Shown here: piece after piece, positions 1-64,000 of the stretch
Layout: every line of letters begins with the position of its first letter
How positions within the stretch are numbered: position 1 is the first letter of the stretch
Assembly (NCBI GenBank): GCA_026129905.1
Contig: JAHCHE010000005.1
Location: 62,001-126,000, forward strand
From: Bryobacteraceae bacterium
Lineage (GTDB): Bacteria > Acidobacteriota > Terriglobia > Bryobacterales > Bryobacteraceae
Reading direction: 5' to 3'
DNA: 64,000 nucleotides
Made by a program: the position numbers and the translations under genes
The notes under the pieces: generated by a model
Databases searched by the model: none
The model's input: only the letters and a program-made list of their open reading frames with translations
Told to the model about the DNA's origin: nothing

Positions 1-2
1 CC

Positions 3-302
3 GAGAGCTTCGAGAGGATACACCGGTCGAACCTGGTCGGAATGGGGGTGCTGCCCCTGGAGTTCCAGGCCGGAGAAAGCCTGGAGAGTCTCGGGCTGAC
101 GGGCGAGGAAGTGTTCTCGGTGGAGGGCGTCGAGTTGGCTATCCAGGGCGACAAGACGGCGACGGTTCGCGCCACTTGCGCCGATGGTTCGGTGAAGACG
201 TTCCGGGCGAAGGTCCGCATCGATACGCCGACGGAAGCCGACTACTATCGTCACGGCGGGATTCTGAAGTTCGTGCTCCGCCAGCTCGCCGGCCAGGCGT
301 GA
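3..302 (+). CDS. acnA: Aconitate hydratase, C-terminal part (5' end outside window)
   Basis: The frame is open from the window edge and gives [19 protein letters not shown] followed by a typical aconitase A swivel-domain C-terminus ([11 protein letters not shown]..., ending [12 protein letters not shown]). The [14 protein letters not shown] stretch is the conserved substrate-binding segment of domain 4 in the AcnA/IRP1 family. The enzyme interconverts citrate and isocitrate in the TCA cycle using a 4Fe-4S cluster, whose ligands lie upstream of the window. Only about 99 residues are visible. An internal ATG at 42 is not the true start because the family similarity continues upstream of it. Confidence 0.93.
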
Positions 303-340
303 CGGAGGCGGCGCCGGGACGCCGGAGGGAGAGTGATCGA

Positions 341-748
341 GTGGGGAAGCTCCTTATCAATGTCGCGTTTTTCACGGCGGCGTTGGCGTGCATGGACGCG
401 GCGGCATTAGTGGACACGCACTGGCGGCTCATCGAAGTCGGCGGTAAGCCGGCGGAGGTGGAGGGCGAAGCGCGGCAGCCGCATATTCGGTTGTTGGCGC
501 AGGACGCGCGTGTGGAGGGGTTCGGCGGCTGCAACGGCTTTGGAGGGACTTACAAGCTGGAAGGCGAACACCTGCGGTTCCAGGACATCGTTGCGACGCT
601 GCGGGCGTGCGCGGACGAGGCGATGAACGAGCGCGAGCGCGCGCTGATGGACGCCTTGAGCGCCACCACCAGGTACAAAGTTTCGGGGAAAAGGCTCGAA
701 CTGTCCGACGGCGAGAAGACGCTGGCGCGCTTCGAGGCGGCGGAGTGA
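341..748 (+). CDS. META/HslJ-domain secreted protein
   Basis: A 135-residue product with a hydrophobic leader (INVAFFTAALACMDAAA) followed by a META/HslJ fold signature: THWRLIEVGGKP near the start, GCNGFGGTYK in the middle, then ATLRACAD and the ERALMDAL helix. HslJ-type proteins are small envelope proteins, linked in E. coli to novobiocin resistance and heat shock; the biochemical role is unclear. The GTG start at 341 is preferred because a GGAGGG-like site lies about 12 bases upstream; an ATG at 392 would remove the leader. A longer upstream frame would overlap the aconitase gene and is unlikely. The ABC transporter gene follows after 16 bases, so the gene is probably the first of a four-gene operon. 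Confidence 0.8.
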   Translation: MGKLLINVAFFTAALACMDAAALVDTHWRLIEVGGKPAEVEGEARQPHIRLLAQDARVEGFGGCNGFGGTYKLEGEHLRFQDIVATLRACADEAMNERERALMDALSATTRYKVSGKRLELSDGEKTLARFEAAE

Positions 749-764
749 GCCTTCGCGGTTAGGC

Positions 765-1454
765 GTGCCTGCCACGATCCAACTGACGGACGTCGAATTC
801 CAGTACGGAGACGGAGGCTTCGTTCTCCAGGCGCCGTGCGCGTCGATTGAGGCCGGCGCGCGCGCGGCGATCACCGGTCAAAGCGGCTCGGGCAAGACGA
901 CGCTCCTGAGCCTGATCTGCGGAATTGCCGTTCCGCAGCGAGGGCGGATTCAAGTGGGCGAGTTCGAAATGAGCAGCGAGCCGGATGCGGCGAGGCGCCG
1001 GTTTCGCATTCGGAACATCGGGCTGGTGTTCCAGGAATTCGAGCTGCTGGAGTACCTGAGCGTCATCGACAACATCCTGCTGCCGTACCGGATCGGCGAC
1101 GCGCTACGGCTGACGGGGGAGACGCGCGAGCGGGCGAGCGGCCTGGCGGAACGGGTCGGCCTGGGAGAGAAACTGCGGCGCGGAGTGGAGCGGCTGTCGC
1201 ATGGAGAGCGGCAGAGGGTCGGGATTTGCCGGGCGCTGGTCACCGAGCCGCCGCTGGTGCTGGCCGACGAGCCGACCGGGAGCCTGGACGCGGCGAACAA
1301 GGAGCGCGTCTTTGCGATCCTGGCGGAGTACGCCGCGCGGACCGGGGCGACGGTAGTGGCGGCGACGCACGATCGCGAATCGCTGTCGTGGTTCGACCGC
1401 GTGCTCGACGTGCGCGACCTGCGGCCGGCGATAACCGGGAGCGTGGCTCGATGA
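765..1454 (+). CDS. ABC transporter ATP-binding protein, LolD/MacB type
   Basis: A 229-residue nucleotide-binding subunit. Walker A is GQSGSGKT (residues 38-45), the Q-loop lies in GLVFQEFELLEYLSV, the signature is LSHGERQRVGICRAL (H replacing the usual G of LSGGQ), Walker B is PLVLADEPTGSLD, and the switch histidine is in AATHDRES. This is the LolD/MacB/FtsE group that powers FtsX-type permeases by mechanotransmission rather than a channel permease. The start is a GTG. The stop overlaps the permease start (ATGA at 1451-1454), so the two are translationally coupled. The third gene encodes a TroA-like metal-binding lipoprotein, an unusual partner for this transporter class. Confidence 0.92.
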   Translation: MPATIQLTDVEFQYGDGGFVLQAPCASIEAGARAAITGQSGSGKTTLLSLICGIAVPQRGRIQVGEFEMSSEPDAARRRFRIRNIGLVFQEFELLEYLSVIDNILLPYRIGDALRLTGETRERASGLAERVGLGEKLRRGVERLSHGERQRVGICRALVTEPPLVLADEPTGSLDAANKERVFAILAEYAARTGATVVAATHDRESLSWFDRVLDVRDLRPAITGSVAR

Positions 1455-2632
1455 ACGGCGTCGCGTACCTGGCGTGGCGCTATCTTACGCACCACAAGTA
1501 CAAGACGGCCATTCTGGTCCTGGCGATCACGCTCATTCTCTACGTACCCGCCGGATTGCGGGCATTGGTGCGGCTGAGCGAACGGCAGCTCACCTCGCGC
1601 GCCGCCGCCACGCCGCTGCTGATCGGGGCCAAAGGGAGCCCGCTGGAACTGGTGTTGAACTCGCTGTACGCGCGGGCCGAGGTCCCCGCGCCGCTGACCT
1701 ACGCGGCGGTGGACGAGGTGACGGCCACCGGGCTGGCGCGGGCGATTCCGCTCTACGTCCGGTTCCACGCGCAGCAGGATCCCATCGTCGGCACGACGCT
1801 GGACTACTTCGAGTTTCGCGGACTCCGGGTTGCGGCAGGGCGCCAGATGGCGCGGCTGGGCGACTGCGTACTTGGCGCCTCGGCGGCCCGCCGGCGCGGA
1901 ACGGCGCCGGGAGGATGGGTGATTTCGTCTCCGGAGAACGCGTTCGACCTGGCCGGGGTCTACCCGCTCAAGATGCGGGTGACGGGGGTGCTGGCGTACT
2001 CGGACAGTCCGGACGACGACGCGATCTTCACGGACGTGAAGACGACGTGGCTGATCGAAGGACTGGCGCACGGTCACCAGGACCTTACAAAGCCTGAGGC
2101 CGCGCCGGGCGTCCTGAAGCGGGAGGGCGGAGCAATCACCGCCAACGCCTCGGTGACGCAGTACAACGAGGTCACGGACGAGAACATCCGTTCGTTTCAC
2201 TTTCACGGCGACGCGGCGACGTTCCCCATCACGGCCATCATCGCCGCGCCGCGCGACACGAAGTCGGCCACGCTGCTGATGGGCCGTTACCAGGCGGCGG
2301 ACCGGCCACAGCAGATTGTGCAGCCGCTGGAGGTGATCCGGGAACTGATGAGCGCGGTGTTCGCCGTGCAGAGCTTCGTGCTGACGGCGCTAATCGTTAC
2401 GGGGGTGGCGACGCTCGCCACGGCGGGCCTGGTGTTTCTGTTGTCGCTGAGGCTGCGGCGGCGCGAGATCGCCACGCTGGTGAAGATCGGCGGCTCGCGG
2501 GCGAGGGTGGCGGCGGTAGTGGTATCGGAAGTGGCGGCCGTCGTCGGGGCGAGCGCCATGCTGGCCGCGGCGCTGACCTGGATCACGGGGTCGTTCGGGT
2601 CTGAGATAATCCGGAACCTGGTTGCGCGTTAG
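1451..2632 (+). CDS. ABC transporter permease, FtsX/MacB family
   Basis: A 393-residue permease with one N-terminal membrane segment (ILVLAITLILYVPAGL, about residues 17-33), a large extracytoplasmic MacB_PCD-like domain, and a C-terminal block of membrane segments starting at SFVLTALIVTGVATLATAGLV. The loop LRRREIATLVKIGGSRARV is the cytoplasmic coupling region typical of FtsX permeases. The C-terminal bundle looks slightly short. The ATG at 1451 overlaps the stop of the ATPase gene; a longer in-frame extension upstream runs inside the ATPase gene and is rejected. With its neighbours it probably extracts or moves an envelope substrate rather than importing free metal ions through a channel. 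Confidence 0.88.
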   Translation: MNGVAYLAWRYLTHHKYKTAILVLAITLILYVPAGLRALVRLSERQLTSRAAATPLLIGAKGSPLELVLNSLYARAEVPAPLTYAAVDEVTATGLARAIPLYVRFHAQQDPIVGTTLDYFEFRGLRVAAGRQMARLGDCVLGASAARRRGTAPGGWVISSPENAFDLAGVYPLKMRVTGVLAYSDSPDDDAIFTDVKTTWLIEGLAHGHQDLTKPEAAPGVLKREGGAITANASVTQYNEVTDENIRSFHFHGDAATFPITAIIAAPRDTKSATLLMGRYQAADRPQQIVQPLEVIRELMSAVFAVQSFVLTALIVTGVATLATAGLVFLLSLRLRRREIATLVKIGGSRARVAAVVVSEVAAVVGASAMLAAALTWITGSFGSEIIRNLVAR

Positions 2633-2634
2633 CC

Positions 2635-3543
2635 ATGCGACTGTCGAGCCTCGTCCTGTCGTTCACCTTATTGGCGTTTCTGTCATGCGGCGGGCCTGCG
2701 GGCGACGCGCCGGCGGATGGGGGCAAGTCCAAGCCTCTGGTGATGACGACGAACTACCCGCTCGATTATTTCGCCGGACGGATCGGCGGCGAACTGATCG
2801 ACGTCCGCTTTCCGATGGAAGGGCATGCCGATCCCGCGTTTTGGGCGCCGGATCCCGAGACGATCGAGTCGTACCAGAAAGCCGATCTCATCCTGCTGAA
2901 TGGCGCCACGTATGAAAAGTGGGTGGATCGGGTTTCGTTGCCGCCGTCGAAGGTGATCGACACGTCCGCTGGTTTTCGGGACCGCTACATTCCGCTGGAG
3001 GAAGCGGTCACGCACAGTCACGGTCCGGAGGGCCAGCATTCGCACGGAGGCACTGCGTTCACGACGTGGCTGGATCCAGCGCTGGCGCGCGAGCAGGCGA
3101 ATGCGATTCTCGGCGCGCTGAAAACGGCGCTTCCGGCGGAGGCGGCGGCGCTGGAGGGCAACTTCGCTTCGCTGGCGCAGGACCTGGAGGCGCTGGACCG
3201 GGAACTTCAGGGCGCGGGGGGAAGCGGGCCGATGCTGGCTTCGCACCCGGTGTATCAGTACGCCGCCCGGCGCTACCACTGGAACCTGGTCAGCTTCCAC
3301 TGGGAGCCGGACGAACCGCCTTCGGCGGCGGAATGGGAGAAGCTCCGCCGCGCCCTGAGGAAGCACCCGGCGAAGGTGATGCTCTGGGAAGCTCCGCCGC
3401 AGCCGGAGACGGAGAAGCGGCTGAAGGAACTGGGGGTCACCGCGATTGTGTTCTACCCTTGCGCGACGCGGCCGTCCGAGGGCGACTATCTGTCGGTGAT
3501 GCGGCGGAATGCGGAGAGAATAAAGCTTTCAGCGCTCAAATAG
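2635..3543 (+). CDS. TroA/ZnuA-like metal-binding lipoprotein with altered ligand positions
   Basis: A 302-residue cluster A-1 type solute-binding protein with a lipoprotein-like leader ending LAFLSC (Cys18), a His-rich loop (HSHGPEGQHSHGG) in the usual central position and the family's bilobal pattern (TTNYPLDYFAGRIGG, ADLILLNG, SHPVYQYAARRY, YLSVMRRNAERI). The two canonical histidine sites look changed: the usual DPH appears as DPA (H64 sits three residues earlier in GHADPAF), and the usual DPHxWLDP appears as AFTTWLDP. The third ligand His is present in SHPVYQY. It begins two bases after the permease stop. Known homologues deliver Zn or Mn to ZnuB-type channels; no such permease is visible here. 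Confidence 0.85.
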   Translation: MRLSSLVLSFTLLAFLSCGGPAGDAPADGGKSKPLVMTTNYPLDYFAGRIGGELIDVRFPMEGHADPAFWAPDPETIESYQKADLILLNGATYEKWVDRVSLPPSKVIDTSAGFRDRYIPLEEAVTHSHGPEGQHSHGGTAFTTWLDPALAREQANAILGALKTALPAEAAALEGNFASLAQDLEALDRELQGAGGSGPMLASHPVYQYAARRYHWNLVSFHWEPDEPPSAAEWEKLRRALRKHPAKVMLWEAPPQPETEKRLKELGVTAIVFYPCATRPSEGDYLSVMRRNAERIKLSALK

Positions 3544-3549
3544 CGCTGA
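3529..3549 (+). terminator. Hairpin overlapping the stop of the TroA-like gene
   Basis: An 8-bp perfect stem (TCAGCGCT at 3529-3536 with AGCGCTGA at 3542-3549, 5-base loop) spans the TAG stop codon. No long T run follows, so it is a weak or factor-assisted terminator at best, but it lies exactly at the end of the operon. Confidence 0.35.
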
Positions 3550-3768
3550 GCTTTCAGCGATCTACGGCCTGTGGACGCGCACTTCCTTGATGAAACTTGT
3601 AGTGGGGGCGAATTCCTCCAGGGCGGCGAAAGCTGCCTTCGATCGAGCGGTCGCCAGCTACGCCGCAGTTCCTTTGCCATGAGCGGCCGTGCCAGCGCGC
3701 GCAGCCCATCGTTTCCACCGCCGTCGAGGGCAAGCGCCGGGGGCCCCTGCGCGAGACTGCGGTGCGCG

Positions 3769-4011
3769 CTAAGAAACCGACTTGAACTGCAACTGGCCCC
3801 GAATGGGCTGAACGGCCGCTCCTTGGCGGACGCCAACGAAACTCACGACTGGCGCATCTTCGCCGATTTCGCCCAGCACTTGATCCGCGTCGCCGGGCCG
3901 CCCGCGAGGGTCAAGCAGCGTGTGCATCTTCACCGCGCCTTTGCGCTGGCGAAACTTGGCCCACGGAAACAAGGCGAGATAGAGGTCGATGTTGGTCGAA
4001 TACGAGCGCAT
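3769..4011 (-). pseudogene. IS4-family transposase remnant
   Basis: The minus-strand frame reads STNIDLYLALFPWAKF then RQRKGAVKMHTLLDPRG, very close to the IS4-type DDE transposase core (typically ...STTIDLCLSVFPWAKFR.TKGAVKLHTLLDLRG). After this the match collapses and resumes only as a short QLQFK piece that resembles the later SNLQF motif, so the catalytic middle is deleted. No terminal inverted repeats are recognisable. The region 3550-4075 otherwise holds no credible gene. It is a fossil of a former insertion between the metal ABC operon and the convergent DUF1080 operon. Confidence 0.65.
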
Positions 4012-4075
4012 AGAGGCTGTGGTCCAGATCTACGTTCCTCGGATCCCCGACATGCATATTTATGAAACAGAGGAC

Positions 4076-4750
4076 TTAGGGAAGCTCTTTGATCTGCAAG
4101 CGGCGGTAGAACACGGGCCAGCCCTCGGACTGGAGGCAGATGTTGCCTTCGGAGGGTTCGGCATTGTGGCCCTCGTTCACCAGCGCTCCGTTCAGCACCA
4201 CTTTCACTGTCCCGTTGAGCGAGGTGATCTCGTACCGGTCCCATTCGCCAAAAGGAATCCGGTCTTTGACAATCGGTCCCCGTTTCGCCCCGACAATGTT
4301 TCCCCCGCGGACACCGAACAGGCTACCCGCCTCTCCGTAGTGCCCCTGGACTTCTAACGATTTCGGCCACATTCGATCGACCGCGCCGGCGTGGATGAAA
4401 AACCCGGCGTTGGGCCAATCGTCGGTGGTCGCCTTGGGACCGCGTACCCAACCGTTCGTCTCAAAACGCCACTCCGCACGGAATATGTAATTTCGGTAGA
4501 CCTTCCTGCTGCGCAGGAACCCATTCGGCTTTCCTTTACAGGCAATCACGCCATCCTGCAAAGACCAGGTCTCGGGCGGCGCGCCCTCAATGGTCCACAG
4601 TTCCGCGAGAGAGCCGGTCGGGATCAGCGAGACAAAGTCCGACGATTGTCCGGCCAGGGGAACGAAGCAGGCCAGAGGCGCCAGGAAGAAAAGCGCAGCC
4701 CATCGCATGGGCCTCCATCTTACAACGAAGGGCAGATCGAGTTTTTCCAT
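4076..4750 (-). CDS. 3-keto-disaccharide hydrolase family (DUF1080) secreted protein
   Basis: A 224-residue protein with the PF06439 jelly-roll pattern: LWTIEGAPPETWSLQDGVIACKGKPNGFLRSRKVYRNYIF (read in pieces), a WPNAGFFIHAG central strand, SLEVQGHYGEAG and the C-terminal NEGHNAEPSEGNICLQSEG. Members are extracytoplasmic; characterised ones hydrolyse 3-keto-glycosides produced by Gfo/Idh oxidoreductases. The leader is MRWAALFFLAPLACF, beginning at the internal ATG (4708). Both ATGs have a purine-rich upstream site (AAGGA before 4750, GGAGG three bases before 4708), so the start is not settled. It is the last gene of an operon behind an exported Gfo/Idh enzyme, which fits the 3-keto-glycoside idea. 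Confidence 0.82.
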   Translation of the reverse strand: MEKLDLPFVVRWRPMRWAALFFLAPLACFVPLAGQSSDFVSLIPTGSLAELWTIEGAPPETWSLQDGVIACKGKPNGFLRSRKVYRNYIFRAEWRFETNGWVRGPKATTDDWPNAGFFIHAGAVDRMWPKSLEVQGHYGEAGSLFGVRGGNIVGAKRGPIVKDRIPFGEWDRYEITSLNGTVKVVLNGALVNEGHNAEPSEGNICLQSEGWPVFYRRLQIKELP

Positions 4751-4771
4751 GAATTGAGTCCTTGTCTGGGC

Positions 4772-5566
4772 TCAGCCGCCGAGGGCAAGCCGAGCCGCCA
4801 CTTTCTGGGGCTCGCCGGCGCCGCTTTCCAGGATGGAGCGATAGATCCGTTCGGCAGCCGCCCGGCCGCCGCTCCGCCATAACGTATCCGCCAGCCTCGC
4901 GCGCGCGACATGAGCGGCCGCGGCTTCCTCCGGCGACGAGGCCTCGGTCATCTTCGCAAGAATCGCGTCGTGCGACGCATCCGGCGTCTCGGCCAGCGCG
5001 TACAGCGCGGCGATCCGGACTTCCGGCTGCGGATCGCCCGCGGCCCTCCGCACCGCCGCGGCGGCCTCCGGGCCACGCCGCTTCGCCAGGCTGTTCACCA
5101 CCCCAGCGCAGAACACGGCGCCGGCGCTGTCCAGAGCTTGAACCAGCGCCGCCGTTGCATTGTCCGACGGGTGGAGTTCAAGCGACTGCCGCGCCGTCTC
5201 GCGCGCCTCCAGGTCATCCAATGCTTCGCGGAGATAGGGAACCACCGCTTCATGCGGCAGATAGCCGAGCAGCCGCGCGAGGTTTCGTCTTACCTGCGCC
5301 GGATGTTCGTACGCCGCCGTGCGCGCCGCCACAGCGGTAAGGAAGGGGTTGCTCTCAAACGAGCCCGGCCGGCCACCGCCCGTCTTGGGCTCGGCGCGCG
5401 CCACCAGCGCCTTGCCCAAAACCTCGGCAAGCGCCGCCTGCTTCGCCTCCTGGCCGGGCGCTCCGGCGCGAAGCGCCTCTTCGAGAAGACACTGATAAGC
5501 GTAATAGGCGACCACCTGGTCCTGGTCGCCCATCTGGTCGATCCATTGCAGTAGCGCGGGGTTCAT
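4772..5566 (-). CDS. HEAT-repeat protein
   Basis: A 264-residue Ala-rich helical protein with repeated HEAT/PBS-lyase-like units, for example QVRRNLARLLGYLPHEAVVPYL, PEAAAAVRRAAGDPQPEVRIAAL and an AERIYRSILESG tail resembling a TPR-type helix. No signal peptide is visible, so it is probably cytoplasmic and protein-binding. The ATG at 5566 has a strong GGGAGGAG site just upstream; the longer upstream frame runs antisense-like through the neighbouring gene. It sits 11 bases after the Gfo/Idh stop and 21 bases before the DUF1080 start, so the three genes form one operon. Its function is not predictable beyond a scaffold role. Confidence 0.8.
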   Translation of the reverse strand: MNPALLQWIDQMGDQDQVVAYYAYQCLLEEALRAGAPGQEAKQAALAEVLGKALVARAEPKTGGGRPGSFESNPFLTAVAARTAAYEHPAQVRRNLARLLGYLPHEAVVPYLREALDDLEARETARQSLELHPSDNATAALVQALDSAGAVFCAGVVNSLAKRRGPEAAAAVRRAAGDPQPEVRIAALYALAETPDASHDAILAKMTEASSPEEAAAAHVARARLADTLWRSGGRAAAERIYRSILESGAGEPQKVAARLALGG

Positions 5567-5577
5567 ACGCTCCTCCC

Positions 5578-6915
5578 TCAGAGCCGCCACGGCGCCCGAA
5601 AGGGCTTGTCCTTCAGGATGTTCGCCCCGGCGTCGCCGATGAACTCTTCGCGCGCCGGATCCCACTCGAGCGGCCGCCCCAATCGCATGGCGATATTCCC
5701 CAGGTGGCAGACAGTCGCCGAACGATGCCCCATCTCGATATCGGCCGCGCATCGCCTCCGGCTCTTGATGCAGTCCAGCCAGTTGTTGTGGTGCTCGTCC
5801 GTGCCGGGTATTTCCTCGCGCTCGTTGCGCCGGTCGTAGGCGGCGGCATCCGGCGCAGCAACCGGCTCTTTCAGAATCTCGGGATCCGATGCGTCCAGCC
5901 GCAACCGGCTGACAAAGATCCATCCGTCCGCGCCATGGAACCGCACGCCGTTGCCGCCTTCGTTCTCGCAAATCACCTCGACGCCGTTGGCATACCGGTA
6001 GCGCACTTCCATGAAATTCGCGTAATCGTACGGGCCTGCTTTGTTGAAGCCGCCGCGGCCCTCGATGCGCGTGGGGCCCGATTGGTCCGCCCCCAGCGCC
6101 CACTGCGCGATGTCGTTGTGGTGCGCGCCCCAATCGGTGATGCGGCCGCCGGAGTGGTCCAGGTGGTAGCGGAACTCGAAGTGGCAGCGATTCGGCGAGT
6201 AGTCGTGATAAGGGGCCGGTCCCAGCCACATGTCGAAGTCCAACCCTTCGGGCGGCGTCCGCGCCGGCTCCCAGACGCCAGGGTGGATGAACGCGCCCGA
6301 CGTCGTGCCGGGGTTTCCCAGATGCGTCGTGATCTTCCGCAGGCGCCCGATCCGCTGGTTGCGGACCAGCGCCACCGCCTGCCGGAAGCGCCAGTCGGAG
6401 CGCTGCTGGCTGCCAACCTGGACCACGGCACCGTATTGCCTGGCGACCTCCGCCATCCGGCGGCCCTCGGCGATGAACAGCGTCAGCGGCTTTTCGCAGT
6501 AAACGTCCTTGCCCGCCTCGATCGCCTGAATCAAAATGATCGAATGCCAATGATCGGGCGTCGAGACCACGACCGCATCGATGTCTTTTCTTTCTAAAAT
6601 GCGACGAAAATCGTAGAAAATAAGGGGCTTTTTCCTGCCTGCGTCCACGGCGATCCGGGCCGCGAGGTCCGCATGGCGGCGGTCCACGTCGCATATCGCG
6701 CCGATTTCCGCCCGCGGGTTCCCGAGCAGGAAGCGAAGATGGTGGTCGCGCCCGCGCACGCCGACGCCGATCAATCCCACCCGGATGCGATCGCTGGGCG
6801 ACCGCCCGCCTTCCCCGGCGGCCGCTCGTGAGGGCGCCGCGGCAATCAACGCGCCGCTGGCGGATCGGCGCAGAAACGTTCTTCGACCAATGACGCCTGC
6901 CATAGTCGAAGCCAA
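5578..6915 (-). CDS. Tat-exported Gfo/Idh/MocA family oxidoreductase
   Basis: A 445-residue NAD(P)-dependent dehydrogenase family member. The N-terminus carries a Tat motif (GRRTFLRRSASGALIAAA, about residues 9-26); the Rossmann fold begins at RVGLIGVGVRG, followed by VVSTPDHWH and the dinucleotide/substrate motif YCEKPLT. The C-terminal domain has GRITDWGAHHNDIAQWALG and DEHHNNWLDCIKSRR, typical of the periplasmic Acidobacteria/Planctomycetes/Bacteroidetes subgroup. Start choice between 6915 and the ATG at 6903 does not affect the Tat motif. Tat export implies that a bound cofactor is loaded before export. It leads the operon with the HEAT and DUF1080 genes, consistent with oxidation of a glycoside before cleavage. 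Confidence 0.9.
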   Translation of the reverse strand: MASTMAGVIGRRTFLRRSASGALIAAAPSRAAAGEGGRSPSDRIRVGLIGVGVRGRDHHLRFLLGNPRAEIGAICDVDRRHADLAARIAVDAGRKKPLIFYDFRRILERKDIDAVVVSTPDHWHSIILIQAIEAGKDVYCEKPLTLFIAEGRRMAEVARQYGAVVQVGSQQRSDWRFRQAVALVRNQRIGRLRKITTHLGNPGTTSGAFIHPGVWEPARTPPEGLDFDMWLGPAPYHDYSPNRCHFEFRYHLDHSGGRITDWGAHHNDIAQWALGADQSGPTRIEGRGGFNKAGPYDYANFMEVRYRYANGVEVICENEGGNGVRFHGADGWIFVSRLRLDASDPEILKEPVAAPDAAAYDRRNEREEIPGTDEHHNNWLDCIKSRRRCAADIEMGHRSATVCHLGNIAMRLGRPLEWDPAREEFIGDAGANILKDKPFRAPWRL

Positions 6916-7007
6916 TTGTACGTCCCGGGGCGACCGAATTCAAGGATCGGCGAGTCCGATTTTGTCGAGGCTACAGTGGGTGGGCGGTCTCTTGGAACCG
7001 CGGCCAG

Positions 7008-7048
7008 GCGTCGCCATGAGTGGCGACGCGGCAAACACGAGTGTTTGC
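7008..7048 (-). terminator. Two tandem hairpins between minus-strand genes
   Basis: Two adjacent palindromes: GCGTCGCC/GGCGACGC (7008-7015 with 7022-7029) and GCAAACAC/GTGTTTGC (7031-7038 with 7041-7048). They lie between the stop of the 103-residue gene and the start of the Gfo/Idh gene. There is no T tract, so termination is only a possibility; the 13-mer GTGGCGACGCGGC recurs at 63478. Confidence 0.35.
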
Positions 7049-7073
7049 GCCACGTTGCGTCCGGTTCTTGCTC

Positions 7074-7385
7074 CTAACGCGACGGCAGCCGCCGGATGAG
7101 TCCTCCGCGCATCTCCTCGGGCGTCGCGCGCGTAAACGACGGCTGCGCCGGCGCCGGGGCGGGCGGCCGCTTTTTCGTCCCCTGCGGCTTCACCACCTGG
7201 GGCGGTACTTCCACGAGATAGTCGTAGACGCCCATCCGGCGCTCTCGCGGATTCGGCGGAATAATTACCCGCTTTTCGAGGATCGTGCAGCCTTCGACGA
7301 TCTGCCCGATCTCGCGGTCGGCTCGCGAGCGAACCGTTTTCGTCAATCGTTTAGGCGCCGGCGAAGCGGCGTCGGGAGAACTCAT
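7074..7385 (-). CDS. Hypothetical protein, 103 residues
   Basis: I do not recognise the family. The product has an ordinary-looking globular part (REIGQIVEGCTILEKRVIIP, then GVYDYLVEVPPQVV) followed by a basic Pro/Lys-rich tail (GTKKRPPAPAPAQPSFTR). The ATG at 7385 is chosen; an ATG at 7394 would add three residues, and the longer upstream frame to 7670 overlaps a better plus-strand gene. There is no signal peptide or membrane segment. It is divergent from the gene at 7533, with about 150 bases between the two starts. Confidence 0.5.
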   Translation of the reverse strand: MSSPDAASPAPKRLTKTVRSRADREIGQIVEGCTILEKRVIIPPNPRERRMGVYDYLVEVPPQVVKPQGTKKRPPAPAPAQPSFTRATPEEMRGGLIRRLPSR

Positions 7386-7532
7386 GACTACCATTATCGC
7401 CTGGAGAGCGTCGTCGCGAGTGAACCCGCGAATGGACCCAAGCGTGCTTTCTATATACCCCACCGTCGTGAACGGAGTGGGATGCACGCATGGACGTTTT
7501 TTGTGCTGTGCTGATAGGGAAGAAGATTTCGT

Positions 7533-7970
7533 ATGCCTGCTATCAAACGCCGCGACAGCGATTCGATCCGGCAATACGTCCTCGATCGATACATCGAACC
7601 GGCGCGCCGGCGAGGCGAGAAGACCGTCCAAGTTGCGGTTGGCGAGGTCCATCGAGCGCTGCGTTTGCACAACAGGGCTCCGCTCGTTTGTTCGGCGCTG
7701 AGGTCCAAGAGATTTCTTAGAGAGAACGGCCTCTCGCTGGAACGGACCGCCGGTCCAGCCTCAGGACAAAGCACGACTGTCGTCTATACCTACGGTCTGC
7801 CGGACCGTCAGGCATCTCGGGCGGAGAAGCATCACCTGTTTTTGGAACTTCGCGGGGTTGCGGCGGAGATGTACCGCGAGTTCGGTGGGGGCGAGGCGTT
7901 CTTGAAAGCCGAGCGCAGCACATTCATTGGAGACGAGCGGTCCGGGGATACGGAGCCTACCCGGAAGTGA
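7533..7970 (+). CDS. Conserved hypothetical protein with a possible winged-helix-like core
   Basis: A 145-residue basic protein. The N-terminal two-thirds (SIRQYVLDRYIEPARRRGEK, VAVGEVHRALRLHNRAPLVCSALRSKRFLRENGL) has the helix pattern and spacing of a small nucleic-acid-binding or restriction-associated domain, then a strand segment STTVVYTYGL. The C-terminus (LFLELRGVAAEMYREFGGGEAFL) is an additional amphipathic helix. I recall similar short proteins in Acidobacteria but cannot name the family with certainty. The ATG at 7533 follows a purine-rich stretch (AGGGAAGAAG). No neighbouring nuclease or methylase is visible. Confidence 0.65.
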   Translation: MPAIKRRDSDSIRQYVLDRYIEPARRRGEKTVQVAVGEVHRALRLHNRAPLVCSALRSKRFLRENGLSLERTAGPASGQSTTVVYTYGLPDRQASRAEKHHLFLELRGVAAEMYREFGGGEAFLKAERSTFIGDERSGDTEPTRK

Positions 7971-7992
7971 GTCTCGTCTGCTGGCGCCTTGT

Positions 7993-8760
7993 TCAGCCGC
8001 CCGCCAGCCCTTCGCGGTATTCGCAGTGTTTCCGGAAACCCAGCCGCTCGTATATGCGAATCGCCGGCTGATTCCGCTGGTGTACGTTTAACCCGATCGT
8101 CGGGATGCCCCGCCGCGCCAGCTCCTCCACAACCGCCGAAGTGACCTGCGCCGCCAGCCCCCGCCCTCGCCGCTCCCGTCGCGTGTACACGCACCCCACC
8201 GCCGCGACCCCTTCCTCCTCGGCTACCAGGTGCGTCCCCGCCGCCGATGCGAGCCGTCCGGCCTCTCGAATGCCGAAAAACACGCCGGATTCCAGCATCT
8301 CGACCGAAAAGAAGTCCGGCGCCTCGCCGGTTTCCTGCCCGTCGGCGAATAACTCCAGCAACTCGGCGGCGTCGGATGGGCCCAGCCTTTCAGCGCCGCC
8401 ATGCCGCTGCGGCCGGTACGCCGCCGGATCCAGCGTCATCCGCCACATCTCCTTCACCGTGACGCTCGGATACCGGGTTTCGAGCACCGGCGGAATCTCC
8501 GGCCGCACGTGCATATACACCCTCGGCTCGGCGATGTCCGGCAACAGCCCGGCAATGGCCTCCGGCTCTCCCAGCGTGAACAACACCGGCGTCTCAAACG
8601 CGCGGTACACCAGCGCCAGCGCTTTCTCGCCGTCCGAGGGAGCGAACCACTTCGACCGCTCGAAGAATCCCGGCGCCAGGTCCCCGAGCGCGTACAACGA
8701 CCAGCCGGCGTCGGTCCTCAGCAGCGATCGAATCGCCGCCTTGTCGCTAATAGCGGGCAT
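7993..8760 (-). CDS. GNAT family N-acetyltransferase
   Basis: A 255-residue two-part protein. The N-terminal half (about 1-125) resembles the non-catalytic half seen in larger GNATs; the C-terminal half carries the acetyl-CoA binding motif RRERRGRGLAAQVTSAVV (the R-x-x-G-x-G/A pattern) and the final NQPAIRIYERLGFRKHCEYREG strand-helix that closes the fold. The acceptor substrate cannot be inferred. The start lies four bases after the stop of the lipocalin gene, so the two are co-transcribed. Confidence 0.88.
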   Translation of the reverse strand: MPAISDKAAIRSLLRTDAGWSLYALGDLAPGFFERSKWFAPSDGEKALALVYRAFETPVLFTLGEPEAIAGLLPDIAEPRVYMHVRPEIPPVLETRYPSVTVKEMWRMTLDPAAYRPQRHGGAERLGPSDAAELLELFADGQETGEAPDFFSVEMLESGVFFGIREAGRLASAAGTHLVAEEEGVAAVGCVYTRRERRGRGLAAQVTSAVVEELARRGIPTIGLNVHQRNQPAIRIYERLGFRKHCEYREGLAGG

Positions 8761-8764
8761 TGGC

Positions 8765-9292
8765 TCATTGCTGGCGGGTCCGAATCAGCCGCGCGGGGTC
8801 GTAGCCGTGCTTCTGCTCGATGCGCCGAACCAGTTCTCCATACGTCTCTTCGTCCATATTCGGCGACCGCCCCAAGATCCAAAGATACTCCCGCGCCGGG
8901 TGACCCACTACGGCGTGGCTGTAATCCGGCGCCAGCTCGATGACCCAGTAGTCGCCCCACACCTGGGGTAGAAACGACAGGATGGCCGGCGCGAACCGCA
9001 CCTGCAGCTTCGCGTTCGACCCGTCCTTGGCCGGCCGCGCCACGCCCTCGGCCTCCGACAGCGCCCCGTTCTGCTTGCGGCAGCGATTCACCACCCGGAC
9101 TTTCCCGTCGTCCCGCAGTTCATACGTCGCCGTCACCTCGCCGGCGCAGTCACGCTGGAAACGGTTCGGGTATCGCGCGATCTCGTACCACACGCCCTGG
9201 TATCGAGACAGGTCCACCGAGGAGACGGTTTGTGGCGGCGCCGCGCCGGCCGCGGCCGCGCACGAAAGACATGCGAGTATCCAACGCATCAA
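8765..9292 (-). CDS. Bacterial lipocalin (Blc family)
   Basis: A 175-residue exported lipocalin. A leader (MRWILACLSCAAAAGAAP) precedes the lipocalin signature YQGVWYEIARYPNRFQRDC; later strands include TATYELRDDGKVRVVNRCRK, GDYWVIELAPDYSHAVVG and YLWILGRSP. Blc proteins bind lysophospholipids or fatty acids in the outer-membrane or periplasmic compartment. The leader contains CLSC, so a lipoprotein form is possible but the lipobox is not textbook. It is first of a two-gene unit with the GNAT gene. Confidence 0.92.
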   Translation of the reverse strand: MMRWILACLSCAAAAGAAPPQTVSSVDLSRYQGVWYEIARYPNRFQRDCAGEVTATYELRDDGKVRVVNRCRKQNGALSEAEGVARPAKDGSNAKLQVRFAPAILSFLPQVWGDYWVIELAPDYSHAVVGHPAREYLWILGRSPNMDEETYGELVRRIEQKHGYDPARLIRTRQQ

Positions 9293-9338
9293 TCATTAGA
9301 CCTGCCGGCAGGATGCGCCGCTTCAAAATATCTTCGGG

Positions 9339-10382
9339 TCAGCGCTTCTTCAGCGTCAGGCTGAGCCCCTGGTCGTCCATGTTGACGAACACGGTCTCCA
9401 GATCCGGGTTGGTGGTGATCGCCTCGATGAACTCGGGGCTCGGCGCCGGCCACCGCACATTGTGGCCGATAATCAGCCCGCCCGGCCGCACCAGCCCAAG
9501 CGCCTTTCGAAAGTAGTCGGGATATCCCGGCTTCTCGGCGTCGATGAACACCAGGTCCACCGGACCCTCGACCCCGAGGATGGTCTGATGCGCGTCTCCC
9601 TGGATCACCGTCGCCCGTTCCGCCACGCCGGCCCGTTCGAACTGACGGCGCGCGATCGCCACCCGGCCGGCGTCCAATTCGAGCGTCGTCAGCCTGCCGC
9701 CCGTCGTCCGAAGCGCATTCAGCAGCCACAGGCCCGACAAACCCGTCGACGTTCCGATCTCCAGCGCGTGCCTGGCGCCCATCGCTTCCGTCAACAGACG
9801 CAGCAGGCGCGCGTCGCCCAGGGGAACGTTGGCCCAGCGCGGCGAAGCCAGGGCAACGTCGATCAGTTGTTTCTCCTCCGCCGTCTTGGCCAGCGGCGGA
9901 CTGCCGGGAGCAACCGCCGGAAACGTCGACCGGTGCGATGCCAGCAGTCGCCACCCGACACTCGTCTTCAACCACGTAAACGACGCCGGCCACCGGAACA
10001 ACTCCTGCCCTCGCGCGGCCGAAGAGCGCGCCCCCCGCTCGATGCCCGATACGATCCCTGCCTCTCCGGTGACCCGGTAATGCGGCTCGTCCAGGGCCAC
10101 ATTCCATTCCCCATAGCCGGCGAACAGATCGGCGAAATACTTACGCCTTTCCTCACCCGGCTTGCCCGCCCAGTCCATCGGGGAATCGCTTTCCAGGCTG
10201 AAGCCCAGGTAGTTGTCGTGGAGCAGCGCCACCACGGCCGCGGCGTCCCGCCGGCCGTACGCATCGAACAACGCCGCCTGCGCGGCTTCAAGACTTCCCT
10301 CGCCCGGCGGCGGGGCGGCAAACAGGCAGGGCGTAAGCAGGAGCGCCGGGAATGAAATGTACGAAAGACGATGATGCATCAC
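9339..10382 (-). CDS. Exported SnoaL-like domain fused to a COMT-type O-methyltransferase
   Basis: A 347-residue fusion. A Sec-type leader (ISFPALLLTPCLFAA) is followed by a DUF4440/SnoaL-like NTF2-fold domain (AAQAALFDAYGRRDAAAVVALL ... VGWRLLASHRS, about residues 30-150), then a SAM-dependent methyltransferase of the caffeoyl-CoA O-methyltransferase/tRNA 5-hydroxyuridine type: ALEIGTSTGLSGLWLLNAL (SAM motif I), TTLELDAGRVAIARRQFERAG, VDLVFIDAEKPGYPDYF and GGLIIGHNVRW. Finding a SAM enzyme behind an export leader is odd since SAM is cytosolic; the leader might act as a membrane anchor. Start at 10382 or 10379. Monocistronic. Confidence 0.85.
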   Translation of the reverse strand: MMHHRLSYISFPALLLTPCLFAAPPPGEGSLEAAQAALFDAYGRRDAAAVVALLHDNYLGFSLESDSPMDWAGKPGEERRKYFADLFAGYGEWNVALDEPHYRVTGEAGIVSGIERGARSSAARGQELFRWPASFTWLKTSVGWRLLASHRSTFPAVAPGSPPLAKTAEEKQLIDVALASPRWANVPLGDARLLRLLTEAMGARHALEIGTSTGLSGLWLLNALRTTGGRLTTLELDAGRVAIARRQFERAGVAERATVIQGDAHQTILGVEGPVDLVFIDAEKPGYPDYFRKALGLVRPGGLIIGHNVRWPAPSPEFIEAITTNPDLETVFVNMDDQGLSLTLKKR

Positions 10383-10458
10383 AATATCCTATCGGGCTCC
10401 GGCCAACCGAATCCCTGCTTCCGCTGTTAGAACAACGTCGAGGACGCGTCCGGCGCGG

Positions 10459-10874
10459 CTACTCCCCGATCGCGTGAAGCACGATATTGCGTTGGTGCGG
10501 GATAGCTCGGTGCTCAAACAGGTAGACCCCCTGCCAGGTTCCCAGCGCGAGGTGGCCTTCGACGATTGGGATCGAAAGCTGCTCGCGGGTGAGCGCGGCG
10601 CGGATATGGGCCGGCATGTCGTCGGCGCCTTCCATCGTGTGCCGGTAGAGGCGGTTGTCTTCGGGCGCGATCCGGCTGAAGAAGTCCTTGAGGTCCCGCG
10701 CGACGTCGGGATCGGCGTTCTCCTGAATGACCAACGAGGCCGAGGTGTGCCGCACGAATACGGTCAGCAGGCCCGTCGAAAACGCCTGGCGGGCAAGCCA
10801 ACGCGCGATCTCGCCCGTGAATTCGTAGAGCCCCTGCCCGGAGGTCGAAATCGAAAGCCGGTGCGTGGCCTGCT

Positions 10875-10878
<4 letters not shown>
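10459..10878 (-). CDS. YjbQ/UPF0047 family protein
   Basis: A 139-residue protein covering the whole family length, with the hallmark [43 protein letters not shown] and [12 protein letters not shown] segments containing the conserved His residues. Homologues are often annotated as secondary thiamine-phosphate synthases because of weak activity; the real role is not settled. It begins four bases inside the end of glmS (ATGA overlap at 10875-10878), so it is translationally coupled to amino-sugar synthesis. Confidence 0.92.
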
Positions 10879-12725
<1,847 letters not shown>

Positions 12726-12784
12726 GCGCGCACCTTCGAAGGCCTCGTCGTTTTAAACCGTTTCAACCCAGGCGACCCGCGCTG

Positions 12785-13030
12785 TCATGGTTCGACAACG
12801 ACGCGAAAGTCTTCGATCACCGGGTTGGCCAGAACGTCCTGCGCCGCTTCCGTGATCCGCTGCTCCACCCGCCGCGGATCGGCGCCCGGCCGGATCGAGA
12901 TCTCGAAATACTTGCCCTGCCGCACGTCCGTGATCTCTTCGTATCCCAGGCCTTGCAGAGCCGCGCAGACGGTCTTGCCCTGCGGATCGAGCACCGTGTC
13001 CTTGAATGAAACGTAAACGCGAGCCTTCAT
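12785..13030 (-). CDS. purS: Phosphoribosylformylglycinamidine synthase subunit PurS
   Basis: An 81-residue protein of the typical PurS length and pattern: MKARVYVSFKDTVLDPQGKT, the ALQGLGYEEITDVRQGKYFE strand-helix and ANPVIEDFRVVVE at the end. PurS forms the FGAM synthase complex with small PurL and PurQ in purine synthesis. PurL and PurQ are not in the window, so the subunit is encoded apart from its partners or they lie outside. It lies between the sigma-54 activator gene and glmS, all on the minus strand. Confidence 0.92.
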   Translation of the reverse strand: MKARVYVSFKDTVLDPQGKTVCAALQGLGYEEITDVRQGKYFEISIRPGADPRRVEQRITEAAQDVLANPVIEDFRVVVEP

Positions 13031-13092
13031 GAGTCCTTTATTGTAGATGGTCCCCGCGGTGAAAGCAGGGGGCCGCGGCAGGTTCGGAGCAG

Positions 13093-15000
13093 TCATGCGC
13101 GAACGCTGCGCTTGATGTCGTCCTTGAGATTCAGGCTGCGGATCAAGCGGGAAAGATACGTCGGTTGGATGCCCAGCGCCTTGGCCGCCTCGTTGTGGCT
13201 GCCGCTGGCGTCGCGGATGGCCTGCACAATCAGCCGCCGCTTTTCCTGTTGGATGGCCTGGTGGAATCCGCTGGTAGCGCCGAGCTGAATCGGGACGCTC
13301 TCCACCAGCGTTTCGGGCAGGTCCTCGACCACGATGCGCTCCCCGACGCCGAGCACCACGGCCCGCTCGACGACGTTCTCCAGCTCGCGTACGTTGCCCG
13401 GCCAATCGTAATTCATGAGAATGGCCCGCACCTCGGCCGAGAGCCCGGGGTTCCGCCGGCCCGCCTGGCGGGCGAACTTGTCGGCGAAGTAGGCGGCCAG
13501 CAACGGGATATCCGCGCGCCGGTCGCGCAACGGAGGCATCTCCAAAGCCAGAACGTTGAGGCGGTAGTAAAGGTCGTCTCGAAACTGCCCTGCCTTGATT
13601 GCGGCCCGCAGGTCTCGGTTGGTAGCCGCGATCACCCGCACGTCCACCTTCACCGGCCTGGTCCCGCCGACCCGCTCGAATTCGCGCTCCTGGATCACGC
13701 GCAACAGCTTCACCTGGAGGTTGGAAGGCACCTCGCCGATCTCGTCGAGGAAAATGGTGCCGCCGTCGGCGACCTCAAACTTGCCTCTCTTCATGGCCAG
13801 AGCGCCGGTGAACGAGCCTTTCTCGTGGCCGAACAGCTCGCTCTCCAGCAGCGTTTCGGGCAGCGCGGCGCAGTTGATCGCGACGAAAGCACTGGCCGAG
13901 CGGTCGCTGTTGCGATGAATCGCCCGGGCCACCAGCTCTTTGCCCGTGCCGCTTTCCCCATAAAGGAGAACGGTGGATTCCGTCGGCGCAACCTTGGAGA
14001 TGAACCGGTACACCTCCTCCATGGCGGCCGACTCGCCCACCATGTCGTGATCGAGGTCGATTTCCTGGCGGAGTCGTCGATTTTCCGCGCTGAGTTGTTC
14101 GTAGTACCTGGCGTTCTCCAGCGCCAGCCCGGAAACCGAGGCAATCGCCGTCAGCAACTGCAGGTGCTCCTCGTCGAACTCCACGCGGGGGTCGCGCGAG
14201 ACCAGGTACAGAACGCCCAGCGGTTTCTCGGCGCCGGCTAGTGGGGCCACCAGGAGGGAAACGGCGCTGCCCGGGGTTCCCGCGGAACTCAGGTCGTTGC
14301 TCAGGATGGCGACGTCCTCGGAGAAGCTGCGCCGGACGAGTTCGCGGTGCGCCTCGATGGCCTCGGCTTTCGCGCCGCCACGTTTCCAGACGAACGTCCA
14401 GTCGGGCTCCTCGCCGCCCCGTTCGAACAACAGAATGGCGGCCTCAGCGGCGGGTATCGCGTCCAGGATGAGCTCCATCAGGTCCTTGGCCAGCGCGTCC
14501 ATCCCTCGGGTGGCGCGAACCGTGGTGCTGGCTTTCAGCATCGCTTTCAGGTTCAGAGCCAGACGGGCAAGCGGGATGGAACTGGAAGAAGCGGCTCGAT
14601 CCGGGTCCAGGTAGAGGGCTTTACGGCGGGGCAACTGGACGATGGTCCGAGTGGCCAAGCTGTCGCCTTGACTCAGGGTGGCGCTCGGCGTTGGTTCTTC
14701 GTCCTCCTGGCGCACGAGGTAAACGAAGCGGCAATTGCCGATGCGGATGTCGTCGCCATGTTCCAGAATCCGCTCGCGAACCGGAAGGCTGTTGACGAAC
14801 GTACCGTTCCGGCTGGCCCGGTCGACGAGTTCGTACTGGTGTTCTTCACGCTTTCGCAGAAGACAGTGCTGGCGGGACACGGACGGGTCGGCCACCGCGA
14901 TGGTGTTCGCGGAATGGCGTCCTACGGAAATAACGTCGGCAACGCAGGACAGGACTTCTCCCTGCAACGGGCCGTCCATCGCCACCAGCCTGGGGTTCAT
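13093..15000 (-). CDS. FHA-GAF sigma-54-dependent transcriptional activator
   Basis: A 635-residue regulator with an N-terminal FHA domain ([20 protein letters not shown] ... [10 protein letters not shown], about 20-100), a GAF domain (about 155-310), a sigma-54 AAA+ domain with Walker A GESGTGKE and Walker [12 protein letters not shown], the sigma-54 contact loop as GSFTGA (usual GAFTGA), and a Fis-type HTH at the C-terminus ([20 protein letters not shown]). FHA reads phosphothreonine, so a Ser/Thr kinase probably feeds it; none is in the window. No receiver domain is present. A likely promoter lies at 15066-15074 on the same strand. Targets are unknown. Confidence 0.93.
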
Positions 15001-15065
15001 CGCCGGTCGAACGCCTCGCCGCCGCTCATTGCAGAAAACTCACAGCCGAAAAAAACTCACATACG

Positions 15066-15074
15066 AGAATATCA
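15066..15074 (-). promoter_or_regulatory. Extended -10 promoter for the FHA-GAF regulator
   Basis: On the minus strand the bases read TGATATTCT, a TGn plus TATTCT extended -10 box, about 65 bases upstream of the regulator start at 15000. No good -35 is visible. Confidence 0.35.
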
Positions 15075-15163
15075 GTACTTGCGCGGGACGACTACGCCGC
15101 TCCGGCCGCCCCGCTCCGGCCACAAGTGGAATTCGGACAGCGGGCGCGCTAGTTGAGCGCTAC

Positions 15164-15350
15164 TTCAGGGGCATCCCGCAGTCCGAACGGTCTCCGACGC
15201 CCCGCTCTCGTCCGCCTAGGGCGGCTGGGAAATGGCAGGGCAGTTGCAACCACAAATCGCATAGTCCAGTGAACGGGACTTTCAGGAGAGGAGCCATAGC
15301 AGGCCGACTTGCATCGGACCTGAGGAGGGGTTGGCTCCTCTTCCTTTTTT
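15164..15350 (+). ncRNA. Candidate structured small RNA ending in an intrinsic terminator
   Basis: In the 400-base gap between two minus-strand genes the plus strand holds consecutive hairpins: GGGGC/GCCCC (15168-15172 with 15199-15203), CCGCC/GGCGG (15212-15216 with 15220-15224), AGTCC/GGACT (15263-15267 with 15276-15280) and an imperfect AGGCCGA stem, then a terminator. No open frame of note lies in this direction, and no plus-strand gene precedes or follows closely. The 5' end is a guess. It does not match SRP RNA, tmRNA or RNase P RNA as I know them. Confidence 0.4.
15288..15350 (+). terminator. Intrinsic terminator with an alternative competing stem
   Basis: GAGGAG (15322-15327) pairs with CTCCTC (15335-15340) and is followed by TTCCTTTTTT, a good rho-independent terminator in the plus direction. 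The same 3' arm can pair over nine bases with an upstream segment: GAGGAGCCA (15288-15296) with TGGCTCCTC (15332-15340). The two pairings are mutually exclusive, as in attenuators, or the longer one may extend the terminator. Confidence 0.55.
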
Positions 15351-15398
15351 CGCCCGCGCCTGCGCGTCTTGACGGCCGCGCGTTGCGCCGCATGCTCG

Positions 15399-16148
15399 CT
15401 ACTTGTTCTCGAAGAATGAAGCGGCTATGGCGGTGCGGCCTTCCTGGGTGGTAATCAACACGGTAGCGTTGCGCTTCTCATCCGAACTCCGGCCGGTCAC
15501 CATGCCACCCGCGCCCTCGCCGCCGTGCAAGGCGGTGTGAACCTGGAAGCCGCTGCCTTCGAGGCGTTCCTTGTAGAACTTCATCACCTGCTCGACGGAA
15601 TCGTCGGTTGCGCATTGGACGGTTGCCCCTTGTCCCTCCGGCGTCTGGGAAGAGCTGGTTTGGATCTCAGCCGCTCCGGGATAGGCGGGCGCCCAAGCCG
15701 GCAGTTTTCCCGCCCCGAATTGGTAAGAGCCTTCGGGCCCGTGCATCCGGAGCGTGGCCTGCTCGCCTTCCGCCGAACCTTCGATGGTGACTTTTCCCTC
15801 TTCGCCTTCAAACGAGATCTTCCCCTGCTTGATCTGCTCGAAATCGAAGGCCACCACCTTGCCGCTCTTTTTATCTCGCAGCGTGATTTTTCCCGAGCCT
15901 TCATCCACTCGAACCACTTCCACGTCGGGGTTCACGGCCGCGAGCATCTTGGTGACCGCGAGCGCCGGGTTCCTCTGCATCAGGTCCGGATCCACGCCGG
16001 CCTGTCTGACTTTGTGAACCAGAAACAAACCGCCCGCCACCGTCAACACCCCGCCGAGGACGACGATGACGCCGATCACGATCAAGATGATGACCAGCGG
16101 GCTCAATCCCTTCTTCGGCGGACCGCTCATCTGCGGACTTGCAGCCAT
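15399..16148 (-). CDS. Single-pass membrane protein, acidobacterial hypothetical
   Basis: A 249-residue protein: short cytoplasmic Pro-rich N-terminus (MSGPPKKG), one membrane segment (LVIILIVIGVIVVLGGVLTV, about 17-38) and an extracytoplasmic domain. The conserved stretch DLMQRNPALAVTKMLAAVNP is followed by a beta-rich segment about the residues GKITLRDKKSGKVV, then a C-terminal alpha/beta part (EQVMKFYKERLEGSGFQV) resembling small envelope sensor domains. I have no functional assignment. It is divergent from the dienelactone hydrolase gene. Confidence 0.8.
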   Translation of the reverse strand: MAASPQMSGPPKKGLSPLVIILIVIGVIVVLGGVLTVAGGLFLVHKVRQAGVDPDLMQRNPALAVTKMLAAVNPDVEVVRVDEGSGKITLRDKKSGKVVAFDFEQIKQGKISFEGEEGKVTIEGSAEGEQATLRMHGPEGSYQFGAGKLPAWAPAYPGAAEIQTSSSQTPEGQGATVQCATDDSVEQVMKFYKERLEGSGFQVHTALHGGEGAGGMVTGRSSDEKRNATVLITTQEGRTAIAASFFENK

Positions 16149-16273
16149 AGCTTCTCCTTTCGTGTCGATACTACACCATCAGGCCCAAGGCCGCCTGTGC
16201 TGAAGGTACCTGGAGGTCTGGCGGTACTTGCGCGGTTGACGCGATTGGCGCTGCGCAGTAGCCTGTAAGCTGC

Positions 16274-16906
16274 ATGAGCCGCTACATCGCGTTCCCCCGG
16301 TCCGGCAGCGGCGCGGGGGTCCTAGTCCTGCACGCGTGTTGGGGTTTGACGCCGTTTTACCGGGAGCTGTGCGATCGGCTCGCCCTTGAGGATTTCGTGG
16401 CACTGGCGCCGGACCTCTACGAGGGCCGCACGGCGGCGACGGAAGAGGAGGCGCGTAAGTTGCGGCACGCAAAGCGAAAGGAGCCGGCTCTGAAGTTGAT
16501 TGTCCGGGGGCTTCACGAACTGGCTAAACACGACGGGGTGACTACGGTCGGTATCGGCGTGCTGGGGTTCTCCATGGGCGGAGACTGGGCGCTCCGGCTG
16601 GCGGCGCATCCGAGCCTGCCGGTATCGACCACCGTAACGTTCTATGCCGCTCGGGGCGGCGACTTCCGGAAGAGCCGATCCGCCTTCCTGGCCCACTTCG
16701 CGGAAACCGACCCCTGGGTCCCGACCTCCAGCATCGCCAAAATGCAGAAGAGCCTGAAGAGCGCCGGGCGCGAATTCTCGTTTCAGACGTATGCGGGAAC
16801 ACGGCACTGGTTCTTCGAGAAAGACCGGCCGGAGGCCTTCGACCGGGCCGCCGCCGAACTGGCATGGACGCGGACAATGGACTTTCTGCGGACGCACCTG
16901 AAGTAA
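16274..16906 (+). CDS. Dienelactone hydrolase family protein
   Basis: A 210-residue alpha/beta hydrolase. Visible features are the oxyanion region VLHACWGLTPFYRELCDRLA, the nucleophile elbow GFSMGG (Ser where classical dienelactone hydrolases have Cys), the acid in FAETDPWVPT and the catalytic His in YAGTRHWFFEKDRPEAFD. Substrate is unknown. The stop lies 50 bases before the P-type ATPase gene; a promoter-like box sits between them, so they may not be one operon. Confidence 0.9.
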   Translation: MSRYIAFPRSGSGAGVLVLHACWGLTPFYRELCDRLALEDFVALAPDLYEGRTAATEEEARKLRHAKRKEPALKLIVRGLHELAKHDGVTTVGIGVLGFSMGGDWALRLAAHPSLPVSTTVTFYAARGGDFRKSRSAFLAHFAETDPWVPTSSIAKMQKSLKSAGREFSFQTYAGTRHWFFEKDRPEAFDRAAAELAWTRTMDFLRTHLK

Positions 16907-16919
16907 GCCGCGCGCCAAG

Positions 16920-16928
16920 TGGCATAAT
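16920..16928 (+). promoter_or_regulatory. Extended -10 box before the P-type ATPase-HflK operon
   Basis: TGG followed by CATAAT (16923-16928) resembles an extended -10 element, about 30 bases before the ATG at 16957. No clear -35 is seen. Confidence 0.35.
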
Positions 16929-16956
16929 GGGAAAACGTTTCGCGGCGTCCTGGTAA

Positions 16957-19900
16957 ATGCATCAGCATAAGCTGGAGATTTCGCCTCACGCCCACGACGA
17001 GGGGAAGGAGCGATTGCGCTACTTCGGCTTCGCGGGCGTGGTGGGCCTGCTGCTGCTGTTGAACGTCGCGGGCGTCTTTACGAACGTCTTCGGCATCGAC
17101 ACGGCCGCCATTCTGGCCGTCGTGGCCGGCTACCGCACGTTCTACAACGCGATCTCGCTGCTGCTCGAGAAGGTGATTTCCGCCGATCTCGCCATCTGCA
17201 TCGCGGTGATCGCGGCGCTAGCGGCCGGCGAGTACCTGGCGGCCGCCGAAGCGATGTTCATCATGCTGGTGGGCGAGGGCCTGGAGGGCTACGCCTCTAA
17301 ACGGACGTCATCCGCCATCCAACGATTCGTCGAGCAGATGCCGCTCCGGGCGCGCCTGGTTCGCGAAGGGGAGGAAGTCGAAGTCTCCGCCGGAGCGCTG
17401 GTGGAAGGCGATGTGATTCTCGTGCGCGCCGGAGAGCGCATCCCGGCCGACGGCGCGATCGTACAGGGGGCGTCGGCCATCAACGAAAGCACGATCACCG
17501 GCGAGTCGCTGCCGCGCGACAAGGAAGCCGGAGACGAGGTCTTCTCGGGAACCCTGAACGGCCATGGACTGTTGCGCATCCGCGTCAGCCGGGCCGGTTC
17601 AGACACGACGCTCGCGCGGGTGGTCAAACTGGTCGAGGAATCCAGGAATCGTAAGGCGCCCGTCGAACGGCTCGCGGACCGGTACGCGCGGTACTTCCTG
17701 CCGGCGCTACTGATCGCCGCGGGCGCGACGTTCTACTTCACCCGGGACTGGCTGCGCACGGTGGCGGTGCTGATCATCGGGTGCCCCTGCGCGCTGATTC
17801 TCGCCACGCCGGCGGCGATGGTAGCGGCAATCGGAGGACTGGCGCGGCGCGGCATTCTCGTTCGAGGCGGCAGCGCCCTGCAAAAAGCCGCCAAAGTGGA
17901 CGCCATCGTGTTCGACAAGACCGGCACGGTAACCGAAGGCCGGTTCGAAATTATCGCCATCGTTGCCGCGCGGGCGGATGAAGCGGATGTGCTGCGGCTG
18001 GCCGCCGCGGCCGAGCGCGGCTCCGACCACGTACTGGCCCGGGTGATCGCAGAGGAAGCCCAGCGGCGCGGGCTGGCCGTGCCCGCAGGCGAGGACGCGC
18101 GCATTCTGGCCGGCCGCGGCGCGGAATGCTCGGTGGACGGGCGTATGCTGCGAGCGGGCAGCGCTGCGTTTCTGGAAGAACACGGGATCGGCGGCGCCAA
18201 GCCTCTGCTCGCGGAAGCGGACCGATTGGGCGCCACGGCGGTGCTGGTGGCCGAAGACACGCGGCTGGCCGGCGCGATCCTGCTGCGCGATCGCGTTCGC
18301 GACGGCGCCAGGGAGGCCGTCCACCAGCTCGAGCATCTTGAAATTACCCGGCAGGTGATGCTCACCGGCGACCGGCGGCGCGCCGCCGAGGCCATCGCGC
18401 GCGAGATTGGTATTCCCGCGGTGGAGGCGGAACTGCTCCCCGAGCAGAAGGTAGAGCGCGTCCGTCAGCTTATTTCCGAAGGCCGCGTGGTGGCGATGGC
18501 GGGCGACGGCGTCAACGACGCTCCGGCCCTGGCCGCGGCCCACGTCGGGATCGCGGTATCGGGCGCAAGCGACATCACGGCCGAAGCGGCGGATGTCGTC
18601 TACATGGGCCACTCGCTCGACAAGCTGCCGAAGCTGTTCGAAGTGAGCCGGCGGGCGGTGGGCATCGCGTGGCAGAACATCATCGTATTCGCGGGGATTG
18701 TGAACGCGCTGGCGGTGGGCTTCGCGTCGGCCGGCGCGATCGGACCGCTTGGGGCGGCCGTGTTTCACCAGGCGGCTTCGTTCCTGGTGATGGTGAATTC
18801 GCTGCGGCTGCTGCGCGTGGAGCGCCGGCGGTCCGCTTTCCGTCACTGGCTTCATCACAGGCTGGAGCACACGCCCCTGCCGGAGGCTTGGCAGCGCGTC
18901 AAGGCGTTCGCGGCGGGCGCGGATCCCAAGGACGCGTTCAACTATGTCGTCGAGCACCGGAGGCGGCTGGCAAAGCCGCTGGCGATCGGCGCCGGCGCGT
19001 TGTACGTGTTGAGCGGCGCGTACGTGCTGGGCCCGGATGAAGCGGGGGTCGTGGAACGCTTCGGAAGGAGGCTGCTGCCGATTCGCGAGCCGGGCCTTCA
19101 CTACAAGCTGCCGTGGCCGGTGGAGCGGCTGACGAGAATCCAGGCCTCGCGCGTCCGAACCATCGAGATCGGCTTCCGATCCGGGCAGACGCACGGAGAA
19201 GCCGAGCCGGCGGCGTACGAGTGGAACGTCCAGCACCGGTCCGGCCGGTTCCAGCGCATGCCGGAGGAGTCGCTGATGGTGAGCGGGGACATGAACATGC
19301 TCGAGGTCACCGCAACGGTGCATTACCGGCTGGCGCGGCCGGACGACTACCTGTTGCGCCTGCTGGATGGCGAGACCACGCTGCGCGCCGCGGCAGAGTC
19401 GGCGTTGCAGGCGGTGGTGACAACGACGCCGCTCGACGATGTTCTGACGGCGCGGCGCCGGGCGATCGAGCAGCGCACGGGCCAAGAGTTACAGACGCGG
19501 CTGGACAAGTACCGCGCGGGCATCGAGGTCCTCGGCGTACGGCTGTTGGACGTTCACCCGTCGCTGGAGGTGGTGGACGCGTTTCGCGACGTCTCCGGAG
19601 CATTCGAGGAAAAGAACCGGCTGGTGAACGAAGCGGAAGGCTACCGCAACGAACAGGTTGCGCTAGCGCGTGGCAACGCGGACGCGAACCGCGTTTCCGC
19701 CCGGGGCTATTCGCTGGGCCGGAAGAATCGCGCCGAAGGCGACTCGGGCCGCTTCATCCGGACGGAGGAGGCCTTCCGGCAGGGTCCGGGATTGAACGAG
19801 ACGCGAATGTACCTGGAAACCATGGAGGAGGCGTTGGCGGGCCGGCCGAAGATGATCGTGGATTCGAAAGGCCGGAGGCGCCTGGCGCTGATGGACGACG

Positions 19901-19962
19901 GCCTCGGCTTTCTGCCGCTGGCGATGGAGCCGCCGGCGCCGCGAGGACGGGAGCAGCAATGA
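16957..19962 (+). CDS. P1B-type heavy-metal ATPase fused to an HflK-like SPFH domain
   Basis: A 1001-residue two-part membrane protein. Residues 1 to about 625 form a P1B ATPase without an N-terminal HMA domain but with a His-rich start (MHQHKLEISPHAHDEG): actuator TGES 181-184, metal-site CPC 276-278, phosphorylation motif DKTGT from Asp320, hinge GDGVNDAP 516-523, and last membrane helix HQAASFLVMVNSLRLL, which lacks the usual Cu motif MxxSS. Then a linker, one more membrane segment (about 675-692) and an SPFH/HflK-like domain starting GPDEAGVVERFGRRLLPIREPGLHYKLPWPVER. One uninterrupted frame crosses the junction. The stop overlaps the HflC-like start (ATGA). Metal specificity and direction are not deducible; no FtsH gene is near. 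Confidence 0.93.
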   Translation: MHQHKLEISPHAHDEGKERLRYFGFAGVVGLLLLLNVAGVFTNVFGIDTAAILAVVAGYRTFYNAISLLLEKVISADLAICIAVIAALAAGEYLAAAEAMFIMLVGEGLEGYASKRTSSAIQRFVEQMPLRARLVREGEEVEVSAGALVEGDVILVRAGERIPADGAIVQGASAINESTITGESLPRDKEAGDEVFSGTLNGHGLLRIRVSRAGSDTTLARVVKLVEESRNRKAPVERLADRYARYFLPALLIAAGATFYFTRDWLRTVAVLIIGCPCALILATPAAMVAAIGGLARRGILVRGGSALQKAAKVDAIVFDKTGTVTEGRFEIIAIVAARADEADVLRLAAAAERGSDHVLARVIAEEAQRRGLAVPAGEDARILAGRGAECSVDGRMLRAGSAAFLEEHGIGGAKPLLAEADRLGATAVLVAEDTRLAGAILLRDRVRDGAREAVHQLEHLEITRQVMLTGDRRRAAEAIAREIGIPAVEAELLPEQKVERVRQLISEGRVVAMAGDGVNDAPALAAAHVGIAVSGASDITAEAADVVYMGHSLDKLPKLFEVSRRAVGIAWQNIIVFAGIVNALAVGFASAGAIGPLGAAVFHQAASFLVMVNSLRLLRVERRRSAFRHWLHHRLEHTPLPEAWQRVKAFAAGADPKDAFNYVVEHRRRLAKPLAIGAGALYVLSGAYVLGPDEAGVVERFGRRLLPIREPGLHYKLPWPVERLTRIQASRVRTIEIGFRSGQTHGEAEPAAYEWNVQHRSGRFQRMPEESLMVSGDMNMLEVTATVHYRLARPDDYLLRLLDGETTLRAAAESALQAVVTTTPLDDVLTARRRAIEQRTGQELQTRLDKYRAGIEVLGVRLLDVHPSLEVVDAFRDVSGAFEEKNRLVNEAEGYRNEQVALARGNADANRVSARGYSLGRKNRAEGDSGRFIRTEEAFRQGPGLNETRMYLETMEEALAGRPKMIVDSKGRRRLALMDDGLGFLPLAMEPPAPRGREQQ

Positions 19963-20852
19963 GATTTGAGAAGTACAGGAAATACTATCCGGCAGCCGCA
20001 ATTGTGGCCGCGCTGCTATTGGCGTGGCTGACTTTCTACACCGTCCGGGAGACGGAGTTCGTTCTGGTGACGCAATTCGGCGAGCCGCTGTACACCGTCT
20101 CCGACGCCGGCCTTCACGCCAAGTGGTTTTTCCAGCAGGCCAGCTATTTCGACCGGCGGCTGCGCATTTACAATCCGCGTCCGAGCGAGTTCCTCACGCG
20201 CGACAAAAAAAACCTGGTAATCGAATCGTACGCCGCCTGGCGCATCGAAGACCCGAAGCGGTTCGTGCAAAGCGTTGGCGATCCCGCGGCCGCCGAGATG
20301 CGCCTGCATGACATTATCTGGTCGTCGCTGTCGGCTTCGGTGGGCAACCAGGATCTGGACGCGATGATCGCCGCATCCGCCGAGGGCGTGAAGACGGGCG
20401 ACCTGCTGGACAGCCTGACCGAGATGACCGACCGCGCCTCTCTGGAACGCTACGGCATCCGCGTGGTGGACGTGCGCATCAAGCGGCTGAACCTCCCCGA
20501 GCAAAACAAGCAGAGCGTATATGCGCGCATGCGGGCCGAACGCGAGCGCATCGCGCGCCAGTACCGCGCAGAGGGCGAGGAGGAGGCGCTCCGCATCCGC
20601 GCGGACGCCGACCGGCAAAAGGAAGAACTGCTTTCCGCCGCGTACAAGGAGGCCGAGAAAGTGAAGGGCGAGGGCGACGCCGAATCGACCCGCATCTACA
20701 GCCAGGCGTATGCACGCAATCCGCGTTTGTACAAATTGCTGCGAACGCTGGAATCGTACAAGAGGATTTTCAACGACAACACCACCGCTATTCTCAGCTC
20801 CGATTCGGAACTGCTGAAGGTGATGATGCAGGGAGAACGCGGCGCGCAATGA
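19959..20852 (+). CDS. HflC-like SPFH-domain membrane protein
   Basis: A 297-residue protein with one N-terminal membrane segment (AAAIVAALLLAWLTFYTV) and an SPFH domain of HflC character: ETEFVLVTQFGEPLYTVSDAGLH, FLTRDKKNLVIESYAAWRI, YGIRVVDVRIKRLNLPEQNKQSVYARMRAER, followed by a long charged coiled-coil (RIARQYRAEGEEEALRI...). HflC with HflK encloses and modulates the FtsH protease in other bacteria. The ATG at 19959 overlaps the ATPase-HflK fusion stop; the longer frame upstream lies inside that gene and is a shadow. Its own stop overlaps the next start (ATGA at 20849-20852). Confidence 0.92.
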   Translation: MRFEKYRKYYPAAAIVAALLLAWLTFYTVRETEFVLVTQFGEPLYTVSDAGLHAKWFFQQASYFDRRLRIYNPRPSEFLTRDKKNLVIESYAAWRIEDPKRFVQSVGDPAAAEMRLHDIIWSSLSASVGNQDLDAMIAASAEGVKTGDLLDSLTEMTDRASLERYGIRVVDVRIKRLNLPEQNKQSVYARMRAERERIARQYRAEGEEEALRIRADADRQKEELLSAAYKEAEKVKGEGDAESTRIYSQAYARNPRLYKLLRTLESYKRIFNDNTTAILSSDSELLKVMMQGERGAQ

Positions 20853-21817
20853 GCCTGATCGAGCTAGAGCGGCCGCGTCCGCGAGAAAAGGAATCGACGC
20901 CGCCCGAACCGTGGCCGCTGCCGCGAAAGTTCGCGGCGATTCTGCTGGGACTGTGGCTGTTGAGTGGCGTCTACATTGTGGCCGCGGACCAGCAGGCGGT
21001 AGTGACGCGGTTCGGCAAGGTAGTGGAACCGCGCGTGGCGCCGGGCATCCACCTGTCGCTCCCGTGGCCGATCGACCGGGTTGTGAAGTTGAAGGCGCAG
21101 CAACTGCGGCGCCTGGTGATCGGCGGCGACGTCGCCGACGTTCTGGTCGGGCGGTCCGATCCGGCTGCGTCGCAGTTCCTCACCGGAGACCAGAACCTGA
21201 TCCACATGCGGGTGGTTGTGCAGTACTCGGTGGGCGTTCCGGCCGACTACCTTTTCCGCGCGGTGGACGTGGCGCGCGCCGTGGCGGCCGCAGTGGAGGC
21301 GGAACTGGCTCACCGGGTGGCCAATCGCGGCGTCGATGCGGTGCTCACCACGGAGAAGGCGCTAATACAGGAAGACGTGCGGGGCGCGGCGCAGAAACTC
21401 ATGGACGACTACGGCGTAGGGGTGGCTCTGGCGAGCGTCAACATCGAGAGCGTCGTTCCGCCGCCGGAAGCGTCCGACGCGTTTCGCGACGTGGCGGGGG
21501 CGCGAGCGGATTCGGCCCGCATCGTCAACCAGGCGCTCGGTTACGCCAACGACCTGATCCCGCGCGCTCGCGGCGAGGCGCAGCAGTTGCGCGAAGCCGC
21601 CGAAGCGTACCGCCTCCGCAAGATCAACCAGGCGCAGGGCGACGCGGCGCGCTTCACGCAGGTGGCCGCCGAGTATGCAAAGGCGAGCGACGTGAACGGC
21701 CACCGGTTGTACGTCGAGGCCATGGAGCAAGTGTTGCCGAAGATCCGCAAGCTGATCATTGACAAGAGCGGCAACCTGGATCTGACGATCATCCGGCGGG
21801 GCGCGGGCGAAGAATGA
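20849..21817 (+). CDS. Second HflK-like SPFH-domain membrane protein
   Basis: A 322-residue protein: Pro-rich cytoplasmic start, one membrane segment (FAAILLGLWLLSGVYIVAA, about 28-46), then an SPFH domain (DQQAVVTRFGKVVEPRVAPG ... LPWPIDRVVKLK; VDAVLTTEKALIQEDV; VNIESVVPPPEASDAFRDV) and a C-terminal helical rod. PEASDAFRDV corresponds to HPSLEVVDAFRDV in the fusion protein, so the two are HflK-type paralogues. It has ATGA overlaps with the gene on each side. Three SPFH domains in one operon suggest a hetero-oligomeric membrane cage. Confidence 0.92.
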   Translation: MSLIELERPRPREKESTPPEPWPLPRKFAAILLGLWLLSGVYIVAADQQAVVTRFGKVVEPRVAPGIHLSLPWPIDRVVKLKAQQLRRLVIGGDVADVLVGRSDPAASQFLTGDQNLIHMRVVVQYSVGVPADYLFRAVDVARAVAAAVEAELAHRVANRGVDAVLTTEKALIQEDVRGAAQKLMDDYGVGVALASVNIESVVPPPEASDAFRDVAGARADSARIVNQALGYANDLIPRARGEAQQLREAAEAYRLRKINQAQGDAARFTQVAAEYAKASDVNGHRLYVEAMEQVLPKIRKLIIDKSGNLDLTIIRRGAGEE

Positions 21818-22293
21818 CCCGGGCCGGGCGGGCACGGGTCGTGACGCTCGCCGTCCTCGCGACGCTGGCCGGCGTGGTCGCGCTGCGTCAATTGGGCTGG
21901 CGGCCGGCGGGCGAACGTCGAGGGGAATCTTCGCCCCAGGACGTCGTATACGGCATGCTGGAAGCCGCGCGGGGCGGCGATGTCGGGCGGTATCTTTCGT
22001 ACTATTCGGACGAATTGCGGACGGCGCTGAAACGTGCCGCCGCCGAAGCGTCGCGCAACGACTTTGCGCGTTATCTTCGGGAAAGCCATGCGCCGATCAA
22101 AGGCATCGCCATTACCGAGCCCGAGACGCTCTCGGCGGACGAAGCGAGCGTGCGCGTGGAATTCGTCTATAAGGACCGCACCGAAGCGCAGACGATGCGG
22201 CTGCGGCGGATCGGCGGCGTCTGGCGGATTGCGCAGCTCGATCCGGCGGCGCGCGCCGAGACCGTGGTTCCGTACGGCGCGCCGGTGCAGTAG
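21814..22293 (+). CDS. Membrane-anchored NTF2-like (DUF4878-like) protein
   Basis: A 159-residue protein with an uncleaved-looking N-terminal anchor (RVVTLAVLATLAGVVAL) and an extracytoplasmic NTF2-like domain: DVVYGMLEAARGGDVGRYLSYYSDELRTAL, a sheet segment VRVEFVYKDRTEAQTMRL and RRIGGVWRIAQLD. The pattern resembles DUF4878/SnoaL-type lumazine-fold domains. It overlaps the upstream stop by four bases and closes the operon, so it is probably a periplasmic partner of the SPFH/ATPase assembly. This role is inferred only from context. Confidence 0.8.
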   Translation: MTRAGRARVVTLAVLATLAGVVALRQLGWRPAGERRGESSPQDVVYGMLEAARGGDVGRYLSYYSDELRTALKRAAAEASRNDFARYLRESHAPIKGIAITEPETLSADEASVRVEFVYKDRTEAQTMRLRRIGGVWRIAQLDPAARAETVVPYGAPVQ

Positions 22294-22327
22294 AGTTCGA
22301 TCGGGAAGCCGGGGAAGCCGGGAAATC

Positions 22328-22412
22328 AGCCACCGATGAACACCGATTAACACCGATAAACCTCTGATTCTGATCTATTTCGATCGGTGTTTATCGGTGT
22401 TCATCGGTGGCT
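22328..22412. repeat. Large inverted repeat, 30-bp arms built of CACCGAT units
   Basis: The 20 bases 22328-22347 are the exact reverse complement of 22393-22412; the arms extend to about 30 bp with one mismatch. Each arm is itself made of repeats of AACACCGAT / ATCGGTGTT. The loop is about 25 bases. Similar ATCGGTGTTCATCGGTGG palindromes are common between genes in Acidobacteria and Planctomycetes. It follows the SPFH operon and could act as a terminator, though no T run follows. Confidence 0.85.
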
Positions 22413-22470
22413 CCAACTCTTCAGAGAGCGACCGATGGCGGTGCCCACCATTGCGGTAGGACATCGAACC

Positions 22471-22866
22471 ATGAGCAGGGATGAACGGTCACGTCCACCA
22501 GATTATCTGGACCCACTGACGGCACAGGTACTGGGCTCCGTTTTCGAGGCTTCCAGCATTCTCGGGGCGGGCTTTCTGAAATGAAAAGGTCTATCAGCGC
22601 GCGCTGCTTCATGAACTTCGATTACGAAGTATCCAGGTCGAGTCGGAAGTCCCGTTCCATGTTGCCTACAAAGGACAGTCGATCGGCAATTACGTTGCCG
22701 ATATCGTCGTGGAACGCCAGGTTGTTGTGGAACTGAAATGCGCAGAGCATTTTGCCAGGGAACATACGGCGCATGCATCAACTACCTGAGAGCTTCAGGG
22801 CTTCGCGTGGCGCTGTTGGTTAACTTCCAGAAACCCAGGGTCGAGTGGAAACGGATTGTCTATTAG
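22471..22866 (+). pseudogene. GxxExxY protein gene, broken by two frameshifts
   Basis: Three frames together rebuild a GxxExxY (PD-(D/E)XK-related) protein: frame one gives PPDYLDPLTAQVLGSVFEAS then GAGFL; after a shift near 22583, EKVYQRALLHELRLRSI, YKGQSIGNYVADIVVERQ and VVELKCAEHFAREHTA; after a second shift near 22773, CINYLRASGLRVALLVNFQK to WKRIVY and a TAG at 22864. GxxExxY genes are very widespread and of unknown function. Both shifts fall between otherwise conserved motifs, so either the gene is decayed or the sequence has two indel errors. Confidence 0.85.
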
Positions 22867-22968
22867 CCTCTGCGGCGCCTCTCGCGCAGTAGATTTGGTC
22901 GGGAAGGGGCTGCCAGGGAATCGGCCGCCTGTGTGCGTTTCACCGGCGGCGTGATCGCCCTCAACCGG

Positions 22969-23855
22969 TCAACGAGACAGGACGCGCTGGTTCAAATCGG
23001 AGGATCGCACGCCGAGGAACGACCTGCCGCCGAACCCAACAATGTCACCCTTGCTGTTGATGCCCTTGACCAGCGCGGTGGGAACGGGATCGAGCGTGAC
23101 GAATCGCGGTTCAACCGGCCTGCCGGTCAAGAGGAACCCATGCCGGCCTTGATCGAAGTACGCGCCGACGATTTCACCTTTGTCGTTGATGGCTGTAGGC
23201 AGGACGTCCTTGTCAGGGACGGGCGAATAGAGGTCGATGCGCTCCGCCCGGCCATCCTCGAACAAAAATGAGCGACCCGAACGATCATCGCAGTGGCCGA
23301 GCACCACGCTCTTATTGTTAATGCTGACGAGCCGGTTCAGCTTCCCCGAGGGACACGTAATCTCTCGAAACTCGCCGTTGTGGTAGACGAAGCCCGGCGC
23401 GTTTGTCGCGGTCCCCACGATCTCGCCCGAGTTATTGATAGCGAAAGTCTCGTACCCTCGGCCTCGGGGAAGTCAATCGCGGCGTAGCTGCCATCCGTAA
23501 GCAAGAAGCCATGGTCGCCGGCCTGCGCCGACGACGCCGTCCACGAGGTCCCGTAGTGCCCGACGATGTCGCCTCGGTCGTTGATTCCAAAGGCAGCCGT
23601 GTAGCCACTTTCGGGATAATCGAGGATTTTGTACTCAGAGGAAACGCTCTCAAGCAAGAATCCATGGGTCCCTCGGGCATCCCTGTAGATCCCCACGATA
23701 TTGCCCGCTTCATTTGTAGAGGTAGCTAGCGGCGGGTTGAATCCCACGGGCCCCGGCGGCAAGAGTGTGAATGTAAACGTCGGCGTTTGCGCGAATAAGG
23801 AACACGCAAGAGAGAAAGCGAGGCTAATGAGAATCTCGCGTGGCCGAAGGTTCAC
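22969..23855 (-). pseudogene. Secreted HAF-repeat protein gene with one frameshift
   Basis: The 5' part (from ATG 23855) encodes a signal peptide (ILISLAFSLACSLFAQ) and HAF-type units such as GYTAAFGINDRGDIVGHY. Near 23455 the frame breaks (PEAEGT then nonsense), while the -1/+1 frame continues correctly with ETFAINNSGEIVGTATNAPGF and later AINDKGEIVGAY, GINSKGDIVGF. HAF repeats form extracellular beta-propeller-like proteins of unknown role. A single indel of one base restores about 290 residues, so it may be a recent mutation or a sequencing error. Confidence 0.8.
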
Positions 23856-23965
23856 GCCACTGAATCTACCAGAAGGCGCCGCCGATGTAAACGGCGGCTG
23901 AAAGCAGGCTAGAAGCAGGCTCTCGCGTCAAGCGACAGCTTGCGCCGCTGAGGGAAGATGGTCGA

Positions 23966-25189
23966 ATGCTTCGACGCGATCTGCTGCAGTGCGCTCTCGC
24001 GCTGCCGTCCGCTGGATTGTGGACGCGGTTCCATCAACTCACCGCCGCCGACCGCGGCAAGGTCAGCATCACGGATATCAAGATCAAGCCCATTTCCGGG
24101 GTCGGCCACACGCTGGTGCGCATCGATACCGACGCCGGCGTTTCGGGCTACGGCGAGTCCGGCGTCACGGGGGCCATGATGAAGGCCTGGCTGGAACGCT
24201 ATAAGCCTCTGCTGATCCAGCAGGACCCGCTCGCCATCCAGTACCACTTCTTCCGCATGTCGACCCTCATGCACACGTACATGGCCAGCGCGCCGGCGCT
24301 CAGCGGGATCGACATGGCGCTGTGGGACCTGGCCGGAAAGCTGCGCGGAGAGCCTGTGTACAAGCTGCTCGGAGGACCTTTCCGCGACGAGGTGACCATC
24401 TTCATCAACTCCGAGCCGCGCAACATGCACGACAAGGGCGCCGTCCGAGCCTGGGCCGACGAGTTCAAGGCGCAGGGCCAGGGCTTTCGCGCGGTCAAGG
24501 TGAACACCACCGGAGCGCTGGGCATGCGCGCGGGCCGTTACATCCCCACGCTGACGGCGATGGAACTCGGCAAGATCGGCGCCGCGTTTCAGAACATCCG
24601 CGAGGCGCTGGGGCCCGACTACGAGATCATGGCCCATTGCCACAACGAGTTCGACCTGCCCACCTCGAAGGGCATCGCTCGAATGGTGGAGCCGATCCAG
24701 CCGAAGTGGCTCGAGGATCCGCTGCCGCCGCCGTTTTCGGATAGCTGGGTGGCGCTGAAGCGCGAGTGCCGGGTGCCGCTGCTGACCGGTGAGAAGCTCG
24801 AGATGCCCAACGGGTTCTATCCTTTCCTCAAGGAGCAGGCCGTCGATTTCATCTATCCCGACATCGCCTTCTGCGGCGGTATCACGGCGATCATGAAGAT
24901 CGCCAACCTGGCCGCGCTGTACCGCATCCCTGTCGCGACCCACAATGTCGGCGGCATTCTGCTCACGATGTCGTCCATTCACTTTGGTCTCTCGATCCAC
25001 GATTTCCTCACCAGCGAGGCGCGTATGGGCGGGCGCCAGGACATTCTGGTAATGGCCAGGAATCCGCCGGCGATCAAAGGCGGCATGGCGACCAAGCCCG
25101 AGGCGCCCGGACTCGGCGTGGACCTGGATGACGCGGGCGTCAAGCAGTGGCAACGCGAGGGCGATTGGGCCGATTGGATCTCGGTATAG
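23966..25189 (+). CDS. Mandelate racemase/muconate lactonizing (enolase superfamily) enzyme
   Basis: A 407-residue enolase-superfamily member. The leader-like start MLRRDLLQCALALPSAG has a twin Arg and hydrophobic stretch, suggesting export. Catalytic landmarks visible: FRAVKVNTTG (Lys region), the metal-ligand series in MAHCHNEFD, WLEDPLPPP and LLTGEKLEMPNG, and the C-terminal DIAFCGGITAIMKIA and ATHNVGG loops. It dehydrates or racemises a sugar acid; the exact substrate is not deducible. It stands alone, running toward a minus-strand gene pair at 25199-27509. Confidence 0.9.
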   Translation: MLRRDLLQCALALPSAGLWTRFHQLTAADRGKVSITDIKIKPISGVGHTLVRIDTDAGVSGYGESGVTGAMMKAWLERYKPLLIQQDPLAIQYHFFRMSTLMHTYMASAPALSGIDMALWDLAGKLRGEPVYKLLGGPFRDEVTIFINSEPRNMHDKGAVRAWADEFKAQGQGFRAVKVNTTGALGMRAGRYIPTLTAMELGKIGAAFQNIREALGPDYEIMAHCHNEFDLPTSKGIARMVEPIQPKWLEDPLPPPFSDSWVALKRECRVPLLTGEKLEMPNGFYPFLKEQAVDFIYPDIAFCGGITAIMKIANLAALYRIPVATHNVGGILLTMSSIHFGLSIHDFLTSEARMGGRQDILVMARNPPAIKGGMATKPEAPGLGVDLDDAGVKQWQREGDWADWISV

Positions 25190-25198
25190 GCGGCGCCG

Positions 25199-26398
25199 CT
25201 ATGCCGCCAGCCAGGAGATCGCCATATCGGTAATGTTCGCTACCGTCGCGTCGTGGCTCGGAAGGGACGGAAAGCTCGGCGGCGCGACAACGAGGATGAC
25301 ATCGGAATCGGCGGCGGCGAAGATGTGTAGCGTCCGTCCTTCGTAATTCGACAACCGCTCGGTGGTCAGGAACACGTAGTCGCAAAGCAACTGGATATCG
25401 ACGAGCGAGCCCGCCGGGTCCGGCTCTTCCTTTACCGGGTTCGCGCGCTCCTGGTCTTCGAACAATACGAGACTGCTGAACGGCTTCAGCTTCGGACGGA
25501 TGCCGAAGCAGCAGACCAGCGCCTGCGGTTCCGCGCGGCGAAGGATCTCCGAAGCGCCCCATTGAACGAACGAGTTGTTGAACAGGACCGCGCCATTGCC
25601 GCTGAGGAAGAGGGCGCGAATGAATTCGCGGATCCGGCGGTCCGCCTCCAGATGCGGGCCGAGCAGCATTTCGATCTTGACGTGTCGCAGCGCGTCGAAG
25701 GTCTCGTCGGCCGATCGAAGGTCCTTTTCGATTTCGTTCATGCGGCGGCGAAATTCGTTGCGGGCCGCGGCCAGGGCTTCATACGAGAGTACGGTCCAAT
25801 TCGGCGAATCGGCCAGCTCGCTGAAATGCGAGACGCTCTCCAGCACCCAGGTGTGCTCCACCGGTTCGCTATCCGGCGCCGCCGGACGGCGGGCCAGCGA
25901 AGTCACCATGGCGTCCAGGCCGGATCGGAAACTCCGATCGAGCTGAATCCAGCGGCCGCGCCGGGCGAGGTTTGGCCAAAGCGGTGCGGACTCCAGCGGC
26001 AGGCCCGCGGGCAAGACGCTGACGACGACCTTGTTCGATTTCGGCAGCTCGACGGAGGCGTTGATGTTGTCGAAGAGCTTCTCGACTTCGACGCGCCACT
26101 CCGGGTAGAGCGGCGAGCGAGCGAGCACGGAGGTGTCCTCAATCCCCAGGTGGTCCTTGGCGGCGGTCCAGCCGGGCAGGTTCATGCGCTTCTCCAGCGC
26201 CTTCACCGGTGAAAGCAGCGCCTCCCGTTCGCTGTCGTCGAGTCGCCCCAGATAATCGAGCGTGGCTCGGATGGGCCGCTGCTCGGCGGGAAACAGCAGG
26301 TCCCAGTCCTTGAGCTGCTGATTGAGGACGGGCAGGAAGGTCCGCGGGAGCTTGTCCAGCAGTTCTTTGGCGACCTCGACTCGGGCGCTAGATGGCAA
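25199..26398 (-). CDS. Hypothetical protein, about 399 residues
   Basis: I do not recognise the family. The sequence is globular with ordinary composition: N-terminal helical part (VAKELLDKLPRTFLPVLNQQLKDWDLLFPAEQ in pieces), then alternating strands (KVVVSVLPAGLPL, EHTWVLESVSHFSELA) and a C-terminus LHIFAAADSDVILVVAPP. No signal peptide or membrane segment. A TTG at 26398 is taken as the start because it overlaps the upstream stop by about 11 bases; an ATG at 26518 would overlap 130 bases and is less likely. Its coupling to the phosphatase-fold gene suggests a shared process. Confidence 0.68.
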   Translation of the reverse strand: MPSSARVEVAKELLDKLPRTFLPVLNQQLKDWDLLFPAEQRPIRATLDYLGRLDDSEREALLSPVKALEKRMNLPGWTAAKDHLGIEDTSVLARSPLYPEWRVEVEKLFDNINASVELPKSNKVVVSVLPAGLPLESAPLWPNLARRGRWIQLDRSFRSGLDAMVTSLARRPAAPDSEPVEHTWVLESVSHFSELADSPNWTVLSYEALAAARNEFRRRMNEIEKDLRSADETFDALRHVKIEMLLGPHLEADRRIREFIRALFLSGNGAVLFNNSFVQWGASEILRRAEPQALVCCFGIRPKLKPFSSLVLFEDQERANPVKEEPDPAGSLVDIQLLCDYVFLTTERLSNYEGRTLHIFAAADSDVILVVAPPSFPSLPSHDATVANITDMAISWLAA

Positions 26399-27509
26399 AT
26401 CCGTCAATCCTCTTGCCGTCGGCCTGCTTACAGTCGACGCCAAACAGGCCGCCGATGGTTGGCGCAACGTCGATGTGGCTGATCGTGCGCTCTTCGACGC
26501 GGGGCTCGCGGACGGCATCGCCCAACGCCAGCATCCAGGTCAGCCGGCATATTTTGGTGTCGGTGCGGTGATTGAAGAATCCGTTGGTGGTGGAGCCGTC
26601 GGGATCGCGGCCGAACTCCGGCATCACCACCATGGTCGTCCTTCCCTTAAAGGAAGGCTCCGAATCCAAAAACTGCCACAGCCTGTAGCAGAGCATGTCG
26701 ACACTGCGGATGCCGGCCAGGTGCAGCGAATACGTGCCGGAATGCGCCACCTCGACGCCCGAGAAATTGATCACCATCAGCGCGGGTTTCAGGCGCCGCA
26801 GCACTTCGCGCGCCATGACAAAGGTGAACTCATCGCCGCCGGTGAGACCTTCCGGACCGTCGAAGAAGTCTGTCAGCCCTCCGACCAGCGCGTCAGTCAC
26901 GTTGCGGCTGGCCGACGGCATCGTCCAGCCGATCCGCTCGTATTCGGCGAGCATGATCGCCTTCATCTCATCGCGTACAGCGTCGCGGACCAGGATGCGG
27001 CGCGGCGACTGGCCGAGGATGATCCGCTCGACGGCTTCGACCATGAGCTGCTTGGAGAGGATGACGTTGGCGCCCACGCCGATATTGCGCGTCACCGCCT
27101 TATTGCTGGTGACCACCCAGGTGTCGGCGGCGCCCAGGTGGCGCTGCTTCTGCAGATAAGTGAACAGCGTCGGGTGGCGGGGCGCGTGGCGGCCCCAATC
27201 GTCAAGCTGCTGCCAGGCGCCGGTGACGATGCTGGAGATGGTGTTGACGTGCGCGGTGACGCCGTCGTTCATGACGTTAGGGAAGAACAGGCCATGCGGC
27301 GCCAGGTCGTTGGCCAAGCGGGGGATGTTGACGACGCCCTCCAGCGAGAAGGTTTCCTGGCGCCGGATGCCTCCCAAAGTCACCAGTACCGCTTTTCGTC
27401 CGGCGGCCCCCGGATCTTGCTTCGGAGGCTGGGCGGATAGGTGGTCCGCCGCGGCCAGCGCAGCCAGGCGCAACAGTGTGCGGCGATCAAGCGGCGTTTT
27501 GCGAATCAC
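26388..27509 (-). CDS. Tat-exported alkaline-phosphatase superfamily (DUF1501/sulfatase-like) protein
   Basis: A 373-residue protein with a Tat-like leader (LDRRTLLRLAALAAADHL) and the alkaline phosphatase/sulfatase fold pattern: KAVLVTLGGIRRQETF for the first strand, VINFSGVEVAHSGTYSLHLAGIRSVD for the central metal-binding segment, and TTMVVMPEFGRDPDG, corresponding to the conserved E/DHG region. A classical sulfatase CxPxR site is not visible, so it is not a formylglycine sulfatase. Activity is unknown. It overlaps the following hypothetical gene. Confidence 0.75.
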   Translation of the reverse strand: MIRKTPLDRRTLLRLAALAAADHLSAQPPKQDPGAAGRKAVLVTLGGIRRQETFSLEGVVNIPRLANDLAPHGLFFPNVMNDGVTAHVNTISSIVTGAWQQLDDWGRHAPRHPTLFTYLQKQRHLGAADTWVVTSNKAVTRNIGVGANVILSKQLMVEAVERIILGQSPRRILVRDAVRDEMKAIMLAEYERIGWTMPSASRNVTDALVGGLTDFFDGPEGLTGGDEFTFVMAREVLRRLKPALMVINFSGVEVAHSGTYSLHLAGIRSVDMLCYRLWQFLDSEPSFKGRTTMVVMPEFGRDPDGSTTNGFFNHRTDTKICRLTWMLALGDAVREPRVEERTISHIDVAPTIGGLFGVDCKQADGKRIDGFAI

Positions 27510-27610
27510 CCTCCCTCCACCTGCTTGTAGACAATGTAAGGCTTTTCAGCCTAAAGCCGCAAGGCCCGTCATCAAGCCGCGGAGCGGGGATCGTATACCC
27601 TGAAAATGGA

Positions 27611-28021
27611 ATGACGCTGGGGATGCAGATTTCCTGGCTGTTCGTGCTTGCCATACCGGTGGCGTGCATCACGTGGACGTTCACGCACGAAGAGATCTTC
27701 CGCGAGCCGCGCGAGTACTGCGCGCGCCGAAGCCGATCCTGCCGCTGGATGGCGCAGCGCAAGTTCTTCTACGCGCTGACCTGCGAATATTGCCTCAGCC
27801 ATTACGTTGCGGCGCTATTTCTCCTGCTCACCGGTTTCACGCTGCTGCTGGAGGGCTGGCGCGGCTATCTGATCGGCGGATTCTCCCTGGTGTGGTTGGC
27901 GAACCTCTATATGAGCCTTTTCGGGCGTCTTCGGCTGGACATAAAGAGTCAGCGGATCGAGATCAAGAAAGAGGAAGAGCAACTGGCGGCGGGCGAGCGG
28001 GACGAAGAAAAGCCGCTATAG
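27611..28021 (+). CDS. Small integral membrane protein with a CxxC motif
   Basis: A 136-residue protein with membrane segments at ISWLFVLAIPVACITWTF, YVAALFLLLTGFTLLLEG and LIGGFSLVWLANLYMSLF, and a charged C-terminus (IEIKKEEEQLAAGERDEEK). The pair in LTCEYCLSHYVA resembles the CxxCL-W element of DUF1360-type membrane proteins but I am not certain of the family. Start at 27611; 27623 is an alternative. Its last six bases overlap the stop of the convergent GNAT gene. Confidence 0.7.
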   Translation: MTLGMQISWLFVLAIPVACITWTFTHEEIFREPREYCARRSRSCRWMAQRKFFYALTCEYCLSHYVAALFLLLTGFTLLLEGWRGYLIGGFSLVWLANLYMSLFGRLRLDIKSQRIEIKKEEEQLAAGERDEEKPL

Positions 28022-28471
28022 GTCCAGTTCCATCTCTCCGGCGGCCCCGGAAGCTCGGTGGAACCCGCACTTCATCACCATGCGAATAGCAGGCGCATTG
28101 TCCGCCGAGCCGGCTGCCCACAAACGCCGATAACCGAGCGTTCGCGCCTGCGCGGCGGCCGCCCGCGATAGCGCCGTTCCGACGCCTCGCCGGCGATACT
28201 CCTGGCGCACGAACACTGCCAGTTCCGCGACGTCCGTGTCGCTTTTGGCCAGAATGGCGTGTCCGATGATCCGGTCGTTAACGAGGGCGATAAGGTTGTG
28301 GGCGCTCGAGCCGAGGTGCTCCAGCCAGTCGTGCGTTCTCTCGGCTCGCATCGGCGGCAGTCCCATCGCCGATCCGCGCGGCTCGAAACCCTGGTACATC
28401 GAAAAGAGCCCGGGCGCGTCCCCGGCCTCGTACGCGCGAACGGAGTAAAAGGGTGCGCCGACGCTCGACAT
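28016..28471 (-). CDS. GNAT family N-acetyltransferase
   Basis: A 151-residue single-domain GNAT. The acetyl-CoA site is VAELAVFVRQEYRRRGVGTALSRAAAAQA (R-R-G-V-G pattern) and the closing motif NAPAIRMVMKCGFHRASG. The N-terminal segment VRAYEAGDAPGLFSMYQGF is typical for the fold. The acceptor is unknown. It is convergent with the small membrane protein gene and divergent from the foldase gene downstream. Confidence 0.88.
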   Translation of the reverse strand: MSSVGAPFYSVRAYEAGDAPGLFSMYQGFEPRGSAMGLPPMRAERTHDWLEHLGSSAHNLIALVNDRIIGHAILAKSDTDVAELAVFVRQEYRRRGVGTALSRAAAAQARTLGYRRLWAAGSADNAPAIRMVMKCGFHRASGAAGEMELDL

Positions 28472-28534
28472 GCGGTGACCCGACCCACTATTGTATCGGC
28501 CGCCCGCCGCTCCGGTAGAATATTGGTTTACCGA

Positions 28535-29566
28535 ATGTCCCGCCCACTCTCGCTTCTGGCATGCCTGCTGGCTGCACTTGGCGCGTCCGCGTGCCGAAAT
28601 GCCCCTCCGGAGAATGTCGCCGCTTCCGTGAACAGCCGGCCGATCAGCAACGAAGAACTGGAAAAGCAGTACAAGGTGCTTTTCTCGTCAGACAACGACA
28701 GCGTCAGCGAAGACGAAGTCGCGATCCGCAAGCTGGAAATCGTCCGCAGCCTGATCGACAACGAGATCATGCTGCAGCGCGCGGAAAAGCTGAACCTGAT
28801 GGCGGTGGAGTCCGACGTCGAGTCCAAATTCACGGAATTGCGCGCTCCATACACCCAGGAGGAGTTCGAAAAGCAGCTCAAGAGCCGCAACATGACCCAG
28901 GATGACCTTCGGGCGCAATTGCGGCGCGATCTAAGCATTCAGAAGCTATTCAACAAGGAAATCACGTCGCATATCACCATTACGGATCAGGACGTCGCCG
29001 ATTTCTACAACAATAACAAGGCGAGCTTTAACCTGGTGGAACCGCAAATTCACCTGGCGCAGGTCCTGGTGACCCCGCACCCCGATCCCAATGTCCGCAA
29101 CCTGCGAAGCGACAAGGCGCAGAACGAGGAGCAGGCGAAAGCCAAGATCAGCGCGATCGAAGCGAGGCTGCGACGGGGAGAGGATTTCGCGATGGTGGCT
29201 CAGGCGTTCTCCGAGGATGCCAATACCGCTCCCAACGGCGGCGACCTGGGCTTCATTCCCGAATCGTCGCTCGAGCAGGCCAATATTGAACTGCGCAAGG
29301 TGGTGATGGCGCTTCAGCCGGGGCAGATTTCCGGCATCATCCGAACGGCGGAAGGATACCGGATTCTGAAAGTGATCTCGCGCGAACCGGCGGGCCAGCG
29401 TGAGTTGGAAGATCCCCGGGTGCAGCAAACCATTCGGGACAATCTCCGCAACCGTAAAGACCAACTCCTGCGGGCCGCCTACTACGAAGTGGCGCGCAAC
29501 GATGCTCGCGTCGTGAATTACTTCGCGCTGGCGATCGTCCAGCGCTCCGGCGCCGACGGGCGGTAA
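28535..29566 (+). CDS. SurA/PrsA-like peptidyl-prolyl isomerase lipoprotein
   Basis: A 343-residue protein. The leader ends LGASAC, an acceptable lipobox. A SurA-N-like helical region follows (NRNS-type start SVNSRPISNEELEKQY, then KLEIVRSLIDNEIMLQRAEKLNL), then a parvulin PPIase domain with HLAQVLVTPH, LRRGEDFAMVAQAFSEDANT, GGDLGFIPESSLEQA and GIIRTAEGYRILKVISREPA. It would assist folding of envelope proteins. The ATG at 28535 is used; the longer frame upstream overlaps the GNAT gene antisense. Confidence 0.92.
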   Translation: MSRPLSLLACLLAALGASACRNAPPENVAASVNSRPISNEELEKQYKVLFSSDNDSVSEDEVAIRKLEIVRSLIDNEIMLQRAEKLNLMAVESDVESKFTELRAPYTQEEFEKQLKSRNMTQDDLRAQLRRDLSIQKLFNKEITSHITITDQDVADFYNNNKASFNLVEPQIHLAQVLVTPHPDPNVRNLRSDKAQNEEQAKAKISAIEARLRRGEDFAMVAQAFSEDANTAPNGGDLGFIPESSLEQANIELRKVVMALQPGQISGIIRTAEGYRILKVISREPAGQRELEDPRVQQTIRDNLRNRKDQLLRAAYYEVARNDARVVNYFALAIVQRSGADGR

Positions 29567-29585
29567 AGGGACCGAGGCTCGGACC

Positions 29586-31193
29586 CTACTGGGCTTGCCC
29601 GTTCTGCCGCGCCTCGTCTTTGCGGACTTCTTCGAAGTAGCGTTGGACGTAGGGCTGTAGCAGCAGGGGCACCTCGTCCCGGTGAATCTCGCCGCCGGCG
29701 GCCCGGTGACCCGCCTTGGAATCGGAATAGGCCGTACGGAGGCGCTGATCGCCCGAGGAGACCTCGATCATCACTTCGCCGGTGATGTTTTCGGCCCGTT
29801 TGCCGAGGATCTCGCTGAGCTTGCCCATCGCTTCAAGCTGTTCCTGCTGCCTCAAGTCCTTGGCGCCATCCTTGGAACCGGCGCCGCTGCGGGCCTGCTC
29901 CTGCCCGGGACGGTCCGACGCCTGGTCGCCGCCCTGCCCTTTGCCTTCGCGCGCCTGCTGACCCGCTTCCTGGCTGCGCGCGCCTTGCGGGTCGGAGGCG
30001 GGCGTTCCTTGGGCATCGGCGGTGGACGGCATTTCGCGACCCTGCTGCTGGCCTTCCTTGCGAGCCGATTGCGCGCCCTCGTCTTGACCTCGTTCGGAAA
30101 CGCGGCTTCCTTCGCCGGCCCGCGGAGGAATCTTCAGTTTGGCCATCAGGTTGGCGAAGGCATCCTGCATCTTCCGGAGCAGATCGGAGTCCTTCTGTTG
30201 AGGAGGCGGCTGACGTCTTTCCTCCGCGCCGCTTCTGGACTGCTCGGCGGACTTCGCGGGCGGGGCGTTCTCGTCGCCTTTTTCCCCGGCGCCTTCGCGA
30301 CCCTCTTTCGCCGCTTCCTCCCGCGCATCGGCGTTTTCGGGACTCTGACCTTCGCGCAGGGGCTGCCCGTGCTCATCGAGCGCGTGGGCGGGCGACTGTA
30401 GCTCGTCAACGTCCACCGGAGGTTCTTTGTCTCGGTCTCCCTGTCGCCGCTCATCCCGGACCGGTAGCGCCGTGGGTTCCTCGGGAACGGACGGTTTCGG
30501 CTGCTCCTTCAGATCGGCGATTTCGGCGACAGGGCGGAAGAAACCAACCACGCCCGCGACGATCGGCGGGCGCAGGTCGAGACTATGCTGTACGCCATAG
30601 CGAATGGCGAGCAACGTTCCGGCGGCAATGAACGTGAGAATCGCGGCGTACGCGGCGGAGGGAAAGCGGAAAGGCGCCGCCGCGCGCGGATCGGTCGCCT
30701 CTGAGAGCCGGTCAGCCACCTGGCGTTGGGCCTGACAGACGTGTTCGGGGAACCCTCGGCCCCCAGCCGGGGAGGAGAAGAAGAACGCCGTCGACAAGCT
30801 GTCGTGAAGTGACAGGCGCCGGTCGACCCGCTGGAGGAGACGGTAGGGTTCGGGAAGGCGCTTGCGGATCCGGAGGAGAGCCGCCGCCAGCGCAGCGATG
30901 AGCACGGCGGCCGGCCAGTACCATTCCAGGATCTGCGTGCCGAGCAGCAGCAAGAGGATAACGGCGCCGAGAGCGATCGCGGCGGCCGCGCACCCCTCTT
31001 CGACGGCCAACTGCAGCAAATTGCGACGCCTGACGCGAGCCAACAGGTCGAACAGATGTCCTTGACGATGGGATCCCAACGCGCGCCTCTTTTCCAAGGA
31101 ACTTAGCCCCCGACGCTGAGCCGCCGCGGCGAACACCGCCGGCTCATCTCCGACGGACTGGCCAGTCCGGCTCCGGCAGGGGCTCTTCTCCAA
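29586..31193 (-). CDS. Membrane protein with a long charged low-complexity region
   Basis: A protein of up to 535 residues. It has three membrane segments: two adjacent (AAIALGAVILLLLLGTQIL and AAVLIAALAAALL) and one later (AAYAAILTFIAAGTLLAI). From about residue 225 there is a very long Gln/Glu/Gly/Ala-rich disordered stretch, then a compact C-terminal piece ending LLLQPYVQRYFEEVRKDE. This resembles the DUF4175-like proteins often found with MoxR and DUF58 genes, but those are absent here. The frame opens with TTG at 31193; internal starts at about 31136 or 31097 are possible. Confidence 0.65.
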   Translation of the reverse strand: MEKSPCRSRTGQSVGDEPAVFAAAAQRRGLSSLEKRRALGSHRQGHLFDLLARVRRRNLLQLAVEEGCAAAAIALGAVILLLLLGTQILEWYWPAAVLIAALAAALLRIRKRLPEPYRLLQRVDRRLSLHDSLSTAFFFSSPAGGRGFPEHVCQAQRQVADRLSEATDPRAAAPFRFPSAAYAAILTFIAAGTLLAIRYGVQHSLDLRPPIVAGVVGFFRPVAEIADLKEQPKPSVPEEPTALPVRDERRQGDRDKEPPVDVDELQSPAHALDEHGQPLREGQSPENADAREEAAKEGREGAGEKGDENAPPAKSAEQSRSGAEERRQPPPQQKDSDLLRKMQDAFANLMAKLKIPPRAGEGSRVSERGQDEGAQSARKEGQQQGREMPSTADAQGTPASDPQGARSQEAGQQAREGKGQGGDQASDRPGQEQARSGAGSKDGAKDLRQQEQLEAMGKLSEILGKRAENITGEVMIEVSSGDQRLRTAYSDSKAGHRAAGGEIHRDEVPLLLQPYVQRYFEEVRKDEARQNGQAQ

Positions 31194-31231
31194 TTATCGC
31201 AAAGGCTGCAGCGGCTGACGCGAGATCGCGA

Positions 31232-31870
31232 TTAGAAACCCTCGAGCAGGTGCCCCATCTTCTCCTTCTTGGTCCGCAGGTACTCTTCGGCGGTCGCAAC
31301 GGAGGAAACCTGGCACGGAATTCGCTCCGTCACGGCGATGCCGGCGCGCTCCAGTGCCCGGATCTTGTCCGGGTTGTTTGACAGGAGGCGGACCGAGGTC
31401 AGGCCGAAGTAATGGAGGATCTCAGCGGGCAAGCCATAGTCCCGGAGGTCAGCCTGAAATCCGAGAATCTCGTTCGCCTCGACCGTATCGGCGCCGTCAT
31501 CCTGGAGGGCGTAGGCCCGAAGCTTGTTGAGCAGGCCGATCCCTCTCCCTTCCTTGTGCTCGTAAATGAGCAGCCCGCGGCCCTCGTCGGCAATCATGGC
31601 CAGCGACCGTTCCAACTGCGCCCGGCAGTCGCAGCGCAGGCTGTGAAAAACATCGCCGGTGAGACATTGGGAGTGGATGCGGACCAGCGGCGGCGGATCG
31701 CCCCGCAGGTCGCCGGCGCGCAGAACGACAGCTTCGTCGGTGGAGGAGCCGTTCCGCCCCTCGAAGCCGAAGATGCGAAAATGGCCGTACCTGCTAGGGA
31801 AATCCGCCTCGGCTACCTTGAACAGCGTCACTACGGGAGTTGCGGCCATCATCTTCTGCGGGTGCAGCAA
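31232..31870 (-). CDS. ribA: GTP cyclohydrolase II
   Basis: A 212-residue RibA. Zn-binding Cys residues are in CLTGDVFHSLRCDCRAQLE, the catalytic region is RGLLIYEHKEGRGIGLLNKLRAY, with LTSVRLLSNNPDKIRALE and RIPCQVSSVATAEEYLRTKKEKMGH in the C-terminal part. It opens GTP to the first riboflavin intermediate. It is not fused to RibB as in many bacteria. The ATG at 31870 may be followed by a better start at MMAATPVV (31852/31849). It is divergent from the LytS-like kinase with only about 25-45 bases between starts. Confidence 0.95.
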   Translation of the reverse strand: MLHPQKMMAATPVVTLFKVAEADFPSRYGHFRIFGFEGRNGSSTDEAVVLRAGDLRGDPPPLVRIHSQCLTGDVFHSLRCDCRAQLERSLAMIADEGRGLLIYEHKEGRGIGLLNKLRAYALQDDGADTVEANEILGFQADLRDYGLPAEILHYFGLTSVRLLSNNPDKIRALERAGIAVTERIPCQVSSVATAEEYLRTKKEKMGHLLEGF

Positions 31871-31892
31871 ACGAATAAAAACTTCCTTTCAT

Positions 31893-31898
31893 TATAAT
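31893..31898 (+). promoter_or_regulatory. Perfect TATAAT -10 box for the LytS-type kinase
   Basis: TATAAT at 31893-31898 overlaps the first in-frame ATG (31897), so transcription should start near 31905 and translation at the next ATG, 31915, which has AAGG six bases upstream. No strong -35 is visible. Confidence 0.5.
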
Positions 31899-31914
31899 GT
31901 TCCACAAGGCTGTC

Positions 31915-33234
31915 ATGGTGGACAACAACGCCGTCGTGCTACTCGTCAAACTGGCGGTAGCGGCGTCTCTGGCGAGCATCATGGCGCGGTTCGGGGCGTT
32001 TCAGAAGATCCTGATGCGCGAACAGCGCACGCTCCACCAGCGGCTGAAGCTGGCGTTGGGATTCTCGGGAATTTTCGCGGCCGGAGTGGGAACGAGGCTG
32101 CTCCTGAAGTCCTACCGGGCGGTGGACCTCGGGCTGGAAGGAAGTCTCATCGCCGGCGTGGTGGGCGGATACGTCTCCGGGATGGTTTCCGGCATTCTGA
32201 TTTCGCTGCCCGCGATGTTCGCCGGGGAGTACCTGACGATGCCGCTGTTCGCCGGCGTCGGTGTGCTGGGAGGCCTGTTGCGCGCCTGCGCGCCTGAGCC
32301 GGAGGAGGTGTGGCGATTCTCTCCCCTGCTGGACTTTCGCCTCTACCGGCTGTTCCGGCGGTGGTCGGACCACCGGCGCCCCCTGTTTCACCTCATTTTT
32401 CTGACCGCGATCGTTTTCGCCGAATTTTTGCGTTTCAGCTTGAGCAAGATCGGGACGGCGGGCAAGCCGGCGGTGTTTTCACTGCACCCGGTCTGGGACA
32501 CCCCGCATCCGTTCAGCCAGATCGGAGTCTACCTGGCTACGCTTTTCTGCGTGACGGTTCCGCTGAAGATCTGGAACAACATGCGGACGGAGCAGAAGCT
32601 GGAATCGCAGAAGCGCCTGCTGAGCGAAGCGCGGCTGGCGGCGCTAACCAGCCAGATCAATCCGCACTTTCTGTTCAATACGCTGAACACGGTTTCGTCG
32701 CTGATCCGCATCAATCCGGAACAGGCCCGGGTGGTGGTTTTGAAGCTGTCGAACATTCTTCGGAGCCTGCTTCGGAAGCACGATAACCTCACGACCCTGC
32801 GCGACGAACTGGCGTTCATCGAGGACTACCTATCGATCGAGATGGTCCGGTTCGGCGATAGCCTGCGCTTCGTTAAGGAAGTGGACCCCGACACGCTGGA
32901 CCGGCTGGTGCCGAGCATGGTATTGCAGCCGCTGGTGGAGAACAGCCTGCGCCACGGTCTCAGCAGCAAGCTGAATGGTGGTACCATCCGGATTCATAGC
33001 CACCTGGAAGGCGGCAGGCTGCATCTGATCGTTGAAGATGACGGCGCTGGCATTCCGGAGGCGGCAATGGCAAAATTGTTCGAGCAAGGCATCGGCATCA
33101 GCAACGTGAACGAGCGTCTGAAGGTCATGTTTGGCAACGATTATAAAATGTGGATTGATAGTAAACCCGGCGAAGGCGCCCGGACCCGAATCGAGATTCC
33201 CGACCTCCAGACGAACGTGGCCGCCGCTTCTTGA
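31915..33234 (+). CDS. LytS-type membrane sensor histidine kinase
   Basis: A 439-residue kinase with a 5TMR-LYT-like multi-pass input region (FSGIFAAGVGTRLLL, GLEGSLIAGVVGGYVSGMVSGILISLPA, LFAGVGVLGGLLRA and two further segments), then the His_kinase core SQINPHFLFNTLNTVSSLI with the phospho-accepting His, and the HATPase_c domain (VPSMVLQPLVENSLRHGL N-box, EDDGAGIP, GIGISNVNERL). LytS kinases sense wall or membrane state and phosphorylate LytTR regulators; no LytTR gene is near. The start at 31915 is chosen because the first ATG overlaps the -10 box. Confidence 0.9.
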   Translation: MVDNNAVVLLVKLAVAASLASIMARFGAFQKILMREQRTLHQRLKLALGFSGIFAAGVGTRLLLKSYRAVDLGLEGSLIAGVVGGYVSGMVSGILISLPAMFAGEYLTMPLFAGVGVLGGLLRACAPEPEEVWRFSPLLDFRLYRLFRRWSDHRRPLFHLIFLTAIVFAEFLRFSLSKIGTAGKPAVFSLHPVWDTPHPFSQIGVYLATLFCVTVPLKIWNNMRTEQKLESQKRLLSEARLAALTSQINPHFLFNTLNTVSSLIRINPEQARVVVLKLSNILRSLLRKHDNLTTLRDELAFIEDYLSIEMVRFGDSLRFVKEVDPDTLDRLVPSMVLQPLVENSLRHGLSSKLNGGTIRIHSHLEGGRLHLIVEDDGAGIPEAAMAKLFEQGIGISNVNERLKVMFGNDYKMWIDSKPGEGARTRIEIPDLQTNVAAAS

Positions 33235-33278
33235 CGTCTCCTCCACTGATACTCTCATGCCCTGAAAAGGAGTTCCGG

Positions 33279-33965
33279 TTGAGTAATTACGACCTCGCAC
33301 TGCTCGGCTACCGGCTGGACGGCATGCCGCAGACCATCGCCACGCGGACACGCCGCGTCTACGACCGAGTGGCCGCGTTTTATCCCATTTCGACGCACCT
33401 GTTTCACTCGCGAGCGCATCGCGCGGCGCTGCGCGACTCCGGCATCCGGGACGGGATGCGGGTCCTGGAGGTCGCCACCGGGTCCGGAGAGATGTTCCGG
33501 CGGCTGGTCCGCGTGAACCGCAGTGGAACGACGCTGGGTTTTGACCTCAGTCCCAACATGGCGGCAAGAACGCTGCGGCGCGTGCGCAAGGAATATCCCA
33601 AGAGCGCGGCGCACTGCAACGCCGTCGACGCGCGCTTCATGCCGTTTCCGGACGCCTCGTTCGACGCCGTGGTGTGCTGCTATCTGCTGGAACTGCTTTC
33701 GGCGGAAGACATCGTTCGGACCGTGGGGGAACTGCATCGCGTCCTGCGGCCGCGCGCCACCTTGACGCTCATCCTGATCGACCAGAATCTCCGGGCGTTC
33801 AACCGAATCTACCGGTTTTGCGGGCGCATGGCGCCGGCTTTCTGGGGCCGGCAGGTGGCGGGACGCGCGCGCGACGTGATCCTTGCGAGCGATTTCCAGA
33901 TCGTCAGCGAACGGTGCGTCCGGCAGACGGGCTATCCATCGCGCGTTCTGGTTGCCCGTAAGTAG
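33279..33965 (+). CDS. SAM-dependent methyltransferase, UbiE-like
   Basis: A 228-residue class I methyltransferase: DGMRVLEVATGSGEMFRRLVR (motif I), TLGFDLSPNMAARTLRRVRKEYP, FMPFPDASFDAVVCCYLLELLS and the C-terminal ATLTLILIDQNL. Substrate unknown; lipid or quinone head-group methylation is typical of the group. The start is a TTG at 33279 because AAAAGGAG lies just upstream; the longer frame from 33231 includes an unlikely leader. About 45 bases downstream of the kinase gene. Confidence 0.88.
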   Translation: MSNYDLALLGYRLDGMPQTIATRTRRVYDRVAAFYPISTHLFHSRAHRAALRDSGIRDGMRVLEVATGSGEMFRRLVRVNRSGTTLGFDLSPNMAARTLRRVRKEYPKSAAHCNAVDARFMPFPDASFDAVVCCYLLELLSAEDIVRTVGELHRVLRPRATLTLILIDQNLRAFNRIYRFCGRMAPAFWGRQVAGRARDVILASDFQIVSERCVRQTGYPSRVLVARK

Positions 33966-33983
33966 CCGGCCGCGGGACTGGTT

Positions 33984-34885
33984 GTGCCACAACCTTACGA
34001 CCGCGCCTTCAAAGTCCTGGCCGAAGAGCATCCGCGGGGTTTGCTGTATCTGTTCGCCCGACTGCCTCTCGACGTGCCCGCGGAGGTGGAACTGGTCGGC
34101 CGGGATCTGACCCTTCCGGCGTTCGCGGCTGACCAACTGTACCGGGTGGAAATCGAAGGGCGGGTAAGGCTGCATCACCTGGAATTCCAGACCCGCTACG
34201 AGACCGAGATGCCCGACCGGATGCTGTCCTATGCCATGGCAGCGGCGCTGAAATACGGGCTGCCTCTGGAATCACCCTGGTGTTGCTGAAGGAGGTCCAC
34301 GCACCGAGGAATATTCCGGAGGCGCATTACCGCCAGTGGGGCGGGTTGGGAGTCAGACTCGATTACCGGGTGGTCCGTATCTGGGAACTGGGGCCCGAAA
34401 TCGTGTTTGCCTCCGGAGTGCCGGAGCTGCTGCCCTGGGTACCAGCGATGAACGCCACCGAGCGGGACGTGGAGCGGGCGGCGCGAGCGCTTCTGGAACG
34501 CAACGACCGCACGCTTGCCTCCTGCTTTGGCCTGTTTGGGACAATGCGCTACGATATTAAGCAGTTGAAGGCATTGCTTGGGAGGCTTGGAATGCCGATT
34601 TTCACCGAACAGATGTTGATGGATTCCGACGCGGTGCGGTGGCTGGTGGAACAGAACAGAAAGGAGGCCGCTGAGGCCGCGCTGGAACGAGGGCGCGTCG
34701 AGGGGCGCGTCGAAGAAGCGCGCGGTTCCATCCGGGAAGTTCTCGCGCGACGCTTTCCCGCGATGCCGGTTCCCGCCGCTCTCGACGACATCGTCGAGGT
34801 CGACCGGCTGAAACGCATCTTCAGCCAACTCCTGTCCGCTGAGAGTGAACAGGCCGCGGCGGCTGTCTTGCGGGACGCGCAATAG
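33984..34885 (+). pseudogene. Rpn-family recombination-promoting nuclease gene with one frameshift
   Basis: Frame one (GTG at 33984) gives YDRAFKVLAEEHPRGLLYLF and the PD-(D/E)XK core LHHLEFQTRYETEMPDRMLSYAMAAALKYGLPLES, then stops at 34289. The next frame continues the same protein without a gap: LVLLKEVHAPRNIPEAHYRQWGG to the stop at 34885, with the helical C-terminus LERGRVEGRVEEARGSIREVLARRF. One missing base near 34273 explains the break. Rpn proteins are transposase-related DNases. Either inactivated or a sequencing indel. Confidence 0.8.
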
Positions 34886-34887
34886 CA

Positions 34888-35094
34888 ATGCGTTTCGATG
34901 AGCTGATCCGGTCCTCGATGATTGTGCGGGACGTGAAAGTCGAACATCCGGAGACCATTCGCGTCTTCGACAACCACGGATTCCGCGACGCCTGCGACGA
35001 TTGTTCGATCGAACAGGTCGCGCGCAAGCACGGCCTCCGGTCTCAGGACCTGGTGGCCGAACTCAACCAGGCTGTGGCGTCCGAAGGGACGTAG
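34888..35094 (+). CDS. DUF1858/ScdA_N-like small protein
   Basis: A 68-residue protein two bases after the Rpn stop. The pattern MIVRDVKVEHPETIRVFDNHGF, a Cys-x-x-Cys (DACDDC) and SIEQVARKHGLRSQDLVAELNQAV follows DUF1858/DUF542 domains, where a C-x-x-C pair after a PETxxVFxxxG segment sits in the loop before the helix. Such domains occur in iron-sulfur and nitrosative-stress repair proteins, but a function here is not assigned. Confidence 0.75.
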   Translation: MRFDELIRSSMIVRDVKVEHPETIRVFDNHGFRDACDDCSIEQVARKHGLRSQDLVAELNQAVASEGT

Positions 35095-35244
35095 ACGGCG
35101 CAAGACTATCCGTTTTGATAGGGGTTCTTACCCGTTCGGATAAGTCCCGCCTTCGCGCGTGCGGTTGGGGCCTGCAAATCGCCGAGAAGAAATAACCTTG
35201 AACCGTCGCCCTTCGAATGCTCCGCCTCCGTCGAGGACAAACCG

Positions 35245-35478
35245 ATGCACAGCCGAAACACCTACTTCCTGGTCGGCGCCGTCTGTGGGATGGGCACCGT
35301 CCTCGTCGTGGCACTGCTTGCGGAAGCCGGACTCCGTCCTGGAACGATTGGCCTGGCTCTCGGGGTCGGCGGCGTCGCAGGCAACTTAGCCGTCAAGTGG
35401 GCGGAGAACCGGAGCAAGACGCCAACCATCGAGGATGCCGATCGCGCAATTACCCTCTTCCCTCGCCAGAAGAAGTAG
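35245..35478 (+). CDS. Small two-helix membrane protein
   Basis: A 77-residue product with two membrane segments, TYFLVGAVCGMGTVLVVALLAE and TIGLALGVGGVAGNLAVKWA, and a short cytoplasmic tail. A GAGGA site lies just before the ATG. I do not recognise a family. The 150 bases before it hold nothing visible. Confidence 0.55.
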   Translation: MHSRNTYFLVGAVCGMGTVLVVALLAEAGLRPGTIGLALGVGGVAGNLAVKWAENRSKTPTIEDADRAITLFPRQKK

Positions 35479-35504
35479 AGCCAGAGCGTTCCGGGCGGCC
35501 GGGC

Positions 35505-36731
35505 TTACGCCGGCTCGGCTCCGTAGCGAGCGGCGACATACTCGTCGAGGATGGCGATGAACTCCTCGACGATGCGGTCGCCTTTCAACGTTTTCAGCAA
35601 GCGGCCGTCGACAAACACAGGCGCCTTCGGCTCTTCGAACGTGCCGGGCAGCGAGATGCCGATGTTGGCGTGCTTGGATTCGCCCGGACCGTTGACGATG
35701 CAGCCCATCACGGCGACCCTCATCTCCTCGACGCCCGGGTGGCGCTCCTTCCAGACGGGCATGCGCTCGCGGAGGTAGGTCTGGATCTGGTCGGCCATTT
35801 CCTGAAAGAACGTGCTGGTGGTGCGACCGCAACCGGGACAGGCCGTGACCTGCGGCGTGAACGAGCGCAAGCCGAGCGCCTGCAAAATCTGCTGGCAGAC
35901 GATGACCTCTTCGGTCCGGTCGCCGTTGGGCAACGGCGTGAGGGAGGCGCGAATGGTGTCTCCAATACCCTCCTGGAGAAGAATCGCCAGACCCGCAGTG
36001 GTGGCAACGATGCCTTTGGATCCGAGCCCGGCTTCGGTGAGGCCGACGTGCAGCGGGTAGTCTCCCTCGGCCGCCAGCGCGCGGTACACCGATACCAGGT
36101 CCTGAACGCCGCTGACTTTCGCGCTGAGGATGATGCGGTCGTGCGGCAAGCCGTATTGCTCGGCGGCGCGAGCGGACTCGATGGCGCTGACGACGAGCGC
36201 CTTCATGGTCACGGCGGAGGCGTCAAGCGGCCGCGGGGAGGCGGCGTTTTCGTCCATCAGGCGGGTGAGCAGCGCCTGGTCGAGCGAGCCCCAGTTGACG
36301 CCGATCCGCACCGGACGATGGTATTCGATGGCGGCCTCGATCATGGTGCGGAAGTTGTCGTCGTGCTTCTTGCCGATGTTGACGTTGCCGGGATTGATGC
36401 GGTACTTGGCTAGAGCGCGGGCGCAGGCCGGATATTTCCGCAGGAGGATGTGGCCGTTATAGTGGAAATCGCCGACCAGTGGAACACGGACGCCGAACTT
36501 GTCGAGGGCGTCGGCGATGCGCGGTACGGCCGCCGCCGCGTCCTCCGTGTTAACGGTCACCCGGACCAACTCGGAACCGGCGCGGGCCAAGTCCATTACC
36601 TGGTTAACGGTGGCGGCGACATCGGCGGTATCGGTATTGGTCATCGACTGGACGACGATGGGATGGAGGCCGCCGATCTTGACCCCTCCCACTTCCACAA
36701 TGGCGCTCTTGCGGCGCTCCCCAACAGGCAT
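35505..36731 (-). CDS. ispG: (E)-4-hydroxy-3-methylbut-2-enyl-diphosphate synthase
   Basis: A 408-residue IspG/GcpE of the short bacterial type. TIM-barrel part: [48 protein letters not shown]. The C-terminal 4Fe-4S part has ACPGCGRT (two Cys) and [10 protein letters not shown] (third Cys). It reduces MEcPP to HMBPP in the MEP isoprenoid pathway. It stands alone and is divergent from the DUF1385 gene. Confidence 0.97.
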
Positions 36732-36812
36732 GGTAATCCCGAGAAATCTTAGTTTATCAGTTGGACGACCTCGCCCGATTCCTGCGCTATACTGAGGGGA
36801 GAGGTTCTCCGA

Positions 36813-37790
36813 TTGTCAATCCGCAGTTTCCTGCGCCTGGCGGCGCATGCGCAGATGCTTCCCGTTCTTGAGAGCGGGGAGGAGACGCTGGTAGGGGGCC
36901 AAGCGGTGATGGAAGGCGTGATGATGCGCGCCCCACACAGCTATTGCGTCGCCGTGCGTCGGGCCAATGGCGAGATCGCGACCGAGCAGGGTCCGATCGG
37001 CAAGGTTTCCGAGAAGTACCGCATCTTCAAGTACCCGCTGCTCCGAGGCGTGGGGGTCCTTGGCCAGGCGATGTACCTCGGGATGAAAGCGCTGCGATTC
37101 TCGGCGAATGCCGCGATGGAGGACATCGAGCCGAAGCGGAAAGGACGAGAAATGTCGGGCTGGGTGATGGGCCTGAACCTCGCGTTTTCGCTTGGCTTTT
37201 TCATCTTTCTGTACAAGCTTGTGCCGCTGTGGCTGGCGACGCGGTTGAGCGAGGCGGCGCCCGCGCTGCACGGCCGGGTGGCGTTTAACCTGACTGACGG
37301 CGTGATCCGGCTCGGGATCTTCCTGCTGTTTCTGTGGGGCGTCTCGCGCTGGAAGGAGATCCGCCGGGTCTTTCAGTACCACGGCGCCGAACACAAAGTA
37401 GTGTTTAATTTTGAATCGGGGCAACCGGTGACGGTTGGGAACGCGCGTGAGTTTCCGACGTGGCATCCCCGCTGCGGTACCAGTTTCCTGCTGGTGGTGA
37501 TGATGACGGCGATCATCGTCTACACGCTGGTTCCGTTCCAGAGCTTCGCCGGAATGTTCGCCTCGCGAATCGTCCTGTTGCCCTTGATCGCGGGCGTGAG
37601 CTACGAAGTGATTCGATACGCCGCACGGCGCCGGGCAAGCGTGCTCGCAGCCTTAACGGCCCCCGGTCTGTGGCTGCAACGAATTACGACCCAGCCTCCG
37701 ACAGACGATCAGACGGCCGTGGCAATCCGGGCCCTCGATGGCGCGATGGCCATCGAAGAGGTCCAGGGCGGCCAGTTGACGATCGCTTAG
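36813..37790 (+). CDS. DUF1385 family membrane protein
   Basis: A 325-residue protein with the DUF1385 hallmark [24 protein letters not shown], then [18 protein letters not shown], several membrane segments ([67 protein letters not shown]) and [15 protein letters not shown]. The TTG at 36813 is used, with GAGGGGAGAGG upstream; an internal ATG before the hallmark is possible. It precedes prfA and prmC, a common arrangement (DUF1385-prfA-prmC). Function unknown. Confidence 0.92.
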
Positions 37791-37830
37791 CTGTACCCGC
37801 GGGCGCTTTCCTGCCGCGGCATCCGCGCCC

Positions 37831-38910
37831 ATGAAATACCGGAAAAAACTCGAAGAAATCGAAGACCGTCTTGAGAAAGTGACGGCGGAGCTTGCGGACG
37901 CGCGCGTCATCAACGATCCGCAGGCCTACCGCAAGGCTGCCAAGGCCCACCGCGATTTGGAGCCCGTCGTCGTCAAGTATCGGGAGTGGAAGAAGCTTCG
38001 CGCGGACCTTGACGGCGCGCGCCAGATGCTCGTCGAAGACGACGAAGAGTTGCGCCAAATGGCCGCCGAGGATGTCGAGCGCCTGGCGCCGGAACTGGAG
38101 CGCATCGAGGAGGAATTGAAGGTACTGCTGCTGCCCAGGGATCCCAATGACGATAAGAACGTCGTCCTGGAGATCCGGGCAGGCACTGGCGGAGATGAAG
38201 CCACGCTGTTTGCCGCTGAGGTCTTTCGGATGTACTCCCGGTACGCCGAAACGGAGGGCTGGAAAATGGAGGTCACCTCCGCCAGCGAATCGTCGGTCGG
38301 CGGGGTGAAGGAAGTGATCGCGCTGGTGAACGGCGACAAGGTCTATAGCCGCATGAAGTACGAAAGCGGCGTTCATCGCGTGCAGCGCGTCCCGGCTACG
38401 GAAGCTCAAGGGCGCGTACATACCTCCGCCGTCACGGTCGCGGTTCTGCCGGAAGCCGATGAGGTGGAGGTCAAGATCGATCCTAAGGATCTCCGCATTG
38501 ACACCTTCTGCTCGTCGGGGCCGGGTGGCCAGAGCGTGAACACCACGTATTCCGCCGTACGCATCACGCACCTGCCGACGGGACTGGTAGTCTCCTGCCA
38601 GGACGAGAAGTCGCAAATCAAGAACCGGGCCGCGGCCGAACGCGTCCTGCGGTCGCGCCTCTACGAAATCGAGTTGGCGAAACAGCAGGCGCAGATCGGC
38701 GCCGAGCGCCGCAGTATGGTGGGCTCCGGCGACCGCAGCGAGAAGATCCGGACCTACAACTTTCCCCAGAATCGCGTGACCGACCACCGCATCGGCTTCA
38801 CCCTTCACCAACTCGACCAGGTGATGGACGGCCGCCTCGACCCGCTTGTCGACGCCCTTACCACGCATTACCAAGCGGAGAAGCTCAAGCAGCAGGACGA
38901 GAGAGAGTGA
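37831..38910 (+). CDS. prfA: Peptide chain release factor 1
   Basis: A 359-residue RF1 of standard length. Stop-codon recognition motif PAT is in [14 protein letters not shown]; the catalytic GGQ is in [46 protein letters not shown] is the domain 2 start. The ATG at 37831 gives a standard coiled domain 1 ([20 protein letters not shown]). It terminates translation at UAA and UAG. It overlaps prmC by four bases, whose product methylates the GGQ Gln. Confidence 0.98.
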
Positions 38911-39740
38911 CGATCGCGACGGCGCTCCGGCAAGGGGAGCAGCTCCTTGCCGAAGGCGGCGTCGCCGCACCCCGGCTGACGGCGGAGGTTCTTCTGGCCC
39001 ACGCCATGGGCTGCGGTCGCGCTTATTTCTACGGCCATCCCGAGCAGGAACTCACACAGATTCAATGGCTGCACTTTGGGCGCTACCTGCACGAGCGATT
39101 AAGAGGGAAACCGAGCCAGTACATCACCTGTCGCCAGGAGTTCTACGGCCGCCCGTTCCGCGTTACGCAGGCCGTCATGATCCCGAGGCCGGAAACCGAA
39201 CACCTTGTCGAAACGGCCATCCGGCTTGGGCGGCGCGCGGCCACCGTTGTCGACGCGGGCTGCGGCTCCGGCGCGATCGCGGTGACGCTTCAGCTCGAAT
39301 TGCGAACCCGCGTCCTGGCGACGGATATCTCCGCCGAGGCTTTGGCGGTGGCATCGGAAAACGCGCGGCGCCTGGCCGCGGCGATCGACTTCCTGCGGTG
39401 CGACCTGGTGAGCGCGGTCGCGGACGCGAGCGTCGATCTGCTGGTCTCGAACCCGCCGTACGTTCCGCTGACGGAGAAAGACGCGCTCCAACGGGAGGTC
39501 CGGGACTGGGAACCGCCGGTGGCGTTGTTCGGGGGGCCCGAGGGGCTTGACTTCTACCGGCGGCTGGCCGCCGAGGGCGCTCGCATTCTGCGGCCCGGCG
39601 GCTGGCTGATGGTGGAAATGGGCATTCGCCAGTTGCAGCCGATTCGCGAGATGCTGGGAACGGATTGGACTGAAGTCCGGGTGAGCGACGATCTGGCCGG
39701 TCTGCCGCGGGTGCTGGCGGCGCGATTGCCCGGCCGTTAG
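38907..39740 (+). CDS. prmC: Release factor glutamine methyltransferase
   Basis: A 277-residue PrmC. N-terminal helical domain ([29 protein letters not shown]), then [29 protein letters not shown] motif [19 protein letters not shown], and the N-methyltransferase signature [16 protein letters not shown]. The GTG start overlaps the prfA stop (GTGA), so the enzyme is co-made with its substrate RF1. Confidence 0.96.
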
Positions 39741-39784
39741 AGAAGATGTGCAAAGCTAGTACCTCGGAGGCATCAGCGAGACAG

Positions 39785-41665
39785 ATGACTCGACTTTGGA
39801 TAGCGCCGCTTGTTGTGTGCCTGTTCGCTCCGGCGGGCGCGCTCAGCCAAACTGACGAGGACTTTTTCGACAACACCGTCGTCCACGAGATCCGGCTGAC
39901 GCTCCAGCCCGGCGACTGGCAGGCCCTGCGCGACAACTACCTGCTGAACACGTACTATCCATGCGACTTCGGCTGGAACGACATCACCGTCGGCAACATC
40001 GGGATCCGCTCGCGCGGTTCCGGGAGCCGCAGCCCGGAGAAGCCGAACCTGGCGGTCAGCTTCGACCAGTACGTACAAAATCAGCGGTTCCTGGGCCGCA
40101 AGACGATCAACCTCAAGGCCAATAACCAGGACGCCTCGATGATGCGCGAAACCGTCAGCATGCTGCTGCTCGCGCGCATGGGACTGCCCGCGCCGCGCGA
40201 GGCGCACGCGCGCCTGTTCGTCAACGGTGAATTCTTTGGTCTTTACGCGATTGTCGAACCGATCAACAAGGATTTTCTTACGCGCGTTTTTCAGGAAAAC
40301 GGCGGGTATTTGTACGAATTCAGCGCTCGCCAGTACTACTATTTCGAATATCTCGGCGACGATCCGGCGCAGTACTCGTTTTTCGAGCCGAAGACGCACG
40401 AAAGCAAGCCCCAGATGGAAACGCTCGTGCAGATGATCCATACAATCAATTTCGCGCCCGACGCTGAATTTCAGGCCGCGGTCTCGGAGTACGTGGACTT
40501 GAAAACGTTCCTGACGCTCATCGCGGTGGACAACTACCTGGCGGACGTGGATGGCGCGTTGAGCGACGTATTCGGCATGAACAACTTCTATCTCTACCGG
40601 CCCGAGGACAGCAACGTCGCAACCTTCCTACGGTGGGACCCGGACCTGACGTTCAGCTACGCGAGGCGGCCCGTTCTGCAAGGCATCGCCGAGAATGTGC
40701 TGGCGAGGCGCGCCTTTGAGGTTCCGGAGTTGCGCAACCTCTACCTCGAGGCCATGCTCCAGGCGGCGTCGTTGGCCGGAGGCGAAGGCGGGTGGATGCA
40801 GGAGGAACTCCGGCGCCAGTACGACCTGATCGCCGAGGATGCGCGCCGGGACCCTCACAAGGTGTGCCGGGAGTTCGGCGAACTGCCGCGGGCCTGCAAC
40901 GCGGAGGATTTCGAAGCGGAAGTCGTCCGAATGCTGGCTTTCGCCGCGGAGCGCCACCAATACGTGGTGGAAGAAACCGGACGGCTGTTGCGTCTTGATG
41001 GTCCGCGCTTGAGCGAGAACGGCGCGCTGACCGCCGGCTCCAGCGTTCCGGCGCTGGTTCCCGGATCGCTGGCCACGCTGTACGGAGCGTCCCTTGCCGA
41101 AAAGCCTGCCGAGGCGACTTCCCTGCCCCTTCCCAACACGCACTTCGGCGTCAGCGTAACCGTGAACGGCATCCCGGCGCCCCTGCTCTTCGTGTCGCCG
41201 ACCCAGGTGAACTTCCAGGTCCCGTGGACGACGCCGCAAGGCAAGGCGACCGTCCGGCTATCGCTCTACGGCATGCCGAGCAATACCATCGAGACGACGG
41301 TGGCGCCGGCGGTTCCCGGGATCTTCGTGGCCGTCCACGCAGCGGACTACGGTTTGATCACAATGGCCCGGCCGGTTGAAGCCGGCGAAGCGATCGTTCT
41401 GTTCGCCACCGGATTGGGGCAGGTAGACCCGATGCCGCTCGACGGCGAAGCCCCCGGCGAATTCCCATCGGTGATGGTTGATCGGCCGGAGTTGACGATC
41501 GGCGGCCGGCCGGCGCAGGTTTTGTTCGCGGGACTGGCGCCGGGGATGGTCGGCGTCTTTCAGATCAATGCGCTGTTGCCCGCCGAGATCCCGAGCGGCG
41601 CTACGCCACTGGTGCTCAGCGTGGGAGGTGAGGCCTCTCCCGCCTGGCTCGTCGTCGCCCGATAA
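39785..41665 (+). CDS. CotH-kinase-family exported protein with a TIGR03437 C-terminal domain
   Basis: A 626-residue exported protein with a signal peptide (LWIAPLVVCLFAPAGALSQ). The CotH-like kinase part is visible from HEIRLTLQPGDWQALRDNY: the KTINLKANNQDASMMRETVSMLLL active-loop region, FVNGEFFGLYAIVEPINKDFL, VDLKTFLTLIAVDNYLADVDG and FLRWDPDLTF (Mg site DxD-like). From about residue 425 it carries the Solibacter-type TIGR03437 domain (LVPGSLATLYGASLA, FVSPTQVNFQVPW, ATGLGQVDP). CotH proteins phosphorylate spore or secreted proteins elsewhere; here the substrate is unknown. The ATG at 39785 is preferred over 39746. Confidence 0.88.
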   Translation: MTRLWIAPLVVCLFAPAGALSQTDEDFFDNTVVHEIRLTLQPGDWQALRDNYLLNTYYPCDFGWNDITVGNIGIRSRGSGSRSPEKPNLAVSFDQYVQNQRFLGRKTINLKANNQDASMMRETVSMLLLARMGLPAPREAHARLFVNGEFFGLYAIVEPINKDFLTRVFQENGGYLYEFSARQYYYFEYLGDDPAQYSFFEPKTHESKPQMETLVQMIHTINFAPDAEFQAAVSEYVDLKTFLTLIAVDNYLADVDGALSDVFGMNNFYLYRPEDSNVATFLRWDPDLTFSYARRPVLQGIAENVLARRAFEVPELRNLYLEAMLQAASLAGGEGGWMQEELRRQYDLIAEDARRDPHKVCREFGELPRACNAEDFEAEVVRMLAFAAERHQYVVEETGRLLRLDGPRLSENGALTAGSSVPALVPGSLATLYGASLAEKPAEATSLPLPNTHFGVSVTVNGIPAPLLFVSPTQVNFQVPWTTPQGKATVRLSLYGMPSNTIETTVAPAVPGIFVAVHAADYGLITMARPVEAGEAIVLFATGLGQVDPMPLDGEAPGEFPSVMVDRPELTIGGRPAQVLFAGLAPGMVGVFQINALLPAEIPSGATPLVLSVGGEASPAWLVVAR

Positions 41666-41706
41666 CCGATCGAGTCAACTCGGGATAGCCGCCGCCCGCG
41701 CCGCCT

Positions 41707-42774
41707 TCACCCGGCCCATGCCGCCAGAATCCCGTCCACCCGCTCGGCGACCTCCGCCCGCGCCAGCGGCCTCTCCGCACCCGCCGCCAAGAGCGTATCG
41801 TACGGCGTGTACTTGTGGCGGACGGCGGCCCTCACCGCCGCCTCCAGCGCCCCCTCCTCCAGGCTCCGTCCCGCCGCGGTCCGCCCCACCCGGCCGCTGC
41901 CCCGCAATGCTGTATGTCCGGCGATCGCCGCCGCTTCCGCCGGCGGGCAGCGTGGAAACAGGCGCCGTATCTCCACGGTCATCCGCTCGATCAGCTCCAT
42001 GTCCTCCCGGCGCCGCCGCGCCGCGCCTGCCTGCCTCGCTTTCGCTCGTTGATCGGCGTCCTCGAAGCAATCCTGTTCCGCCCGCTCGAGCGCCGCCGGC
42101 GCCACCAGGATGCCCTGCCTTTCGTACCGCCCGCGGGACCGGCTGAAGCGCACCACCACCGCCGTCCGCTCGCTGTACTTCGTTGCCCGCCGCGTCAGCG
42201 CCGCGTCGCCGGCCGGAAGGTACTCCAACTCGTCCATCTTCGCGCAGGCCAGGCACAGCGGCTGCTCCCCGTCCATGAAAAGCAGGCTTCCCGATTCGAG
42301 TTTGACGCCGCACTCGGAACACTCGGAGTCGCGCAGGATCTGGAACACCACTGGCGCCGAGGGCTTGCTTGCCTTCTCCGCGAGCCGCTCGCGCTTGCGC
42401 TCCGTCAGGGCGGGTGAGACGTAATGCGTGCGGTAGTTTCGCTCCAGGTCCGGATCTCCGCTTTTGCTGAATTGGAGGTCCACGGTCCCGCCGCGCGTGT
42501 GGCGCACGTACCGCGTTTCGCTCGGGTTCAGCCCCTTTTCCCGTGCCCACCCCTGGAACGCCTCCATCGCCCGCGAGATCTTCGCCAGGCTTCCTTGAAT
42601 CACGCTTTCCAGGTAGTCGATCCGGCCGCGCCGCCAGGATTCGACGTGGACCGGCGCCAGGAGCCGCGCGCCGGTCAGGATGTCGATCGCGCTCACGAAC
42701 TGCTGCCGCGCCAGCGCCTCCTCCGCCGCCCGGATCACCCGGCTTTCGATCTCCTCGCTCCGGTTCCCGCCCAT
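41707..42774 (-). CDS. DUF2293 domain protein with a central zinc-ribbon-like motif
   Basis: A 355-residue protein. The C-terminal region RRLFPRCPPAEAAAIAGHTALRGSGRVGRT followed by RHKYTPYDTLL and AGAERPLARAEV is the DUF2293 pattern seen in fungi and actinobacteria. In the middle there is CSECGVKL and CLACAK about 20 residues apart, a probable Zn-binding four-Cys unit. The N-terminal third is helical and basic. DUF2293 function is unknown, often linked to DNA or tRNA-related contexts. Start at the ATG at 42774 (MGGNRSEE); an earlier ATG at 42804 is possible. Confidence 0.78.
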   Translation of the reverse strand: MGGNRSEEIESRVIRAAEEALARQQFVSAIDILTGARLLAPVHVESWRRGRIDYLESVIQGSLAKISRAMEAFQGWAREKGLNPSETRYVRHTRGGTVDLQFSKSGDPDLERNYRTHYVSPALTERKRERLAEKASKPSAPVVFQILRDSECSECGVKLESGSLLFMDGEQPLCLACAKMDELEYLPAGDAALTRRATKYSERTAVVVRFSRSRGRYERQGILVAPAALERAEQDCFEDADQRAKARQAGAARRRREDMELIERMTVEIRRLFPRCPPAEAAAIAGHTALRGSGRVGRTAAGRSLEEGALEAAVRAAVRHKYTPYDTLLAAGAERPLARAEVAERVDGILAAWAG

Positions 42775-42823
42775 CGATGCGCTCCTGACGACAGCGTAGT
42801 GCAAACGAGAACCGCGCCGCGGC

Positions 42824-44245
42824 TTAAGCGATTACCGGTTCGATCCCGTACAGCCGGCAGTACGCCTTCAACTCGCTCTTGCAATCGCCGTAGAAGAAGA
42901 TCTGGTGGAACCCCGGGTAGTCGAGCAACTCCGGCCGTCCGTCGAGTTCCACCATCACCGAAACTACGCAGCCACCGGCCGGCGGAACCGAAACGTTGTC
43001 CACCACGGACCCAGTCGAGATGACCATCCTCGGCTTTGGCGCCCCCTCCTGGCGTAGTAGAAGATCGGCCACCGTCACCCGCTCCCCGATAGACCACCGC
43101 GGCACGGGCACGGCATCGCGCTTGCCGTGGTGATACGAAAGGAAGTACGGCTCGGGCGGCTGCGACCAGCCGCGCAACCGCGTCGGACAGGTGCAGTGCG
43201 CCCCGAGCAGGCAGTTCCGCGCGGTCTCCGGCACAGGGTCCTGCTGGAATCCCGGCCGATCGAACAGGTATTGAACCAGCGCGTGCGTCACCGCCGCGCC
43301 CAGGTCCGCCTCGCACGCCGCGGGAATCCCGTCGTCCAGCATTGACGACCACGAAATGCACGGCAGGCTCACCTTCGTGTGGCCGAGCGCCCCGAGACAG
43401 TCCATCGTGATGCCGTCGCCTTCTTCCCGCTCCAGGATCGACCGCGCCACCATGTAGCTCTTCACGCCCTTGATCACGTCCTCCTCGCCCGGACCATGGA
43501 TCGCCGTCGCTCCCCCGATGTAGCGCGCCGCCATCGCCCGGACCTCCTCGCTCACCGGTGTTCGCTCATACTCTTCGAGGAACGTCGCAGCGGGAACGTA
43601 GCGTAGGCGCGTGCCGGTGTCGGCCAGCCGATCGTCTCGCCGCTCGGCCCCTGCCAACACGATAAAGCGCATCTCGCGAAGCCGCGCGCCGGCCTTGATC
43701 ATCTTCAAGCCGAACGCGGCTTGCCGGAAGTCGTCCGTAGAGGCGATGAACAGGCCACTCCGCCGCGCCAGCGGCGCCGTGTTGGTGGTGAACGCCGCGC
43801 CGATGGGAGCGAAGACAATCGTCGGCACGCCGCTCGCCGCCGCCTTGGCCGCCGTGGGCCACGCGTGTTCCTGCCGGTCGAGCAGCGCCACAAACAGCCC
43901 ATCGGCCTTCTCGGCGATCGCCCCGGCGATCCAGGCTTCCGCCTCCGCTTCCGAGCAAACCGGCTCGGACCGGATGTCGATGCGCATGCCCAACTCACCG
44001 GCCGCCGCCTGGAGCTGCCGGCGGTAATTGAGCAGCGCCGTCTGGCCGTCGTAGATCTGGCCCGGCCACAGCATGCCGTAATCCCCCTGGCGGCGCACGA
44101 ACGCCGCTTTCACCCGGGGCTGATACTTCGCTCCAGGACCCGCCGGGCGGATACCGGACGCGCCAATCCGCGCGTAGAGCGGCGCGAGCAGACCCGCTCC
44201 GGCGGCGCTGACGAGAAAACGGCGGCGAGACGGCCGGTTGTTCAT
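42824..44245 (-). CDS. Tat-exported FucI-like (L-fucose/L-arabinose isomerase fold) protein
   Basis: A 473-residue protein with a clear Tat leader (SRRRFLVSAAGAGLLAPL). The rest follows the L-fucose isomerase-like fold: an N-terminal Rossmann-like part (GIRPAG..., WIAGAIAEKADGLFVALL, ASGVPTIVFAPIGAAFTTN) and the C-terminal region with DCLGALGHTKVSLPCISWSSMLDDGIPAACEADLGAAVT, the AACEaD element of the isomerase metal site, and DGRPELLDYPGFHQIFFYGD. Activity is unknown; being exported, a sugar-binding role is also possible. Divergent from the GH88/105 gene (85 bases between starts). Confidence 0.75.
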   Translation of the reverse strand: MNNRPSRRRFLVSAAGAGLLAPLYARIGASGIRPAGPGAKYQPRVKAAFVRRQGDYGMLWPGQIYDGQTALLNYRRQLQAAAGELGMRIDIRSEPVCSEAEAEAWIAGAIAEKADGLFVALLDRQEHAWPTAAKAAASGVPTIVFAPIGAAFTTNTAPLARRSGLFIASTDDFRQAAFGLKMIKAGARLREMRFIVLAGAERRDDRLADTGTRLRYVPAATFLEEYERTPVSEEVRAMAARYIGGATAIHGPGEEDVIKGVKSYMVARSILEREEGDGITMDCLGALGHTKVSLPCISWSSMLDDGIPAACEADLGAAVTHALVQYLFDRPGFQQDPVPETARNCLLGAHCTCPTRLRGWSQPPEPYFLSYHHGKRDAVPVPRWSIGERVTVADLLLRQEGAPKPRMVISTGSVVDNVSVPPAGGCVVSVMVELDGRPELLDYPGFHQIFFYGDCKSELKAYCRLYGIEPVIA

Positions 44246-44329
44246 TCCAGACCTCCTGGTCGGGAATATAGCACAACGGGCCCGTTACTCCGGTTTCAGT
44301 CGCCCGCCTGCGGTGATACGATTTGCCGC

Positions 44330-45427
44330 ATGGCCTCTTTTTTGCGAATCCTCGTCGTATTCATCTGCGTCGCCTGCCTCCTGCCCGGGGCCGACCCGCA
44401 CGCCGCCCGTTGGCGCTCCGTCGCCGACCGCCTCATCCAGACTCCCGTCGACTCCTACCCCTTCGATTGGGGCGAGGGTGTTCAGGCCATCGGCCTGATG
44501 AAAATCCACGAGCGCGCCCGCGACGAGCGCTACGCCGATTACGTCGAGAAATGGGCCGGACTCTTCCTGCCCCGGGACGTCAACGAGTTGTTGAACGCCG
44601 GACCGGCGGCCAAAGGCGGCCGCTCCGGCTACTGCGGCCACTGGAGCCCGGCAACCGCCATCCTGTACCTCTACCAGGCGCGCGGCAAACCGGAGCATCT
44701 CGCCCTGGCCGAAAAGGTGAACGACTTCATCCGCGAGGGCGCCGAACGAAGCCCCGAGGGCGGGCTGGGCCACTGGCAAGGCAGCAACCAGTACTGGGTG
44801 GATACGCTCTACATGGCCTGCCCGCTGCTCGCCGGGCTCGGTAAGCTTCAGCGCAAGCCGGAGTACGTTGAGGACGCCGGCAACCAGATCGTCGTGTTCG
44901 CCCGCCACTTGCAGGAGCCCAAAACCGGCCTCTTCTACCACATGTGGGACTGGAGTAAGCGCGAAAGGACGAATGAACCCTGGGCCCGCGGCAACGGCTG
45001 GGTGATCATGTCTCTGGCCGACTCCTTCGAGGCGATGGACCGCGGTCACCGCCTGTACGCCGATCTGAAGAACATCGCCGAGCGGCTGGCGAAGGGCCTC
45101 CAGGCATCGCAACAGAAGGACGGCCTGTGGCGCACCGTCATGGACGACCCGGAGAGCTACCCCGAGTCCTCCGCCACCTCGATGGCCTGCTACGGCGTGC
45201 TCAAGTTGGTGCGGCTGGGCGTGCTGCCGAGATCGTACATCCCAATGGCCCGCCGCGCCTGGTCCGTCGTGAACGACCTTTACATCAAGGACGGCGTCGT
45301 CACTGGCGTCTCCGCCGGCACCGGCCCCCAAGGCAGCAAGCACTACCGCGAGCGCCCCGTCGGAACCTTCACCTGGGGCACGGGCGCCTACCTCTTGGCC
45401 GGCAGCGAAATCGACCGCCTGGAATAA
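44330..45427 (+). CDS. Exported glycoside hydrolase family 88/105 (unsaturated uronyl hydrolase-like)
   Basis: A 365-residue secreted protein: signal peptide (LRILVVFICVACLLPGAD), then an (alpha/alpha)6 barrel with FDWGEGVQAIGLMKIHE, GHWQGSNQYWVDTLYMACPLLAGLG (the catalytic Asp lies in WVDTLYM), WDWSKRERTNEPWARGNGWVIMSLADSF and YPESSATSMACYGVLKLVRLG. This is the YteR/RhiN-like family acting on unsaturated galacturonyl-rhamnose or similar. It is divergent from the exported FucI-like gene, which suggests joint work on pectic or deoxy-sugar material. The longer upstream frame is antisense shadow. Confidence 0.9.
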   Translation: MASFLRILVVFICVACLLPGADPHAARWRSVADRLIQTPVDSYPFDWGEGVQAIGLMKIHERARDERYADYVEKWAGLFLPRDVNELLNAGPAAKGGRSGYCGHWSPATAILYLYQARGKPEHLALAEKVNDFIREGAERSPEGGLGHWQGSNQYWVDTLYMACPLLAGLGKLQRKPEYVEDAGNQIVVFARHLQEPKTGLFYHMWDWSKRERTNEPWARGNGWVIMSLADSFEAMDRGHRLYADLKNIAERLAKGLQASQQKDGLWRTVMDDPESYPESSATSMACYGVLKLVRLGVLPRSYIPMARRAWSVVNDLYIKDGVVTGVSAGTGPQGSKHYRERPVGTFTWGTGAYLLAGSEIDRLE

Positions 45428-45563
45428 GGAAAGCCCAAGCAGGACGTAATGCTTGGCTGCCGCGGTCCCAGACCAGAGCGCAGTCACGTCAGCGCGACAC
45501 GGTCGCCGTCACGGCCAGGGCGCAACGAATTCGAACCGCAAGAATCTCTGGATTCGGCTGAAG

Positions 45564-46883
45564 TCAGCGGAGCATTGCGGGGCCGAGCTCCGCTTGCATG
45601 CGGGGGTCGGACCACAGTTTTTGCACGGCGCCGCCGCGGTCTCCAGCGTTCTCCTTAGACCAAGACGAGTCCAGGGTGGCCCCGGCCCGAACCAGCAACG
45701 CGACCACATCATAATAGCGTCCGCGGTCGGCCGTATCCGGAGCGTTGCCCCACGCGTACAGCGCCCATTCAAGCGGCGACGCGTGGTAACTATCATCCCT
45801 GGCGTGGACGGGCGCGCCGCGTTCCAACAGAAGTTTCACCGTATCCGCATGTCCGCCGTAAGCAGCCCAATGCAGTCCCGTCTGTCCGTCATGGGGGAGT
45901 TTCCGGTCCACGTCCATGCCGCGCCGCAACAGGAAATCGGCGACAGCCGTTCGGCCGAACTCACAGGCCCACGCGAATCCGTCCCGCACCTGCACCGGCG
46001 TGGCGGACGGCTTCCGGCTGCCGCCGCGCATGAGGCCTCTCACGATATCGAGCCTTCCGACACCCGCTGCCGCCTCGAGGTCCAGCCGGGCGCCGCGGTT
46101 TGCCAGGAACTCGGCAGCGACGCCGCGACCGTTACGGAGACAGGCAACGACCGCGCTTCCACCATCCGGGGCATCGATTGCCGCTCCCCGGCAAATAAGT
46201 AGCTGCATCAGCGGGATCTGGACGCCGGCTGCTTCCGGGTGGCAACTGGTGGCGGTCAATCCCAAAGTTGTGCACCGGCCGCCATAGGCGTTCGAGTCGG
46301 CGTTGACGTCCGCGCCGGCATCGAGCAACAGCCTGGCGATGCCGACAATGTTCGGGGGCGTCTTCTGGCGGAAGTCCTCGATGCCGTTCGCGGAGACGTA
46401 ATGGAGCAGCGTCGAACGATGCGCCCGGGTGGAGCGCGCTCGCACGAGGCCGGGATCCTCCCGTAGCAGCTTTTCAAGCGTGGCGAGATCACCGCTCACG
46501 ATCGCGTCCGCGGCCCGTTCGAATGCCGCCACAGACGAGCCGACGCGGATGAGAGCTTCCAAGTGCCTGGTAAACGACGCCCAGGTCGCGAAACCGTGGC
46601 TTTGCGCGATGAACAAGCGAGCGCCGGCCAACGCGCACCGGGCAACGCCGTCATTCGATTGACGAAGACTTTCCCATTGACGGACGAGTCGTTCGGCGCA
46701 TCTCCCAATCACGTCCGGCGCGATCATCTCGCCGCGCAAGAGGTCCAGCATCTCTAACCAACTCTCAGCCCAATCGCGAATGCGGGCAGGGCTGCCCGAC
46801 CGGCAGGCGAGCTGGAGGTCTTTGGCGAGCTTCGTATATTGGTCGAGATCGGGGCGGGGCGGAATGGGAAGCGCGTCGGACAT
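45564..46883 (-). CDS. Ankyrin-repeat protein
   Basis: A 439-residue protein with no signal peptide. After a helical N-terminal part (about 1-130; LDQYTKLAKDLQLACRSG), ankyrin repeats follow: LHYVSANGIEDF, GIARLLLDAGADVNADSNAYGG, PLMQLLICRGAAIDAPDGGSAV, LDIVRGLMRGG, VADFLLRRGMDVDRKLPHDGQTGLHWAAYGGHADTVKLLLERGAPVHARDD. A protein-binding role is likely. It is divergent from the PadR/ADOP operon across a 474-base gap. The 136 bases after its stop hold nothing visible. Confidence 0.88.
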   Translation of the reverse strand: MSDALPIPPRPDLDQYTKLAKDLQLACRSGSPARIRDWAESWLEMLDLLRGEMIAPDVIGRCAERLVRQWESLRQSNDGVARCALAGARLFIAQSHGFATWASFTRHLEALIRVGSSVAAFERAADAIVSGDLATLEKLLREDPGLVRARSTRAHRSTLLHYVSANGIEDFRQKTPPNIVGIARLLLDAGADVNADSNAYGGRCTTLGLTATSCHPEAAGVQIPLMQLLICRGAAIDAPDGGSAVVACLRNGRGVAAEFLANRGARLDLEAAAGVGRLDIVRGLMRGGSRKPSATPVQVRDGFAWACEFGRTAVADFLLRRGMDVDRKLPHDGQTGLHWAAYGGHADTVKLLLERGAPVHARDDSYHASPLEWALYAWGNAPDTADRGRYYDVVALLVRAGATLDSSWSKENAGDRGGAVQKLWSDPRMQAELGPAMLR

Positions 46884-47309
46884 CCAAGTCTCGTTTCACA
46901 GCGCGCCCGGAGTGCCTGCCGCAGATGGGCCGGCGCGTGCCTTGCCGCGGACTGGATGCGCCCCTCGCGCCAGAATTACTTATACCATTGCCGGACCATA
47001 ATCCCGGAGACAGTCGCCGAAATTGGGCCACCCGGTTCCCGTATTCCGCGCTCCGACCGAACGGGCAGGCGATCCATGGAAGGTGGCGCCGGCGTGTCGG
47101 AAACGTTTTTGACCCTGCCCTCACTGTTCCGCGTCCGAAGGAGCGATCGTGACTCCCAGCATGGCTCGTGTGCCGCGGACAAGGGCTCGCTGGAACACGA
47201 CGAGATCCAGGGCAAGCTCGATGGTCTCCGTAGCGGTCGGCAGCCGTGTTCAGCGAACAAGAAGCGGAGCGCCTGATGCCGGGCCTTTGGCCAGCCAAGG
47301 CGGACGGGC
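46884..47309. other. Intergenic region without a recognisable gene
   Basis: The gap before the PadR gene has short frames on both strands but none with family similarity, start signals or normal residue composition. No transposon ends or strong hairpins are evident. Only its right end (47310 onward) holds a promoter. Confidence 0.5.
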
Positions 47310-47348
47310 TTGCGCAACAACGCTTTGATCGTCTACAATTGTTGATCA
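47310..47348 (+). promoter_or_regulatory. Promoter and palindromic operator of the padR-permease operon
   Basis: TTGCGC (47310-47315), an 18-base spacer and TACAAT (47334-47339) form a sigma-70-like promoter ending about 12 bases before the padR ATG. The -10 box is flanked by TGATC (47326-47330) and GATCA (47344-47348), an interrupted palindrome placed where a PadR repressor would block transcription. Autoregulation is inferred. Confidence 0.45.
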
Positions 47349-47357
47349 TCTAGGCAT

Positions 47358-47687
47358 ATGGCAAAGCCAACTGATCTCGTTCAAGGCACTCTGGATCTCC
47401 TGATCCTCAAGACCATCTCGCTCGAACCTAAACACGGCTGGGCGATCGCCAAGCGCATCCAGCAGGTTTCACGGGAAGCTCTCCAGATCCAGCAGGGCTC
47501 CCTGTACCCGGCGCTACACCGTCTGGAGCAGCAGGCCTGGATCAAGGCCGAGTGGCGCCCGACCGAGACCGGGCGAATGGCAAAGTTCTACTCGCTTACG
47601 CGTTCGGGACGGAAGCAACTGGAAAGGGAATTAGCGAATTGGGTTCGTCTGTCGACGGCCATCAACATCGTGGTCCAGGGGGCTTAG
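47358..47687 (+). CDS. PadR family transcriptional regulator
   Basis: A 109-residue winged-helix regulator: LVQGTLDLLILKTISLEPKHGWAIAKRIQQVS (helices 1-3), the wing QIQQGSLYPALHRLEQQAWIKAEW, then GRMAKFYSLTRSGRKQLEREL and a short C-terminal helix for dimerisation. PadR proteins usually repress adjacent transporter or detoxification genes and release on ligand binding. The permease gene starts three bases after its stop. This pair is typical of the acidobacterial ADOP clusters, often present in many copies per genome. Confidence 0.94.
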   Translation: MAKPTDLVQGTLDLLILKTISLEPKHGWAIAKRIQQVSREALQIQQGSLYPALHRLEQQAWIKAEWRPTETGRMAKFYSLTRSGRKQLERELANWVRLSTAINIVVQGA

Positions 47688-47689
47688 CC

Positions 47690-50407
47690 ATGCGGATATT
47701 GGACAAAGCCCGTTTGCGGCTTCGGTCGCTGTTCCGCCGCCCGGATGTCGACTTCGAACTCGAAGCCGAACTTCGTTTCCACCTCGATAGGCTCATTGAA
47801 GAGAACGTTTCATCCGGCATGCCGCCCGACGAGGCCCGCCGGGCCGCGCACCGCAAGATCGGCGGCGTCGCGCAATACACGGAGGAGTGCCGAGAGATGC
47901 GCCGCGTTAGATTTGTCGAGGATCTTGTACAGGACGTACGTTACACCATTCGATCGTTAGCCAAGAGTCCAGGATTCACCGGAGTTGTCGTCGCTACGTT
48001 GGCACTTGGGATTGGAGCGAACATCGCCATCTTTACGATCGTGCACGGAGCGCTGCTACGGCCGCTCGACTATCCAAAGCCCGATCGGCTCATGTATCTG
48101 ACGGCAGAAGCCCCGGCCATTGGGAGCGCCGGAAATCCGCTCTCCGCGCGGGAGTACATCGAGTTCCGCCACATGACCCAGTCGTTCGCGGAAGTTGGCG
48201 CTTACTCGACCGGCGGCTCGGCGTACACAACCGGCGAGGTCAACCTCACGGTCGGGGATCGGCCTCTGCGGGCGCGCTCGGTCTCGGTCGATGCCCATTT
48301 GCTCAAAGCGCTCCGTATTCAGCCGGAGCGGGGACGACTCTTTCGTGACGAAGAAACCGCGCGTTGGACCGGGACGCTGCCGCCGCCGATCGCAATTCTC
48401 TCGCACGAACTGTGGCGAACAGCATTTGGAGGACGACCGATCGTTGGACAAAAGGTGGAAATCGAGGGCCGCCCCCACGAAATCGTCGGCATTATGCCAC
48501 CCGGCGCCGACGTCATGGATAACCATACGCAGATTTGGTTGCCCCTCTGGCTCCACCCGAATATGGCCTCGCAACGCGAGGCCCACGTCCTATACGTCGT
48601 TGCGCGACGGAAAGACGGCGTCGCCTTCGAAGCGGCGCGGACGGAGTTGAGCGCGCTCCTCGAAAACTGGGGCGATCGCGTCGGCGCGACAGAGCATGTG
48701 CCCACGAACCGTCCCCTGCGGCCCGTGGACCACACCCTCCAATTGAGGCCGCTACAGGACGCGATTGTTGGGAATGCCAGCCGTCCAATCTGGGTTCTAC
48801 AGGCCGCCGTAGGATTCGTGCTGCTTATCGTCTGCGCGAATCTTGCAAACCTGGTAATGGCTCGCGCCGGTTCACGCCGACGTGAGTTCGTGCTGCGCGC
48901 CGCTCTCGGCGCCAGCCGCGGCCGGCTGCTCCGGCAGTCAGTAACCGAAGGCGCCATGTTGTCCGGAGCCGGTGGCATTCTGGGCGTGTGGTTAGCCAGC
49001 GCCGGCGTGCGGGCGCTGATCCACGCTTACCCGACGAGCATCCCACGAACCAGTGAGCTTACGATTGATTTGCCCGTTCTGCTGGTTGCGCTCGGCCTCT
49101 CGACTGGGACTGCCCTGCTTTTCGGATTCGTGTCCCTCGGGCGCCGGAGATCGAGCAGCATGGCGACCGCGCTCAAGAAAGGCGCAAGGGGCGCCAGCGG
49201 CGCCTGGCGTCATTCCGCCCATCGTGGACTTGTGATCGTCCAAGTCGCTTTGGCGGTCATGCTGGTCATCGGAGCGGGTTTGCTGGTTCAGACAGTTTAC
49301 AACCTCACAAAGATCGATGCAGGATTTGACCGGTCGCGGCTGGTAACATTCTCCCTGACCTTGCCAATGGCGAATTCAGAACCCGACACACGCGCGCAGG
49401 CATATCAACGCGTCCTCGAGAGACTTCGCACCGTACCGGGCGTGCTGGGAACGACTGCCATGTCGGGTCTGCCGCCGAATCGAACCGCCGATGCGATCGC
49501 TACTCCCATCGAGAATTACACCCGCGGCGATGGCAGGCCCTTTGAAATTATCGACTATTACCAATTCGTCATGGGCGACTATTTCGGGACCATGGGCATT
49601 CCGATCGTCGCCGGCCGCGGCTTCGAGCGAACCGACAACGCGTCCGAAGGCAAGGTGGCCATTGTCAACGAGGCTTTGGCGAACAGGATCTGGAAGGGCC
49701 AAGATCCGATTGGCCGGCGTCTGCGGCCTCCGGGTGGTTCATTTGGCGCCGGCGATAATGTCTGGCATACGGTGATCGGAGTAGCCAAGGACGTCCGGCA
49801 GCGCGGAGTGGAGCGCCCGGCAGGAACTGAACTCTACGTATCCCTTGACCAGCACAGTGTCTCTCCGCCAAGTATGAATGTGGTGATGCGGACGACGCTG
49901 CCGCCGGTCGCGCTCTCAGCGACGATCGAGCGGGCGGTGTCGGAAGTGGACGCCGCGGTTCCCGTCGTTCGGCTTCGCGACATGGATTCCGTATTCGCCG
50001 AGTCGATTCGCCGGCCGAGACTGCTGGCGCAGCTATTGGGCGCCTTTGCCGGACTGGCGCTGCTACTGGCAGCCATCGGCACGTACGGCGTGCTCTCCTA
50101 CATGGTGACGGAGCGCCGGCGCGAGATCGGCATTCGGGTAGCCCTTGGCGCAGCTCGCTCTCGCGTGCTCACCGAGATCATGAAGCAAGGGCTTCAGGTC
50201 ACGGCGTTGGGCGTCACCATTGGCCTTGTAGGCACGCTTGCCGTAAATCGGCTGATTGCGTCGCTGCTGTTTGGCGTTCAGCCGACAGATATTGTGACGA
50301 TCGCCTTTGTGATTGCGGCGATTACGGCCGTGGCGGCGCTCGCCAGTTGGCTGCCGGCGTGGCGCGCATCGCGCGTGGACCCGAATGTTGTGCTCAGGGA
50401 TGAGTAG
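47690..50407 (+). CDS. ADOP-family ABC permease (MacB/FtsX type, orphan)
   Basis: A 905-residue permease with an N-terminal cytoplasmic helical segment characteristic of acidobacterial ADOP proteins (FELEAELRFHLDRLIEENVSSGM, ARRAAHRKIGG), then FVEDLVQDVRYTIRSLAKSPGFTGVVVATLALGIGANIAIFTIV (first membrane segment) and two MacB_PCD-FtsX repeats, ending LLFGVQPTDIVTIAFVIAAITAVAALASWLPAWRASRVDPNVVLRDE. The internal half-repeat (SRRREFVLRAALGASRGRLLRQS ... MVTERRREIGIRVALGAARSRVL) shows the duplication. No ATPase is encoded beside it. A decayed second copy of its 3' end lies at 51833-52420. The ATG at 47690 is used; the upstream extension runs inside padR. Confidence 0.93.
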   Translation: MRILDKARLRLRSLFRRPDVDFELEAELRFHLDRLIEENVSSGMPPDEARRAAHRKIGGVAQYTEECREMRRVRFVEDLVQDVRYTIRSLAKSPGFTGVVVATLALGIGANIAIFTIVHGALLRPLDYPKPDRLMYLTAEAPAIGSAGNPLSAREYIEFRHMTQSFAEVGAYSTGGSAYTTGEVNLTVGDRPLRARSVSVDAHLLKALRIQPERGRLFRDEETARWTGTLPPPIAILSHELWRTAFGGRPIVGQKVEIEGRPHEIVGIMPPGADVMDNHTQIWLPLWLHPNMASQREAHVLYVVARRKDGVAFEAARTELSALLENWGDRVGATEHVPTNRPLRPVDHTLQLRPLQDAIVGNASRPIWVLQAAVGFVLLIVCANLANLVMARAGSRRREFVLRAALGASRGRLLRQSVTEGAMLSGAGGILGVWLASAGVRALIHAYPTSIPRTSELTIDLPVLLVALGLSTGTALLFGFVSLGRRRSSSMATALKKGARGASGAWRHSAHRGLVIVQVALAVMLVIGAGLLVQTVYNLTKIDAGFDRSRLVTFSLTLPMANSEPDTRAQAYQRVLERLRTVPGVLGTTAMSGLPPNRTADAIATPIENYTRGDGRPFEIIDYYQFVMGDYFGTMGIPIVAGRGFERTDNASEGKVAIVNEALANRIWKGQDPIGRRLRPPGGSFGAGDNVWHTVIGVAKDVRQRGVERPAGTELYVSLDQHSVSPPSMNVVMRTTLPPVALSATIERAVSEVDAAVPVVRLRDMDSVFAESIRRPRLLAQLLGAFAGLALLLAAIGTYGVLSYMVTERRREIGIRVALGAARSRVLTEIMKQGLQVTALGVTIGLVGTLAVNRLIASLLFGVQPTDIVTIAFVIAAITAVAALASWLPAWRASRVDPNVVLRDE

Positions 50408-50578
50408 CGGTTGAGACGCTCTTACGCCATCTGTTGTTTTCCTGGGCGGATCGCCTACACGGAGGCTGCGGCCTGTGAAAGCGCTGCCGGAACGTGCTGT
50501 TGAAGACAGGACCGATCGCCTGGCAGAAGAAACCACACACTATCGTCCCATCGGCATCCGACTTACTCTGACAGCCCG

Positions 50579-51355
50579 TTACCTTTCCTTGAAGTATCGT
50601 TCGTCTCTTGCTTTCAGATGTTCCATGAGAGTGGGCAGCGGATTTTTGTAACCAAGAACTGCCATTCGCTCCTTTTCCATTTCTGATGGAGGTACCTCCC
50701 GGTAATCGCCTGGGACGTCAAAGAGCGCAGGGTCCGGGTCGCCAAGCACCACGTCGGTAACCTTGTTCCGGTAAACCTTAACTTCTCCCTGGGCGCTCTT
50801 GACCTCAAGTTCGCCATAGATGTCCATACAATTCAACAGAGGCGCGCGCCACCGAGTCTCAGTAACCTGCCCCTTCTCTGGCGTCGTTTTTGTTTCTTGG
50901 TAGACGTAAGTCTCATATCCGTTGTACGACTGCTTTCCGATAAATACCCGCCGGTTGCTATTGTCTGCGCACGTCGGATCAATCTCGGGAAGGGCCTTTG
51001 GACGGCCAGGAATAATATAAGTCGTCCTTAGCTTGAACCGATCAAGCACATAGATGTACCGCCGCTCTTGGACTAGCGTCACTGCACGATCGCCAAAAAA
51101 TGGTCTCCCATCGCTGTGCAACTCCCCTGGCAAAGTCACACTCGCACTCGAACCATCAGATCTAAACGCCATTCTTCGCAACAGCGAGACTGTATTGGAA
51201 GAACCTGGCAGGGTTTTCGCCGGTGGGCTTTGGTGAGCCACGACCATTGTGAACGCGCGCCGAGGCAAGGCCTGCGGCTGAAAGGCTCTCGTAACAGTTA
51301 AGCTGAGAAAGCCAAGAAGGACGGCCACTGTACCAACTAACAATCCACGTCGCAC
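50579..51355 (-). CDS. Secreted or anchored hypothetical protein
   Basis: A 258-residue protein starting at a GTG (51355) with an excellent AGAGGAGGGATC site just upstream; the ATG at 51412 lacks one. The leader LLVGTVAVLLGFLSLTVTRAF is followed by a soluble domain that includes RRYIYVLDRFKLRTTYIIPG, FIGKQSYNGYETYVYQETK, NCMDIYGELEVK and DPDPALFDVPGDYREVPPSE. The last pattern resembles acidobacterial proteins that report outer-membrane lipid or beta-strand folding, but I cannot name a family. Its GC content is lower than its surroundings. It lies between the intact permease and the decayed copy. Confidence 0.72.
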   Translation of the reverse strand: MRRGLLVGTVAVLLGFLSLTVTRAFQPQALPRRAFTMVVAHQSPPAKTLPGSSNTVSLLRRMAFRSDGSSASVTLPGELHSDGRPFFGDRAVTLVQERRYIYVLDRFKLRTTYIIPGRPKALPEIDPTCADNSNRRVFIGKQSYNGYETYVYQETKTTPEKGQVTETRWRAPLLNCMDIYGELEVKSAQGEVKVYRNKVTDVVLGDPDPALFDVPGDYREVPPSEMEKERMAVLGYKNPLPTLMEHLKARDERYFKER

Positions 51356-51412
51356 GTTAAGATCCCTCCTCTTCTTAGAATACCTCAAACACACCAGCAG
51401 CCGCAGTCCCAT

Positions 51413-51832
51413 TTAGAAACTACGTAATATGGTAGCCTGGCAGAATTTTAGCACTACATTGACGGGAAGTCAACGCTTATTGTCGATTTGTCGTTGTAAT
51501 GCATTGCTTGTTAGTACAGTATCTATTTGGATAGAATCAACACTCACATCTATCAGTTCCCGGTAACGGCGAAGCGTTGAGCAAGGTTTCTGTTTGGGGT
51601 CAAAGCGGAAGTTGAGCCTCCGCGCTCCTGCAGATTGCACGGACCAAGTCGAGAGCACCAGGGTGGTGCAACCGCTATCTGCACGTCAAGCGGCTTGCAG
51701 GCTGCCACCGGGCCAACGAGCGCTACCTCGGGTGCAAGCAGAAACTTCCGATGCCGTCACCGGCCTGTGGTGGGAATAGAGCCGGACATGAACCGCTTAC
51801 CAAGTCTGGAGGGTGGACGGGTCGCCTGTTGG
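51413..51832. other. Lower-GC gap between the secreted protein and the permease remnant
   Basis: The first 190 bases are AT-richer than the window and include a small palindrome TTGAC-GGGAA-GTCAA (51459-51473). No credible gene, tRNA or transposon end is visible. The short frames on both strands look random. Probably remains of the recombination that placed the second permease fragment here. Confidence 0.45.
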
Positions 51833-52420
51833 CGGCCGCAGCTTCGAGCGAACCGACAATGCGTCCAATGGCAAGGTAGCCATCGTCAATCGGACTGTGG
51901 CGAAAAGGATCTGGAAGGGGCAGAATCCGATTGGCCAGCGTCTGCGGCCTCCGGGTGGGTTGTTTGGCGCCAGCGATGATGGCATACGGTGATCTGAGTA
52001 GCCAAGGACGTCCGGCAGCGCGGGGTGGAGCGCCCGGCCGGAATTGAGACTCTACGTATCCCTTGCTCACCGAGATCATGAAGCAAGGGCTTCAGGTCAC
52101 GACGAGCGGCGTCACCACTGGCCTGGCAGGCGCGCTTGCCGTAAATCGGCTGATTGCGTCGCTGCTGTTTGGCGTTCAGCCGACAGATACCGTGACGATT
52201 GCCTCTGTGATTGCGACGATTACGGCGGTGGCGGTGGTCGCCAGTCTGCCGGCGTGGCGCGCATCGCGGGTGGACCCGAATATTGTGCTCAGAGATGAGT
52301 AGCAGGCTGAGATCCTCTGACGCCATACTGCTCCCATCGGTGGATCGTCGCGACATAGAAGCTGAGGCCTGTGAAACTGCTTCCGGAAGGTTGCCTTGAA
52401 GACGGGACCGATCACCCGCG
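51833..52420 (+). pseudogene. Decayed, internally deleted copy of the ADOP permease 3' end
   Basis: Bases from about 51833 match the intact permease from about 49612 (both read CGGCCGC-GCTTCGAGCGAACCGAC with scattered differences and indels). At about 52059 the match jumps from position 49852 to 50167 of the intact gene, a deletion of about 315 bases, then continues to the end: LLTEIMKQGLQVTTSGVTTG to WRASRVDPNIVLRDE and a TAG at 52302. Similarity even extends about 110 bases beyond the stop (GCCTGTGAAA, GACGGGACCGATC). The 5' two-thirds of the gene is absent. Confidence 0.85.
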
Positions 52421-52504
52421 ATGTAACGTTCGCGAGCAGTCTTCCAACCAGCGCCGAAGACCCCGGCGGCGGGCGGACCGGGACATGGTTTACTGGTTAA
52501 AGAA

Positions 52505-53785
52505 ATGACGACGGAAAGTGCTTTTGAACTCGCGACTTCCAATATTCGCTTCGGGCCGGGCGTGACGCGCGAGGCCGGCATGGACCTGGGCGACCTGGGG
52601 GTCCGGCGGGCGATGGTTTTGACCGATCCGGGGATCGCGAAGCTGCCGCCGCTGGCGGCGGTGAAGGAATCGCTGGAGAACAGCGGCATCGAGTACGCGG
52701 TGTTCGACCGGGTGCGGGTGGAGCCGTCGCGGGATTCGTTTCTGGAGGCGATCCGGTTCGCGTCCGACGGAGGGTTCGATGGATTCGTGGCGGTGGGCGG
52801 CGGGTCGACCATCGACACGGCGAAAGCGGCGAACCTGTACGCGACGTATCCGCCGGAGGACTTCTTCGATTACGTCAACGCGCCGCTGGGAAAGGGCATG
52901 CCCGTGCCGGGCCCGCTGAAGCCGCTGGTGGCGATTCCGACGACGGCGGGGACCGGGAGCGAGACGACGGGCATCTCGATCTTCGACATGGTGGAGAAGC
53001 GGATCAAGACGGGAATCGCGCACCGGCGGCTGAAGCCGACGCTAGGCCTGCTGGATCCGGAGAACACGCGGACGCTGCCGGCGCAGGTGGCGGCCTCGAC
53101 GGGCCTGGACGTGCTGAGCCACGCGATCGAATCGTACACCGCGATTCCATTCGAGAAGAGGCCCAAACCGGAGCGGCCGATTCTGCGGCCGGCGTACCAG
53201 GGATCGAACCCGATCAGCGACGTGTGGGCGCTGGAGGCGCTGCGGATGGTGGCGCGGTACCTGGCGCGCGCCGTGGAGGACCCGGGCGACGACGAGGCGC
53301 GCGGGCAGATGCTGCTGGCGTCGTCGTACGCGGGCATGGGCTTCGGCAACGCCGGCGTGCACCTGCCGCACGGAATGTCGTACCCGGTGTCGGGAATGGT
53401 GCGTAAATTCCAGCCCGAGGGCTACGAGGTGGACCATCCGATGATCCCGCACGGGTATTCGGTGATTCTCAGCTCGCCGGCGGTGTTCCGGTTTACGTCC
53501 GCCGCGTGCCCGGAAAGGCACTTGAAGGCGGCCGAGATTCTCGGGGTGGACGTGGGCCGGGCGAAGCTCGAAGACGCGGGGGAGATCCTGGCGGATGCGG
53601 TGACGGAATTCATGCAGCGGCTGAAGCTGCCGAACGGGCTGCGGGCGGTGGGGTACGCGAGCGACGACATTCCGCAGCTTGTTAACGGCACAATGCCGCA
53701 ACACCGGGTGACGAAACTGTCGCCGCGGCCGGCGGGCGAGGACGACCTGGCGAAGATCTTCGAGGAAGCCATGAAGGCCTGGTAG
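52505..53785 (+). CDS. Iron-containing alcohol dehydrogenase, hydroxyacid-oxoacid transhydrogenase type
   Basis: A 426-residue group III alcohol dehydrogenase close to ADHFE1: ATSNIRFGPGVTREAGMDLGDLG, FDGFVAVGGGSTIDTAKAANLYATYP (nucleotide-binding), PLVAIPTTAGTGSETTGISIF, the metal-ligand series ASTGLDVLSHAIESYTA and GNAGVHLPHGMSYPVSG. The ADHFE1 group converts 4-hydroxybutyrate with 2-oxoglutarate to succinic semialdehyde and 2-hydroxyglutarate. The substrate here may differ. A hydroxypyruvate-isomerase-like gene follows after about 70 bases. Confidence 0.93.
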   Translation: MTTESAFELATSNIRFGPGVTREAGMDLGDLGVRRAMVLTDPGIAKLPPLAAVKESLENSGIEYAVFDRVRVEPSRDSFLEAIRFASDGGFDGFVAVGGGSTIDTAKAANLYATYPPEDFFDYVNAPLGKGMPVPGPLKPLVAIPTTAGTGSETTGISIFDMVEKRIKTGIAHRRLKPTLGLLDPENTRTLPAQVAASTGLDVLSHAIESYTAIPFEKRPKPERPILRPAYQGSNPISDVWALEALRMVARYLARAVEDPGDDEARGQMLLASSYAGMGFGNAGVHLPHGMSYPVSGMVRKFQPEGYEVDHPMIPHGYSVILSSPAVFRFTSAACPERHLKAAEILGVDVGRAKLEDAGEILADAVTEFMQRLKLPNGLRAVGYASDDIPQLVNGTMPQHRVTKLSPRPAGEDDLAKIFEEAMKAW

Positions 53786-53857
53786 GGGCGGCGCTCCGGA
53801 GAAGCGGCGTATTTCGTTTTTTGGAGGGAAGGCGGTTTTCGGCATAGGATAAGAGCC

Positions 53858-54694
53858 ATGAACCGCAGAACCTTTATTCCTACCCTGGCCGCTTCCGGAT
53901 TGATTCCCGCCAACGCTCAGAAAACCACCCGCAAAGGGCGGCTGAAACAGGCGGTGACGCGCGGCTGCTTCCGCGGCGGCAAGTTCGAGCTGGACGACAT
54001 GTGCCGGGAGGCGGCCCGGCTGGGCGCGGTCGGTTTCGACCTGATCGGCCCGGATCAGTTCCCGGTGTTGAGGAAGCACGGTCTCATCCCCACCATGGTC
54101 CCGGGCGGCGGCAGCATTCGGGACGGCATCAACCGGAAAGAGAATCACAGCGCGATCGATCAGCGGATGCGGGCGGCGATTCAAGCGGCGGCGGACGCGG
54201 GCGCGCCGAATGTGATTGCAATGTCGGGCGAGCGCAAGGGCATGTCCGACGAGGAGGGCATGGAGAACAGCGTCCTGTTTCTGAATAAGGTCAAGAGCTT
54301 CGCCGAGGACAAGAAGGTCACCATCTGTCTGGAGCTGCTCAACAGCAAGGTGGATCATCCGGACTACATGTGCGACCACACGTCGTGGGGCGCCGAGGTG
54401 TGCAAGCGGGTGAATTCGCCGCGGGTGAAGCTGCTGTACGACATCTATCACATGCAAATCATGGAAGGCGATGTGATACGGACGATCCGGGACAACATAC
54501 AGTGGATCGGCCACTTCCATACGGCGGGGAATCCGGGGCGGCACGAGTTCGACAATACGCAGGAGCTGAACTACCACGGGATCGCGAAGGCGATCGCGGA
54601 TCTCAAGTTCACCGGGTACGTGGCGCACGAGTATTCGCCGCTTGGGGATCCACTGAAATCGCTGGACGACGCGCTGTCGATCTGCGACGTGTAA
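53858..54694 (+). CDS. Exported hydroxypyruvate isomerase-like sugar-phosphate isomerase/epimerase
   Basis: A 278-residue TIM-barrel protein with a Tat/Sec-type start (NRRTFIPTLAASGLIPANA). Core motifs of Hyi-like isomerases: GFDLIGPDQFPVLRKHGL, NVIAMSGERKGMSDEEGMENSVLFL, VTICLELLNSKVDHPDYMCDH (metal ligand Glu), VKLLYDIYHMQIMEGD (Asp, His) and WIGHFHTAGNPGRHEFD. Catalytic metal residues are present, so it is likely active. Export would place it in the periplasm. Convergent with the TPR gene, only five bases between stops. Confidence 0.9.
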   Translation: MNRRTFIPTLAASGLIPANAQKTTRKGRLKQAVTRGCFRGGKFELDDMCREAARLGAVGFDLIGPDQFPVLRKHGLIPTMVPGGGSIRDGINRKENHSAIDQRMRAAIQAAADAGAPNVIAMSGERKGMSDEEGMENSVLFLNKVKSFAEDKKVTICLELLNSKVDHPDYMCDHTSWGAEVCKRVNSPRVKLLYDIYHMQIMEGDVIRTIRDNIQWIGHFHTAGNPGRHEFDNTQELNYHGIAKAIADLKFTGYVAHEYSPLGDPLKSLDDALSICDV

Positions 54695-54699
54695 GGGGT

Positions 54700-55887
54700 T
54701 CAGTCGCGCTGGCCGGGCGGGGCTTGCGCGAGGGCGGCCTCGAGTGCTTGCTTGAGCGCGGCGTTGGAGGGATCGCGCCGGAGCGCTTCGCGGAGTTCGG
54801 CGATGCCCGGGCCCCATTGGCCGAGGCGCAGGAGCGCGGCGGCGAGGTTGGTACGAATGCCGACGTGCTCGGGGTCGAGAGCCACGGCGGCGCGGTATTT
54901 TTCGAGCGCGGCCTTCAGATCCCCGGTTTTCTCTATGGCGGCGCCTTCGTTGTTCAGTTTCACCGCGACCATGGCATTCTGGTGCTCGCGGTCGCGCGCC
55001 CGCAGCAATTCGGCGAGTTTGTCCTTAATCAATTTCGCGCGCTCGGTCTGGCCGTCCTGGCGGAGGGCGAGCTGAAGATTGTACAACGTCGACTGGTCCT
55101 CCGGATCGAGGCGGAAGGCGGCTTCGAGGTGGCGGACGGCGGGCTTGACTTTGCCCTGGCCGAGGTATTCGGATCCAAGCCGGTACTGAGCGACGGCATT
55201 CTCGGGATCCTCCTGGACGCTGCGCTCGAAGGCGGCGAGAGCGCCGGCTTCGTCGAAGAGGGTCTTGCGGGCCTGGCCGAGGTCGGACCAGGCTTCGCCG
55301 AAGTCCGGGCGGAGCGAGACGGCCTTGCGCAGCTCGGCCGCGGCTTTTTCGATTTCGTTGGCTTCCGTGTAGACCTTGGCGCGGAGGTAGTGGGGAAAGG
55401 CCGCCTCCTCGTCGTCGTCCATGATAGCGAGGGCGCGGTCGAGGCGGGAGGCGGCGAGGGGGAACTCGCCGGCTTCGAGATGAATCAGCGCCAGGCTGAC
55501 GTAGGCGGGGACAAGGGAAGAGTCGGCCGCGATGGCTTTTTCGAACTGGGCGCGGGCAGCGCCGGCGTCTCCCTGGCCGGCGTAGGCTTCGCCGAGCGCG
55601 TTGTGCGCCTCGGCGGACGGGCGGAGGCGGACGGCCTCGGTGAGCTGGGCGATGGCTTGGTCGTGCTCTCCGTCTTCGGCAAGGATGCTGCCGAGCATGA
55701 GGCGCGCGTCGGCGTCGCGAGGGTCGCGCTGCACGATTTTGCGCAGGAGGCCGAGGGCTTCGCCGCGCGCGCCCTGGGCGAGGAGTTCCCACGCTTCTTC
55801 TATTGGAGACCGCTGCGGGGGGACGGGGGGCGGCTGCGCGTGGACCCAGGCGGCGCAGGCCAGCGCGAGGAGCGCGGCAAGTCTCAT
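54700..55887 (-). CDS. Exported TPR-repeat protein
   Basis: A 395-residue protein with a signal peptide (RLAALLALACAAWVHAQ) and about nine TPR units: EALGLLRKIVQRDPRDADARLMLGSILAE, QAIAQLTEAVRLRPSAEAHNALGEAYAGQGD, AAAELRKAVSLRPDFGEAWSDLGQA and others, ending DPSNAALKQALEAALA. A periplasmic scaffold role is likely. The ATG at 55887 overlaps the CRTAC1 stop (ATGA); the longer frame up to 56172 lies inside that gene and is a shadow. Confidence 0.9.
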   Translation of the reverse strand: MRLAALLALACAAWVHAQPPPVPPQRSPIEEAWELLAQGARGEALGLLRKIVQRDPRDADARLMLGSILAEDGEHDQAIAQLTEAVRLRPSAEAHNALGEAYAGQGDAGAARAQFEKAIAADSSLVPAYVSLALIHLEAGEFPLAASRLDRALAIMDDDEEAAFPHYLRAKVYTEANEIEKAAAELRKAVSLRPDFGEAWSDLGQARKTLFDEAGALAAFERSVQEDPENAVAQYRLGSEYLGQGKVKPAVRHLEAAFRLDPEDQSTLYNLQLALRQDGQTERAKLIKDKLAELLRARDREHQNAMVAVKLNNEGAAIEKTGDLKAALEKYRAAVALDPEHVGIRTNLAAALLRLGQWGPGIAELREALRRDPSNAALKQALEAALAQAPPGQRD

Positions 55888-57653
55888 TTGAACTTCTCCG
55901 CGAGGGTGACGCCGCGGCCTTCGGTAACGTGGACGAGTTGGTTCACCCCGATGGAGGTCAACTTCTCGACGCGGCCGAGGGGCCAGCGGATTTCCACGTC
56001 GGCCGCCGCGGCGTCGCCAAGGCCGAAGTGCAGGCGGCGGTCGTTCACCGAAAGATACGAGGACTGGCTGAGGATTTCCTGCGCCTGGACCTTGCCGCCG
56101 TAGCGGACCGTGACGCGCGCGCCGATGGCGCTGCGGTTCGATTCGACGCCGGCGAGCTTGATTTTGAGCCAATGATGCGCGCCCGAGACGTCGTTGCGGA
56201 GCAGCGAGGGCGGCTCGTTCTGGTTGACGATCAGGATATCGAGGTCGCCGTCGTTGTCAAAGTCGCCGAAAGCGCAGCCGCGGCTGGAGTGGGCGGCCTC
56301 GACGCCGGGGCCGGCCTCGCCGATCAGCTCCTCGAATTTGCCATTGCCGAGGTTGCGAAAAATAACGCGAGGGGTGCGGTGGGGGAAATCCGCAAGTTTG
56401 TCTTCCGCTTCGGGATAAATACTTCCAGTTACCCAGAAAATATCCGGGTATCCGTCGTTATCCAGGTCGACGATGCCGGTTCCCCAGCTTACGAAACGGG
56501 TCTCGACGCCGAGTCCGGAGCGGATGGTGACGTCGCGGAAGTTGGCTTCGCCATCGTTGAGATAGACGGCGGGGGTGTCGTCGCGGAAGTGCATTTTGAC
56601 GATATCGAGGCTGCCGTCGAGGTTGAGGTCGCCGACGGCAAGGCCCATGCCTGCCTGCAACATCCCGTCCTCGCTGAGGGCGACGCCGCGTTCCAGGCCC
56701 TGTTCGCTGAACGTGCCGTCGCGGTTGTTGAGCAAGAGCAGGCTCGGCGTGGAATCGCAGGCGACGTAGATGTCTGGCCAGCCGTCGTTGTCGAAGTCGG
56801 CGGCGGCGACGGTGAGGCCGTAACCGCCTTCGAGCTTGCCGATGCCGGACGCATCGGTGACGTCGGTGAACGTGCCGTCGCCGTTGTTGCGGTAGAGCAG
56901 GTGATGGCCGTACGGGAGGCCCTGCGGCCCGCAGTTTACCGGCACGCCCATGTAGTTGCAGTAGCCGGTTTCGTCGGGGCGCGGGATGGATCTCATGTCG
57001 AAATCGACGTAGTTGGAGACGAACAGGTCGAGTTTGCCGTCGCGGTCGTAATCGACAAAGGCGCAGCCGGATCCCCAGCGGACGGCGCGGGTCAGCAGTC
57101 CGGCTTCCTTGGTGACGTCGGTGAACGTGCCGTCGCCGTTGTTGCGGTACAGGACGTTGCGGCCCCAGTAGGTGATGAAGAGATCCTCGAAGCCGTCGTT
57201 ATTGTAGTCGCCCACGGTGACGCCGTAGGCGTAGCCGGTCCGGAACAGGCCGGCTTGCTCGGTGACGTCGGTGAAGGTCCCGTCGCGGTTGTTCCGGTAG
57301 AGCCGGTTGGTGGCGTCGCGGGGCGGATCGCGAAAGCGTGAGCCGGAGAGCACGAGGACATCGAGCCAGCCGTCGTTGTCGTAGTCGAAGAAGGCGGCGC
57401 CGCAGCTCATGGTCTCGATGATGTAGTCGGTCCCGTCGGGGCGGCCGCCCACGGCGATTCCGGTCAGGCCGGCCTGGGGGGCGACATCGGTGAAACGGGC
57501 GTGGAACGGGAGTCCGGATGGCTTGGCGCGGGGCGCGGGCTTGACGCCGCGGGATGCCATGCCCTGGGCGCGCTCTGAAGGATGCTGTCCGAAGAGGCGG
57601 GCGGCCGGCGCGGCGAGCAGGCCTATGACGGCGCGTCGGGGAATACGACTCAT
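55884..57653 (-). CDS. CRTAC1/ASPIC-UnbV family FG-GAP repeat protein
   Basis: A 589-residue exported protein. Leader RRAVIGLLAAPAARLFG, then seven or so FG-GAP/VCBS blades with Ca-binding-like DYDNDGWLD, DYNNDGFED, DYDRDGKLD, DFDNDGWPD, DLNLDGSLD, DLDNDGYPD and DFDNDGDLD motifs alternating with NRDGTFTDVTEQAGL, and a C-terminal ASPIC/UnbV domain (SNRSAIGARVTVRYGG, SYLSVNDRRLHFGLGDAA, GRVEKLTSIGVNQLVHVTEG). It forms an extracellular propeller and is commonly near TonB/SusD-like receptor genes in Acidobacteria. It is followed by the overlapping TPR gene. Start at ATG 57653. Confidence 0.92.
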   Translation of the reverse strand: MSRIPRRAVIGLLAAPAARLFGQHPSERAQGMASRGVKPAPRAKPSGLPFHARFTDVAPQAGLTGIAVGGRPDGTDYIIETMSCGAAFFDYDNDGWLDVLVLSGSRFRDPPRDATNRLYRNNRDGTFTDVTEQAGLFRTGYAYGVTVGDYNNDGFEDLFITYWGRNVLYRNNGDGTFTDVTKEAGLLTRAVRWGSGCAFVDYDRDGKLDLFVSNYVDFDMRSIPRPDETGYCNYMGVPVNCGPQGLPYGHHLLYRNNGDGTFTDVTDASGIGKLEGGYGLTVAAADFDNDGWPDIYVACDSTPSLLLLNNRDGTFSEQGLERGVALSEDGMLQAGMGLAVGDLNLDGSLDIVKMHFRDDTPAVYLNDGEANFRDVTIRSGLGVETRFVSWGTGIVDLDNDGYPDIFWVTGSIYPEAEDKLADFPHRTPRVIFRNLGNGKFEELIGEAGPGVEAAHSSRGCAFGDFDNDGDLDILIVNQNEPPSLLRNDVSGAHHWLKIKLAGVESNRSAIGARVTVRYGGKVQAQEILSQSSYLSVNDRRLHFGLGDAAAADVEIRWPLGRVEKLTSIGVNQLVHVTEGRGVTLAEKFK

Positions 57654-57776
57654 GACAGGGCCCGGCGGAGTCCGATCAAATTCGAGTATAGACGGAAGCG
57701 GCGGCGGGAGGTCCCGCCGCCGCGTGCGGATTGGGATTGAGGTTCGCCGTTCGGCCGGAGGCCGCACGGCTAGTGC

Positions 57777-60700
57777 TTAGAAGATGATCCTCATGCCAAT
57801 TTCGACTTGGCGGCCGGTGACGCTGCCCAGTTGCATCGTCTGCGGGCCGAAGGTTGCGGCGGGCGAGCCCTGGTAGAGGGCCTGGCCGAACAACGAGCTG
57901 GCGGGATTCAGATCGGGGTTGCCCCGGTTCAACTTGTTGGTGGCGTTAAACGCCTTCATTTCGAGCTGCGCCTTAAACCGTTCGGTAAGGTCGAACGTCT
58001 TGGCGAGAGTGGCGTCCACCAGCATGTAGTTGGGGCCGGTAAGGCCGTCATACTGGAACGGATTGTTTCGGATGACGTAGGTGCCGGAGGGGAGAGGCTT
58101 CAACTTGCTGGTATCGAACCAGCGCTGAGGCGTCGGATCGTCGATGGTCGGATCGCCGGATGCGATGAGCTTTCCAAATCGCAGGTATGCGCCGGAGAAG
58201 TAGGTCACCAGTCCGGTCACCTTCCAGCCGCCGACGATGGCCTCGGCCGCCCTGGGCATCGAGTTCAGGTAAGGCCGTCCCTTACCGAATGGAATTTCCC
58301 AACTGCCGGCTGTGGTGACGCGGTGACGGGGCTGGTTGCTGTTCAGATAGTTCAGGTTGTTGTTGAATTCGTCGAGTTCGTTGAGGAACTGCTGCGTCTT
58401 CTCGCGAATGTGCACGTAGGCGAAGATGAAGTTCCAGCCCCTGGTAAACGCCTTCTGCGCCTTGAGTTCGAACGAGTGATAGCGCTCGGCGGCGCCCAGC
58501 GTGCCGACTTCGTAAAGGCCGCCGTAGTGCGGGTACGGATTCAGCAAGGAAGCCAGGGAGACCGTCTTCTGATTGCGCAGCGCGCCCGGAAACAGCTCCG
58601 GGGTCAGGTACTGATAGAAGGGGTTTGCCACGTTGACGTTGATGGCGTTCTGCTGCGCTTCGCGGAGGCGCGGGTCGACCTGGTTGATGTTCATGCGTGT
58701 GTAGTGCTGGTTGCCGATGTTGAAGAACCAGGTGGCCGAAGCCACGATTTCGCCGGGCAACTGGCGCTGGAAGTTGAAATTGAAGCGGTCGTTGCGAGCC
58801 TTCTTCAGCGGGTCGCGCGGATACCACAACAGCGGAGCGCCGCCGCGGCCGAGGTCGCCTCCGTATCCTTTGCCTTTCACGGGCAGGAGCGGATTGACGG
58901 AAGCCGGGAAGGGATCGGAGATTTTCTGCTGCGGCACGCCCTCGACGAGCGCGGCCGTGTTCTGGTAGCCGCGCATCCCGAAGAAGGGCGGTTCGAGGAA
59001 GCTGACGGTTTCGAAGCCCGAGACCGGGGCTTGGCTCAAGACCATCTCGTAAGGAAGCAAGAACCGGGCGTAGCCGATGCGCAGGGCGGTTTTATCGTCG
59101 AGACGAATCGCGACTCCAGCGCGCGGCGACAGCGCCAGCTTCTGCGGGTTCCACATGCCCTTGTTGTTGCTGTCTGTCCAAAGCCACTGGCCATTCCATT
59201 TGTAGAAGCCGCTACCCACCAAGGCGAGGGCCTCGGCCGGCATCTGGGGAGGATTGTTCTGCATTTCCTGGACGGGCACGGAGAGGTCGAGGCCGCGGGA
59301 GAAGTTGTAGCCCGGGTCGTGCCAGGCGGACTCGTATTCGTTGCGGAGACCCAGGCTGAGGGTGATGTTGCGGTTCACCTTCCAGTCGTCCTGAATGAAC
59401 ATGCCCCAGAATTCGACGTGAGGATCCGGGGCCGGGCCACCGATCATCTGGGTGGTGTCATCGAGGGCGCCGAGCAGGAAGGTGGCGAACCCGTCGCCGT
59501 TTTGCCGGGTGTTGGGACTGACGAACGTCTCCGCCGTCAGGCCGACGGGAAACTGAAATTGGGACGTGTTGCCGACAAAGGTAGTGCCGTAGCCGCGCCG
59601 GTGTTCGAGGCCGACTTTGAGGTAATGGGAGCCGCGCTGCTGGGCGATCTTGGCGTTGTACTTCATGCCCTGCGGTTTCTGGTTCCAGTAGAAGCCGCGG
59701 CCGCCGAAACCCCGGCCCCCGATGTTGAGGAGCGGGAAGTAAATGGGAACGCCCTTGGAGACCTCATGGTTGGATTTGTACCAGGAGTTGCTGGGCCACA
59801 GCGACGCCCAGCCCTCGCTACCGAATTCCTCGGAGACGTAGGCATCGATGACGTTGTCCCAGCTTCCGCGGAAGTTCACCACCGTGCTGGGGTTGACGGT
59901 CCAGATCACATCGCCCGAAACCTGGTTTGCGTCTCTCACGCTGCCCGTGGGCACGTACAACGCAGAGTTGTTGGGTGTGGGATCGTTCTGGGTGTTGTCG
60001 GTGTGGTAACGGCTGACGCGCCCGTAGACTTTCCAATTGTCGTTGATGTTGTAGTCCACCCGCTCGGAGAAGTTGTAGTAAGTCCATTTGTTCGTCAGGC
60101 CGATCCTGAAGTTGTCCACCTTGTTAAATCCGACGCCGGGATTATTGGGATCCCAGAATTCCTTCAGCAGGGCGGCGGAGAAGGGGTCGAAGCGGCTCTG
60201 GGGGACGACGTTGCCGGCGAACGGAGTGCGGAGGAATTTCCCGGAGGCGGGATCGAGGTGGGTGGTCCAGGGATCGTAAATGGCGCGGAGGCCGCCGTCG
60301 GCGTTCAGCGATTGGGAGAAGTCGCCGCCGCGTTCGAGAGGAGTCGGCACCGTGGTAACGAAGCTGGCGGGCTCGTTCACTTTCCAGTATTCCAGCGAGA
60401 GGAAGCTGAACAGCTTGTTCTTGATGATCGGGTTGCCGAGGGTGCCGCCCATCATGTGCTGGCGCGTCGCGTTGATGGTATTCCGGGTACGGTCCGCCCG
60501 GGCGTTCAGCCAGGGGTAGCGGCCCAGATAGAATGTGGAGCCGTGCCACTCGTTGGTGCCGGACTTCAGCGTCATGCTGATCAAGCCTCCGGCGCTGTGT
60601 CCGGATTCGGCGTCGACGGGGTTCTGGGAGACGACGACTTCCTGCACGGCGTCGGTGTTGGGGGGATAGCTGTTCTTGTGGCCGATCCCGATCGGGCTGC

Positions 60701-61295
60701 CGTCGATCTGGAGATCGTTTTTCAGGTTGGTGCCGCCGCCGAGGTCCACGCTGTTGGCGGCCCAGGAGTGGAACGGCTGCATCTCGCTCCGCGTGTTGAC
60801 GGCCGAGGGGGCCAACAGCGTTAGTTTGAAGGGGTTGCGGTCGATGCGGGGGATTTCCGCAGCGAGGCGGGAGTCGACGGTGAAGTCCTTGTTGGCCGAA
60901 TTGAACTGCACCGAGACCGGCGACTCGCTAACGGTGATGCTTTCCTGAACCGCGCCGGGTTGGAGGGTGGCGTTGACGGTGATGTCGCCGCGCATCTGGG
61001 CAACGACGTTCTCCTGGATAAAGCGGGAGAAACCGGCGAATTCCACCGTGACGGTGTACGTGCCGGGGTCCACCAAATCAAAGAGATACAGACCTGTTTC
61101 ACTTGTTTGGCGGACGACCTTGATCCCGGTGTTGACGTTCAACAGGGTGACGGTGGCGCCGGCGACAACCGCCTGGGACTGGTCGGTAACGATCCCGGAG
61201 ATGCGGGCGCGATAATTCTGCGCCGCGCCGGCGGCCGGAAACAGTAACAGCGCCGCCGCCAGGAATGCCCACACACAAATGGCTTTATGCCTCAT
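57777..61295 (-). CDS. Oar-like TonB-dependent outer-membrane receptor
   Basis: A 1172-residue outer-membrane receptor of the acidobacterial Oar type. Signal peptide (AFLAAALLLFPAAGAAQ), a carboxypeptidase-regulatory beta-sandwich (ARISGIVTDQSQAVVAGATVTL ... GVYTVTVEFAGFSRF-like), a plug (AVQEVVVSQNPVDAESGHSAGGLISM) and a long beta-barrel ending GRQVEIGMRIIF with terminal Phe. The usual TonB box is not obvious. Family members import oligosaccharides or peptides, but the ligand cannot be inferred. It is first of a block with the CRTAC1 and TPR genes. Confidence 0.94.
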   Translation of the reverse strand: MRHKAICVWAFLAAALLLFPAAGAAQNYRARISGIVTDQSQAVVAGATVTLLNVNTGIKVVRQTSETGLYLFDLVDPGTYTVTVEFAGFSRFIQENVVAQMRGDITVNATLQPGAVQESITVSESPVSVQFNSANKDFTVDSRLAAEIPRIDRNPFKLTLLAPSAVNTRSEMQPFHSWAANSVDLGGGTNLKNDLQIDGSPIGIGHKNSYPPNTDAVQEVVVSQNPVDAESGHSAGGLISMTLKSGTNEWHGSTFYLGRYPWLNARADRTRNTINATRQHMMGGTLGNPIIKNKLFSFLSLEYWKVNEPASFVTTVPTPLERGGDFSQSLNADGGLRAIYDPWTTHLDPASGKFLRTPFAGNVVPQSRFDPFSAALLKEFWDPNNPGVGFNKVDNFRIGLTNKWTYYNFSERVDYNINDNWKVYGRVSRYHTDNTQNDPTPNNSALYVPTGSVRDANQVSGDVIWTVNPSTVVNFRGSWDNVIDAYVSEEFGSEGWASLWPSNSWYKSNHEVSKGVPIYFPLLNIGGRGFGGRGFYWNQKPQGMKYNAKIAQQRGSHYLKVGLEHRRGYGTTFVGNTSQFQFPVGLTAETFVSPNTRQNGDGFATFLLGALDDTTQMIGGPAPDPHVEFWGMFIQDDWKVNRNITLSLGLRNEYESAWHDPGYNFSRGLDLSVPVQEMQNNPPQMPAEALALVGSGFYKWNGQWLWTDSNNKGMWNPQKLALSPRAGVAIRLDDKTALRIGYARFLLPYEMVLSQAPVSGFETVSFLEPPFFGMRGYQNTAALVEGVPQQKISDPFPASVNPLLPVKGKGYGGDLGRGGAPLLWYPRDPLKKARNDRFNFNFQRQLPGEIVASATWFFNIGNQHYTRMNINQVDPRLREAQQNAINVNVANPFYQYLTPELFPGALRNQKTVSLASLLNPYPHYGGLYEVGTLGAAERYHSFELKAQKAFTRGWNFIFAYVHIREKTQQFLNELDEFNNNLNYLNSNQPRHRVTTAGSWEIPFGKGRPYLNSMPRAAEAIVGGWKVTGLVTYFSGAYLRFGKLIASGDPTIDDPTPQRWFDTSKLKPLPSGTYVIRNNPFQYDGLTGPNYMLVDATLAKTFDLTERFKAQLEMKAFNATNKLNRGNPDLNPASSLFGQALYQGSPAATFGPQTMQLGSVTGRQVEIGMRIIF

Positions 61296-61618
61296 AGTGC
61301 CTCACACTTCTGGTTGTTCGTTCCTTTCGTTGCTTCGGACCCTTGCCTGCAAAAAGCGAGTATTCGAACTCAATCGTTTACCCGTGAAGCTGTGGTCTAT
61401 GAGGAGTTTAGCTCTTGCTCGCCAAAGGGACAACGTGAAACGCGTTCTTAACTCTTTTTGCAAGTTACTGATAAGAAGCGCGGGAAAAGGCGCTTCCAGG
61501 GAAGAGCGTTAAGAACGTACGGACGGCGCCGCCAGCCCGTTCGGGCTCGGAGCGGGGTCGTCGCGGGCGGACGTTCGACACGTGGCCTCCAACATATTGA
61601 AATTTCGGCGGGAGGGAC
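61296..61618. other. Divergent regulatory gap between the receptor and the membrane protein
   Basis: About 320 bases with no credible gene. A GCGCGGGAAAAGGCGC hairpin is near 61478-61493. It must hold the minus-strand promoter of the TonB receptor, but I do not see a convincing -35/-10 pair. The plus-strand promoter is annotated separately. Confidence 0.4.
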
Positions 61619-61658
61619 GTTAATTCCACGTTATTAACCTCCGTATGTGTGATATACT
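61619..61658 (+). promoter_or_regulatory. Palindromic operator and extended -10 box for the gene at 61668
   Basis: GTTAAT (61619-61624) and ATTAAC (61633-61638) form a perfect inverted repeat with an 8-base spacer. Twelve bases on, TGATATACT (61650-61658) is an extended -10 (TGn-TATACT). Transcription should start near 61665, only a few bases before the TTG start. Confidence 0.55.
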
Positions 61659-61667
61659 TAGTCCGTC

Positions 61668-63086
61668 TTGACGAGCAACGCTCTCGCGAAGTCGAACCGG
61701 GATGCGCTGTTGTGCGAAAGAATCTCGGTTCTCCCGATTTCCAGCCGGTCCCGGGTCCGGGAACACCTGATGAAGGTTCTGGCGAATCCCGCATTCCGCG
61801 GCTCGAAACGGAGTCACGATCTGCTTCAGTACGTGGTGGAGAACGCGTTGACGGAGAGGTTCGACTCGCTGAAGGAGCGGATCATCGGGATGGAGGTGTT
61901 CGGCCGGCCGGCCGAGTACGACACTTCGGTCGATTCGGTGGTACGGGTCACGGCGAACGAAGTCCGCAAGCGCCTGGCCCAGTTTTCCATGGAAGACAGC
62001 GGCGGAAGCCCTGTGCGCATCGAACTGCCGGTGGGGTCCTACATTCCGGAGTTCCACCTGACGGCGGAGCGCGCGGGGCCGGAAGCCGCGCAGATCCGGG
62101 TTCCGGAGGCTGAACCTCCGGCGCGGGCAGAGGCCATCGAAACCGAACAGCCAAAACGCGAGACGGCTCCAGCGAAAGCAACGGCGACGCGTTGGTGGGC
62201 GGCGGCGCTCGTTCTCGCCATCCTTGCCATCCTGGCATCGAACGCCTGGTGGTGGCGGCGGACGGAGACGCTGGTGCGGGAGGGCTGGGTCGGCGGGGAC
62301 AGAGACCTGCCGAAGACACTGCCCTGGTCGGCCCTGGCGGAAGGAACGGAAAGGCCGGTCTTCGTCGTGCTGGCGGATGTCGCGGCAGGCACGTCGCAGG
62401 AACTGCTGGGGCGGCCGCTGTCGTTGACCGACTACATGCGGCACAGTTATCTCGAATCGCCGGGGCCGGTCGGCAAGGAGTCCATGGAACTGGCGCGGAG
62501 GATGGCGAGCCGGCCGTACACGTCGGCCACGGACGCGGCGCTGGCAGCGCGGTTTCTTCAACTGCACCCCCAGTTGAACCGGCGGATCGCCGTACGTTTC
62601 GGGCGGAACCTGCGGATCGAAGACCTTAAGGAAAGCAACGCGATCCTGCTGGGCGGCGGCTATTCCAATCTGTGGGAACGGCTGGTGGCGCCGCAGGCGA
62701 ACTTCCGGATCGAGTTCGAGACGAGCGCGGGCATGCACGTGTGCACGAATCGCTCGCCCAAGGCCGGCGAAGCGCGCAAGTACGCGCCCGCGGGGCCGAC
62801 GGGCACCACGGGGGTGGCGTATGCCCTGGTCAGCCTTTTGCCCGGACCGCGGGAGAACGGCCACGTGTTGCTGCTGGCGGGGACCAACACGGAAGGAACG
62901 CAGGAGGCCGGCGACTTCGTGTCAAGCCGGGAGCGGATCAGCGATGCGCTGCGGAAGATTGGGGTGGACCCCAAGGGTCCGGCCCGTCATTTCGAGCTGC
63001 TGTTGAAACTGGACGCCGTGGCGGGCAGCTCGTACCATTCCGAGGTGATCGCGCACCGGGTGATCGTGAGCGGCGCGGCGGATTGA
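61668..63086 (+). CDS. Membrane regulator-like protein with an acidobacterial N-terminal domain
   Basis: A 472-residue protein. The N-terminal domain (about 25-120: SHDLLQYVVENALTERFDSLKERIIGMEVFGR, YDTSVDSVVRVTANEVRKRLAQF) is the conserved cytoplasmic module seen in many acidobacterial membrane regulators; its role is unproven. A linker leads to one membrane segment (WWAAALVLAILAILASNAWW), then an extracytoplasmic alpha/beta domain (RPVFVVLADVAAGTSQELLGR, LEDLKESNAILLGGGYSN). The start is a TTG at 61668, very close to the predicted transcript start. It is divergent from the TonB receptor and may sense its substrate. Confidence 0.82.
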   Translation: MTSNALAKSNRDALLCERISVLPISSRSRVREHLMKVLANPAFRGSKRSHDLLQYVVENALTERFDSLKERIIGMEVFGRPAEYDTSVDSVVRVTANEVRKRLAQFSMEDSGGSPVRIELPVGSYIPEFHLTAERAGPEAAQIRVPEAEPPARAEAIETEQPKRETAPAKATATRWWAAALVLAILAILASNAWWWRRTETLVREGWVGGDRDLPKTLPWSALAEGTERPVFVVLADVAAGTSQELLGRPLSLTDYMRHSYLESPGPVGKESMELARRMASRPYTSATDAALAARFLQLHPQLNRRIAVRFGRNLRIEDLKESNAILLGGGYSNLWERLVAPQANFRIEFETSAGMHVCTNRSPKAGEARKYAPAGPTGTTGVAYALVSLLPGPRENGHVLLLAGTNTEGTQEAGDFVSSRERISDALRKIGVDPKGPARHFELLLKLDAVAGSSYHSEVIAHRVIVSGAAD

Positions 63087-63163
63087 GGGACCGCTCCCGG
63101 CTCAGGGACGGCGCGCGGTTGCCGTGACCGGTTCGCTCCAATAGGATGTTGGCAGGAGCGTGC

Positions 63164-63461
63164 ATGAGCAGTGTCGCGCAGTCGTTGGTGACGTGGGCGG
63201 AATTCCTCCGGTTGCCGGAGCCCCCGGGCGGGCAAGCGATATGAACTTCACGTGGAGGTCCTTTCACCCTCGAACACCTCCGCCAAAGTGAACCGGCAGC
63301 GGATCATCGCTCTGTCGGCGGGAACACAGGAGTTCTGGGTGGTGGACCCGGGGGCGCGGACTGTTCACGTGACCAGTCTCGGGGGCGCGGCGGGCCAAGC
63401 CGTTTCGTCGACAGTGCTCGGCGGCACGGTCGAGGTGGACCAGATTTTCGCTGCGTTGTGA
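63164..63461 (+). pseudogene. Uma2-family (DUF820) gene with an internal deletion
   Basis: The start (ATG 63164) gives MSSVAQSLVTWAEFLRLPEP, a typical Uma2 N-terminus, but after about 26 residues a stop appears. The next frame resumes with YELHVEVLSPSNTSAKVNRQRI, ALSAGTQEFWVVDPGARTVHV and the normal C-terminus to 63461. The middle of the protein, including part of the PD-(D/E)XK core, is missing. Uma2 proteins are widely distributed putative nucleases of unknown role. Confidence 0.8.
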
Positions 63462-63469
63462 AAGGGCGG

Positions 63470-63490
63470 CGCCACTCGTGGCGACGCGGC
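63470..63490. repeat. Hairpin next to the TolC stop sharing a 13-mer with 7020
   Basis: CGCCAC (63470-63475) pairs with GTGGCG (63478-63483), giving a very short loop, right after the minus-strand TolC stop. The right arm continues as GTGGCGACGCGGC (63478-63490), identical to 7020-7032, where it is also part of a palindrome. It may be a dispersed intergenic element or a weak terminator. Confidence 0.35.
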
Positions 63491-64000
63491 TACTGCTGGA
63501 GCGCGGGGATCGGATCGGGAGGCCGGGAGACTCTGCCCGCTTTCGCCTCGTCGATCTGGATGTTGTGGGTCCGGAGCGTGAGGCCAAGGGACTGGTCGAG
63601 ATCCACGCGGGCCTTGGCGTACGTGGCGAGGGCGGCCACCTCGTTGGACTGGGCCTGGGCGAGGTCGCGCTGATACTGAATCACGAAGAAAACGGTTGAG
63701 GCGCCGAGCGCGTATTTCTTCTGTTCGGCTTCGAGGGTCTGCTCCTGCAGGATGCGTTCCTGCACGGCGGCGTCGTAAAGGGCGCGCGCCTGCATCACGG
63801 CGATCTGCGCGTTCTGCACCTGGACGCGGATGTTGTTTTTCAGCGAGCGCTCGCGGAGTTCCTGCTGGCGAAGCTGGAGCGAATCGCGAATGTAGTCGGA
63901 CTGGGCGGAGCGGTTGCGGATGGGGATGCTCAACTGGAACGCGATGCCGTAGTCGGGGAAGTTGCGGCGGAGAAGCTGGCCGAGATTGCTGCCGAAGCCG
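63490..64000 (-). CDS. TolC-family outer-membrane protein, C-terminal part (5' end outside window)
   Basis: The frame is open to the window edge and reads NLGQLLRRNFPDYGIAFQLSIP, then helical barrel segments SDYIRDSLQLRQQELRERSL, QVQNAQIAVMQARALYDAAVQERI, LEAEQKKYALGASTVFFVIQYQRDLAQAQ and ATYAKARVDLDQSLGLTL. The last two are the classical TolC repeat (LxxAxxxxxLGxxxxxxVLxAQxxLxxA). It forms an outer-membrane exit duct for a tripartite pump or type I secretion. An ATG at 63933 is internal and not the start. Confidence 0.9.
   Translation of the reverse strand, partial: GFGSNLGQLLRRNFPDYGIAFQLSIPIRNRSAQSDYIRDSLQLRQQELRERSLKNNIRVQVQNAQIAVMQARALYDAAVQERILQEQTLEAEQKKYALGASTVFFVIQYQRDLAQAQSNEVAALATYAKARVDLDQSLGLTLRTHNIQIDEAKAGRVSRPPDPIPALQQ

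Follow-up and report, generated by a model that had tools for sequence, protein, structure and literature searches.

A conserved fusion of a P1B-type metal ATPase with HflK suggests a pump built into an SPFH enclosure

The roles of bacterial SPFH complexes, and whether they form working compartments, are an open question. An operon from a Bryobacteraceae genome bears on it, since the gene itself specifies the cargo: a pump that is joined to an SPFH subunit has to be located at the enclosure, which makes the question directly testable. The operon lies in a stretch of 64,000 nucleotides that was analysed as a whole (the window). An earlier note on this DNA had described a complete P1B ATPase joined in one frame to HflK, and we asked what the fusion and its neighbours encode.

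The fusion gene (16957..19962, plus strand, as are all features below) is one continuous frame of 1001 amino acids, and both parts claimed for it were recovered. The heavy-metal P-type ATPase profile TIGR01525 matched residues 77-618 with 546 bits (cut-off 346) and the HflK profile TIGR01933 matched residues 689-977 with 196 bits (cut-off 159.4), while Pfam assigned E1-E2_ATPase, Hydrolase and Band_7. Within the ATPase half (residues 1-620), the P1B portion covers residues 18-620 (17008..18816) by profile, motif and CopA/ZntA fold matches. A linker containing the motif RHWLHHRLEH (residues 621-667, 18817..18957) leads from the pump to the transmembrane helix of HflK, and in the loci L044 and L045 it is much longer and His-rich. 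The HflK part, HflK1 (about residues 668-980, 18958..19896), follows in the structure model the order that defines HflK, with an N-terminal TM helix (668-692), the SPFH domain (689-895) and a coiled coil (870-960). It carries a subunit-specific insert, AYEWNVQH, at residues 753-760. The model is an AlphaFold monomer, in which the distal coiled coil has weak confidence. Eight helices are predicted for the pump and leave its C-terminus and the linker in the cytosol, so that TM9 would place the SPFH domain in the periplasm. This is the side where the pump would release metal and also the side on which HflK/C sits (PMC2636767; PMC12005517).

The catalytic P-type motifs are all intact in the ATPase. 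TGES (181-184), CPC (276-278), DKTGT (320-324) and GDGVNDAP (516-523) were found as the earlier note had listed them and are essentially invariant in 46 fusion homologues, which places the protein among the P1B-type ATPases. By family, by sequence and by fold alike, it matched P1B metal ATPases best, with CopA and ZntA as the top folds. No HMA domain was detected by Pfam in the fused proteins, and the N-terminus is His-rich with 4 His within residues 1-20. TM8 reads FHQAASFLVM, as opposed to the MxxSS of the Cu type. The CPC motif, Asn583 and His604-Gln605 were invariant at P1B metal-ligand positions in 21 of 21 sampled fused proteins. The P1B-4 signature is an SPC motif with HEGxT in TM8, and this class was ruled out by the CPC and HQ of the fusion; the His604 position is common to the fusion and L038, an SPC/HEGST ATPase. 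The Cu+ pumps of class P1B-1 have CPC, YN in TM7 and MxxSS in TM8, and the Zn/Cd/Pb pumps of class P1B-2 have CPC, a Lys in TM7 and DxG in TM8 (PMC4932525). The former assignment was ruled out by His604-Gln605 at the Met position and the latter by Asn583 and His604 at the diagnostic positions, in each case in all 21 fused proteins. On the P1B-1 side the ATPase passed TIGR01511 narrowly (422, cut-off 397), and on the P1B-2 side it passed TIGR01512 with 462 (cut-off 313). Judged by its residues, the combination of CPC, Asn583 and His604-Gln605 matches none of the P1B classes tested, and the ion is not assignable from the sequence, in agreement with the earlier reading.

The fusion gene is chained to three further genes by ATGA overlaps at 19959, 20849 and 21814. 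HflC (19959..20852, 297 aa) scored 217 bits with TIGR01932 (cut-off 134.4), and the second HflK, HflK2 (20849..21817, 322 aa), scored 217 bits with TIGR01933 (cut-off 159.4), which bears out both of the identities proposed before. The YEWNxxH insert is absent from HflK2. The last gene (21814..22293) encodes a protein of 159 aa with a predicted N-terminal membrane anchor, which had been called NTF2-like. Its sequence matches were all below threshold (Rv0361_Cterm with 28 against 37 bits; SnoaL_3), and the name stands on the model (pLDDT 92.7), which has an N-terminal membrane helix and the cone-like alpha+beta fold with a curved sheet of the NTF2-like/SnoaL superfamily. With Foldseek the model matched NTF2-like and ketosteroid isomerase folds at E values of about 5e-5 to 1e-3; a viral fold library gave nothing below E 0.001. 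Scanning of the window with Rfam gave no match, and between 16000 and 23500 no sigma-70-like promoter was found and terminator-like sites were below chance level.

The same in-frame ATPase-HflK fusion was found in 74 named loci of Acidobacteriota, Armatimonadota, Verrucomicrobiota, Lentisphaeria, Planctomycetota and one Pseudomonadota MAG. Where the contig permitted a check, it was followed by HflC (69/70), HflK2 (65/65) and the NTF2-like gene (55/60), so all four genes have been conserved together in several phyla. In the trees, the sampled fused ATPases form a single clade, and likewise all fused HflK1 and all HflK2. Among 31 Bryobacteraceae genomes HflC scored above the cut-off in only 11, all with HflK2 and the fusion. 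A gene for a secreted PHP/CehA-type metallohydrolase directly adjoins the operon in several lineages; the one homologue in the host genome is on contig C5 and not in the window.

A split form of the gene set was observed in Verrucomicrobiota, in Lentisphaeria and in the majority of the planctomycete loci examined. It begins with HflK*, an HflK that carries an additional membrane domain, continues with HflC, HflK and a P1B-ATPase encoded on its own, and is usually flanked by ABC-2-type ABC-transporter genes. The cluster is present in roughly one fifth to two fifths of the sampled planctomycete and verrucomicrobial genomes. HflK1 and HflK* have in common the insert YEWNxxH / LWxxxH, which canonical HflK does not have and which the second HflK mostly lacks. 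A tree joining HflK1 and HflK* was not rejected (AU p 0.74, 8.2 log units above the free search), and HflK2 grouped with canonical HflK with a support of 84. The fused and the split ATPases each formed a clade; a joint group of the two had no support, nor was it rejected (AU p 0.35). The HflC of the fused operons is nearer to canonical HflC than the split-form HflC, and the subunits may therefore not all share one origin. In the split-form ATPases the CPC motif is not invariant (C276 in 15/18, C278 in 13/18), with the degraded variants IPC, CPG, CPS and TPC in part of the clade, and metal transport may therefore not be universal. Since the same gene set occurs fused and unfused, a physical association of pump and SPFH protein is likelier than from the fusion alone.

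Taken together, we regard it as somewhat more probable than its opposite that the operon encodes a transporter-SPFH complex, in which a pump built into an HflK/HflC-type enclosure exports metal. HflK1, HflC and HflK2 would assemble together, as HflK/HflC do around FtsH, and form a ring or cage on the periplasmic side of the inner membrane. With every HflK1 subunit would come a P1B pump, which makes up the N-terminal part in the cytosol and the membrane. This pump would eject a transition-metal ion periplasmically at the base of the enclosure, and the metal would thus be released into or beside a confined space and not into the open periplasm. If so, ions can be released within the bounds of a microcompartment. 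The NTF2-like protein would be a membrane-anchored accessory within the same space. A pump on every HflK1 may overcrowd a cage; the assembly could just as well be a ring or an incomplete shell. The most likely use, a weaker suggestion, is the metallation of exported metalloproteins over bulk detoxification. More tentatively, and with somewhat less than even confidence, we see here a widespread class of machine that unites a P-type pump and an HflK/HflC enclosure around a private periplasmic metal compartment, for example for loading exported metalloenzymes. It would be fused in Acidobacteriota and Armatimonadota and split and ABC-linked in Planctomycetota and Verrucomicrobiota, which would offer a candidate function for a planctomycete and verrucomicrobial gene cluster of which no description was found in the open-access literature searched.

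Misassembly, or a chance event in a single gene, is ruled out as the source of the fusion by the 74 homologous fusions in several phyla and the single clade of their ATPases. Three loci (L098, L110, L129) do have interrupted frames, but the breaks lie inside the ATPase or HflK, and the stop at the junction that would have undone the fusion claim was seen in none of the 74 loci. The operon could instead make a detoxifying efflux platform in which the SPFH protein merely clusters pumps, as PacL1 does for CtpC, around no closed compartment. In mycobacteria, P-ATPase efflux platforms are known that have a flotillin-like scaffold (PMC9374683), but neither a metal-responsive regulator nor any further resistance gene was seen next to the operon, and three different HflK/C subunits are conserved, beyond the needs of mere clustering; we hold this to be rather unlikely.

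It is also unlikely, in our view, that the operon serves ordinary FtsH-HflKC quality control, in a cage that still encloses FtsH and with a pump added to HflK that tunes or senses metal for this zinc protease. HflC and HflK2 stay close to the canonical families. The pump operon is the only source of HflK/HflC genes in the host family; the complex might for this reason also hold FtsH. As claimed before, FtsH is absent from the operon, and the single FtsH of the host is encoded on another contig. Against the quality-control reading, no conserved FtsH was seen next to homologous operons, the conserved partner in the split form is the P1B-ATPase and not FtsH, a canonical HflKC is encoded separately from the pump operon in some genomes (among them G427, G435, G436 and G437), and HflK1 and HflK* carry their own insert. 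Movement of another substrate, or a membrane-remodelling motor with the SPFH protein organising lipid, would fit the degraded CPC in part of the split clade, the missing HMA domain and the ABC-2-type genes that adjoin the split operons. This is quite improbable in view of the invariant ligand residues of the fused proteins, the uniform P1B matches and the His-rich tracts at the N-terminus and in the linker.

The proposed metal-exporting enclosure has precedents for its parts. In E. coli, HflK and HflC alternate in a hetero-oligomer that encloses a membrane ATPase, with their SPFH domains in the periplasm (PMC12005517, PMC12048511). Both systems have HflK and HflC subunits, but there the ATPase is the AAA protease FtsH and here its place is taken by a P-type ion pump joined to HflK, in an operon with two HflK genes, an NTF2-like gene and no FtsH. 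With CopA, ZntA and CtpC the fusion shares the P-type catalytic motifs, CPC and eight predicted helices; it differs in the lack of an HMA domain, in the added C-terminal HflK and, with Asn583/His604-Gln605, from the YN..MxxSS of P1B-1 and the K..DxG of P1B-2. PacL (DUF1490) scaffolds are small membrane proteins with Glu/Ala repeats and a metal-binding tail that adjoin the pump; no such gene is in the operon, whose four proteins match other families. In the mycobacterial PacL1-CtpC platform, the scaffold is likewise co-encoded with the P1B pump and clusters it (PMC9374683), but PacL1 is small and non-SPFH and its foci form without flotillin, whereas here an HflK/HflC scaffold is covalently on the pump. 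P1B pumps that metallate exported proteins are known (PMC3817396), and erythrocyte stomatin cages enclose the transporters AQP1 and UT-B (PMC12407830); by analogy, both count for our explanation. A fusion of HflK and a P-type ATPase was not found described in the open-access literature searched, and P-type ATPases are not mentioned in a survey of SPFH proteins from 2009 (PMC2636767). As in the stomatin cages, an SPFH protein is tied to a transporter, with a known oligomer there and a proposed one here; the stomatin contacts are non-covalent and the cargo consists of passive channels, whereas in the present case the pump is active and covalently joined to an SPFH subunit that is predicted to be periplasmic. 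In conclusion, the conserved pump-HflK fusion, encoded by many uncultured bacteria, suggests with its adjoining cage-subunit genes that a transporter may be enclosed in a membrane compartment of its own, in a manner not yet described.

The fusion ORF runs from 16957 to 19962 on the forward strand and encodes 1001 residues, with the P1B-ATPase and the HflK part (HflK1) in one frame, as the earlier note had read it. Residues 77-618 scored 546 bits against the NCBIfam model of heavy-metal P-type ATPases (TIGR01525, cut-off 346) and residues 689-977 scored 196 bits against that of HflK (TIGR01933, cut-off 159); Pfam concurred with E1-E2_ATPase, Hydrolase and Band_7. The proposed chain of ATGA overlaps was found at each junction between the fusion and the three downstream genes of the same strand, which encode HflC (TIGR01932, 217 bits), a second HflK, HflK2 (TIGR01933, 217 bits), and a 159-residue protein with sub-threshold sequence matches only. 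The model of the latter (pLDDT 92.7, 42 sequences) showed a membrane helix at 3-26 and an NTF2-like fold, and Foldseek matched it to NTF2-like and ketosteroid isomerase folds, in keeping with the small anchored protein of the note. An FHA-GAF-sigma-54 activator protein is encoded on the reverse strand at 13093-15000, within a few kilobases of the operon on its upstream side.

The same fusion was then found in other genomes. In a scan of 396 genomes of the phylum, about 20, from four families, carried the fusion at full length. The nearest named relatives belong to Bryobacterales. HflK2 was present in 11 of the 31 genomes of the host family, always with the fusion upstream, and the same-family genome G420 also carries the operon. 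Among the matches listed, at least 80 loci came from named genomes, 74 of them fused and 6 canonical HflK-HflC without an ATPase. The fused loci belonged to Bryobacterales, Thermoanaerobaculia/Holophagales, group 18 and an Aminicenantes MAG, and further to Armatimonadota, Zipacnadia, Verrucomicrobiota, Lentisphaeria, Planctomycetota, one Pseudomonadota MAG and one unclassified single-cell genome. In a phylum titled Armatimonadota (that of locus L131), 14 of 201 genomes had matches, and in 13 of the 14 both the ATPase end and HflK were covered. The four genes are conserved together: where the contig of a listed locus was long enough, the fusion was followed by HflC in 69/70 cases, by HflK2 in 65/65 and by the NTF2-like gene in 55/60. 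A break at the ATPase-HflK junction was not seen in the three loci with interrupted frames (L098, L110, L129), which were all broken within the ATPase or HflK. Bryobacterial-type copies also occurred in contigs titled Acidimicrobiia, Nevskia soli and Cytophagales (L080, L101, L102/L103), which are probably mis-binned or mislabelled; in architecture and coordinates, L102 appears to be the same as L103.

The P-type catalytic motifs were invariant across 46 fusion homologues, and the top fold matches of the pump were CopA and ZntA. When aligned with other P1B ATPases, the TM8 column of His604 holds Met in Cu-type and Asp in Zn-type pumps, and the column of Asn583 holds Lys in the Zn-type. Since His604 and Asn583 occupy these columns, the fused pump does not carry the P1B-1 or P1B-2 signature (PMC4932525). 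CPC, Asn583, His604 and Gln605 were each found in 21/21 fused proteins. There is no HMA domain in the fusion, and His-rich stretches lie at its N-terminus and in the linker, strikingly so in L044/L045; the missing HMA domain, the His-rich start and the HQ in place of the Cu-type Met had thus been read correctly.

Verrucomicrobiota and Lentisphaeria genomes with the fusion also hold a second, unfused gene set: HflK*, HflC, HflK and a stand-alone P1B-ATPase of 636-647 residues (TIGR01525 above cut-off). HflK* (615-677 residues) has about 300 residues of an extra membrane domain N-terminal to HflK, with no Pfam match above cut-off. Such clusters (L169-L171, L198-L212, L215) are common in Planctomycetota and Verrucomicrobiota. 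An HflK* profile matched 106 of 294 genomes titled Planctomycetota at E <= 1e-30, about 65 of them including the extra domain by a hand count from the table and the others SPFH-only, and 117 of 289 Verrucomicrobiota genomes at E <= 1e-45. Among 20 planctomycete stretches fetched, one was fused (L214) and 15 of the 19 others ran HflK*-HflC-HflK-ATPase, with the ATPase of L198 truncated at the contig end and the extra membrane domain not clear in L212 and L215. The ATPase of L208 is on the opposite side, L213 has HflK* only, and no ATPase was seen in L197 and L216. As read from the sequence, not by family search, the split operons are usually preceded by an ABC-2-type permease and followed by an ABC ATPase, a permease and a further membrane protein. 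At a contig end, G432:C101 (L172) has an HflK-HflC-HflK triad whose first HflK is truncated. CPC is sometimes lost in the split clade (IPC, CPG, CPS, TPC; L202, L203, L208, L169/L170 and others), so that metal transport is less well supported in this clade, and some of these pumps may carry another substrate.

In the ATPase tree, the 21 fused and the 18 split proteins each formed one clade (SH-aLRT 99 and 100), and a possible sister relation of the two had an AU p of 0.35. The HflK tree held five separate groups: HflK1, HflK2, HflK*, canonical HflK and the second HflK of the split sets. Constraining HflK1 and HflK* to group together improved the score by 8.2 log units over the free search (AU p 0.74); their common grouping is thus compatible with the data but not proven. 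An insert (AYEWNVQH / ILWNERH / LLWGEKH) is common to both; it is absent from canonical HflK and mostly absent from HflK2. In the L199 HflK*, a His-rich tract (HGHSHGHSHGHNH; HRHSHGHSHGHSHGHNH) adjoins an LLYTKDH motif in the presumed periplasmic part of the SPFH subunit. In the HflC tree, the fused group was nearer to canonical than to split HflC. From these trees and the shared insert, the two architectures are functionally parallel at the least; homology between them as whole units is possible but not certain.

The absence of FtsH from the locus was confirmed, the single FtsH of the host genome lying on another contig. The operon products may still work with it in Bryobacteraceae: HflC scored above cut-off in 11/31 host-family genomes, the same ones that have the operon. 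Other genomes encode both the operon and a separate canonical HflKC. Both halves of the fusion are members of known families; a search of the open-access literature turned up no account of HflK being fused to, or clustered with, a P-type ATPase, and the combined system appears undescribed.

In several distant lineages, the fusion is immediately preceded, on its own strand, by a gene for a large, apparently secreted (as judged from its N-terminus) protein with a DUF3604 / CehA-McbA-like (PHP-type) metallohydrolase domain, in 14/60 loci with enough upstream DNA. The distance was at most 30 bases in L083 (gene at 3250-6303), L110 (1200-4145), L111, L128 (2393-5323), L137 (2230-5139) and L138 (219-1253), and about 0.8-1.0 kb in eight thermoanaerobacular loci; in L140 the gene is at 2597-5476, and the planctomycete fused copy L214 also adjoins one (8252-8623). 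None was found in the 64-kb window, and the one homologue of the host genome is unlinked to the operon (G000:C5:196976-199696). Metal loading of periplasmic enzymes by export pumps is known for copper (PMC3817396); metallation is a hypothetical role of the fused pump.

The fusion model (pLDDT 80) continues after the P1B helices with a helical linker at 627-666 and a further transmembrane helix at 668-685; residues 688-868 form the SPFH domain, and a coiled coil extends to about 960. As is established for the family, the eight helices of P1B pumps put the C-terminus in the cytosol. The ninth helix would then bring the SPFH domain across to the periplasm, which is where HflK/C is found (PMC2636767; PMC12005517). 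The pump would thus stand in for the cytosolic N-terminal tail of HflK and leave its topology unaltered, and ions would leave the pump on the membrane face that would bear the SPFH enclosure. SPFH enclosures of membrane proteins are known: in E. coli, HflK and HflC alternate in a 24-subunit assembly, closed or nautilus-like, that surrounds FtsH (PMC12048511), and in erythrocytes stomatin encloses transporters (PMC12407830). From these and the predicted topology, we infer a pump-bearing HflK/C enclosure.
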